A DNA stretch of 38,878 nucleotides from a virus: positions 1-38,878 of IMG/VR virus record IMGVR_UViG_3300025151_000109; one strand, written 5' to 3'. Of this stretch, positions 1 through 38,878 are shown in pieces. The notes beneath the pieces are model-generated. The model saw only the letters and a list, made by a program, of their open reading frames with translations. It was not told the DNA's origin and did no database searches. Within the stretch, counting starts at the first letter, position 1. Every line of letters starts with the position of its first letter. The position numbers and the translations under genes were made by a program.

Positions 1-3000
1 AAAGTGTTGGTGTACACAGTGTCCACATAAGGTATGGTTTGAGTACCAGACGCATCTACCACTTTAGCGCCTGATCCATGGTCCTTAATTCCTGTTCCAA
101 GTGTGCCACGTTGTAATTGACCTAACGTGTTTCCTGACTTGGTAAAATATTCAATTCTTTCTTTATCAACGAATACCACTCCTGGTATTATTGTTGACAC
201 TGTTGATCCATCTAGGCCAACCACCGGTTGTGGATTAGCCAATGCCGAACCGTTTGCGACTTTGATTTCTGTGTCATCTGTCGCCAATGTCTCTACAAGT
301 TCTGTTGTGTGTGCCTTGCTTATTCTCTTATAGAATGTTCTGTTCATCATGTCTTTGAAAATTCTATAACCAACAGCATCGGCAATAGTTGGAAGAGCAA
401 AGTATAGAATGTCTAATCTATCTGCCTGTGTCATTGTTCTTCCAATCACAGTGATTGTATTTCCTGATAAAGTGAAATCATGATTTTGTACCAGACTTTG
501 TCCATTCAGCCAAACATACATGTATGTTGAATTTGATGGAGTAAAGTAAGTTTTATACACACCATCTGATCTTCCTTCTAGTACTTCTCTTCTCAGGTTC
601 ATACCAATTGCATTATTGAACGTTGTCACTGCCATCTTATCGTTGATATTAAGAGTGTATCCATCTGATGCGATCTGTGATGTGTTAAGCACCAACCTGT
701 TACTTTCATCAATGCTATAATGATGATCGACGAGAGTGGTTATACTGATCATTTGATCTGCTGTTGGTACCTTACCTGATACGAAATTTATATTTTGATT
801 GACGAGATCGACCGTGTAATCTGTTGTCAATGTTTTTATAGATCCATTTACATGAACTTCAACTTGATCTGCTGATGTAATTGTTTTGGCCGGATCCACC
901 GTTGAGTCATCTAATAATCCGTTGGTCACTCCATAAGTGTATGTGCTTCCGTCACCATTGTAGTAAGTGGTGTCTGGCGCTCTCAACATTTTGCCATTTA
1001 CTTCCACCAATGTCAGTCCTGTAAACGGTCGAATTGCTCCTGGTGGGTAAGTCAGCACATGAGTAGTTGAACCATCATAGGTTATCTCCTCATTCCTCAT
1101 CCTCATATGGCTTCTTCCTGTGAATGTGTCTGTTCCCCTCATGAATCCTGCTACCTGTATGAATGCTCCTGATGAAGGTGCCGAGTTGAAAGTCAAAACC
1201 AAAGTGTTTCCAATTTTAGTTGTTGAAAGATCTCCAAACTCAGGTGTAGTGGTTGTTGTTGTAAAAGCAGTTGTAGGTACACCGTCTATGGTGACGTACA
1301 ACTCTGCTAGAGTTGAATCTAAATTGAAATCTTCTCTTGACGAAGAAGTAAACTGTGTTGTGGAACCATCTCCAGAAAACTGATCTAAAACTGCAAAATC
1401 TCTTCCTGATATTGCAAAAGTTTTTGTGGCAATCACACTGAGTGGATCTGGTGCAGTGGTAAATGTTATTGTTTTTGCACCAACATCAACTGTGTAATCG
1501 GTAGTTAATTTTTTCACCACACCATCAACCGACACTGTAATCGAACCAATTGTCCCAGGATGGTCACCTATGCCGAAAGTTGTTGTGGTTCCATCTCCTC
1601 TGTAAATTCTATCTGAAATGTAAGGTGCGCCTGAAGTAGGAGTGGTGTAAACTTTGATATCCAATGTGTCGAATATCTGTCCTGGAACAACTTCTTCTGG
1701 TGCATAACTTGTTGTAGAAGATATAAATTCGTCACCATCGACATTAATGTCGCTTGGTGCTGAACCAAGTGCTGAGCCGTAAAGTCCATCTTTTGTGAAT
1801 AATCCACCTTTTACAATTGAATCTAGTGTTCTGTCATCTGTTGGTGTCAACACTCCATCGTCATCTGCCGGAATGAACTCTACTAAGGCATTTGCATTTT
1901 GGCTTTCACTCAATACAAAAGTGGTTGTGCTTCCATCTCCTGTGAACACATCAGAAAGTTTTCTACGTGTACTATCATTCTCTGAAACGTACACATGATA
2001 TACCTCACCCGAAGCAGGTGCAGTGTCGAAAGTGTAGGATTTGGTTGTACCGTCAGCCAGGAATGGTACTGTTCTTGACAGTCCATAGTTATCCCATGGA
2101 TAATCATACCATGCGGAGTTATCCCATCCTTGACTTTGATTAAACAATAATCCTGTTACCATTGTACCACCATAGTCAACACCCGACATAACCTGTGAAA
2201 GTTCGTTGCCTGGCATTCCCGAAGTTGGTGTATAGAAACCTAATATTCTGTCAGCGGCTGTAAGTCCTGACTCATCACCATAGTATTTGTACATACTGTT
2301 AATGCCGTCATCGAAATCCGTAGTTGATGTGAATTCATTTGTAACTTTGTATAGTTGATTCTCGTATCTCAATAATGTGCCGTATTTGTATGTTGTATTA
2401 GCCGCCCAGTGTACCACAGTAGATGAACTAGATATCCTGTCAAATTTTATCGTTGTATCAAAATCTCTTACCAAATCATTGTTTAGGTTCACATACGCCT
2501 TGGCAACGTCTGTTGGTGTTGAACCATCTGCAAGTCCGCCTGTGATTGTTATGGTAGGAGTTGTGGAATATCCAAAGCCAACACCAGTGACAGTTATGCC
2601 TGTAACTTTGCCACCGTCGATTGTTGCGGTTGCGGTTGCTGATACGCTGTCATCGCCTGTTATCGTTACTGTGGGTACCCTGACATAGCCTGAACCACCA
2701 TGATATACAGTTATTGATTTCGCATGTTTCTTGTGATAGTCGTACCATAGTTGCCATGGATACTGTGTAAGTTTATCAGTGTCAGTTTGAACATTCAATC
2801 TTCTAATCTTGCTAACGGAAGCGTCGTAGAAAGGTGGATTGTCAAAGTCTGTGATCACACCATCGTGTTGTTCAGGTGCATTGTATCCTAGTTTGTATTC
2901 ACGTAGTTTAGTATGGAACGGTTTGACTTCATTTATGTAGTCTTCGATCCAACTGTCAGTGCCTGTGGTATATGTTTTCCTTTGGCTGAAAGTCCTAACT

Positions 3001-6000
3001 TTGTTGACGGCTGTGATGAAACTTGTTTTGAACATCCAATCAACATACGATTGTTCAGATAACACTCTTCGTAATCCTGTAAAGAACAATGTGTTGTATT
3101 CCACAGCGAGATCATTTATGAATAAGTCATCTCTCAATGCTGTCAATATTTTTCTTGTTTCTTCAACCGGTTCTTGGTCAAAAGTGTTGTCATCGAAATT
3201 ATCTCCACCTGCAAATCCTGTTCCGTCTTGCGTGTAGTCATAGAGTTTGGTTGACAATCTGATTGTACCGTTTTCAGTACCAACATTGGTCCATCCTGTT
3301 GCAGTCTTCATAAACAGTTTCCAACCACCCGTGTCTGCGTTTGTTACTTTCACGTGTTTGCCAATGGCCATATCTAATGTGTCTAACTCGTATTGGAAAG
3401 TAACCTGTTTGTCAATAGGTGTATTTTCATCATGTATCATTTCATGCACGTCAGGATCAGTGCCATACCAGTCAGTGTAACTCCAGTATCGTGATGTGTT
3501 GTAAGTTTGGATTCTAGTTCTGTTCCACGAAGTGCCATCCCATTGGTATATAGACCAATAGTTGTTTGCAGTTTCGTCCGCTTTTACCAGATAATTCACA
3601 GTGCCTGATATGTCGGCAGTGTTGATGTAACTTAGATCTGCGTATGTGTCTACTGTCGCATCGAACTCACCACTTGCTGTTGTCGGTTCAGGTTCTTTTG
3701 AATCTAGGTTCCCTAATTTAATCAATCCAGACAATTGGTTTTTCTTGAGCACTGTATTTGCATAATCTATCAATTCTTTGAGAGCGGTGTATCTGTCAAG
3801 ATACCAACTTTGCCTTGGTCTAATTCTGTTTCCATATCTTTGATTCAAAGGTAAATCGATATCAGGAACGGCATCGCCGGCTGTATTTTTTCCTACTAGA
3901 GAATCCCACCAACCTTGTTCTATCTGAGTGCTTGGTCTAAAGTCCGGATCTCCTTCACGTACAAGTTTCCACACACTGTGGCCCTGCCCATCAAAATTAT
4001 TTGTTCTTACATCAACATTTAACACAATAGAATCATTTATTAGATCATTGACACCATATATGTAAAACTTATTGGTATCTGTTATTGCAAAATGCTTGAT
4101 ATCCACCGCTTTAGGATCTTTTATTGCATTAGAAACAAAAGCAGATGTATTCTTTCTTTGAACCACAGTATTCCGAGGTATTGATGATCTGTTTTTTACC
4201 CAGTAATAGAAGTAACTTACAAACGTATCAATCTTGGAATTGTAAATTTGTGTTTGCGTGAAATCTGTATTAGCAATACCTGTGACTTCATTGGCAAGTC
4301 CTTGTTGTGTACCTGATAGATCATTCCATTCGTCTGGTGTTAAAGTTGATTCTGTCCACTCATATATGTCAATGCTGGAACCTGGAAAAATCTTACCCCA
4401 GTTGTTGTATTTGTATTCTTGATCGTCCTGTTCATACCATATCCATTTGACCGTAGACAGGTCCCACCAAACTTCTCCAATGTGATTTTCTGCCCATGGT
4501 GTTTTTGTGTTAGCATTATTGCCTGTGTTGTACACAGCCGGATCCCATGGTGACTTGATGTTTATTTCTCTATCCGCGACTCCAAGGATTCTCCCTTTGA
4601 CTGGATCATAAAGATCATAGTAATCTCTTATTTGTTTAGTGCTGTTGTTGAAATCAAAAACCTGTCCAAGTTTTTCAATATCTATTAATGCAGTTTCTGT
4701 TGTGATGTTCTTCCACGCATATTCATTTTCAACTGTACAATCATACCCATACACTGTTCCATCGTTGGTCAAGTTTGGATTGCCTTCGTCAAATGGTGCA
4801 CCAACAAACACGTTATTATCGATTATGCACACACCTTTTCCAAAGTCATCGAAAGATGAAACTTCGTCTGATATCAACTTGTCATCTAAAACAAATTTAG
4901 TGTTGTACACTGTTGCTGTGTAGGCCGCCCCCGATCCGGCATTGGTGTCTACAATTCTTGTATCTTGTAGGTCGAATGTAGTTTCACCTGAGTCGAATTT
5001 CATTTCTCTGGAGTTTGAAGATTTCTCTGCACCAATTATAAGTCTTGTTCCCGCTTGGTTTATCGAAAGTGCTGAACCAAATTTTCCTTCTGATACTTCA
5101 TCTGGTTCATTAATCGTTTGATCCAAAGTGTAAGTGTTTGTAGAACCGTCCCTGTTCCATTTGTAGATGTAAACCGCACCCCTATCAGGTGAATCTGTTA
5201 AATCCAACCCAGGTGCACCAATTACAAGCGTTGTTCCATCTTTGCTCATTGCTATGGAATCACCAAATTTTGTATTCAAAGTAGATCCATCTAATGGCAC
5301 ACCTGTAAGTGTTTGTGCTAGTGCAAAAGAGTTCTGTGTGCTACCATCGTCGCTTTGCGATGTTCTTATGAATATTTCTACCTTACCTGCCTGTCCTGGA
5401 GCCAATGAACTCACAGCAAGTATGTCCGCATTATCGTTTGCTTCTAATCTATGACCGAACCTGTGACCTTCGCCTGCAGATGGAGCCTCTAACGTGTAGT
5501 CTAAAGTCCATGTGTCGTATGTACTTCCGTCAGCACCAATTCCCCATGTGTAAACATAAACTCTTCCATTATCGCCTGCGTGTCCCGGAGCGGAAACAAA
5601 CAAGTATTTTGTTGCCGTGTCTCTTTTTGAAAGCACTCCAGGTTCAGATATCTTGTGTGCCCATCCAAAATTTAGATTCTCATTAGATGATGACCCGTCT
5701 GTTGGTGGATTGACTGTTCCTAGTAAGCCATATTTGAAAGTTGCTGGATCCCAAACAAAAGTTTTAACCAGTCCAGAATCAATCTGTCTTGTGCTTCCAT
5801 CAGAATCTACGGTATTTGTATAAGGTGCACCCGCCACAACAAAGTTCTCATCAGTACTGATCGATAACGATTCTCCAAGCCTGCTGGTGTTGTCGTCGTT
5901 GTCGGTCATTGTCACTGTGGACTGCACCGAATATGTCGTGCCTGCTGAATGACTTGATCTAAACAGGAAGTGTAGTTCTCCCTGGCCTTTTCCCGGCGCA

Positions 6001-9000
6001 GATATTACTGCTGACCTACCATCATTTCTTGCAACGATCTTGTGTCCAAACTCTTGATTTGACGTTGCCGAATCTGGTGTCAGTATACGTAACTGTGTAT
6101 AGGGATCTTGTTTTTCGTATACACGCCATAAGCCTGAACTGTCAGCATCGGTGTATGCCTTATCGCCCTGCACTGCTAGTGAATCATTTTTATCTCTGAA
6201 TACACTGTAATTTAATCTATCATTTACATTATCCATCGAAGACATCCTTACAGAAATAAATTTGTAGATGTTTCCGTAACTGTCTGCTGTGGAACCGTCT
6301 ACCAACGTTGGTATAAACGATATGTTATCATCATATTCTATCTCAACTGTCTTGTGGTCAGGTGTGCTTTGTACTTTGAAAACTCTATTCAAAGATGTTG
6401 CTTCACTGTTTGAGATTGCAAAATAATCTGCTTCTTGGCTTGGTGTGCCTGCGGACAATCCATGAGAGTCTGTGAAGGCAATTCTCAACTGTGTGCCACC
6501 TTCTGACGTGCTTAGGTTAGCAATCTTAAAGTTTGCATTCGTTAGTCTGAATACGTCCCAATCTTTGTTCTCTTTGTTTGCAACCCATATCAAATCATTG
6601 TTTGTGATTGCATTCACATCCAAATTCAATAGGTCTTCGATGTTAAATGCTGTGTGCTGAACCTGTTGCAACTGCGGATAGCCTGCAGTCTTGAATATCT
6701 GTGCAGTATCTTTATCTACACTTTCTTTGGTATAATCCAATCTTGAAAACGTCGAACTGGCTGTGTATTCCACAGGTTTACTGTAAAGGTCATCTTTCGT
6801 TACTGCAAGTGACCTCCCGTACTGTTTGGTCTCAGATCCATTGTCCAACAACTCTATGCTTTGTGGATTTCCGTTCACCGCTGAATCTTGTAATGTAATC
6901 TGTATGCTTTCCTTACTGTCAACATTTCCAAACTCTCCGGTACGAACCATCCATTCAGGATAAAGGTCTAATGTAATGTCGGAATCTTCATATTTTGCCT
7001 TTAATAATTTGTCAATTGCATTCAATGTACCTTTTTGTCTGATGTACCCTTGATAGAACTTGTACTGTGATACATCATTCACAAACAAGTTTTCTAGATA
7101 ATCTCTAGATTGATATCCTGTAAGTCTCTGTGCCAATTGCTCTTGTGATTCATCAAAATTGTTAGATTCTAGATCATAAAAAGTATTGAACTGAGAAATC
7201 TTGTAGTCAAAGTTTGGAATCAATTGAGGCGCTGGTTTTTGACTCTTCAATGTCCAGTAGTCTGAAACAAATTCATTTCCTGAATTGTGATTGACATTAG
7301 CCACATAAAACTTGGCTTGATATTCTATCGAGTCCCCAATTCTGTAGTCCGTGCCTGTGGTCCAACGTGTTACCTGTGCCGCATCAAAAATAAATCCTGG
7401 TGCATAGTAATCACCATTCCAGTTGCCCGTTTTCCAACCCACTAATTTTAATCTGGCCTGTCTGAATCCTGTGTATGCCTCGTAGATTATGTCTGAAAAC
7501 ACAGTGCTGTTATCAAATAATAAAATATGTTCTTTCTGGACTGTGTTCAAAGCAACATTGTATAGTCCGACATCTTCGGATTTAATCGATAGATCAAAAG
7601 TTTTTCCAATACGCTTGGTACTGAACTCCCGTATATCTATCTTTCTACCTCCGGCATCTAGCAATGAATAATCGCCTGCAAGGTTTCTTAATTTACCCAC
7701 AACAGTGTTGCTGGTGTCTAATTCAAATCCGTCCGCGGCAGGTGATACTGTGATTGCAGATCCGGGTGCCCATGTTTGTGTGGTCCAAAATAAAAATTCA
7801 CGTACAGCGTTGCCCCAATTCAACACCTCTTTTATCTCGTTTGAATACTTGTTGAATTTGAATCCTTGTGTTTCTAGATAGTTGCCATAACCGAAAAGGA
7901 AATCTGCAACATCTTGTATTGTGTCAAACACGTAGCCATATGGTATAGTCTGCACAGTTTCCTGGAAGTTCGAATATTTTTTGACAACAGTGGAACCTCC
8001 CGCCTGGACTTTTCCATGGTTTGTCCCTTTTACGGGATAATTGAATCTAAAGTAAGGCTTTGTTGTTGAATAACCTAAAATTTTGTAACCACCAACGTCA
8101 GTCACTGTTGATCCGTCCGTTGATGTTGTTGTGTCTGTGTTCTTTTCTATCAAAACACCTGAATATTCAAAACTTTCGACTGGGTTTGAGGTTCTAAATA
8201 GAATTTTGTAGTTCTCGTCTGGTATAAATTTAGAGCCAGATGTTGAACCTGGTGATACAGAGTCTGTAAGAACTTTTAAATTTTCCTTGTCCGTGAATCC
8301 ACCTAACTTGTACGCTAGTTGCACATTCAATTTTTTCATCTTATCATAGTAGAAAGTTTTAGGATCTAAATTTTTTCCTATCAAATGATTAACAACAAAA
8401 ACCTGATACCCTGCTGTTTGGTATCTAGTTGTGATGCCGGTATTATTGTCAGTCGATGTTTCTAGGTAATACTTGGCAGTGTTCAAAACAGTCCTAATTC
8501 CAGTATCAGAATAAATCTCATTGCCTGACACGTTTGTTGAGATCCTTGATGTGTCAAAGAATTTAGAGAAAAATTTTGCTGGTTTTGTTATTGCCAAAGT
8601 CTTGACAACAGTGAAAGGATAAGAACTAGATCTTCTCCATGCTGTCTCCGCCGGCGCCTGATCACCAAACTTCCAGGTTCGTGCTCGTCCGGGAACATCA
8701 AGATTGCTGATCAAACCTATTGCTAATGGGTCTAACAAGTTTCCTGATGCATCTACAGGAATGTAAGTTCTAATGCTTGGTTTGCCATACCTGCCTGGTT
8801 CCGTCGCTATTGCATTCCATAGTATGTCATTACCCGCTGTGTACGGAGCAACACCGTAAGTGTCGTCCCAAGTGCTTGGTTTTTCAGAGTGTCCCAACAT
8901 CTCCCATGGTCTGGTGTGTGGTGAATCCGTGTCATAAAAATATTTGTAGATACCTCTCCAGTAGCCTGGCAGTTTATTTTGGTTGAGCCTGTCTGTGCTG

Positions 9001-12000
9001 TTTGCATAATTGTATGTAAACGGTGATCCTTCTGAAAATACTGTGTTGTTGATATATTGCACATTGTTACGTCCTGCCCAGTTGTAAAAATCTGGACCCA
9101 TTATATCATCTATTTCACTGAAACTGTACTCAGTTGAGGTGAATGCACTAGGCATCACTTCCGACACATCCAATAATGTGTTATCATATTCTACTTTACA
9201 GTTGTTGTAAATTCTTTTCTCTAACTCTAAAATCAAATCATCTCGTTCATCGCCGTAGGCTTTTATTATAGAACCGTCGTGTCTTCTGATAGCATTTGTA
9301 GTTGTGATGTATGTGTTATCGCTGAAAAGTTCTGGTTTGAACTTAGGATACATTCCAAGTTTAGTTGGACTAGATGGCAAATAACTTCCAGTGGTGTCAC
9401 TGTAATCTTTGATTTTTAATATATCTCCAACGGCAACAGTTGTTGAAAGTGTGATACTGTCATCTTCAGTGCTGAATGTATATTCTGATCCATGAACCAG
9501 TTGCACATCATTTTTGTAAACGTAAACTGCTCTGTTGCTCAATGTTGTTAAGTTGTGTTGTGAATCTAGGGCAAATTCTTTTTGAGATGTTCCCTGCACT
9601 GTGATTGTTCTTGTTGAAACATTTTCACCCCAACCAATCATATCGTCGTAATAGAAAGGAAAACTGCTGTTCTTGCCTAGGTTAATCGCTGATATTATTT
9701 CGTCAACTCTGTCAGCAGGCACGCCTTCGTACGCTGAACCTGTTGCATGTGTCAAGAAAGAATTGTACCATTTTTCGTACTCTCGGTTAACATAATCAAT
9801 GGCCGTAATTGCATTTGCCTCTTGGTCCGTCAAATTGAATATCGCAGGTACCAAGGACGCTTCGTGTTGTACGATGGTACCACCGTTGAGTCTGCTGTCA
9901 GGCTTGTCCCTGAGGTTTGTTACTCCGGGAATTGCACCAGTGACATCTGTATTCTTTTCTAAAATATCCGTTGTGTGTTTCAAAATCTGACCATAAGTGA
10001 AAGTGCCAACTGTTGAATTCAGTGCATTGATAGATAAATTTTCAGGCACCTCGTAAATTCCTTTGCCGGCAACCTTGTTAGCACTGCTGTAACCAGCAAT
10101 CCTAATTTGATCATTCACTTTCAATTCATCCACAAATCTCACATATTTGTTCGTGGAACCATCTACTAGTGTGTAATCTGTTGTAAGTGATTTTTGAACA
10201 CCGTTTACACTTACGGAAATTTCGAGATCGGTAAGTGATGCCGAATTTTCATAGAAGTCTATTGGAAAAAGTCTCTTCTCGGTAGCATCAACAATAGCCG
10301 TCCTTATGACACGCTGTTTAGATTCACTTGTACGTTTTATCCATGCACTTTTATTATTGTGAGATTGCAAACTTGTTGTGTAGTGTAGATGACCTTCTGC
10401 TTGATCCTTGGTTTTTGTCGTACCATCTTGCTGATATGTAAATGTTCCTGCTGTGTGATCCGACTCGAATACAATATCTCCAACATTGTTAATTGTGTTG
10501 TATTTTACTTTGATGCCAAGCACAGTGTCCGTTGTCGCTGTATCTGAAGTCGCGTATGCAAAAATCTTTGCACCTGTGAACGTTGAGTTTGGATAGGTTG
10601 TTGCATCATCAAACAGCACGTGGTTGTTGTCGTAAAGATTGAACAAAGGCTGTTGGTTTAATTTTGTTTTCTGTTGTGTTGCCACCCATAGTGTACTTGC
10701 TTCATCGTAGTAATACGAATTTCCTTTATTTTCGGTGCCTTGTTTCACAAAAATGTTTTCTTTATCTTGCGCCGTACCATTTACCTCTTCTGTCAGTGTC
10801 AATGACAACACTGATGAATCACCAGCATCCACAAAGTTTGCAACGTATATTTTATTTCTTACCAATGGATCTGTGTCAGCAGAGAAAACCACACGCATAC
10901 CGTCCGTGATTGCCACGCCGTCGATTATGTAACCAAATGTTCCAGAAACGTTACTCATCGCATCTTTCTGTGTTGTGTCAAACAAGTCCACAGGTGTCTT
11001 TGCAACTGTTCCTGAATTGTATAACGCAAGTCCTGAATCGAATTCTATAATCGGTCTTTTGGCACGAGCAGTTTCGTCTAATGCTGTTGTTGTTCCGTTG
11101 ATAGCATTGGCTCTTTCTATCACAGACCTATGGAACCATCTGTTGTATCTAGTCCATGCATTCAAATCCCTAGAATCTCTCTTGATTGTGATGTAGTCCT
11201 TGTCCACCGGAACACCATCGTCTGCATAACTTTCGGGTGTTGCCAGGTTTGACACATCAGTAATTGTTATTGCATCTCCTACACCTTCAACATAATATTC
11301 TTTTCCTTGATAAGCACTGGCCACTTTGCTTGAAGTGAATTTGATCTTCATGCCGTTTGACAGTTGTAGGTTACGCAATTTGTAATTTTTCGTTCCTACT
11401 ATATCATCCTCTACATCAATATTTGTAGTACTTGCAACAGTGTGAATGTTTATCAGTCCGTACATGTTCTCATGATTTCCACACTGATAATACAACTTGT
11501 TTGGTGCATTGTTTGGAATAACAAACGTGACTGTTCCTTCACTGGCTCCATTATTTGTAACACCTGATGTGTACAAAGTCGAAGACGAACCATCCGATGC
11601 CACTTGATCCTTTCTTGGTTCTGTCATTATGTAGAACGGATGTCCTTTTGCGTTCACTTTGAATTTGTATGTGTTGCCCCTGTAAAGTATAAGTTCTGAA
11701 TTCCTCTCATTGCCTAGATGTGGGAAATGCCAGGCTTTGCCAGAACTTCCGTCGTCCGGCAATGCTTTCACATCGTATTCTGCTTCCGCACCTGTGCCGG
11801 CAGAGTCTATTTCTATGCAGTCAGGTCCGTTACTCAACCAATAGTATTCCCTGTAATTGATCAATTTGTCTAAATCTACTGCTGGGTTCCAACTGTAAAC
11901 ATTGCCTTTGTTGAGCCTGTCGTGGTTGTTTACCTTTCCTCCTAGGTACTTGATCTGATTAAGATAATCATCGTATGTGCCTGTGAACTTTACTTGGTCT

Positions 12001-12317
12001 TCTGGGTTGACTGAAGTTGTGTCTTTGTCTGTATAAGTTACAGCAGGTTCTAGTTGATAGGTATATCTATCAGCACTTGTGGCAGTCAGATATCTGTCAG
12101 TCACTTTTCTTGTGTATGCGTCTTGTCTGCCTACAAATCCGTCCAATCTCTCCAACGAACCTTTTTGCACCAACGGATCCAAAGTGCTTGACAGGAATCT
12201 TTGGTTTGAATCAGTTCTGTAGAATGAGGGTAGATGTTGAACAGTTCTTCTGTATTCGTTGTTGCCCTGTTTTACAACTTCTTCGTTTGTTGTTGAGTTA
12301 GTAGGTGTGTCAGCCAT
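1..12317 (-). CDS. Giant baseplate/tail structural protein, 3' end outside window
   Basis: An ATG at 12317 opens a frame with no stop down to base 1, at least 4105 codons. The start overlaps the gp6 stop as TAATG, so translation is probably coupled to gp6. It sits where T4 has gene 7, just after gp6, and marine T4-like phages often carry very long structural ORFs here; a wedge or tail-fibre-like role is inferred. The visible protein begins MADTPTNSTTNEE. Further in are a PWEMLGHSEKP segment near residue 1135, a run of FG-GAP-like blades at about 2030-2510, two GSGYxxxPTVTI-type repeats near 3206-3265, and a series of GDGST(T) beta modules at about 3420-3800. The last visible part (about 3990-4105) holds a segment reading IEYFTKSGNTLGQLQRGTLG. 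No catalytic motif was seen. Whether the start of the protein retains gp7-like sequence cannot be judged by eye. Confidence 0.88.
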   Translation of the reverse strand, partial: MADTPTNSTTNEEVVKQGNNEYRRTVQHLPSFYRTDSNQRFLSSTLDPLVQKGSLERLDGFVGRQDAYTRKVTDRYLTATSADRYTYQLEPAVTYTDKDTTSVNPEDQVKFTGTYDDYLNQIKYLGGKVNNHDRLNKGNVYSWNPAVDLDKLINYREYYWLSNGPDCIEIDSAGTGAEAEYDVKALPDDGSSGKAWHFPHLGNERNSELILYRGNTYKFKVNAKGHPFYIMTEPRKDQVASDGSSSTLYTSGVTNNGASEGTVTFVIPNNAPNKLYYQCGNHENMYGLINIHTVASTTNIDVEDDIVGTKNYKLRNLQLSNGMKIKFTSSKVASAYQGKEYYVEGVGDAITITDVSNLATPESYADDGVPVDKDYITIKRDSRDLNAWTRYNRWFHRSVIERANAINGTTTALDETARAKRPIIEFDSGLALYNSGTVAKTPVDLFDTTQKDAMSNVSGTFGYIIDGVAITDGMRVVFSADTDPLVRNKIYVANFVDAGDSSVLSLTLTEEVNGTAQDKENIFVKQGTENKGNSYYYDEASTLWVATQQKTKLNQQPLFNLYDNNHVLFDDATTYPNSTFTGAKIFAYATSDTATTDTVLGIKVKYNTINNVGDIVFESDHTAGTFTYQQDGTTKTKDQAEGHLHYTTSLQSHNNKSAWIKRTSESKQRVIRTAIVDATEKRLFPIDFYENSASLTDLEISVSVNGVQKSLTTDYTLVDGSTNKYVRFVDELKVNDQIRIAGYSSANKVAGKGIYEVPENLSINALNSTVGTFTYGQILKHTTDILEKNTDVTGAIPGVTNLRDKPDSRLNGGTIVQHEASLVPAIFNLTDQEANAITAIDYVNREYEKWYNSFLTHATGSAYEGVPADRVDEIISAINLGKNSSFPFYYDDMIGWGENVSTRTITVQGTSQKEFALDSQHNLTTLSNRAVYVYKNDVQLVHGSEYTFSTEDDSITLSTTVAVGDILKIKDYSDTTGSYLPSSPTKLGMYPKFKPELFSDNTYITTTNAIRRHDGSIIKAYGDERDDLILELEKRIYNNCKVEYDNTLLDVSEVMPSAFTSTEYSFSEIDDIMGPDFYNWAGRNNVQYINNTVFSEGSPFTYNYANSTDRLNQNKLPGYWRGIYKYFYDTDSPHTRPWEMLGHSEKPSTWDDTYGVAPYTAGNDILWNAIATEPGRYGKPSIRTYIPVDASGNLLDPLAIGLISNLDVPGRARTWKFGDQAPAETAWRRSSSYPFTVVKTLAITKPAKFFSKFFDTSRISTNVSGNEIYSDTGIRTVLNTAKYYLETSTDNNTGITTRYQTAGYQVFVVNHLIGKNLDPKTFYYDKMKKLNVQLAYKLGGFTDKENLKVLTDSVSPGSTSGSKFIPDENYKILFRTSNPVESFEYSGVLIEKNTDTTTSTDGSTVTDVGGYKILGYSTTKPYFRFNYPVKGTNHGKVQAGGSTVVKKYSNFQETVQTIPYGYVFDTIQDVADFLFGYGNYLETQGFKFNKYSNEIKEVLNWGNAVREFLFWTTQTWAPGSAITVSPAADGFELDTSNTVVGKLRNLAGDYSLLDAGGRKIDIREFSTKRIGKTFDLSIKSEDVGLYNVALNTVQKEHILLFDNSTVFSDIIYEAYTGFRQARLKLVGWKTGNWNGDYYAPGFIFDAAQVTRWTTGTDYRIGDSIEYQAKFYVANVNHNSGNEFVSDYWTLKSQKPAPQLIPNFDYKISQFNTFYDLESNNFDESQEQLAQRLTGYQSRDYLENLFVNDVSQYKFYQGYIRQKGTLNAIDKLLKAKYEDSDITLDLYPEWMVRTGEFGNVDSKESIQITLQDSAVNGNPQSIELLDNGSETKQYGRSLAVTKDDLYSKPVEYTASSTFSRLDYTKESVDKDTAQIFKTAGYPQLQQVQHTAFNIEDLLNLDVNAITNNDLIWVANKENKDWDVFRLTNANFKIANLSTSEGGTQLRIAFTDSHGLSAGTPSQEADYFAISNSEATSLNRVFKVQSTPDHKTVEIEYDDNISFIPTLVDGSTADSYGNIYKFISVRMSSMDNVNDRLNYSVFRDKNDSLAVQGDKAYTDADSSGLWRVYEKQDPYTQLRILTPDSATSNQEFGHKIVARNDGRSAVISAPGKGQGELHFLFRSSHSAGTTYSVQSTVTMTDNDDNTSRLGESLSISTDENFVVAGAPYTNTVDSDGSTRQIDSGLVKTFVWDPATFKYGLLGTVNPPTDGSSSNENLNFGWAHKISEPGVLSKRDTATKYLFVSAPGHAGDNGRVYVYTWGIGADGSTYDTWTLDYTLEAPSAGEGHRFGHRLEANDNADILAVSSLAPGQAGKVEIFIRTSQSDDGSTQNSFALAQTLTGVPLDGSTLNTKFGDSIAMSKDGTTLVIGAPGLDLTDSPDRGAVYIYKWNRDGSTNTYTLDQTINEPDEVSEGKFGSALSINQAGTRLIIGAEKSSNSREMKFDSGETTFDLQDTRIVDTNAGSGAAYTATVYNTKFVLDDKLISDEVSSFDDFGKGVCIIDNNVFVGAPFDEGNPNLTNDGTVYGYDCTVENEYAWKNITTETALIDIEKLGQVFDFNNSTKQIRDYYDLYDPVKGRILGVADREINIKSPWDPAVYNTGNNANTKTPWAENHIGEVWWDLSTVKWIWYEQDDQEYKYNNWGKIFPGSSIDIYEWTESTLTPDEWNDLSGTQQGLANEVTGIANTDFTQTQIYNSKIDTFVSYFYYWVKNRSSIPRNTVVQRKNTSAFVSNAIKDPKAVDIKHFAITDTNKFYIYGVNDLINDSIVLNVDVRTNNFDGQGHSVWKLVREGDPDFRPSTQIEQGWWDSLVGKNTAGDAVPDIDLPLNQRYGNRIRPRQSWYLDRYTALKELIDYANTVLKKNQLSGLIKLGNLDSKEPEPTTASGEFDATVDTYADLSYINTADISGTVNYLVKADETANNYWSIYQWDGTSWNRTRIQTYNTSRYWSYTDWYGTDPDVHEMIHDENTPIDKQVTFQYELDTLDMAIGKHVKVTNADTGGWKLFMKTATGWTNVGTENGTIRLSTKLYDYTQDGTGFAGGDNFDDNTFDQEPVEETRKILTALRDDLFINDLAVEYNTLFFTGLRRVLSEQSYVDWMFKTSFITAVNKVRTFSQRKTYTTGTDSWIEDYINEVKPFHTKLREYKLGYNAPEQHDGVITDFDNPPFYDASVSKIRRLNVQTDTDKLTQYPWQLWYDYHKKHAKSITVYHGGSGYVRVPTVTITGDDSVSATATATIDGGKVTGITVTGVGFGYSTTPTITITGGLADGSTPTDVAKAYVNLNNDLVRDFDTTIKFDRISSSSTVVHWAANTTYKYGTLLRYENQLYKVTNEFTSTTDFDDGINSMYKYYGDESGLTAADRILGFYTPTSGMPGNELSQVMSGVDYGGTMVTGLLFNQSQGWDNSAWYDYPWDNYGLSRTVPFLADGTTKSYTFDTAPASGEVYHVYVSENDSTRRKLSDVFTGDGSTTTFVLSESQNANALVEFIPADDDGVLTPTDDRTLDSIVKGGLFTKDGLYGSALGSAPSDINVDGDEFISSTTSYAPEEVVPGQIFDTLDIKVYTTPTSGAPYISDRIYRGDGTTTTFGIGDHPGTIGSITVSVDGVVKKLTTDYTVDVGAKTITFTTAPDPLSVIATKTFAISGRDFAVLDQFSGDGSTTQFTSSSREDFNLDSTLAELYVTIDGVPTTAFTTTTTTPEFGDLSTTKIGNTLVLTFNSAPSSGAFIQVAGFMRGTDTFTGRSHMRMRNEEITYDGSTTHVLTYPPGAIRPFTGLTLVEVNGKMLRAPDTTYYNGDGSTYTYGVTNGLLDDSTVDPAKTITSADQVEVHVNGSIKTLTTDYTVDLVNQNINFVSGKVPTADQMISITTLVDHHYSIDESNRLVLNTSQIASDGYTLNINDKMAVTTFNNAIGMNLRREVLEGRSDGVYKTYFTPSNSTYMYVWLNGQSLVQNHDFTLSGNTITVIGRTMTQADRLDILYFALPTIADAVGYRIFKDMMNRTFYKRISKAHTTELVETLATDDTEIKVANGSALANPQPVVGLDGSTVSTIIPGVVFVDKERIEYFTKSGNTLGQLQRGTLGTGIKDHGSGAKVVDASGTQTIPYVDTVYTNT
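900..2110 (-). repeat. GDGST(T)-type beta modules in the giant ORF
   Basis: The minus-strand translation repeats a short turn motif: NGDGSTYTY near 945, SGDGSTTQF near 1365, RGDGTTTTF near 1590, TGDGSTTTF near 1935, and the looser LADGTTKSY near 2055. Each is followed by a block of beta-rich sequence of about 60-140 residues, often with a VxVDGV or VxVNG segment. This looks like diverged tandem beta domains of the kind found in long phage tail and fibre proteins. The repeats are protein-level and too diverged to appear as simple DNA repeats. Confidence 0.6.
4700..6240 (-). other. FG-GAP-like beta-propeller region inside the giant ORF
   Basis: Reading the minus strand, about seven to eight units of roughly 55-75 residues each start with an FG-type pair and end with a hydrophobic strand plus GAP/SAP and an aromatic VYxY-type strand. 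Examples are EFGHKIVARNDGRSAVISAP, RLGESLSISTDENFVVAGAP, KFGDSIAMSKDGTTLVIGAP with GAVYIYKW, KFGSALSINQAGTRLIIGAE and DFGKGVCIIDNNVFVGAP. This matches the FG-GAP repeat of integrin-alpha-type propellers. The blade count and function (carbohydrate or protein binding in the baseplate or fibres) are inference. Confidence 0.7.
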
Positions 12318-15300
12318 TAATATCCTGCCCCACTACTGCCAGTTGATGAACTGGAACCTGTTGTAGTAGAGCCTGATACTGCTGATCCTGTTGTGGTGTT
12401 CGACGTGGCAGTTGATGTTGATGTTACAACAGTGCCAGATGCCTCCAATTGGTTGGCTCCTAGTGCTGTTATAATCGACACATCATCAACGGTGGCCCCA
12501 CTGATGAAAATTTCGTCTGCCGCCGAATTGATCTGAAACAGAGAACCAAAAACTTGTCCTTGTTCATTAGGCACTATCACTACTGTAAGCAAGTCTGGTG
12601 CCAACTGATTGTGTATATACGCGGCTAATTCTGTAAAGTAAAATGCATCTCCAAAGTCCCAATTATCCAACGCAAAAAATTCATTGATTGCGGCTATAAC
12701 CCTTGTCTTGATCACTGCGTCAGATACTTTAGTTTGTGAGTTCTTCACAACTTTGAAAGTTGCCTGCAGTTGTTCTTCTGCATTTTTGCCAAATAAAATT
12801 TTGTATTTTACCGGATGGTATATTATTTGGTCGGACAACGATTTCAAAGGATTCAAAATTCCTGAATAGTTTATTCTCAACTGATCTGATGTTGATGCAG
12901 AAGGTTTTGTTCCGCCGTCCTGTAACCAAATCCTAAATCTGTTATCATATGTTCGTTCTAGCAAGTATGTGTCAACAATGTTAGACACGCTAGGATCTAT
13001 TCTTGTTTCTTGTCCTGCATGATGCTTGTATTGGAAGTCTATGGAACTTCTACCTTTCCTTGCATAATAATCTGTTGTTGTTGCCATAGTGTTTGTTGAA
13101 AGTGTGTATTTCTTAATAACATCCTCACTGGTATCATAAAAATAAAATAATTGTCCATCAGTGTAAGTGGCAGTGTTTAGGTCTATATCTGTTTCGTTTT
13201 GTGTCACAACAAAATTTGTTGCGGCATACGGTCTGAATCTTTCGATACTGTCATAAGATAGATATTTTTCATAAAAAACAAATTTTGTCGATTCCGCTGT
13301 GCTAGGTTCTATGAATATGTCGAACAGTTCCGGATTGTCAACAACACCGTCATCATCATCATCGAGGAATCCAACCTTCACTTTTCTGTTATCTTGATAT
13401 CCATCTGCCTCTTTTACAGTGTCAACAACTTGCCACAGCAACGGATATCCTATTGCGTTTCCTGTTGAAACAATGCTATTTGTTTTTAAAATTTTTACTG
13501 TGTCTTTGACTGTCTTACCAGTTTTATAATCGTAGATTTTTTCATCTAGATCGAAGTGAAACTTGTTCTGTGATTCTGATTCAAAAATGTATTCTAGTGA
13601 TCTGTAATGCACAGTATAGGTGTTTCCGTCATTTGTAAATTTAAACCAATGACTAGCATCTTTATTTGTGCCGGAAGTGTTTCCTTGATTGGTAAGGCTG
13701 AATGCTGTGCTAGAACTTAAATTTGTTGATGTGATAACTTTCCATGACTGAGACTCAATATCGTATCTTAGACCAAATTCTTCAAACGCTTCGATTCTGT
13801 CGATAATGTCTGCTTCAAGAGTTGCCGAAAACGAGGTTGTAAAAGTTGGTATAACAACACTCACAACTGATCCATTTGGAATAATACCATTCAGTGTTAT
13901 TGGACCTAAACCTGATGATAGATTTCCTGTTCCGGAGTTGCTTCCGTCTCCCACTACACCTGATATCTTTGCCCACTGTCTATCTTCTGCGTTTTCTGTG
14001 CCGGCCGTAACTAATTTGTTGTTTAAAAATTCTCTGGTGTCTGGAGATGTAAATTTAACTAATGCTCCTGTTTTTACATATTTCAAATTTGATGTTGCAG
14101 AATCACCCACTGCCAATGCACCACCTGACGTGAAATATCCAGTGTTTGTATTTGTTGTTGTGGTAGTCGAGTTCCATGTTGCTGTCAATGATGACAGGTC
14201 CTGCGTACTATATTTTTCATAATAGAAATGTCGAGAATATGCAGTTTTTAATTTTGCTTCTATACTTGTATTGAGCGTAGATTGAATATCGCTTCTGTTA
14301 TTAAAACTGAAAGTGAATGAAGGATTGCTTTCTTCTCTATACAATATTCCGTCCTCTGCAAACACATTCACGTTTGAATACGCACCTGTTGGATCTAGTA
14401 TTTCTTTTGCCCTGCTGATTCCTGATGCTGATCTGTTCACTGATCTTGTTTTGACTATCTCTTGCGATGCACTCAAAGGTACCACTTGGTAGTCCTCTGC
14501 TGTGATCATTCTGTCCTGAGAGTAGTATACCTGTCCTGCTTTTTCCCTAATAGAAGCATTAGACTCTGTTGCTGAAGCATTGTATATTGAACCTTTAAGA
14601 CTCATTGTGATTGTTAGACTTTGATTGGCCCCGTTTGCGTCAACATATGGAACATCTATTTGAATGTTCTGCATGTCAGCAGGTTGTAAGGCGTACTTGG
14701 CATTGTCACTGACTCTGTAGTATGCTCTGAAAGATCCTAGAGGTAAGTTTGAAAAGTTTCCGTCTCCAAAAACAAGATCTACTGTGTCATTGTTTTTAGT
14801 GACAACATTGTAAATGTCTCTAACACTTTTTGATAATGAATTGTAGATTGCATTGTTTCCCGTAAGTGAAGGGACCTTTGTCCATTCCTGTTCAATCTGC
14901 CCAAATTGGTCTATTCCATACAGCCACACATCTGAATCATTGATGTTCTCAACTGAAATAGATTTCACATAATTTGTCACTGCATTGTTTACTGTGAAAT
15001 CATCATTCCGTAAAGTGCCCTGTTTGAATAAGAAGAAAAATCCTGTGCTGTTTGAACTGTCACCAGAACCGTCGTTTCTGTAAACATACGTCAGGCCTGT
15101 GCCCTCTATTGGTGCAGTCTCATAGATTGATTCACTGTCACTAATTGCAGACGATACAATCTCAAAATCCCTGGCAATACCACCTACAGTTTTTGAAAAA
15201 TTAAAAATAGGCAATCCATTTTGATTGGATGCAAATGTGTACAATTCTGTGTCAACTCCTCCAATGGTATCTTTGTCTCTGGGTTTGCCAAAAATTTGTC

Positions 15301-15799
15301 CAGTTTGATTCGCCGCATTCATTATCGCCGTGAACTGTTCTCTGTAATTAGAATTTGCTGAATCGTTCCATATTATAGTTGAGTTTGCAAGATTTGTGCC
15401 TGTTGAATCTCTCACATCTTGTGTTGTTGATATTGCATCAATCTTCAGAAGTCCAGTTGCGGGTTTGTTTCTTTTGGCGTTGTAATTTATAAGTCTTGCT
15501 AATCTTAAAACAGAGTTTCTTCTCTCTGCTGTCTCTAGGAAATTTTCTCTTGCATTGAGGTCAACTCTGAAACTTAAAGCCTGTGCGATGTAGGCAATAA
15601 GATCTATAAGTGCAACATACTCAGAACTCTCTACAAAATCATTGAAATCATCTGGATAGTTCTCCTGTAGATATGCTACCATTGTTCTTCTCAATGTTTC
15701 AAAATCGTATGATTTGAAATCTGCCTGTTGGAAAGCCTGGTAGATCTTTCTCCAATCTTCCGCTACAAGTAATCTGTTCTGTCTATCTGTTGTGGCCAT
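12317..15799 (-). CDS. 6: Baseplate wedge protein gp6-like
   Basis: A 1160-residue protein following gp25, the position of wedge protein gp6 in marine T4-like phages. The N-terminus (YQAFQQADFKSYDFETLRRT, then YVALIDLIAYIAQALSFRVD and an RRNSVLRLARLINY segment) is typical of the gp6/J-like wedge family that forms the inner baseplate ring. T4 gp6 has 660 residues, so this copy carries roughly 500 extra residues, probably inserted domains in the middle. The C-terminal part (YHPVKYKILFGKNAEEQLQA onwards) again looks gp6-like. It ends in about 40 residues of Ser/Thr/Gly low complexity. The ATG at 15799 has no Shine-Dalgarno sequence; it lies in a perfect 18-base palindrome just after a late promoter box. 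Its TAA overlaps the giant ORF start. Confidence 0.88.
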   Translation of the reverse strand: MATTDRQNRLLVAEDWRKIYQAFQQADFKSYDFETLRRTMVAYLQENYPDDFNDFVESSEYVALIDLIAYIAQALSFRVDLNARENFLETAERRNSVLRLARLINYNAKRNKPATGLLKIDAISTTQDVRDSTGTNLANSTIIWNDSANSNYREQFTAIMNAANQTGQIFGKPRDKDTIGGVDTELYTFASNQNGLPIFNFSKTVGGIARDFEIVSSAISDSESIYETAPIEGTGLTYVYRNDGSGDSSNSTGFFFLFKQGTLRNDDFTVNNAVTNYVKSISVENINDSDVWLYGIDQFGQIEQEWTKVPSLTGNNAIYNSLSKSVRDIYNVVTKNNDTVDLVFGDGNFSNLPLGSFRAYYRVSDNAKYALQPADMQNIQIDVPYVDANGANQSLTITMSLKGSIYNASATESNASIREKAGQVYYSQDRMITAEDYQVVPLSASQEIVKTRSVNRSASGISRAKEILDPTGAYSNVNVFAEDGILYREESNPSFTFSFNNRSDIQSTLNTSIEAKLKTAYSRHFYYEKYSTQDLSSLTATWNSTTTTTNTNTGYFTSGGALAVGDSATSNLKYVKTGALVKFTSPDTREFLNNKLVTAGTENAEDRQWAKISGVVGDGSNSGTGNLSSGLGPITLNGIIPNGSVVSVVIPTFTTSFSATLEADIIDRIEAFEEFGLRYDIESQSWKVITSTNLSSSTAFSLTNQGNTSGTNKDASHWFKFTNDGNTYTVHYRSLEYIFESESQNKFHFDLDEKIYDYKTGKTVKDTVKILKTNSIVSTGNAIGYPLLWQVVDTVKEADGYQDNRKVKVGFLDDDDDGVVDNPELFDIFIEPSTAESTKFVFYEKYLSYDSIERFRPYAATNFVVTQNETDIDLNTATYTDGQLFYFYDTSEDVIKKYTLSTNTMATTTDYYARKGRSSIDFQYKHHAGQETRIDPSVSNIVDTYLLERTYDNRFRIWLQDGGTKPSASTSDQLRINYSGILNPLKSLSDQIIYHPVKYKILFGKNAEEQLQATFKVVKNSQTKVSDAVIKTRVIAAINEFFALDNWDFGDAFYFTELAAYIHNQLAPDLLTVVIVPNEQGQVFGSLFQINSAADEIFISGATVDDVSIITALGANQLEASGTVVTSTSTATSNTTTGSAVSGSTTTGSSSSTGSSGAGY

Positions 15800-15813
15800 T
15801 GTAATTACAATGG
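15796..15813. repeat. Perfect 18-bp palindrome over the gp6 start codon
   Basis: CCATTGTAATTACAATGG is its own reverse complement. It begins directly after the TATAAATA box at 15814-15821 and its last bases contain the gp6 ATG. It could be an operator-like site or a hairpin at the very 5' end of the transcript. Confidence 0.85.
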
Positions 15814-15821
15814 TATTTATA
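15814..15821 (-). promoter_or_regulatory. T4-type late promoter before gp6
   Basis: The minus strand reads TATAAATA, the exact T4 late -10 consensus, lying 14 bases before the gp6 ATG. With a start site 6-7 bases downstream the leader would be only about 8 bases, so the message may be nearly leaderless. It would be an internal promoter of the leftward operon. Confidence 0.65.
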
Positions 15822-15841
15822 TGTTAGGAAATGTGCGTATA

Positions 15842-16258
15842 TTAAGATAGACGCAATAGTGCGTTCTCATCGAAATTGAATCGTAGTTTCTCTGTGATGT
15901 TTAATGGCACATAAGTGATAGTGGCCTGTATTGCAATGCCTTTGTCCGCTTCTGAGACCAGTATATCCTCTGTGGATAGTCTTGGATCAGCGTTGAGATT
16001 CGCTGTGATGTCATCTATGATTGCTTCTTTCAATTGCTCGGTAAATGGCTCAAATATGGCGTCATATATTATCGTGCCAAATTCAGGGTTTTCAACACGT
16101 TCGCCCTTTCTCACACTCAATCTGTTGATCAGGTCCTGTTTCGCCACTTCGAAGTCGTAAATTTTGAAGTTCTGCTTGTCAGCACGTGAACTGAAACCTT
16201 TGAACGTAACAGATTTGTTAGATGTGTTGTTTGCTGATCCTCCGTCTCCGTATGCCAT
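15842..16258 (-). CDS. 25: Baseplate wedge protein gp25-like
   Basis: A 138-residue member of the gp25/GPW (gp25-like lysozyme fold) family; T4 gp25 has 132 residues. Typical features are FKIYDFEVAKQDLINRLSVR, the conserved GERVENPEFGT loop, and DIFEP-like sequence (YDAIFEPFTEQ) followed by two beta strands at the end. In T4 the protein sits in the inner wedge with gp6 and gp53 and contacts the sheath initiation site. Its ATG overlaps the gp5 stop as TAATG, and gp6 follows after 42 bases that contain a late promoter. Confidence is high because both motif and context agree. Confidence 0.93.
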   Translation of the reverse strand: MAYGDGGSANNTSNKSVTFKGFSSRADKQNFKIYDFEVAKQDLINRLSVRKGERVENPEFGTIIYDAIFEPFTEQLKEAIIDDITANLNADPRLSTEDILVSEADKGIAIQATITYVPLNITEKLRFNFDENALLRLS

Positions 16259-18693
16259 TAATTCAATCTCCTAAATGTCACATCAACCTTGCTGTAATCT
16301 ACAGCGTAGTATCCTGTGTCTGTTAAGTGCCGTGCCCATGGCACTTCCTGTGCCATAACTCCCATGTACCTGCCCGGCAACTGCTTGTATTTAAACGAAT
16401 AGACATTGACACCCGCGGGTGACTGTCCTATGAGTCTTATGTCTTCCTTTAGCCTCATGTCGCTGAACTTGAATCCACCACCTGAGAAGAATTTGCCAAC
16501 CGAACTAGCAATACTGCCAATTTTTAGTCCAACGTTTGTTCCCACGTTTTGCCAGAAAGATTGTCCTCCCAGTTGGGCATCTCTGGCATTGAACAGACCA
16601 GTTTTTGTGGCAAGGCTCTTGACTTGGCTCATGCCAACAACCTGTCCTCCGATCACACTAGAATATGTCTGCGTGATGCTGTTTAGATTTGCTATCGTTC
16701 CTTCGATGTTGCCAGCAGATAAATCTTTAGTCAATCCTTTCACGTCATTCAAGGATTTATTGGCAAGATTTAATTGGTCCAATCCTGTCTTGCCTAGTGT
16801 GAATAATTCTCCCGTGGAGTTGACAAACACATTGTCTTTGAACAGTTCTGTGCTGGATCCAGTGTATTTCTCTACCACCTGTGAGGCCAACGTTGATGTA
16901 AAATCTTTTGTTTTCTTATATAGATCTGTGGTCTTCACAAGTTTTACTTTTTCCGATATACTGTCTTTGAGTTCGAACGGTAGGTCTATTCTTTTTGTTA
17001 TTCCATATATGTCATTGTATTTTGTTCCAAACTCTGTGAGAAGTTTTTTTGCTTTTGCACCATCTTTGCTGTTTCCCATTTTCTGTTTCAGGTATTCTAG
17101 TGCGTCAGCCTGGTACTGTGCATCACGTATGGCACTGTTCTTGCTGATCCTGTTCTGCATGTTGACAAATTCTGCTGTGCCTGGAGTCCGTGACAGTTTG
17201 CTCCATTGCTTTTTATCGTCCGAATCGATTGGTATCAATCCATCACTGCCTATCACACTGGCCCTGAACATAGGTTCGTGCGTGACAAGTCTATGAACAG
17301 TCGTCTTGGTATCCCTGGTGAATTTTTCTAGCGGCTTGATTCCTTTCTGTGTGAGTTCAACATCTCCTTCATCTCGCAACTGCATTCCTACTTTGTCTTT
17401 GGTCAACCAACTTGGTCCCCATGCACTGCTTGGCGCTGTTGAATTGAAGTGGACCTGTGCACCTGCCAAATGTATCTGTCCTCCTGCACCGTGCAGTTGT
17501 GTTCCACTTGTGAATGATGTTATGCCATCCCTGGCGTAATCCCTTATGGATCCTTTCTGTGAACTGTTGAGTATTCCTTTGTCACCTATGTTGAGCATTG
17601 TGTCTGCGGAATGTATCATCTCGTTAGCCGAACTGACTCTCAACTGACCATTGGCATGGATGTTCACGTTTGAATCGGAGTGCAAATTGAAGTCTCCCTC
17701 GGTCCTCATGTTGATTCCACCTATGCCCGAATACAGATCTATCCTTCCGTTCGACTGCATCTCTATCCAAGCGTTTCCAGACGCATTGGCTATGTATATG
17801 GAACCGTCTGTGTCATGCATCAATATCTGGTGCCCGGATGCGGTACGCAATCTCGTCAGTTGGTTGTTGCCTCTGATGTCACCGTCATCCATTACAAAAC
17901 TGTGCCCTGGAACCCTGTCCGGACGTACGGATGATCCTTCCAATCCATAGTTTATTGACCGGGAGTCCGGTCTCACTCTACCCGGTGTGCTGATACCAAA
18001 AACTTGGCTGGGGGTCTCCCTACGTGCCGAGGATGTTGTGGTTCCCCTCACGTTGTCTGATATAAGTCCCTGCTCCAACAGTTGCTCGGCCAGTATGTCA
18101 TTGACCGGGTACTTCCATTTATCCATTGTCTCAAGTGTTTCACCGTCTGCATACATCCTCATGTTTTTCTCTCCGGCCGGTACAAAATCCGTGCCGTATA
18201 TTTCTTTTTTGGTTTGAGAGAAATCCACTCCGCCTGCACCTACCCTAGAATCTTGTGTGGCACCATGCCCTGGTATCTGTTGATTCACTAAAGGTTTCTG
18301 CACACAGCCTATCCAGAATGCCGAACTGGCACCCCTCTCGCCTTTGGCAAATATAACCAATACCTCTGTGTCTATGTCGGGTGGCACCGCCCACATACCA
18401 TAACTGTGCTGTGTCTCCTTGTAATCATAGGGATCAGTTTTTGAAACTGCTTCTATGCTCTTGGCACCGTAGAACGGTGACAGGTACTGACACCAGATCA
18501 CCTGATTGGCAGTTGGCTTGGTGGTGTTTGTGAGGGCGGGTATGTTCACTCCCAGTCTACCCATCTTCAATGGATCGATCGCGTATTTCACTGTGCCCAC
18601 GTACGGACCACTGTCGGTGTCCTGAAATTTCTTGTTGAAGTCCTTCTGGTTGTCGTGTGTGTCTGTGAATCCTGATGAATAATTGTATGTCAT
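16258..18693 (-). CDS. 5: gp5-like baseplate spike with C-terminal S74-type domain
   Basis: An 811-residue central spike protein. Residues about 30-150 form the gp5/VgrG-type OB-fold region (YVGTVKYAIDPLKMGRLGVN, ending with FWIGCVQKPL). Residues about 255-425 are beta-helix-like with short repeats (HQILMHDTDGSIYIANASGN, NVNIHANGQLRVSSA). I see no T4-type lysozyme domain, which T4 gp5 (575 residues) has between these parts. Residues about 430-735 are helical, low-similarity sequence. From residue 744 the protein reads SDMRLKEDIRLIG, followed by GRYMGVMAQEV, the signature of Peptidase_S74 (endosialidase-type intramolecular chaperone) with its Ser and Lys. It follows the gp27-like hub, as in the T4 gp27-gp5 complex and VgrG, and overlaps gp25 by one base. 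Confidence 0.85.
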   Translation of the reverse strand: MTYNYSSGFTDTHDNQKDFNKKFQDTDSGPYVGTVKYAIDPLKMGRLGVNIPALTNTTKPTANQVIWCQYLSPFYGAKSIEAVSKTDPYDYKETQHSYGMWAVPPDIDTEVLVIFAKGERGASSAFWIGCVQKPLVNQQIPGHGATQDSRVGAGGVDFSQTKKEIYGTDFVPAGEKNMRMYADGETLETMDKWKYPVNDILAEQLLEQGLISDNVRGTTTSSARRETPSQVFGISTPGRVRPDSRSINYGLEGSSVRPDRVPGHSFVMDDGDIRGNNQLTRLRTASGHQILMHDTDGSIYIANASGNAWIEMQSNGRIDLYSGIGGINMRTEGDFNLHSDSNVNIHANGQLRVSSANEMIHSADTMLNIGDKGILNSSQKGSIRDYARDGITSFTSGTQLHGAGGQIHLAGAQVHFNSTAPSSAWGPSWLTKDKVGMQLRDEGDVELTQKGIKPLEKFTRDTKTTVHRLVTHEPMFRASVIGSDGLIPIDSDDKKQWSKLSRTPGTAEFVNMQNRISKNSAIRDAQYQADALEYLKQKMGNSKDGAKAKKLLTEFGTKYNDIYGITKRIDLPFELKDSISEKVKLVKTTDLYKKTKDFTSTLASQVVEKYTGSSTELFKDNVFVNSTGELFTLGKTGLDQLNLANKSLNDVKGLTKDLSAGNIEGTIANLNSITQTYSSVIGGQVVGMSQVKSLATKTGLFNARDAQLGGQSFWQNVGTNVGLKIGSIASSVGKFFSGGGFKFSDMRLKEDIRLIGQSPAGVNVYSFKYKQLPGRYMGVMAQEVPWARHLTDTGYYAVDYSKVDVTFRRLN

Positions 18694-18702
18694 ATTTTAT
18701 TA

Positions 18703-18710
18703 AATTTATA
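18703..18710 (-). promoter_or_regulatory. Possible late promoter before gp5
   Basis: The minus strand reads TATAAATT, seven of eight matches to the late consensus, ending 9 bases before the gp5 ATG and overlapping the stop of the upstream gene. The position resembles the better box before gp6. AT-richness makes a chance match possible. Confidence 0.35.
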
Positions 18711-21069
18711 TAGTAGGTATTCCTAAGTCCTTGTAATCTTTTATGTTATTCCATCTTTCGTTTTTCCGTTTTTCCTTCTCGGCATCCTTTAAAATGTTGT
18801 CAATACTCTGGTTGGAGAACTGCACCATCTCTGGATCTATTCCTGCACCCTGTTGGTTGTTGAATCTACTACAGAACAGAGTCTGTTCGAATGTCCCCTG
18901 ATTGAACGAGCTCTCTATCTTGTTGACCTGATACAGTCCATTGAAAAATATGTTCTCGTCACGATATTTTGCTTTGTTGGTAAATGTTGTGCCTTCCAGT
19001 TCGTCTATGTCATCGGGAATCCTGTAATTTATGTTTATAATAGGCACGTACTGATCTGCGTTGAAGTTCTCGTTGTCGTAATCGTATGGTCCTTCACCAC
19101 CAAACTTGGTGCTATTTCTCAAATTCTTTATAGGCATGTATGTGTCCTGGCACAGGTATGCGGGATCTCCCAGTATCTGCAATTCGATCTTGGCCATGTC
19201 AGCCACCGGATTGGTGAGATAGTCGTAGAACTCCTGTGGCTTCTTGGACTTTTCATCGCCCTTGAGTAGGCTCCTACCTCGCAGAGATGATGGGTAAGTC
19301 CGCAACGGCATCAGTTCCTCTGGGTAGTCTTCCCTTCCGATCGCTCCCTTACGCTTGGTGGCGTCGAATGTGATCTGTCCTGTGTTGGCTTCATCATCTC
19401 CCCTTACATTCCTCATGTAGTACGCTGTTTTGTAGTACATTCTCAAATTACGTACATCTATGTTGTCTCCTGTGTATATGTAATTGTATTCCTTATGAAC
19501 CCTAGAACTCCAATCTATCTTGCCTATGGATATTCCCGGTTTCAGGAATTTTGCCACGTGTAACTTGACCTGCACCGCTTGGTATATGATTTTCTTTGGA
19601 TGCATTTTCGTGATCTTGTCAAAACGCTTGGTGTCTGTTCTCACACTGGTCTTGATTTTGAACCAATTCACGAATTGATTCTTGTCCACTATCGCTTGAA
19701 TCTGCTTGCCATCCTTCTTTGTGAATAGTTCGGCCACTTTAACAGGATCTTTCAGCGTGGCATCATCCACTTGTCCTGTTCCCTTGAGATATGCCGTCCA
19801 GAAATTCTCCGCAAGGTCCTGGTATCCCGTGCCGGCCCTGATGGCGTCCTCGAAAAATTTCACCAGAGATATCTGCATGTCTGCACTGCCTTCGATCTTT
19901 TTGACTTTTGGATTGCCGGTCTCAACTGAATCGTTGGTTCCCACAGAATCCGTCCCTAATTTTATTTCTGTGTCAATTTCCTGGCCGTACCTGTTTGTGA
20001 ATTTTAAGGTCTCACCCACACTGCCGGTCAGGTTGGTCTTTTGTTGGCCACGATAGGTGAGTCCTGCCTCCCTCACCTCGTCTGTGATGTCAAACACATA
20101 TTCATCCGCATACTGCCTCTGTCCTTCTTTGATCTCATCCGTCATCTGTTGTTTCAGCACACTTTGTACATTTGCTACCCATTCGTCGATGTCTTTTGCG
20201 AACACGGGCACCAGTGTTCTGGAAAACTTGAATCTGTCATCGTAGGCCAATTCTGGATAAGGCGTGGCGACCATGGAATACTTTGTTCCGGATTGATCCA
20301 CGTCAAATTCCACCCTGGATATAAGCACAGGTATCTTCCGCACGTGTCCTGGCTGTGAGGCAACCGGTTTGCCATGCTCGTCGAACCCCTTGAAATCTAT
20401 GGTCAACAGCAAAGGTGCGTCCTGGTAATCCTTGTACCCGTTCAGTGCCGTGGTCGCCCTGACCTTTTCTATGAAAGAACAACCATATGGTTCATGTATC
20501 TCAAACTCCATCTTTGTGAACTGTCCCAGGCCACGTTCCGTGTTTGGTCCTGCCGTGGACACTATGTTCACGTTTTCTATGAATATGTCATGTCCCCTCA
20601 GCAAAATCCTGATGCTGTCGTTGTACTCTTCATCAAATGCCTTTTGCCTCTGTATTGTAGTTGCATCATACTCTGGATCCTGACCGCCAGTGTCTTTCAC
20701 TTCGGTGGTTCCACTAAAATTAGCATCTCCAATTCCGCCAGTCCTCGCTATAATATCATGCGGAGGATTTTTTAGATATTTGTGTGTGTTGAGTTCCTCT
20801 TCATTTATTCCACTCAGCGTGAATATATAGTTGTAGGTTGCATACCTGTGCAACACGTTTGGTCTGATGTTGGAATCTTTTTCACCTGACTTGTTGGCGT
20901 TGTTATCTTCGTAATCATTAAGGTTGGTGGCCTTGATGAAACTAGTCTCGAGCCCTTTGTAGTCGTTGTTGTCGACACGTCCTATAGTATTTTTGTTGTT
21001 TTTGAATGCGGCATCAACCAATTGTTTAGGTGGCATTCTAGATGTTCTTCCTTTTACAACTTTAGCCAT
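18706..21069 (-). CDS. Baseplate hub protein, probably gp27-like
   Basis: A 787-residue protein between the gp53-like gene and gp5. The call rests on position (gp27 and gp5 form one complex in T4 and are fused in VgrG) and on hub-like segments: HRYATYNYIFTLSGINEEEL near residue 75-95, GLGQFTKMEFEIHEPYGCSF near 180-200, and a C-terminal GLYQVNKIESSFNQGTFEQT, which resembles the closing strands of phage hub proteins. It is twice the length of T4 gp27 (391), so it must carry extra domains. The start follows the gp53-like stop by one base. The final residues are Lys/Glu-rich. A tail-fibre-like alternative is less likely given the position. Confidence 0.6.
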   Translation of the reverse strand: MAKVVKGRTSRMPPKQLVDAAFKNNKNTIGRVDNNDYKGLETSFIKATNLNDYEDNNANKSGEKDSNIRPNVLHRYATYNYIFTLSGINEEELNTHKYLKNPPHDIIARTGGIGDANFSGTTEVKDTGGQDPEYDATTIQRQKAFDEEYNDSIRILLRGHDIFIENVNIVSTAGPNTERGLGQFTKMEFEIHEPYGCSFIEKVRATTALNGYKDYQDAPLLLTIDFKGFDEHGKPVASQPGHVRKIPVLISRVEFDVDQSGTKYSMVATPYPELAYDDRFKFSRTLVPVFAKDIDEWVANVQSVLKQQMTDEIKEGQRQYADEYVFDITDEVREAGLTYRGQQKTNLTGSVGETLKFTNRYGQEIDTEIKLGTDSVGTNDSVETGNPKVKKIEGSADMQISLVKFFEDAIRAGTGYQDLAENFWTAYLKGTGQVDDATLKDPVKVAELFTKKDGKQIQAIVDKNQFVNWFKIKTSVRTDTKRFDKITKMHPKKIIYQAVQVKLHVAKFLKPGISIGKIDWSSRVHKEYNYIYTGDNIDVRNLRMYYKTAYYMRNVRGDDEANTGQITFDATKRKGAIGREDYPEELMPLRTYPSSLRGRSLLKGDEKSKKPQEFYDYLTNPVADMAKIELQILGDPAYLCQDTYMPIKNLRNSTKFGGEGPYDYDNENFNADQYVPIININYRIPDDIDELEGTTFTNKAKYRDENIFFNGLYQVNKIESSFNQGTFEQTLFCSRFNNQQGAGIDPEMVQFSNQSIDNILKDAEKEKRKNERWNNIKDYKDLGIPTI

Positions 21070-21070
21070 A

Positions 21071-21370
21071 CTACACTCCTAAATCTTTAGAAACATTTGC
21101 TGGCTTTGGTAACTGTATGGTCACTCCTGGTTTGAAGTCATATATGGGGTCTTCGATCTGATCTGGGTTACGCTGTGCGAACACCCACCAAAGCCTCGGT
21201 GAGCCATAAAGGTCAAATGCCAACAGGTCGGGCCTGTACGCATATGTTCTTTCAATGGTGTAACTTTGATCGTCTTGTTCTGCTGTCAATGTCCTCGGTA
21301 CCAGTGTGCCCAGGTTGATGGCGTTCTGGGGTGTGTTGAAATATGGTGATGTGGATGAATACTTGGCCAT
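21071..21370 (-). CDS. Baseplate wedge protein, gp53/LysM-like
   Basis: A 99-residue protein. Its core, YRPDLLAFDLYGSPRLWWVF followed by AQRNPDQIEDPIYDFKPG, closely parallels the gp53/LysM-type stretch of T4 gp53 (RPEELANAIYGNPQLYWVLL). T4 gp53 has 196 residues, so this is a short version reduced to the LysM-like core. In T4 gp53 joins wedges together into the baseplate. It overlaps the upstream tube-cap gene as TAATG and precedes the hub gene by one base, so the three are probably translationally coupled. Confidence 0.75.
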   Translation of the reverse strand: MAKYSSTSPYFNTPQNAINLGTLVPRTLTAEQDDQSYTIERTYAYRPDLLAFDLYGSPRLWWVFAQRNPDQIEDPIYDFKPGVTIQLPKPANVSKDLGV

Positions 21371-22200
21371 TAGATGAATCCTACCTCGTTGGCTCCTTTG
21401 CCGTTCAACTCACCGTTGACGAATTTCTTCATTGAGAACTCCTTGATTGATTCTCTCGAGTAGACAGGAGTTATCAGTACCGAAATGTTTGACAGGGTTG
21501 GTGCCCAAGATTGGTCTGTTTCCAATGCCGGGAGGCCCAGTAGTTTCTCTCTGGTTCTGGCAGAAGTATAGTCTGATTCATTCTGCCTAGTAGATATGTA
21601 GTCTATGCCTGGTCTCAGTTCAACGTTGAACGAATTTATCACAACAGGTATCTTGTGGAACATGTGATCACCGTAACCAAACAAGTGCATGATCGGTGGT
21701 GGATTCCCCTTGAGGTTGTCTGTGTCCTTTCCGAAAAACATTTTTGTTGCACTACGTAGGAAATTCACTGTGGCTACCCAGTGCTTGGCGTCATCGGAGT
21801 TCTGTACTGGAAATTCTCCAATGATGTTCATCTGGTCGACCTGTGAATTCTGATACGCCTGAGCAGGATAATTGTTATGGGTCACTGCCAGTGGATTGTA
21901 GTTTGCAGAATGCTGTATCACAACCGCTGGAGTCAATGGCCAAAATATTCCCCTAGATTCGGCCAGGGGTTTCAGTAATTCATTGTTATCGAAATCAAAG
22001 AATCCTTCCAGGGGTGATCCCTGTGGCACCTGTAATCTCACACGCCAGTCTGTTTTGTCCTGTCTGCCAGACCATTTTGCCTGAGCTCGCGTTAGTCTGA
22101 GATCCCTGTTAATACCAGAACCTGATAGCCTTGCGAGGGTTCGGTTAAAGAATCCTGTCGCTACGTTCTTTACTGCTGTTCCTATTGCTTTTAATGGCAT
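21370..22200 (-). CDS. Baseplate tail-tube cap/initiator, gp48/gp54-like
   Basis: A 276-residue protein, first gene of the leftward baseplate operon. The segment PPPIMHLFGYGDHMFHKIPV, continuing VVINSFNVELRPGIDYI, is typical of the tube-like gp48/gp54 family that caps the hub and starts tail-tube polymerisation; WVATVNFLRSATKMFFG before it also fits. T4 gp48 and gp54 have 364 and 320 residues, and I cannot tell which is the closer relative. Only one such gene is present here. The ATG at 22200 has a weak upstream purine stretch rather than a clear Shine-Dalgarno sequence. A consensus late promoter lies 46 bases upstream. Confidence 0.78.
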   Translation of the reverse strand: MPLKAIGTAVKNVATGFFNRTLARLSGSGINRDLRLTRAQAKWSGRQDKTDWRVRLQVPQGSPLEGFFDFDNNELLKPLAESRGIFWPLTPAVVIQHSANYNPLAVTHNNYPAQAYQNSQVDQMNIIGEFPVQNSDDAKHWVATVNFLRSATKMFFGKDTDNLKGNPPPIMHLFGYGDHMFHKIPVVINSFNVELRPGIDYISTRQNESDYTSARTREKLLGLPALETDQSWAPTLSNISVLITPVYSRESIKEFSMKKFVNGELNGKGANEVGFI

Positions 22201-22245
22201 CTTTACTGGTTGATTTCCTTTTCAAAATTTTGTATACTTTAACTA

Positions 22246-22253
22246 TATTTATA
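22246..22253 (-). promoter_or_regulatory. T4-type late promoter of the baseplate operon
   Basis: The minus strand reads TATAAATA exactly, 46 bases before the first gene of the operon, giving a predicted leader of about 40 bases. It is the natural start of the leftward transcript from 22.2 kb to beyond base 1. Confidence 0.75.
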
Positions 22254-22343
22254 GGCATTATTTTAGGCGCACTTAATTACCCACACGGCACGATTTAACA
22301 GACCTGTTTGTGGTCACTTTTACACTAACAATATTGGAGAAAC

Positions 22344-23324
22344 ATGAAGAGAGTAAAATACCTAAACAACCGAGATCTGCTCATACAGATACACGCCAGC
22401 AAGAACACATATTGCTCATATGTGAATACAGAGGATTCACAGTACGATATCATAGTGCCAAATCTCAAGAAAATAAATGTGAGGACCATAGCAGAAGCGA
22501 AAAAGAACAGGGCCAAGAGATTGACACAAGAAGCGTGGGAACAGGCCAAAGCGGCAGGAATAAAGAAAATAAAACTTGCAGACTACACAGTATCGCCAAG
22601 GAAAATTGATAAAACAGATCTGGTGTTCAGGGTAATGATGTTTGACCACATACCCATGGACAGCGAAAGAAAAAAGAATCCAAAACAGACAGCAGACCAT
22701 CACAGCAAAGTGAACTTTCCGCCATTTCAACACTTCAGGGTTGACAGCAAGAACAAACCCAAATGTGTAGGCAAAAGCCATTGGGTTGGTGGAATGGACA
22801 ACGGACATTTCTCAGCGGATCACGGAAAAATGACGAACCAACTGGCATTGATGTACATGAAGTTGTGTGAGAGGTATGGTACCAGAGCAAACTGGAGAGG
22901 CTACACGTACAATGACGAAATGCAATCACAGGCACTGATGCAGTTGAGTCAGATTGGTTTACAGTTTGACGAATCAAAATCGGACAACCCATTTGCATAT
23001 TACACAGCGGCAATAACGAACAGTTTCACAAGAATACTGAACATTGAAAAGAAAAATCAAGCAATAAGGGATGACCTTTTAGAATTCAACAACATGATGC
23101 CAAGTTTCACAAGACAGAACGAGAATGAAACAGGTACAGCCAGTTACAAGAAAAGAATAAAATCTGCACATGGCGAAGGTAAAATTGTTAACAAGACAGG
23201 TATAAAAAAATTAAACAAGATATACAAGAAAAAAGGTACACTCGACTCAGAAGACTTTAAAGAGGTAAACTACAAGAAAGTAGACATGACCGATCACAAA
23301 CCAATAATTAAAAAGAAATGGTAA
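22344..23324 (+). CDS. 55: Late-transcription sigma factor, gp55-like with long N-terminal extension
   Basis: A 326-residue protein. Residues about 150-245 resemble the gp55 sigma-2-like core: MDNGHFSADHGKMTNQLALM, NWRGYTYNDEM, DNPFAYYTAAITNSFTRIL and IEKKNQ. In T4, gp55 (185 residues) recognises TATAAATA promoters with gp33 and the gp45 clamp. Residues 1-145 (MKRVKYLNNRDLLIQIHASK, then a Lys/Arg-rich region) are not part of T4 gp55 and look like a second domain. The C-terminus is Lys-rich. The ATG at 22344 has a GGAG about six bases upstream. It leads a plus-strand group with gp47 and gp46 and starts 143 bases from the divergent late operon that it would control. Confidence 0.75.
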   Translation: MKRVKYLNNRDLLIQIHASKNTYCSYVNTEDSQYDIIVPNLKKINVRTIAEAKKNRAKRLTQEAWEQAKAAGIKKIKLADYTVSPRKIDKTDLVFRVMMFDHIPMDSERKKNPKQTADHHSKVNFPPFQHFRVDSKNKPKCVGKSHWVGGMDNGHFSADHGKMTNQLALMYMKLCERYGTRANWRGYTYNDEMQSQALMQLSQIGLQFDESKSDNPFAYYTAAITNSFTRILNIEKKNQAIRDDLLEFNNMMPSFTRQNENETGTASYKKRIKSAHGEGKIVNKTGIKKLNKIYKKKGTLDSEDFKEVNYKKVDMTDHKPIIKKKW

Positions 23325-23327
23325 CCT

Positions 23328-24347
23328 ATGTTTTTTAAAAAAGTTGCTTGTTTCACTGACATACACTTTGGAATGAAGGGCAACAGTCGTGTACACAACG
23401 ACGACTGTGAAGCGTTCATTTATTGGTTCATAGAACAAGCCAAAGCACATGGTTGCGAAACCTGTATATTTCTAGGGGATTGGCACCACCACAGAGCAAG
23501 TACAAACGTGTCCACAATGAACTACACTGTATCAAATATGGAAAGATTAGGTGCGGCATTTGAAAAAGTTTATGTGATAATGGGCAATCACGATTTGTTT
23601 TACAGAGAAAAAAGAGAAATCAACTCAATGGAATTCATAAGAAATATCCCAAACATACATCTTGTCAACGAATGGATAGTGGAAGATGACGTTGCAATCA
23701 TACCGTGGATAGTTGGAGATGAATGGAAAAAAATCCAAAAAATGAAACAAAAATATGTGTTCGGACATTTTGAACTTCCATATTTCAAAATGAATGCAAT
23801 GGTGGAAATGCCTGATGTAGGAGGAATACAGACAGATCATTTTGCAAACTGCGGACAAGTTTTTTCAGGACACTTCCATAAAAGGCAAGTAATGAAGAAT
23901 GTCACATACATGGGCAACGCATTTCCACACAATTATGCAGATGCTTGGGATGATGATCGAGGCATGATGGTGATAGAAATGGGTGGCAAACCAAAATACA
24001 TAAACTGGCCAGACATGCCGAGATATATTACAATCAAAGTTTCCGAACTATTAGAAGATCCTGACAAATATCTCAAGCCAAAAATGTATGTGAGAGTAAC
24101 CTTAGATATTAAGATTTCATATGAGGAGGCGAATTTTGTCAGAGAAACATTTATAGAAAAATACCAATTGAGAGAACTACAACTTATACCGGAACAAGTA
24201 GACAATGCACAACAACCAACTGTTGAAGTGCAAAAGTTTGACAGTGTAGATCAAATTGTTATAAAACAATTACAAGGAGTAGATTCTGAAACATATGACA
24301 AAAATATATTAACAGCAATCTATAATGATTTGGATGTCCAGAATTAG
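23328..24347 (+). CDS. 47: Recombination nuclease gp47 (SbcD/Mre11-like)
   Basis: A 339-residue calcineurin-type phosphoesterase, the same length as T4 gp47. The metal-binding motifs are in order: TDIHFG (D11, H13), GDWHHH (50-55), GNHD (86-89), GHFE (146-149) and GHFHKR (181-186). With gp46 it forms the phage Mre11/Rad50-like complex that resects double-strand ends for recombination-dependent replication. It starts four bases after the gp55-like stop, and its end overlaps a 54-codon ORF that bridges to gp46. All expected metal ligands appear present. Confidence 0.95.
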   Translation: MFFKKVACFTDIHFGMKGNSRVHNDDCEAFIYWFIEQAKAHGCETCIFLGDWHHHRASTNVSTMNYTVSNMERLGAAFEKVYVIMGNHDLFYREKREINSMEFIRNIPNIHLVNEWIVEDDVAIIPWIVGDEWKKIQKMKQKYVFGHFELPYFKMNAMVEMPDVGGIQTDHFANCGQVFSGHFHKRQVMKNVTYMGNAFPHNYADAWDDDRGMMVIEMGGKPKYINWPDMPRYITIKVSELLEDPDKYLKPKMYVRVTLDIKISYEEANFVRETFIEKYQLRELQLIPEQVDNAQQPTVEVQKFDSVDQIVIKQLQGVDSETYDKNILTAIYNDLDVQN

Positions 24348-24498
24348 TAAAAAGAAATTGATAAAAGTTTTAAAAGGTGATCTTGAGCAACCTGTCACAA
24401 AACAGTCACTCTTGGATCAACTTGCAAAACCTGTAACACAGGAAGAATGGCTACGAGGCTACAACGAATGGAAGAAGAAACAACTTGCTAACGATTAA
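24334..24498 (+). CDS. Small conserved-position ORF between gp47 and gp46
   Basis: An ATG at 24334 opens 54 codons (MSRISKKKLIKVLKGDLEQP to the end KKKQLAND). It overlaps the gp47 end by 14 bases and the gp46 start by 14 bases, so it fills the whole space between them in a different frame. The N-terminus is Lys-rich and the middle reads TQEEWLRGYNEWKKK. I recognise no domain. The dense packing and absence of any other use for the gap argue for a real gene; the lack of a clear Shine-Dalgarno sequence argues for caution. Confidence 0.55.
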   Translation: MSRISKKKLIKVLKGDLEQPVTKQSLLDQLAKPVTQEEWLRGYNEWKKKQLAND

Positions 24499-26260
24499 AG
24501 AACTTACAGTCAAAAATTTCATGAGCGTGGGAAACCAGGCCCAAGCAATAAATTTTGCCAACAAAAATTTAGTATTGGTTATTGGTGAAAATTTAGATCT
24601 GGGCGGCGACGATGCAGGTGCTAGGAATGGTACTGGTAAGACAACAATCATCAATGCACTGTCATATGTGTTCTTTGGCGAAGCACTAACAAATATTAGA
24701 AGAGACAATCTTGTCAATAAGACCAACGAAAAAGGAATGTTGGTCAGTGTTAAATTTGTAAAAAATAATGTTGAGTACACAATTGAACGTGGAAGGAAAC
24801 CACAAATATTCAAATTCTATGCAAACAACATAGAACAAAATGTTGAAAGCAACGAAGCACAAGGTGAGAACAGAGAAACACAGATAGAGATAAACAAGTT
24901 GATGGGTATGACCCATGCAATGTTTAAAAACATAATTGCATTGAACACATACACACAACCATTCTTATCAACTAAAGCAAATGAGCAAAGGGAAATTATT
25001 GAGCAGTTGCTTGGTATTACTTTGCTTTCACAAAAAGCAGATTTGCTAAAAGAAAAACAAAAAGCAACCAAACAGATGTTGACTGAAGAAAAATTAAAAA
25101 TAGACGCCAGAGTTGCATCTAATGAAAAGATCACAGAATCAATTGAGAGTTTGAAGATAAGATCAAGTGCTTGGCAAACACAGAAAGAAGAAGATTCAAA
25201 AAGTTTCGCAGAAGCGATAGCAGAATTAGAAAAAGTAGATATAAAAAAAGAACTGGATGCCCACAAACGTCTACAAAAACACAACGAGAATTACATAAAA
25301 TTATTGAGTTTACAGAAAGAAAAAGCATATCATGAAGATTCGTTTACCAAAGCAAAAAGCACTGTAGAAAAAACTGAAAGCGATCTGGAGTACGCGGCAC
25401 AACAAAAATGTCCAACTTGTGAACAAGAATTAAAGGACGATAAGCACACCCATCTCGTGGACAAACTTAAAGCAACACTAACGGAAGCAAAAGAATACAG
25501 TTCAAAACTTGAATCTGATCTTGCAAAAATACAACAGGACATAGATACAATAGGTGACCTAGGCCATATGCCAGATACGTATTATGATACCATGGACGAA
25601 GCATACAATCACAAAGGTTCTTTGAAAGACCTCAACAGACAACTAGAGCAAAACGAGAAGAAGCAAGATCCATATGCAGAACAGGTTGAGGAATTAACAA
25701 AAACAGCAATACAAAAGATTGATTTTGAGAAAGCAAACGAACTGGAGGACCTGCACAGACACCAAGACTTCTTGTACAAATTGTTGACCGCAAAAGACTC
25801 GTTCATAAGAACAAGGATAATAGAACAGAACTTAACATACCTGAACCAACGTCTAGCATACTTCCTGGGCAAGGTGAAATTGCCACACACTGTAACTTTC
25901 CAATCTGACCTGAGTGTGCGTATTGAAGAACTGGGCCGAGAATTAGACTTTGACAATTTAAGCAGAGGTGAAAGAAACAGATTGATATTGAGTCTGAGTT
26001 GGGCGTTCAGAGATGTATGGGAAAGCCTTTATCAACAGATCAACTTGCTGTTCATAGACGAACTTGTGGACGCAGGTATGGACATATCAGGTGTTGAAAG
26101 TTCTATGGCTGTGCTGAAAGACATGAGCAGAACGCAACAGAAAAACATATTCTTAATATCACACAAAGACGAACTTATCAGCAGAGTAAACTCAGTCTTA
26201 AAAGTTACTAAAGAAAACGGCTTTACGAACTACGCAAATGATGTTGATATTGTAATCTAA
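24485..26260 (+). CDS. 46: Recombination ATPase gp46 (SbcC/Rad50-like)
   Basis: A 591-residue SMC-type ATPase, partner of gp47 (T4 gp46 has 560). Walker A is NGTGKTT (48-54), preceded by the gp46-typical GENLDLGGDD insert. Long coiled-coil arms surround a zinc hook CPTC (C309, C312). The ABC signature LSRGERNR lies near 491 and Walker B LLFIDELVDAG near 520, with ISHKDEL following. The start is a TTG at 24485: the resulting LTIKELTVKNFMSVGN matches the usual family N-terminus, and no in-frame ATG lies close upstream. A GGAAGAAG stretch upstream may serve as ribosome binding site. The stop overlaps that of the convergent gene by two bases. Confidence 0.95.
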   Translation: MLTIKELTVKNFMSVGNQAQAINFANKNLVLVIGENLDLGGDDAGARNGTGKTTIINALSYVFFGEALTNIRRDNLVNKTNEKGMLVSVKFVKNNVEYTIERGRKPQIFKFYANNIEQNVESNEAQGENRETQIEINKLMGMTHAMFKNIIALNTYTQPFLSTKANEQREIIEQLLGITLLSQKADLLKEKQKATKQMLTEEKLKIDARVASNEKITESIESLKIRSSAWQTQKEEDSKSFAEAIAELEKVDIKKELDAHKRLQKHNENYIKLLSLQKEKAYHEDSFTKAKSTVEKTESDLEYAAQQKCPTCEQELKDDKHTHLVDKLKATLTEAKEYSSKLESDLAKIQQDIDTIGDLGHMPDTYYDTMDEAYNHKGSLKDLNRQLEQNEKKQDPYAEQVEELTKTAIQKIDFEKANELEDLHRHQDFLYKLLTAKDSFIRTRIIEQNLTYLNQRLAYFLGKVKLPHTVTFQSDLSVRIEELGRELDFDNLSRGERNRLILSLSWAFRDVWESLYQQINLLFIDELVDAGMDISGVESSMAVLKDMSRTQQKNIFLISHKDELISRVNSVLKVTKENGFTNYANDVDIVI

Positions 26261-27066
26261 TACTGTTCTAGTATTTTCGCCACACCAACATTTTTTCCAT
26301 CCTGTTTTGCCACATGTATAAAATTGGTGCTGTCTAAATTCAATTTGTCACATATCTCGTTATAGTGGTTTATGTGTGTTGCCCATGGATAATCAACGTG
26401 AATGTTATCAAAAATGTAATCTGCACAATTTATTACGTTTTGATTGATCCAGTTGGTGTTATGATTTCTCACAGTAATTGGGTCAATTGTCTTTTGTTTT
26501 GAAAGTCTTATGCCAAACTTGTTCCATTCAAATCCTGATTTTGTTATACTGAATGCAATACTTTTAATGTTAGGATGAGATATATCTAAACCAAAATTTT
26601 TTGTTGCAGTGTACCAAGCGGCATCTATGTGTATTTCAATATTTTTACTCTCACATGTCTTTGTAAAATCATCCCAATCTGGCCTAGTGTTTCCAAAATT
26701 GTAATTAGGCAAAGATACCAAAACAATGCTGTTAGGCTGTAACTGATCAATAGGGGTACCTTTCATTCCAAAAAGCGAATAATAGGAGTACTCGTTTTCA
26801 AGAACTTGGTATGTTTTTTCCCTGGAAATAAAATTGTTTATAAAATCTGTGCAACCGTAAGTCAAATCTGTTTTGAGATCTTGGGTGTTTGTAACTGTGT
26901 TCAGTTTACTATCTAAAAACCATTCCTTTGCTTTGTTCTTGATCTCTCCTGCAGAAACTATTTTGCTGTTCACTGAGTTGAACCAATCACTTTTAATTTG
27001 TGTAATTTTTTTGTCATTGAAATGAAAAAGTTTTTCTGTAAGTGATTCTTTACGAATATCTGGCAT
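26257..27066 (-). CDS. Small PLP-dependent aminotransferase-fold protein
   Basis: A 269-residue protein from the ATG at 27066, chosen because GGAGG lies 10 bases upstream; an in-frame ATG at 27084 would add six residues but lacks a good site. Residues of a fold-type I PLP enzyme are visible: GCTD (71-74) in the glycine-loop position, LPNYNFGNTRPDWDDF as the NPxxPTG-like segment, HIDAAW with D148, and FSITKSGFEWNKFGIRL with candidate Schiff-base lysine K176 and R187. The D-K spacing of 28 fits the family. At under 300 residues it is short, lacking much of the usual small domain, so it may be a trimmed or non-catalytic form. Substrate unknown. It overlaps the oxygenase gene, so the two are probably co-translated. 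Confidence 0.6.
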   Translation of the reverse strand: MPDIRKESLTEKLFHFNDKKITQIKSDWFNSVNSKIVSAGEIKNKAKEWFLDSKLNTVTNTQDLKTDLTYGCTDFINNFISREKTYQVLENEYSYYSLFGMKGTPIDQLQPNSIVLVSLPNYNFGNTRPDWDDFTKTCESKNIEIHIDAAWYTATKNFGLDISHPNIKSIAFSITKSGFEWNKFGIRLSKQKTIDPITVRNHNTNWINQNVINCADYIFDNIHVDYPWATHINHYNEICDKLNLDSTNFIHVAKQDGKNVGVAKILEQY

Positions 27067-27595
27067 AAAGACTGATCCTCCCATCCTGTGTTACTTCATC
27101 TACTCCATGAACACTGTGTTCGTTGTTTAACAATGCATATCCTTTATTTTTTTCAAAATCAAATGTGTGCAACTTTTTTTTATTTTTTCCATAAAGGCTA
27201 GTGCCAACACTATTGTTAGATAGATAGATCTGCAGATGCAGTTTGATTGTTGGATCATCAACGTGAGGTGTCAAGGAATAACCTTTACCGTCAATCCACA
27301 CATCAAGCGAACTGAATTTTAGATCTATGTTAAATTTTTTCTTTAGGGCCTGAGTTATCTTAGAATTCATAAAAAAAATTTTAAGTTTCTTCATGTCTAT
27401 ATCATCATCTCTCAACTTAACACGATTTGAATCTTTTTGTTTTTCCAATTTTTCAAAACTTTTTTTATTATCCAACGTCAAGTTGAAACTATTACCAAAA
27501 AAATTATTATATTCTTGGTAAACTAAACCGTCTAAATTTACCAAAGGTGTATTTTCTATTGACAAAACCACTTCTTGTGTGCTTAAATTAAACAT
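27050..27595 (-). CDS. 2-oxoglutarate/Fe(II)-dependent oxygenase
   Basis: A 181-residue double-stranded beta-helix oxygenase of the prolyl-hydroxylase-like type often found in marine phages. The iron ligands are visible as H111 and D113 (SLTPHVDD) and H163 (HSVHGV), with R173 in GRISLYARYS as the likely 2-oxoglutarate contact. A conserved-looking LQIYLSN strand lies between. The hydroxylation substrate is unknown. It is the first gene of a two-gene unit with the PLP-fold protein, whose start it overlaps. The start at 27595 lies 44 bases from the divergent histone-like gene, so promoters for both must sit in 27596-27639; a TATAAT is present on the minus strand there. Confidence 0.8.
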   Translation of the reverse strand: MFNLSTQEVVLSIENTPLVNLDGLVYQEYNNFFGNSFNLTLDNKKSFEKLEKQKDSNRVKLRDDDIDMKKLKIFFMNSKITQALKKKFNIDLKFSSLDVWIDGKGYSLTPHVDDPTIKLHLQIYLSNNSVGTSLYGKNKKKLHTFDFEKNKGYALLNNEHSVHGVDEVTQDGRISLYARYS

Positions 27596-27639
27596 ATGTT
27601 AATTAATTATATCGTACGAACATAGGAAGGACAATTAAT

Positions 27640-27831
27640 ATGTCACAAACACATGAATCGATCATGACAGAGATTCAAACTTACTCTGAAGAGAACAGCA
27701 AGTTCACAGAGAAAGGCGTTAAGGCTTCGGCTACTAGAGCCAGAAAAGCATTAGCAAATCTTTCTAAATTGATCAAAGCAAGAAGAAAAGAAATTCAGGA
27801 AGTTAAGAACGCGGCAAAAACTGCGGCGTAA
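27640..27831 (+). CDS. Histone H1/Hc1-like small basic protein
   Basis: A 63-residue protein with the pattern of bacterial Hc1/histone H1-like proteins: an acidic helical start followed by KGVKASATRARKALANLSKL and a Lys/Arg-rich helix ending RRKEIQEVKNAAKTAA. The family typically has KGxxAaxxRARKxLxxLxKLxKxxRKE. It may bind or compact DNA, or alter host nucleoid structure; this is inferred from family resemblance. An AGGAAGG stretch sits 9 bases before the ATG and a strong terminator follows 25 bases after the stop, so it is probably a single-gene, well expressed transcript. Confidence 0.7.
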   Translation: MSQTHESIMTEIQTYSEENSKFTEKGVKASATRARKALANLSKLIKARRKEIQEVKNAAKTAA

Positions 27832-27855
27832 TTAATATTGAATTGCAATTCTTAG

Positions 27856-27887
27856 AACCCTCGGCTTTTACTAGTCGGGGGTTTTTT
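27856..27887 (+). terminator. Rho-independent terminator after the histone-like gene
   Basis: AACCCTCGGCT pairs with AGTCGGGGGTT across the six-base loop TTTACT, giving an 11-bp stem with two G-T pairs, followed at once by TTTT. On the minus strand the stem is not followed by a T-run, so it acts on the plus strand only. Its downstream edge touches the stop codon of the radical SAM gene. Confidence 0.88.
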
Positions 27888-28758
27888 ATTTGCACGTTCC
27901 ACACATTGTAAGACAAGTGGGTATGTAATTTTTTTGTTTGATTGTGCTCAGTATATCTACTGAAGTGTGTTCTGTCTTTTCCAAATAACAACAAGGTGTA
28001 AGTCTACCCAAGGCACTTAGAAAAAGACTTTTCAATGCTAAATGCATACAGTCCTTTGTCTGCACTGTGTTGTTTTCAACACCGAGAGTGTTCTTGTGCA
28101 GTATACCATCTTTCCTTTCCCATTGTTTGCGATGTCCTGACCATGGTTCTATTTTTACAGGCTCTCCTGTTCTATAGTCAAATGCCTTTTTATGATATCT
28201 TGCATTTTTAATAAATTCGAATCTTCGAAATCCAAGTTTGGCGGACATCCTCATACAGTCCTTAATTTGGTGTTCGTTGTGTTTGAACGGAATAAACTGC
28301 CAAACTGCTTTTCCGCCTGCTTGTATAAATGAGGTTGCGTTACCGATAACCTTTTTCCAATTGGTACCTTGTCTGTAAATGCTGTGAGTGTCTTCTAATC
28401 CATCCAAAGCAAACCAAACTTCCAAATCGGGTAGTCTATCCGGAAGTTCTTTCCACCATTTTTTTGTCCGTAAACTGCCGTTGGTCTGTAATTGGACCGA
28501 TACTCCGGCCTTTGCCAATACATCTATATGCTTGTCAATTAGTTTACCTGCACAAGGATCACCATAAACTCCGCATAGTTGCACAGTCTCCAAAGACGGC
28601 AACTTTGCTATTGTGTCGGACAACTTATCAACCGGCAGGTCCGTGACCTTCACACCGCTGAGTCCATAGCCGAAATTGTTACGTCCACATCCACTGCACC
28701 ATGCGTTGCATCTAGTGGATGGTTCAACGTGTAACCATTTAATATCTTGTAGATGCAT
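27886..28758 (-). CDS. Radical SAM enzyme with cysteine-rich C-terminus
   Basis: A 290-residue radical SAM protein. The [4Fe-4S] motif is CNAWCSGC (C17, C21, C24; CxxxCxxC), preceded by HVEPSTR. Next come GVYGDP in the position of the GGE-like SAM motif, and LQTNGS and WFALDGL as further barrel strands. The C-terminal third has six more cysteines (DCMHLA, TPCCYLE and the final CLTMCGTCK), suggesting a twitch/SPASM-type auxiliary cluster. Such proteins often modify peptides or proteins, but no precursor peptide can be assigned here. It follows the GIY-YIG stop with no gap (TAA then ATG), so they form one minus-strand unit. Confidence 0.82.
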   Translation of the reverse strand: MHLQDIKWLHVEPSTRCNAWCSGCGRNNFGYGLSGVKVTDLPVDKLSDTIAKLPSLETVQLCGVYGDPCAGKLIDKHIDVLAKAGVSVQLQTNGSLRTKKWWKELPDRLPDLEVWFALDGLEDTHSIYRQGTNWKKVIGNATSFIQAGGKAVWQFIPFKHNEHQIKDCMRMSAKLGFRRFEFIKNARYHKKAFDYRTGEPVKIEPWSGHRKQWERKDGILHKNTLGVENNTVQTKDCMHLALKSLFLSALGRLTPCCYLEKTEHTSVDILSTIKQKNYIPTCLTMCGTCK

Positions 28759-29169
28759 TTATTTCAATATGCCTTTACCGTGTACCCTTACACGTATATG
28801 CCCATTGTAGTAATCGTTTGTTTCTAGCACCTTACGTGCAAACTGCTCACGTGCCTCAACGTAAGATAGTTCTGCTTTGGACTTGCAGAAAAAAAGTATT
28901 TCTCTCTTGAACTTGTCCTTGCCTAGTTTATTAACATCCATAGTGAGATCATCACTTGACCCGTAATAGTCTTGCCAATCAGAATTAACCTTGTATCTAC
29001 GCTTGTTCTTTCTGCCTTTCAGTGGTGGTCTGGATCTTTTAAATCTAGCAAGTTTCTTACCTACGTACATCCTACCGTTGGTTGTATTTGTAATAAGGTA
29101 CACAAATCCCACAACGTTTTCTGGCATATTGGTAATTTCATTTCCTTGATAAGTCCAATGCATAGCCAT
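28759..29169 (-). CDS. GIY-YIG family endonuclease
   Basis: From the ATG at 29169 a 136-residue protein (MAMHWTYQGNEITN). The catalytic core has the GIY-YIG pair as FVYLITNTTNGRMYVGKK, then a basic stretch (PPLKGRKNKRRYK), DWQDYYGS, and a later glutamate in YVEAREQFARKVL. These are features of small phage GIY-YIG nucleases of the Seg/homing-like type. The open frame extends up to a GTG at 29229, but the added residues look unlike the family. ATG 29163 is an equally possible start, and neither has a clear Shine-Dalgarno sequence. It lies next to the non-coding hairpin region, a placement seen for mobile nucleases, and is transcribed with the radical SAM gene. Confidence 0.8.
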   Translation of the reverse strand: MAMHWTYQGNEITNMPENVVGFVYLITNTTNGRMYVGKKLARFKRSRPPLKGRKNKRRYKVNSDWQDYYGSSDDLTMDVNKLGKDKFKREILFFCKSKAELSYVEAREQFARKVLETNDYYNGHIRVRVHGKGILK

Positions 29170-29277
29170 ATTTAAAGCCAAAAAGATTGACCTACAAAGA
29201 AAACTCATATAAACATATGCGATAGGCACATCTCAATTTCAATCAGGCAAACATAGCATCGCAACCAGTGAGCAAGG

Positions 29278-29299
29278 AAATGCGGCAGAAATGCGACAG
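29278..29299 (+). repeat. Tandem 11-base repeat
   Basis: AAATGCGGCAG is followed immediately by AAATGCGACAG, one mismatch in eleven. It lies at the 5' side of the hairpin-rich region. Confidence 0.7.
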
Positions 29300-29535
29300 G
29301 TGAATCCTTAGATGCAGACAGCAAAAAATGATGAGGCTCCTAGAAAAAGATAGACCTCAGATTTACCAAGAACCATTATACAGGGGTTTGGTAGATTCGC
29401 GTTGTAATGAATGAGCAAACGGGTACAGCACAACCGCCCGACGCAAGTAGCGATGTATAGTGACTGTGAACTCACCACAGAGTTTAGTCAGTTCGGCTAG
29501 AGATAGCCGAATTGTGACTGCTCATCTACCACAGA

Positions 29536-29561
29536 GAACGCATACTGCGTTCAAGTTTTTT
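29536..29561 (+). terminator. Terminator-like hairpin inside the non-coding region
   Basis: GAACGCA pairs perfectly with TGCGTTC over the loop TAC, then AAG and six T. It could end an RNA that starts further left, or act as an attenuator before the 29648 gene. The three-base loop and the AAG spacer make it less ideal than the 27856 terminator. Confidence 0.55.
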
Positions 29562-29563
29562 AC

Positions 29564-29624
29564 AACTGCGTAAGTTAAAAAAAGAAACGAGCGTAAGCGA
29601 AGTTTCAGATGGCGTAAGCCGTCT
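29564..29624 (+). repeat. Three consecutive hairpins sharing a GCGTAAG tip
   Basis: GCGTAAG occurs at 29568, 29591 and 29612, spaced 23 and 21 bases. The first sits in AACT/AGTT. The second is GAAAC/GTTTC around GC-GTAA-GC with a GA-rich internal loop. The third is AGATGGC/GCCGTCT around GTAA. The last two have GNRA tetraloops as RNA. The array ends 23 bases before the ATG at 29648. Confidence 0.7.
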
Positions 29625-29647
29625 CTGAATCAGCAGTAAGTATTAGC

Positions 29648-30421
29648 ATGGAACTACTATTCGATCACACTTTCGGCAAACAGGAACAGCAGGACCTAGT
29701 GATATGCAAACCCATGGCCATAGTGGACCATGACGAGGAGGCGGAGGCATTGGACCGAGGCTGGCTGGCGCTGGACCACCCCATAGACAAGCACAAAGAA
29801 GTTTTCTACCAATCACGTAGCACACGCATAAACATGGACCTGTACCGTCCCAGATACAAGTCACACACCTACAATGGTGAGCAGATAGGCGTAAAGGTTA
29901 TCGACGCATCTGAGATGGTTAAACTGTTGTCGCTACCGCACATCTACAAGCAGTACATGAAGCGGAAAAATTTTGGCGCGGACTACGACCCGTTCGCACA
30001 CTATCACAAGCGTGACCAGTTCATGGTGTTCTACCTGGGCACCGCTGACAACATTGTGGGATTCACCAAACAGAAGAGATACAGGTTCCAGGAGGACAAC
30101 TACTCGACCATAGACACCTTTGACTCACAGGACCTGGCGGGACTGGAGAGCGTGATACACGCCAACACCATACCCATATCGGACATCACGCTGGACATGG
30201 AGATCGAGTGGGCCAGCAATCACTACGTGAGGTACTTCTACATGGGTTCGGGGTATGAGCAGAGCTCGGAATACAAGGCCAACTACAAGGGATTCGAATG
30301 GTGGACCGGCACCGAGTGGAGCACCAACAAGAAGCAGTATCGTAGATTGTGTCGCAGGGACAGTAAACTCACTGAGTTTTCCGCTCTCGGAAACCTTTCA
30401 CTGATTCCAGATAAGTCTTAG
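29648..30421 (+). CDS. Conserved-looking protein with possible acyltransferase-like C-terminus
   Basis: A 257-residue protein I cannot assign firmly. The second half has SNHYVRYFYMGSGYEQSSEY followed by KANYKGFEWWTGTEWS, a pattern resembling the YLGY...YKA...P.E segment of arginyl-tRNA-protein transferases (GNAT-like fold); this is a weak resemblance. A region reading FMVFYLGTADNIVGFTKQKR would be a beta hairpin of such a fold. The protein is rich in aromatic residues. The gene is clearly more GC-rich than its left-hand neighbours. Its last 53 bases overlap, antisense, the end of the gene at 30369. A structured leader precedes it, so post-transcriptional control is plausible. Confidence 0.7.
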   Translation: MELLFDHTFGKQEQQDLVICKPMAIVDHDEEAEALDRGWLALDHPIDKHKEVFYQSRSTRINMDLYRPRYKSHTYNGEQIGVKVIDASEMVKLLSLPHIYKQYMKRKNFGADYDPFAHYHKRDQFMVFYLGTADNIVGFTKQKRYRFQEDNYSTIDTFDSQDLAGLESVIHANTIPISDITLDMEIEWASNHYVRYFYMGSGYEQSSEYKANYKGFEWWTGTEWSTNKKQYRRLCRRDSKLTEFSALGNLSLIPDKS

Positions 30422-30887
30422 ACCAGTTCCGGTAATAGGGACCTGACTCCAGCATTTTAGAAAATCTGTTCAACTTGCTCAAACTTTGCACGAGGAACAG
30501 CGTGTACTCGCCGTTGTTGAGTTTCACGTGTCGCACACTCTCGTCGATCCCAGGATGGTCCTCCAGTATCACCACGTCACGGGGCATCTGTTTTTCGTTG
30601 AACCATTCCGCCATGCTCACAGTCTGTTCCGCGGTGAACGTGTCCGGATCACAAATGATGCAGAGCACGTCCTTGTCCCTGCTGTCATACTGACATATGT
30701 GCCTGTACACCTGGCGCCAGTCTGCGTCACGTGGTATCTCCACGAATGCTACCTTGTCCTCTATGATCGCCTTCTGTGCGAACGGACAGGGTGGCAGGTT
30801 GCCGAAGACGGGATTTGGTTTCGTGACGAAATCCTTAATCCAGTTCTTTATCTTCTGTGTCGGGGTCTGTTTCTTCTGTTGAGTCAT
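30369..30887 (-). CDS. Protein of unknown function with CPFAQKA motif
   Basis: A 172-residue protein. Visible features are a Lys/Gln-rich N-terminus, NLPPCPFAQKA near residues 50-60, an alternating strand-helix pattern with DVLCIICDPDTF, a central PRDVVILEDHPGID, and a basic C-terminus ending FRERKTQ. I recognise no named family. The start lies inside the end of the upstream coiled-coil gene (53-base overlap) and the end overlaps the plus-strand gene at 29648-30421 by 53 bases. Such long overlaps on both sides in a GC-richer patch are unusual for this window. Confidence 0.7.
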   Translation of the reverse strand: MTQQKKQTPTQKIKNWIKDFVTKPNPVFGNLPPCPFAQKAIIEDKVAFVEIPRDADWRQVYRHICQYDSRDKDVLCIICDPDTFTAEQTVSMAEWFNEKQMPRDVVILEDHPGIDESVRHVKLNNGEYTLFLVQSLSKLNRFSKMLESGPYYRNWSKTYLESVKGFRERKTQ

Positions 30888-31152
30888 CCGTCAGTGATTT
30901 GATCCTTTCAAGTGCCTGTTCAAGCAGTCGTTCCTTGGTCTCCAGTCGGGCCTCCAGGTCTGCCATCTTCTTGTTCTGCTCACCTATCTTGTGGCCCATG
31001 CTCTGCACGTCGTCTGTTGCGTGTTCGAGTTTTATCATGACCTGCCTCATACGGCTCTCCTTGGTCTTGCACTTCGCCAGGGCATCATCTCGGTCCTGTG
31101 TGAGTTCCTTGATGTTTTCCTTAAGTTCTCGAACTAGATCTCGTTCTGACAT
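30835..31152 (-). CDS. Coiled-coil protein of unknown function
   Basis: A 105-residue protein that is almost wholly charged heptad-like sequence (LVRELKENIKELTQDRDDAL, later MADLEARLETKERLLEQALE), ending in an acidic tail (DDSTEETDPDTEDKELD). No domain recognised. It lies between the tail-chaperone pair and the 30369 gene on the same strand. A TATAAT at 31182-31187 on the minus strand, 29 bases before the ATG, might be a host-type -10 box, though no good -35 is apparent. Confidence 0.65.
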   Translation of the reverse strand: MSERDLVRELKENIKELTQDRDDALAKCKTKESRMRQVMIKLEHATDDVQSMGHKIGEQNKKMADLEARLETKERLLEQALERIKSLTDDSTEETDPDTEDKELD

Positions 31153-31203
31153 AATGTTCTGTAATTATCTGCTTTTTCAAACACCATTATAGTATACTAT
31201 ATT

Positions 31204-31425
31204 CTAGAAGAAAGGCTGACCACTTTTTTTGGTAGTTTCCAAGTTATCTTTTACCAGTTGTGCAATGATTTCACGTTCTGTTGGGCTCAAAGCGGAGGCT
31301 TCTGAGTAGGTCATTCCGCCACGCATGTACCAACATATCTTCATGAGTTCATGTTTGTACTCTTTTTGGGAGTTTTCCATGTCCTTCAAAGTTTTTATAA
31401 TTTCAGAATTCGTTTGTGAAAGCAA
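31204..31425 (-). CDS. Downstream ORF of the gp26-like gene, probably expressed by -1 frameshift
   Basis: A 73-codon ORF (from TTG at 31425) with the compact helical sequence CWYMRGGMTYSEASALSPTE followed by REIIAQLVKDNLETTKKSG and a QPFF end. Its frame is exactly -1 to the upstream gene, and there is no stop between the slippery site at 31437-31443 and this ORF, so a slip adds 77 residues (FRIT plus this ORF) to give a fusion of 359. The TTG has no Shine-Dalgarno sequence and lies only a few bases past the upstream stop. T4 places gp51, a hub-assembly factor, after gp26; the fusion would match the lambda GT arrangement. Independent translation is the less likely alternative. Confidence 0.7.
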   Translation of the reverse strand: MLSQTNSEIIKTLKDMENSQKEYKHELMKICWYMRGGMTYSEASALSPTEREIIAQLVKDNLETTKKSGQPFF

Positions 31426-31427
31426 GG

Positions 31428-32282
31428 TTATACGAAAAAATTTGCGTTGTCAAAACTCACTGGTATCTCGTAATTTGTAGGTGCACCTTTTTTGATCTGT
31501 TCTTCGGTGGCCTTCAACTTCAATGGTTTGACAGCACCCTGCGATCTCAACTCAATCATCTTTGTTTCGATCTCTTTGATGATTTTTGCATTCGCTTTGT
31601 CGAAGAACTCTTTGATTTGTGCGGGATCAGTCACCTCAGTGCCATCCGGCATCACGATGCTTTGCATATTTTTCAACAACACATTTGAATTCAGTTCTGT
31701 TAATTTTTTAAATGCCTCATTGAACCTAGTGGTCTTCTCTTCGTCTGCCATCTGTGAGTCCGACACTGCGGTATACATCTTCTGCTGTTGGAAAGTCTGC
31801 AAAGATGTCTGTGTCATGTCTTTGTATGTCAATGGTCTTACTTTAACTCTCAGTCCGTCGTCCAGTGTGACCTCTGTCAAGATCTTCTCGGCTTTGATGT
31901 CTTCAAGCAGTGCTGGAAGATTTACCGAATGATTCACTGTTTCATTTGCCCCAGGAACAACGAAACTCATGTCCATTGTCTCACCGTATGTGGCTATCCT
32001 GATTGCTATCAATATAGTGTCCAAATCATAACTTTGGATCTGCCATGCGTCCTTGATATCTGGACAACAACTTTGTATAACGTCAACAACTCCCTGGCCG
32101 TTCATGAGTGCGTCTGGTGTTTTGAACCTGATTTCATCCTTGGCCGTCATTGGCATCACTCCCAATTCGCCTGTCTGTGAGGGTGTTACCACGTGTGGTG
32201 GATAGTTGGTGCCCGAAGGCAGTGATACATACAGGGCCGGTTGCCTGAAATACTTGTTAAGTGGATTGCTATTTTCTGTCAT
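31428..32282 (-). CDS. 26: Baseplate hub / tail assembly protein gp26-like
   Basis: A 284-residue protein of the gp26-like type found in marine T4-like phages: LNKYFRQPALYVSLPSGTNY, GELGVMPMTAKDEIRFKTPD, ALMNGQGVVDVIQSCCPDI and DLDTILIAIRIATYG. In T4, gp26 (208 residues) and gp51 take part in hub assembly around the tape measure gp29. The gene sits directly divergent from the tape-measure gene, and its product may be a tape-measure chaperone like lambda gpG. It ends in a frameshift site. A TATAAATA box on the minus strand at 32326-32333 lies 44 bases before the start codon. Confidence 0.75.
   Translation of the reverse strand: MTENSNPLNKYFRQPALYVSLPSGTNYPPHVVTPSQTGELGVMPMTAKDEIRFKTPDALMNGQGVVDVIQSCCPDIKDAWQIQSYDLDTILIAIRIATYGETMDMSFVVPGANETVNHSVNLPALLEDIKAEKILTEVTLDDGLRVKVRPLTYKDMTQTSLQTFQQQKMYTAVSDSQMADEEKTTRFNEAFKKLTELNSNVLLKNMQSIVMPDGTEVTDPAQIKEFFDKANAKIIKEIETKMIELRSQGAVKPLKLKATEEQIKKGAPTNYEIPVSFDNANFFV
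31437..31443 (-). promoter_or_regulatory. Candidate -1 ribosomal frameshift site
   Basis: The minus-strand message reads GCA AAT TTT TTC GTA TAA in the gp26-like frame. A AAT TTT is an in-frame X XXY YYZ heptamer, three codons before the stop. Slipping back one base opens the frame of the 73-codon ORF. A run of six T favours slippage. I did not identify a definite downstream pseudoknot. Confidence 0.7.
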
Positions 32283-32292
32283 TTTTTTATTC

Positions 32293-32300
32293 TATAAATA
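32293..32300 (+). promoter_or_regulatory. T4-type late promoter for the tape-measure gene
   Basis: TATAAATA on the plus strand, 63 bases before the ATG at 32364. It lies to the left of, and points at, the minus-strand late promoter at 32326-32333. Confidence 0.65.
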
Positions 32301-32325
32301 TACACTAACAGCGTATAAGTGTCAA

Positions 32326-32333
32326 TATTTATA
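32326..32333 (-). promoter_or_regulatory. T4-type late promoter for the gp26-like gene
   Basis: TATAAATA on the minus strand, 44 bases before the start at 32282. Only 25 bases separate it from the opposing box, so the two transcripts would begin within the same 25 bases and overlap at their 5' ends. Confidence 0.65.
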
Positions 32334-32363
32334 TGCGTATAAAAAGGTGCAAAATAAAGTCAT

Positions 32364-34469
32364 ATGGCAATAGATGATAAAGAAATAGAAAATCTGGAAA
32401 AACGGATTAGAGGCCTATCTTCGGAGATTACAAAAGAAGCAAGGGCCAAAAAAGCGTCCAGAGAACAAGAAGCGAGAATAGCCAGGGACAAAATAAGAGA
32501 AGCACGACAAGAGATTAATAATCTTAAAAAGAGCAACCCACTCAGAAAAAAATTAACAGACGAACTAGAAGATCAAATTGACAATTACGAGGACCTTAAG
32601 AAATCACAGGAAAAACTTGATGAGGTCACTAAAAAGGTAGGACAGTCATTTATTGGTTTAGGTAAGGCGGCATTCGAAGGATCAGGATCAATCAGTGCTT
32701 TCACAGACAATGTGAAAGGTCTAGGAATATTAGGCAATAGGCTAGATGTCAACATAGAAACATTCAGACAACTGTCACAGTCAGGTGCCAACTTTGGTAA
32801 GAGCATAGTGGATCTAAGAATGGCGGCCCACGACGCCGCGTTGCCTTTGGATGATTTCGCAAAACTTGTTGCAGAAAATTCTCAGAATTTGGCGGCGATA
32901 GCAGGGTCATCTTCACAGGGTGCAAAATTCATAGCACAGTTGGGTCAGCAGACCAGAGACTTGGGCGTCAAGCAATTGGCTCCACTGGGATTCACAGTTG
33001 ATGAAATAAATGAAACACTATTGTTAAACCTAGACTCACAGAGAAGAACCGGAGTGCTAGATCGTTTGACCAGTGATCAACAAAGAGACAGTGCAATATC
33101 TTTCGCACTTGAACTTGATAGATTAGCAAAACTGACAGGACAGCAAAGAGATGAATTGAGAGCCGCTATCGAAAATCAAAAGAGCAATGAAAGATTCCAA
33201 GCGGCATTGCAAGGACAAACAGAAGAGACTAGAAAAAGATTGCAAGGCTTTGCGGCGACAGTAGAGGGCATCTCTCCGGAATTAGCAACAGGCTTTCAGG
33301 ACTTGATAGCCAATGCAGGTGTTCCGGTAACTGATGCCGCACTAGAAATTGCACAGAACGTGCCGCAGGCAGGTGCAGTAATCAAACAGTTGATTGCAGG
33401 CACTCTATCAAGTGAACAAGCACTTGTGAAATTCAGAGATCTGTCAGCAAACAGTTTGGAAAGATTTAACAAAGTTGCTGTTACTGGACAGGTAGACTTC
33501 TTAAGACTTACAGGTGGTTTCATAGAACTAGGCAGACGAGTAAACGACCTTGGAGAGGTTGAGGCCGAACAAGAAAAACAAGCATCGAAACTAGTAGGAA
33601 GTCTAACAACATTCGAACAGGCAACTAAAGTGTTAGCAAGTCAATTCCAATCGATAGAGACAGGACTGTTACAGGCGTTTGGTCCGGCCTTGGGCACATT
33701 CTTTGATGGTGTGCAGGGAGCATTTGGCAAGGGCGGAAGCATCGCAACAGTGTTGGCAAAATCTCCAGGTGTGACGGCAGGTTTATTGTTGGCGGGTCTG
33801 GGTGGCAAATATCTACTGGACTTCGGACAACAGGTGGCGGCGATCACAGCAGGTACGTTTGCAGGATTCAAGATGGCTAACCCAACCGGTGGAGGTGCGG
33901 GCGGTTTCTTCGGCAAGGGTGGTGCAGGTAGAACAGGATTAGGAATAGCAGGCAGAGGTGTTGGGATACTAGGAGGTGTGGGATTGGCCGCAGGCGGAGC
34001 CGCACAGGCAGGCACCGCAGAAACGGCCGGTGGCAAAGCAATGGGAGTGCTATCAAGCATGGCCGGTGGAGCAATGATCGGATCTATGATCCCAGGAGTT
34101 GGTACACTTATAGGTGGCGGACTAGGATTGGGTGCAGGTCTATTGGGACTTGCAATGAACAAGAACGGAAGACAATTTGGTGGAGGCATGGATGCTGGTA
34201 AAACTTACCTCACAGGTGAGGCAGGACCAGAAATGATAACGGCAGGAACCAAATCAACTGTCACAGCCAACAACGATCTTAAAACCATATTTGATACACA
34301 GGCGCTGGAAAGTAAAATGAACACAATGGTAACTGCCTTAAACAACACCAATCAAAGCCTGGCAAGTGTGGCAAACGGCGTAAATACGCTTGTTGCAGTG
34401 GAATCTAGGGCATTGAAAGCCGTTGAAACAACAGCACGTAAAGACCGTAATCAAGTTGGCATAGTTTAG
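32364..34469 (+). CDS. Tail tape measure protein (gp29-like)
   Basis: A 701-residue protein. Residues 1-110 are charged coiled coil (ENLEKRIRGLSSEITKEARA, KKLTDELEDQIDNYEDLKKS). A long helical body follows. Residues about 465-600 are Gly/Ala-rich and hydrophobic, with membrane-helix-like stretches typical of tape measures. Near residue 613 comes the frequent tape-measure ending GKTYLTGEAGPEMITAG, then a helical tail. T4 gp29 has 590 residues. It sets tail length and is ejected with the DNA. The call rests on this architecture and on the neighbouring gp26-like chaperone pair. No clear Shine-Dalgarno sequence precedes the ATG (CATATGGC context); a late promoter lies 63 bases upstream. Confidence 0.78.
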   Translation: MAIDDKEIENLEKRIRGLSSEITKEARAKKASREQEARIARDKIREARQEINNLKKSNPLRKKLTDELEDQIDNYEDLKKSQEKLDEVTKKVGQSFIGLGKAAFEGSGSISAFTDNVKGLGILGNRLDVNIETFRQLSQSGANFGKSIVDLRMAAHDAALPLDDFAKLVAENSQNLAAIAGSSSQGAKFIAQLGQQTRDLGVKQLAPLGFTVDEINETLLLNLDSQRRTGVLDRLTSDQQRDSAISFALELDRLAKLTGQQRDELRAAIENQKSNERFQAALQGQTEETRKRLQGFAATVEGISPELATGFQDLIANAGVPVTDAALEIAQNVPQAGAVIKQLIAGTLSSEQALVKFRDLSANSLERFNKVAVTGQVDFLRLTGGFIELGRRVNDLGEVEAEQEKQASKLVGSLTTFEQATKVLASQFQSIETGLLQAFGPALGTFFDGVQGAFGKGGSIATVLAKSPGVTAGLLLAGLGGKYLLDFGQQVAAITAGTFAGFKMANPTGGGAGGFFGKGGAGRTGLGIAGRGVGILGGVGLAAGGAAQAGTAETAGGKAMGVLSSMAGGAMIGSMIPGVGTLIGGGLGLGAGLLGLAMNKNGRQFGGGMDAGKTYLTGEAGPEMITAGTKSTVTANNDLKTIFDTQALESKMNTMVTALNNTNQSLASVANGVNTLVAVESRALKAVETTARKDRNQVGIV

Positions 34470-34504
34470 GTTGCTGAAATGAGGAAAAGATTGTAAAATA
34501 ACAT

Positions 34505-36250
34505 ATGGCTTGGAAAAAATATTTTAAAGACGCTAACCTTTCTCCAATATCTGGAGAAAAAGTTCCTAACTTTGCGAAGAGAAATTACAGTTCTTATCTT
34601 CCAGATGTCTACACAGGACACCCAAACAGAATACAGAGATATTTCCAGTATGACCAAATGGATTCAGATTCAGAAATCAATGCGGCACTGGATATACTTG
34701 CAGAATTTTCAACACAGAAAAACACAGAGAACGAAACTCCGTTTGATCTTGTGTTCAAAGATGAGACAACAGAACATGAAGTGAAACTTCTAAAGAAAGC
34801 ACTTCAACAATGGACAGCATCAAACAAATTTAACAAAAGAATTTTTAGAATATTCAGGAACGCACTGAAATATGGTGACTGTTTCTTTGTAAGAGATCCA
34901 GAAACACACAAATGGTTATACATAGACAATGCAAAAGTTGATAGAATTGTTGTCAACGAATCCGAAGGCAAGAAGCCTGAACAATATGTGATAAGAGATA
35001 TCAACCCAAACCTACAAAGATTGAGTGCTACACAGATTACACCGAACCAAACTTACGGTGGCGGCGGAACAACAGGTGGTGGCACAGCGGCATACGGTCA
35101 AAGTTATGCCAATGCAGGGGCAACTGCCAACATGTCAGGATTTGCTGGTGCAAACGCAGGCGGCAGATTCTACAAAACAATGAATGCCTACAACATAAAT
35201 GCAGAACACGTGATTCATATGTCAATGTCTGATGGTTTAGACAACCTATTTCCATTTGGCCAGTCTGTTTTAGAACAAGTTTTCAAAGTTTACAAACAAA
35301 AAGAATTATTAGAAGATGCAATAATCATTTACAGGGTCCAAAGAGCACCTGAAAGAAGAGTGTTCTATATTGATGTAGGTAACATGCCAACACACTTGGC
35401 TATGCAATTCGTTGAGAGAGTCAAAAACGAAATAAATCAAAGAAGAATTCCAAGTGCATCAGGTGGTGCAAACTTCATAGACGCCACATACAACCCAATG
35501 TCAATTAACGAAGATTACTTCTTCCCACAGACAGCAGAAGGAAGAGGATCTAAAGTTGATACACTACCGGGCGGTACTAACCTAGGCGAGATAGATGATT
35601 TAAGATTTTTCACTAATAAACTGTTCAGAGGTTTGAGAATTCCTAGTTCTTACTTGCCAACTGGTGCAGAAGACGGACAGCAACAGTACAATGATGGTAG
35701 AGTAGGCACTGCATACATCCAAGAATTGAGATTCAACAAGTATTGTGCAAGATTACAAAGCATGTTGGCTTCAACTTTCGACGAAGAGTTCAAATTATGG
35801 ATCAAAGGAAAAGGTTATAACATAGACAACAGCATGTTTGAAATAAAATTGAACCCACCACAAAACTTTGCACAGTACAGACAGACAGAAATGGACCAAG
35901 CAAGGGTAAACACGTTCACAGCAGTTGCAGAACTGCCTTACATGAGTAAAAGATTTGCTCTAAAAAGATATCTAGGTTTAAGTGAAGAAGAAATGGCAAG
36001 AAACGCTGAATTATGGGCAGAAGAAAACAATGTGCCTCAGAAGAAACAAACAAAATCCAACCAGTTGCGTAGTGCAGGCGTTACACAATCAGGTATTTCG
36101 AGTGACTTAGATCAATTTGAAGAGCCAACAGCAGACGCAGAAGCACCAGAACCAGGACAACCACAACCAGGACAGCCAGGAACAACACCAGGTGGACAAG
36201 GTGGAGGCGGTGGAACACCCGGCGGTACAGGTGGCGGAGGCCAAGTTTAA
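34505..36250 (+). CDS. 20: Portal vertex protein gp20
   Basis: A 581-residue portal protein (T4 gp20 has 524). Recognisable stretches are IQRYFQYDQMDSDSEINAAL, FRNALKYGDCFFVRDPETHK, LEDAIIIYRVQRAPERRVFY, MNEDYFFP-like sequence (MSINEDYFFPQTAEGRGSKV) and LPGGTNLGEIDDLRFFTNKL. It forms the dodecameric ring for DNA packaging and tail joining. Two Gly-rich parts stand out: an insert around residues 180-225 (TYGGGGTTGGGTAAYGQ and a Gly/Ala stretch) and a C-terminal Pro/Gln/Gly tail from about 535. The ATG context is CATATGGC without a clear Shine-Dalgarno sequence, as for the tape measure gene 35 bases upstream, with which it may share a transcript. Confidence 0.95.
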   Translation: MAWKKYFKDANLSPISGEKVPNFAKRNYSSYLPDVYTGHPNRIQRYFQYDQMDSDSEINAALDILAEFSTQKNTENETPFDLVFKDETTEHEVKLLKKALQQWTASNKFNKRIFRIFRNALKYGDCFFVRDPETHKWLYIDNAKVDRIVVNESEGKKPEQYVIRDINPNLQRLSATQITPNQTYGGGGTTGGGTAAYGQSYANAGATANMSGFAGANAGGRFYKTMNAYNINAEHVIHMSMSDGLDNLFPFGQSVLEQVFKVYKQKELLEDAIIIYRVQRAPERRVFYIDVGNMPTHLAMQFVERVKNEINQRRIPSASGGANFIDATYNPMSINEDYFFPQTAEGRGSKVDTLPGGTNLGEIDDLRFFTNKLFRGLRIPSSYLPTGAEDGQQQYNDGRVGTAYIQELRFNKYCARLQSMLASTFDEEFKLWIKGKGYNIDNSMFEIKLNPPQNFAQYRQTEMDQARVNTFTAVAELPYMSKRFALKRYLGLSEEEMARNAELWAEENNVPQKKQTKSNQLRSAGVTQSGISSDLDQFEEPTADAEAPEPGQPQPGQPGTTPGGQGGGGGTPGGTGGGGQV

Positions 36251-36264
36251 GGTTAAATACGATT

Positions 36265-36507
36265 ATGAAACTAATGGAATTCTTTACATACACAGCAGAC
36301 GGGTTCGAGCAGGACAAAACCTATGAGCCTGAGCACGATATATCTGTTTTGGATTCCGAAGACACAAGAAAAACTAGACTATCTTTGAAAGATATCAACT
36401 CAATGAGACTTGCATCAGAGGCCCACGATGCTCAGCAAAAGGAAGAAGCAGTTTTTGTCCAAAAAATGTACGGACAACCTGCCACAGACGATAACTTAGA
36501 GTTATAA
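36265..36507 (+). CDS. Small protein in the gp67 position
   Basis: An 80-residue acidic protein (MKLMEFFTYTADGFEQDKTY, ending GQPATDDNLEL) with a helical middle (LSLKDINSMRLASEAHDAQQ). It lies just after the portal gene, where T4 has gene 67, a prohead core protein that is also 80 residues long. Sequence similarity to T4 gp67 is not evident by eye, so the role is inferred from position and size. Its stop overlaps the next start as TAATG. Confidence 0.7.
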   Translation: MKLMEFFTYTADGFEQDKTYEPEHDISVLDSEDTRKTRLSLKDINSMRLASEAHDAQQKEEAVFVQKMYGQPATDDNLEL

Positions 36508-37124
36508 TGTCATCAATAGCGTTCGTATTAGGTAACGGTGAATCACGTAAGGGCATCGATATCGATGATCTTAAGAAGTTAGGCAAAGTTTATGCCTGTA
36601 ACGGTGTCTACAGAACACATAGACCAGACTTTCTAATAGCGGTTGACCCAAAGATGTGTTTCGAAATAGCAGAAACTGACTACGCACAACATAATAAAGT
36701 GTGGTCAAACTTCAATGCCCAGTACAACAAAAATCAAAAAATAATGGATCACTTCAACTGGTTCCGACCAAGCCTAGGGTGGTCAAGCGGCCCAACCGCA
36801 CTTAGAATGGCCTGTGAACATGGTTTCAAGGAGATCTACATACTTGGATTCGACTATCGTGGGCACGGTGACAACAACAGGTTCAAGTTCAACAACATTT
36901 TCAAGGACACAAGGAACTACAAAAAGTCAAAGGACGAAGCAACGTTCTATGGCAACTGGATGAATCAGACAAAACGTTGCGTACAGGATTTTAAAGACGT
37001 CAAATTCCATAGAGTTATACCTGAAGGATGGTTCAAACCCAAAGACCTTGCGTGGGCAGGACAGATAGATCATCCAACTATCGAAGAATTCGTCACAAAA
37101 TTTGGTTTGCAATTAAAAAAGTAA
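36507..37124 (+). CDS. CstII/DUF115-like glycosyltransferase-fold protein
   Basis: A 205-residue protein. The start, IAFVLGNGESRKGIDIDDLK, and VYACNGVYRTHRPDFLIAVD match the nucleotide-sugar binding pattern GNGPSL...D...F.CN of CstII-type (GT42) sialyltransferases and the related DUF115 group. Later, SSGPTALRMACEHGFKEIYI followed by LGFDYRG parallels the TSG..A...A...GYKEIYL.G.D segment. It is shorter than CstII (about 290 residues), and donor and acceptor are unknown. Its place between the gp67-position gene and the prohead-core gene suggests late expression and perhaps modification of a virion protein or surface glycan; this is inference. Confidence 0.6.
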   Translation: MSSIAFVLGNGESRKGIDIDDLKKLGKVYACNGVYRTHRPDFLIAVDPKMCFEIAETDYAQHNKVWSNFNAQYNKNQKIMDHFNWFRPSLGWSSGPTALRMACEHGFKEIYILGFDYRGHGDNNRFKFNNIFKDTRNYKKSKDEATFYGNWMNQTKRCVQDFKDVKFHRVIPEGWFKPKDLAWAGQIDHPTIEEFVTKFGLQLKK

Positions 37125-37135
37125 CAAAAATACGT

Positions 37136-37169
37136 CTTTTTACGCCAATTATACCGCCGTTTTTACGCC
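37136..37169 (+). repeat. Short direct repeat before the prohead-core gene
   Basis: TTTTTACGCC occurs at 37136-37145 and again at 37160-37169, each within a similar CGTC/CGTT context. The rest of the 107-base gap is AT-rich leader. Confidence 0.5.
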
Positions 37170-37190
37170 TTTACAGTAAATACAAACACT

Positions 37191-37198
37191 TATAAGTA
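37191..37198 (+). promoter_or_regulatory. Probable late promoter of the prohead-core/gp21 unit
   Basis: TATAAGTA matches seven of eight positions of the late consensus and lies 34 bases before the ATG at 37232, in the only gap over 100 bases within the head cluster. AAGGAG follows before the start codon as ribosome binding site. Confidence 0.5.
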
Positions 37199-37231
37199 CA
37201 AATCGACAATAAAACAAGGAGCACGTGTAAA

Positions 37232-38206
37232 ATGTCAAACAATAAATTTGAGTCGTTATTAGAATTACTAATTAACGAAGAAAACGATAAAGCAGAGGCT
37301 TTATTTCACGAAATCGTAGTTGAAAAATCTAGAGACATCTACGAAAACCTAGCAGACGAAGAAGTAACTGCTGAGGCAAAAGAAGAATCAAAAGAAGACG
37401 CTAAAGAAGAAGTTAAAGAAACTGAAGCATCTGATGAGGCTAAAGTAGAAGAAACTGCTGAAGAAAAAGTAGAAGAAACTACAGAAGAAGCAAAAGATGA
37501 GAAAGTTGAAGAAACTTCTGAGGAGTCTAAAGACGAGCAAGTCGACGAAGTTGTAGAAATCGAAGACGAAGCAAAAGAGTCTGAAACAACTGAAGAAGAA
37601 TCAATCGAAGAAGTAGGCGGTGACGCAACTGACGAATTGGTTAAAGACATCTCTTCTGAAGAAGAAGGCGAAATGGATGCAGACAAAGGCGAAGAAATGC
37701 CAGCAGACATGGACGCTGACAAAGGCGAAGAAGACATGGAAGACAGAGTTGTTGACTTAGAAGACGCTTTAGACGAATTAAAAGCAGAATTCGAAGCAAT
37801 GATGGGCAAAAAAGACGGTGAAGAAGAGAAAGAAGAAGAATCTTTAGCACCTGAAGTTGCACCAGAGTTAACTCCAGAAGTTGAAATGGAAGGCAAAAAA
37901 GACATGGATAAGAAAGAGAAGATGAAAGAGTACAAAAATCCTGTCAAAGCGGACACAGCCGACCATGCAGATAGCAAAAAATCACCAGTAAATGATGCAG
38001 GTACAAAAATGGGCCATGGCGGTGCTAACATTGCCAAAGGCGGAGCAGACGAAAAAGGAAGACCGGCTCCAACTGCACAGAAAATGAGTGATTTCGAGAA
38101 CACAGGCGGAAAAGCAAAATCTACTTCATACAAGAAGCAAGAGAAGGCAAATACTGCTGACGGTTCAGACAAATCTGCTAAATCACCAGTTAATTCTCAG
38201 AAATAA
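37232..38206 (+). CDS. Acidic prohead-core (scaffold-like) protein, gp68-like position
   Basis: A 324-residue protein. The first 40 residues (KFESLLELLINEENDKAEAL, then FHEIVVEKSRDIYENL) resemble the short helical pattern at the start of T4-type core proteins such as gp68. Residues about 42-215 are extremely rich in Glu, Asp, Lys and Ala, a low-complexity charged stretch. A short coiled-coil part (VVDLEDALDELKAEFEAMMG) lies near 170-190. The C-terminal 100 residues are Lys/Gly/Ser-rich (GHGGANIAKGGADEKG) with two SPVN segments. Core proteins of T4 heads are acidic and are cut by gp21, whose gene follows after 23 bases. The ATG has AAGGAG upstream. The role is inferred from composition and position. 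Confidence 0.7.
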   Translation: MSNNKFESLLELLINEENDKAEALFHEIVVEKSRDIYENLADEEVTAEAKEESKEDAKEEVKETEASDEAKVEETAEEKVEETTEEAKDEKVEETSEESKDEQVDEVVEIEDEAKESETTEEESIEEVGGDATDELVKDISSEEEGEMDADKGEEMPADMDADKGEEDMEDRVVDLEDALDELKAEFEAMMGKKDGEEEKEEESLAPEVAPELTPEVEMEGKKDMDKKEKMKEYKNPVKADTADHADSKKSPVNDAGTKMGHGGANIAKGGADEKGRPAPTAQKMSDFENTGGKAKSTSYKKQEKANTADGSDKSAKSPVNSQK

Positions 38207-38229
38207 TTGTTGATTAAAGGAGGTCATCG

Positions 38230-38862
38230 ATGGCATCACTATACCTAAGAGAGAATCTAACATTCGATCAGGCCAGAGTGCAGATCTTACACGAGGGAAA
38301 AGACGGTAAGGATTTGTACATGAAGGGCATCTGCATTCAAGGTGGGATCAAGAATGCTAATCAGAGAGTTTACCCAGTGTCAGAAATCGCAAAAGCGACA
38401 AAAACACTAAACGATCAGATTAGTTCTGGATACTCTGTGTTAGGTGAAGTAGATCACCCAGATGATTTAAAAATTAATTTGGACCGTGTGTCTCACATGA
38501 TTACAGAAATGTGGATGGACGGACCAAATGGATACGGTAAGATGAAAATCCTACCAACACCGATGGGCAAACTTGTCGAAACTATGTTGCAATCGGGTGT
38601 GAAACTAGGCGTTTCAAGTAGAGGTTCTGGAAACATGAACGAATACGGAAGCGGTGAAGTTTCAGACTTCGAGATCATCACAGTCGATGTTGTTGCCCAA
38701 CCTTCGGCACCGGGTGCTTATCCTACGCCAATTTACGAACACCTAATGAATACAAAGGGTGGTAACATGGCAAAAGGACTGGCGGCTGAAGTTAGAAATG
38801 ACCCAAAAGCACAAAAGTTCCTCAAAGAGGCACTAACAAACATAATAAAGGACCTGAAATAA
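38230..38862 (+). CDS. 21: Prohead core scaffold protein and protease gp21
   Basis: A 210-residue protein, near the 212 of T4 gp21. Family features are MKGICIQGGIKNANQRVYPV, GEVDHPD with the likely catalytic H76, VSHMITEMW, and GVSSRGSG with serines at 129/130, one of which is the expected nucleophile. The protease matures the prohead by cleaving core and capsid proteins. AAAGGAGGT lies seven bases before the ATG, the best ribosome binding site in the window. The stop is followed after one base by the next start codon, so the genes are coupled. Confidence 0.95.
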   Translation: MASLYLRENLTFDQARVQILHEGKDGKDLYMKGICIQGGIKNANQRVYPVSEIAKATKTLNDQISSGYSVLGEVDHPDDLKINLDRVSHMITEMWMDGPNGYGKMKILPTPMGKLVETMLQSGVKLGVSSRGSGNMNEYGSGEVSDFEIITVDVVAQPSAPGAYPTPIYEHLMNTKGGNMAKGLAAEVRNDPKAQKFLKEALTNIIKDLK

Positions 38863-38863
38863 C

Positions 38864-38878
38864 ATGATAGACGCAATA
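38864..38878 (+). CDS. Start of next head gene, cut by window end
   Basis: ATG ATA GAC GCA ATA (MIDAI) begins one base after the gp21 stop and runs off the window. By T4 gene order gp22, the main scaffold protein, is expected here; five codons cannot confirm it. Confidence 0.5.

Follow-up and report, generated by a model that had tools for sequence, protein, structure and literature searches.

A conserved slip site and a selected −1 reading frame argue for frameshift expression of tail-assembly chaperones in an uncultured T4-like phage

Results

Organization of the locus

The window, i.e. the whole stretch of DNA analysed here (38,878 nt, IMG/VR record IMGVR_UViG_3300025151_000109), is a fragment of a marine T4-like phage genome with a gp20-like portal, a late sigma factor and an SbcC/gp46-like protein. 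Its nearest cultured phages are in the Phosso/Atu_ph07/PA5oct/121Q jumbo group. The locus under study lies on the minus strand and consists of a putative short tail-assembly-chaperone gene (TAC-N) followed by a small open frame (ORF2) in the −1 phase. The features are as follows.

31428..32282, minus strand: predicted short tail-assembly-chaperone gene (TAC-N; T4 gp26/gp51 family), 284 codons
31437..31443, minus strand: A_AAT_TTT heptamer, proposed as the slip site in a preliminary description of this DNA; overlaps T_TTT_TTC and is kept in part of the family only
31434..31440, minus strand: T_TTT_TTC slippery heptamer, shared by every close relative and the best candidate for the slip site
31428..31430, minus strand: zero-frame stop TAA, one codon past the slip site
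31425..31423, minus strand: nominal TTG of ORF2, two bases past the TAA
31403..31421, minus strand: conserved stretch of the mRNA past the slip site, apparently unpaired, clade consensus TNTCACARWCGGANTCTGA
31206..31204, minus strand: ORF2 stop TAG
31204..31440, minus strand: stretch of the −1 frame predicted to encode the extension at the C-terminus (TAC-C), FFRITLLSQ...GQPFF, 76 codons past the slip plus the stop

The upstream gene ends in GAC AAC GCA AAT TTT TTC GTA TAA, followed by CC and the TTG. The anatomy given in the preliminary description was thus reproduced: A AAT TTT stands in frame near the end of the gp26-like gene (31443..31437, before the TAA), only the two bases CC separate the TAA from the TTG, and the early ORF2 starts in the window have no SD-like sequence ahead of them. 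The −1 frame is open from just ahead of the slip site to 31204. As had been claimed, it runs from the heptamer through ORF2; the junction reads ...NFFRITLLSQ... and the translation continues ...FFRITLLSQTNSEIIKTLKDME...ETTKKSGQPFF, ending at 31206..31204. Upstream, a stop closes the −1 frame 19 nt before the TAA, so that a productive slip is confined to the short AAT TTT TTC stretch. In-frame X_XXY_YYZ heptamers are frequent in the window (48 in 8,371 codons). The heptamer alone is therefore weak evidence and the case rests on the relatives. In dinucleotide shuffles of the same stretch, an open frame of 76 codons has p ~0.005.

Assignment to the gp26/gp51 family

The upstream product matches PF12322 with 45.7 bits (cut-off 24.5) and phrog_150 with E=2e-17. 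A search of BFVD with its AlphaFold model (pLDDT 81) gave "Baseplate hub assembly protein, T4-like" at a TM score of 0.81; PDB sequence and fold searches found no related solved structure. On T4 proteins, the phrog_150 profile aligns to gp51 over positions 3-281 and to gp26 over positions 10-236. By this comparison T4 gp51 is recognizable as the complete long form and gp26 as the short form, encoded by separate divergent genes. Since gp51 spans the whole long form and gp26 the short one, the unshifted product of the window is gp26-like and the frameshift product would be gp51-like. The 73-codon ORF had been taken as the gp51 equivalent, which is not so. Two full-length copies were found only in T4 among the 16 T4-like records searched; a 138-kb and a 122-kb relative have one TAC-N copy each, compared with the two full-length homologues of T4.

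Homology probably extends to the fusions of other T4-like phages. A fused profile of the window's group and the jumbo phages was compared with one of other T4-like phages, including the cyanophage, KVP40 and T4 long forms. Their alignment spans columns 32-351 and crosses FF-R (probability 99.1%, E 1.8e-18). TAC-C alone against the T4-like TAC-C was only suggestive (single-comparison E 0.002, probability 13%); the fused profile matched the single T4 gp51 sequence weakly.

Conservation of the slip site

We collected 57 viral contigs encoding a close or mid-distance homologue of the gene. Each contig that includes the junction has the slip site and keeps the −1 frame open over 224 nt (215 nt in contigs L047 and L049) unless it ends earlier. 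All close relatives carry A AAT TTT TTC base for base, with no stop in the −1 frame. Codons 281-283 (AAT TTT TTC) show zero synonymous variation among 32 distinct close relatives, compared with a mean synonymous entropy of 0.80 bit for two-fold codons overall. The context AAT TTT TTC GTA TAA is kept across the close relatives in a gene whose synonymous sites elsewhere are near saturation (pS 0.63-0.76). The strongest run of synonymous constraint in both frames is centred on the junction, and none of 2,000 permutations gave one as strong. It is this conservation in relatives that places the junction far above chance.

A wider scan of marine, freshwater and cyanophage sequences gave two sets with 146 distinct junctions. 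T_TTT_TTC is present in 75/75 window-related and 71/71 cyanophage-type junctions, one codon lies between the slip and the zero-frame stop in 144 of the 146, and the −1 frame is open in all whose sequence runs far enough. The slippery heptamer is kept both in the 32 close relatives and in 146/146 wider junctions, and stops between the heptamer and the second ORF, which would have spoken against a fusion, do not occur in the sequences that run far enough. Six of six jumbo phages have T_TTT_TTC in the same arrangement. The codon in front of TTT TTC is AGT in L049, PA5oct, XaC1 and P-SSM2, CAT in Phosso, Atu_ph07 and 121Q, CGT in RaK2, TCT in S-PM2, and GAT in PhiW-14 and KVP40. HTVC008M and Cr30 have T_TTT_TTT at the slip site, and the phage ViI gene ends in GAA ATT TTC ATT TAA with no canonical heptamer. 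Because distant phages keep T_TTT_TTC and vary the preceding codon, this slip site is most likely the ancestral one, with A_AAT_TTT an overlapping, lineage-specific addition. The A AAT TTT heptamer first proposed as the slip site is thus real and frozen in the close clade, but the heptamer common to distant relatives is the one three bases downstream. NFFR results from a slip on either heptamer, which leaves the two indistinguishable by junction peptide.

Coding selection and translation start in the downstream frame

The −1 frame evolves as a protein, with a median pN/pS of 0.165 at a pS of 0.63. Its W..MRG and TK residues are invariant in relatives, and the FFR residues, which lie upstream of the TTG, are conserved. 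TAC-C is predicted to be helical (model pLDDT 79). Among 37 distinct sequences, hardly any SD-like match precedes the early ORF2 starts, and the TTG two bases past the stop is present in 29 and absent in 8. In several close relatives TTG has become TTA with the leucine kept; in distant relatives lacking TTG the closest start often comes 12-18 codons into the frame. Loss of the TTG together with the missing SD sequence is the pattern predicted by in-frame read-through, not by initiation. A good ribosome binding site with an ATG would have indicated a separate second gene; the 37 sequences have no convincing SD sequence and no conserved start. Reduced synonymous variation was also seen in the last ORF2 codons (ETTKKSGQPFF; 31204..31240, minus strand), perhaps a signal for the next gene.

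Stimulatory elements

A stimulator, either a 3' hairpin, a pseudoknot or an upstream SD-like element, is common in programmed −1 frameshifting and is not obligatory. In the close clade we found no 3' hairpin: single-sequence z-scores were −1.4 to +0.2 and RNAalifold predicted essentially nothing. A 5-bp candidate pairing, UNUCA/UGANA, was rejected: only one of its pairs is free to vary, 18/34 mismatch there, and the pairing hardly exceeds that in shuffles. Most close-clade and freshwater sequences lack an upstream SD-like element. The cyanophages have GGAGG or GAGG ~10 nt upstream of the heptamer in 57 of 62 sequences, and P-SSM2 and S-PM2 carry a strong hairpin from ~5 nt downstream of it (z ~−4), which a consensus structure also shows. 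In the cyanophage-type loci L190-L269, the SD-like GGAGG ~10 nt upstream and the hairpin ~5 nt downstream of T_TTT_TTC form a dnaX-like layout. The freshwater set has a hairpin at the position of the cyanophage one, with 82% of cells paired versus 29-53% when slid and with moderate covariation support; part of this pairing could reflect amino-acid constraint.

Synonymous change is suppressed in ORF2 codons 0-9 (34 distinct sequences). Of these, codons 0-2 are shared with the zero frame and its stop; codons 5-9, in which TCA and TCT are invariant, are not. The consensus of this region, TNTCACARWCGGANTCTGA, lies ~19-37 nt downstream of the heptamer's first T. No consensus structure was found for it in the close clade, and no pairing passed the controls. 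We tentatively suggest, as an idea more apt to fail than to hold, that in the marine clade this element and the double heptamer A AAT TTT TTC may stimulate the slip in place of the cyanophage hairpin and SD-like stimulators.

Discussion

Proposed mechanism and alternative explanations

Slip-site conservation and coding selection in the −1 frame strongly support the proposal, already made in the preliminary description, of a programmed −1 frameshift that makes a tail-chaperone fusion. The comparative sequence data make it very probable that short and long tail-assembly chaperones are made from one gene in this way. Points that weigh against it are the failure to find a 3' hairpin or SD-like stimulator in this clade, the merely suggestive comparison of TAC-C alone and the weak tape-measure match of the neighboring gene. 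Most ribosomes would terminate at the TAA and yield TAC-N. In a minority, the tRNA-Phe in the P and A sites on TTT TTC would re-pair one base back (T_TTT_TTC to TTT TTT), and the slipped ribosome would read 76 codons in the −1 frame and produce TAC-NC, the long form. If lambda gpG/gpGT is a guide, many copies of TAC-N and few of TAC-NC may coat the tape-measure protein, and the C-terminal domain may recruit tail-tube subunits. The ribosomal slip, the ratio of short to long form and the chaperone role are all inferred from these comparisons.

The same protein could be made if RNA polymerase slipped on the T6 run and added an extra U to some transcripts, joining the two frames. The T6 run is retained in nearly all relatives, and one inserted U also yields NFFR. 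Six bases is, however, short for efficient bacterial transcriptional slippage. Both the length and the codon phase of the run are fixed as T_TTT_TTC, and related groups have ribosomal stimulators at the expected spacing (GGAGG ~10 nt upstream, a hairpin after a 5-nt spacer). Polymerase slippage is thus considered improbable. A slightly smaller chance is given to ORF2 being a separate small gene, started at the TTG by termination-reinitiation. The distance of two bases past the stop suits reinitiation, in the window as in 29/37 distinct sequences, but there is no SD sequence; several close relatives have TTA in place of the TTG, and distant ones lack it. A separate gene would also leave unexplained the frozen synonymous sites at AAT TTT TTC and the conserved FFR encoded in the −1 frame upstream of the TTG.

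The downstream frame could finally be a decayed relic of a gp51 C-terminus with no present function. A short open frame may last a while by chance, and one such frame has the p ~0.005 given above. The selection pattern refutes this reading, which retains next to no probability: pN/pS is 0.165 at near-saturated pS, W..MRG and TK are invariant, and the frame is open in every relative. Programmed frameshifting by the ribosome remains the explanation we favor.

Relation to known systems

TAC genes were reportedly identified in T4-like phages by Vladimirov, Gautam and Davidson in 2022 (Virology 566:9), who are said to have found frameshifting kept in several T4-like groups and genes 26 and 51 used in T4. 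This work is cited by PRFect in connection with T4-like phages whose short and fused genes are separate (PMC10885494) and, in the paper on phage Adele, as the source for poly-T slip signals in T4-like TAC-N genes (PMC12846349). Going by these citations, −1 frameshift expression of TACs in T4-like phages is already reported and is not new here. Fusion expression had been presented as a possible novelty for a T4-like phage, which is not right given the earlier proposal (PMC10885494, PMC12846349). The frameshift in the window is, on the same accounts, a well-supported addition to known T4-like cases. Atkins et al. (2016) described G-T frameshifting as conserved in long-tailed phages "except T4" (PMC5009743).

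As far as those citations describe them, the T4-like TACs of Vladimirov et al. share with the window the protein family (PF12322, phrog_150), the short and long forms and the poly-T −1 slip. The window's clade differs from them in being uncultured, marine or freshwater and jumbo-related, in its A AAT TTT TTC double heptamer, in having no detected SD-like or hairpin stimulator, and in a TAC-C of 76 codons compared with ~60. T4 has homologous short (gp26) and long (gp51) proteins from two separate, full-length, divergently oriented genes, whereas the window has one gene and a probable frameshift. In lambda, ribosomes slip by −1 shortly before the short-form gene ends, giving a minor, C-terminally extended form working with the tail-length protein (PMC5009743). 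The window resembles lambda gpG/gpGT and other long-tailed phages in the position of the slip and the C-terminal extension; its protein family and heptamer differ, and its putative tape-measure gene is divergent rather than downstream in an operon. The Pakpunavirus/Vandenendeviridae TAC (phage Adele, PMC12846349) has a conserved −1 frameshift with an invariant GTTTTT at the TAC-N end, but it belongs to another phage family and its heptamer is less extended.

Expression by −1 frameshift thus appears to be the common state among the sampled marine, freshwater, cyano- and jumbo T4-like phages, and the two genes of T4 the exception. In annotations, ORF2 should appear as the C-terminal part of a fusion and not as a separate "hypothetical protein". 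The lineages share the slip site and appear to differ in stimulators, and so offer a natural series in which the causes of the slip can be studied.

Neighboring genes

The pair had been described as adjoining the tape-measure gene. A neighbor is indeed adjacent (32364-34469), but its identity is weak (26 bits to TMP_3, below the cut-off of 41) and it is divergent, unlike the lambda G-T-H operon. Its RaK2 counterpart is annotated as a tape-measure protein, and no T4 gp29 homologue was found in the relatives. The product of 32364-34469 is a possible tape-measure protein by these sequence comparisons. An uninterrupted frame (3..12317, minus strand), at least 4,105 codons long, runs off the window end; by comparison with the 15.6-kb gp7 gene of P-SSM2, its product may be a giant baseplate-wedge or fibre protein. 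A SegE-like GIY-YIG homing endonuclease (28759-29229, minus strand) adjoins a radical-SAM protein (27886-28758). The small protein encoded at 36507-37124 (plus strand) shows a weak match to CST-I-type sialyltransferases.
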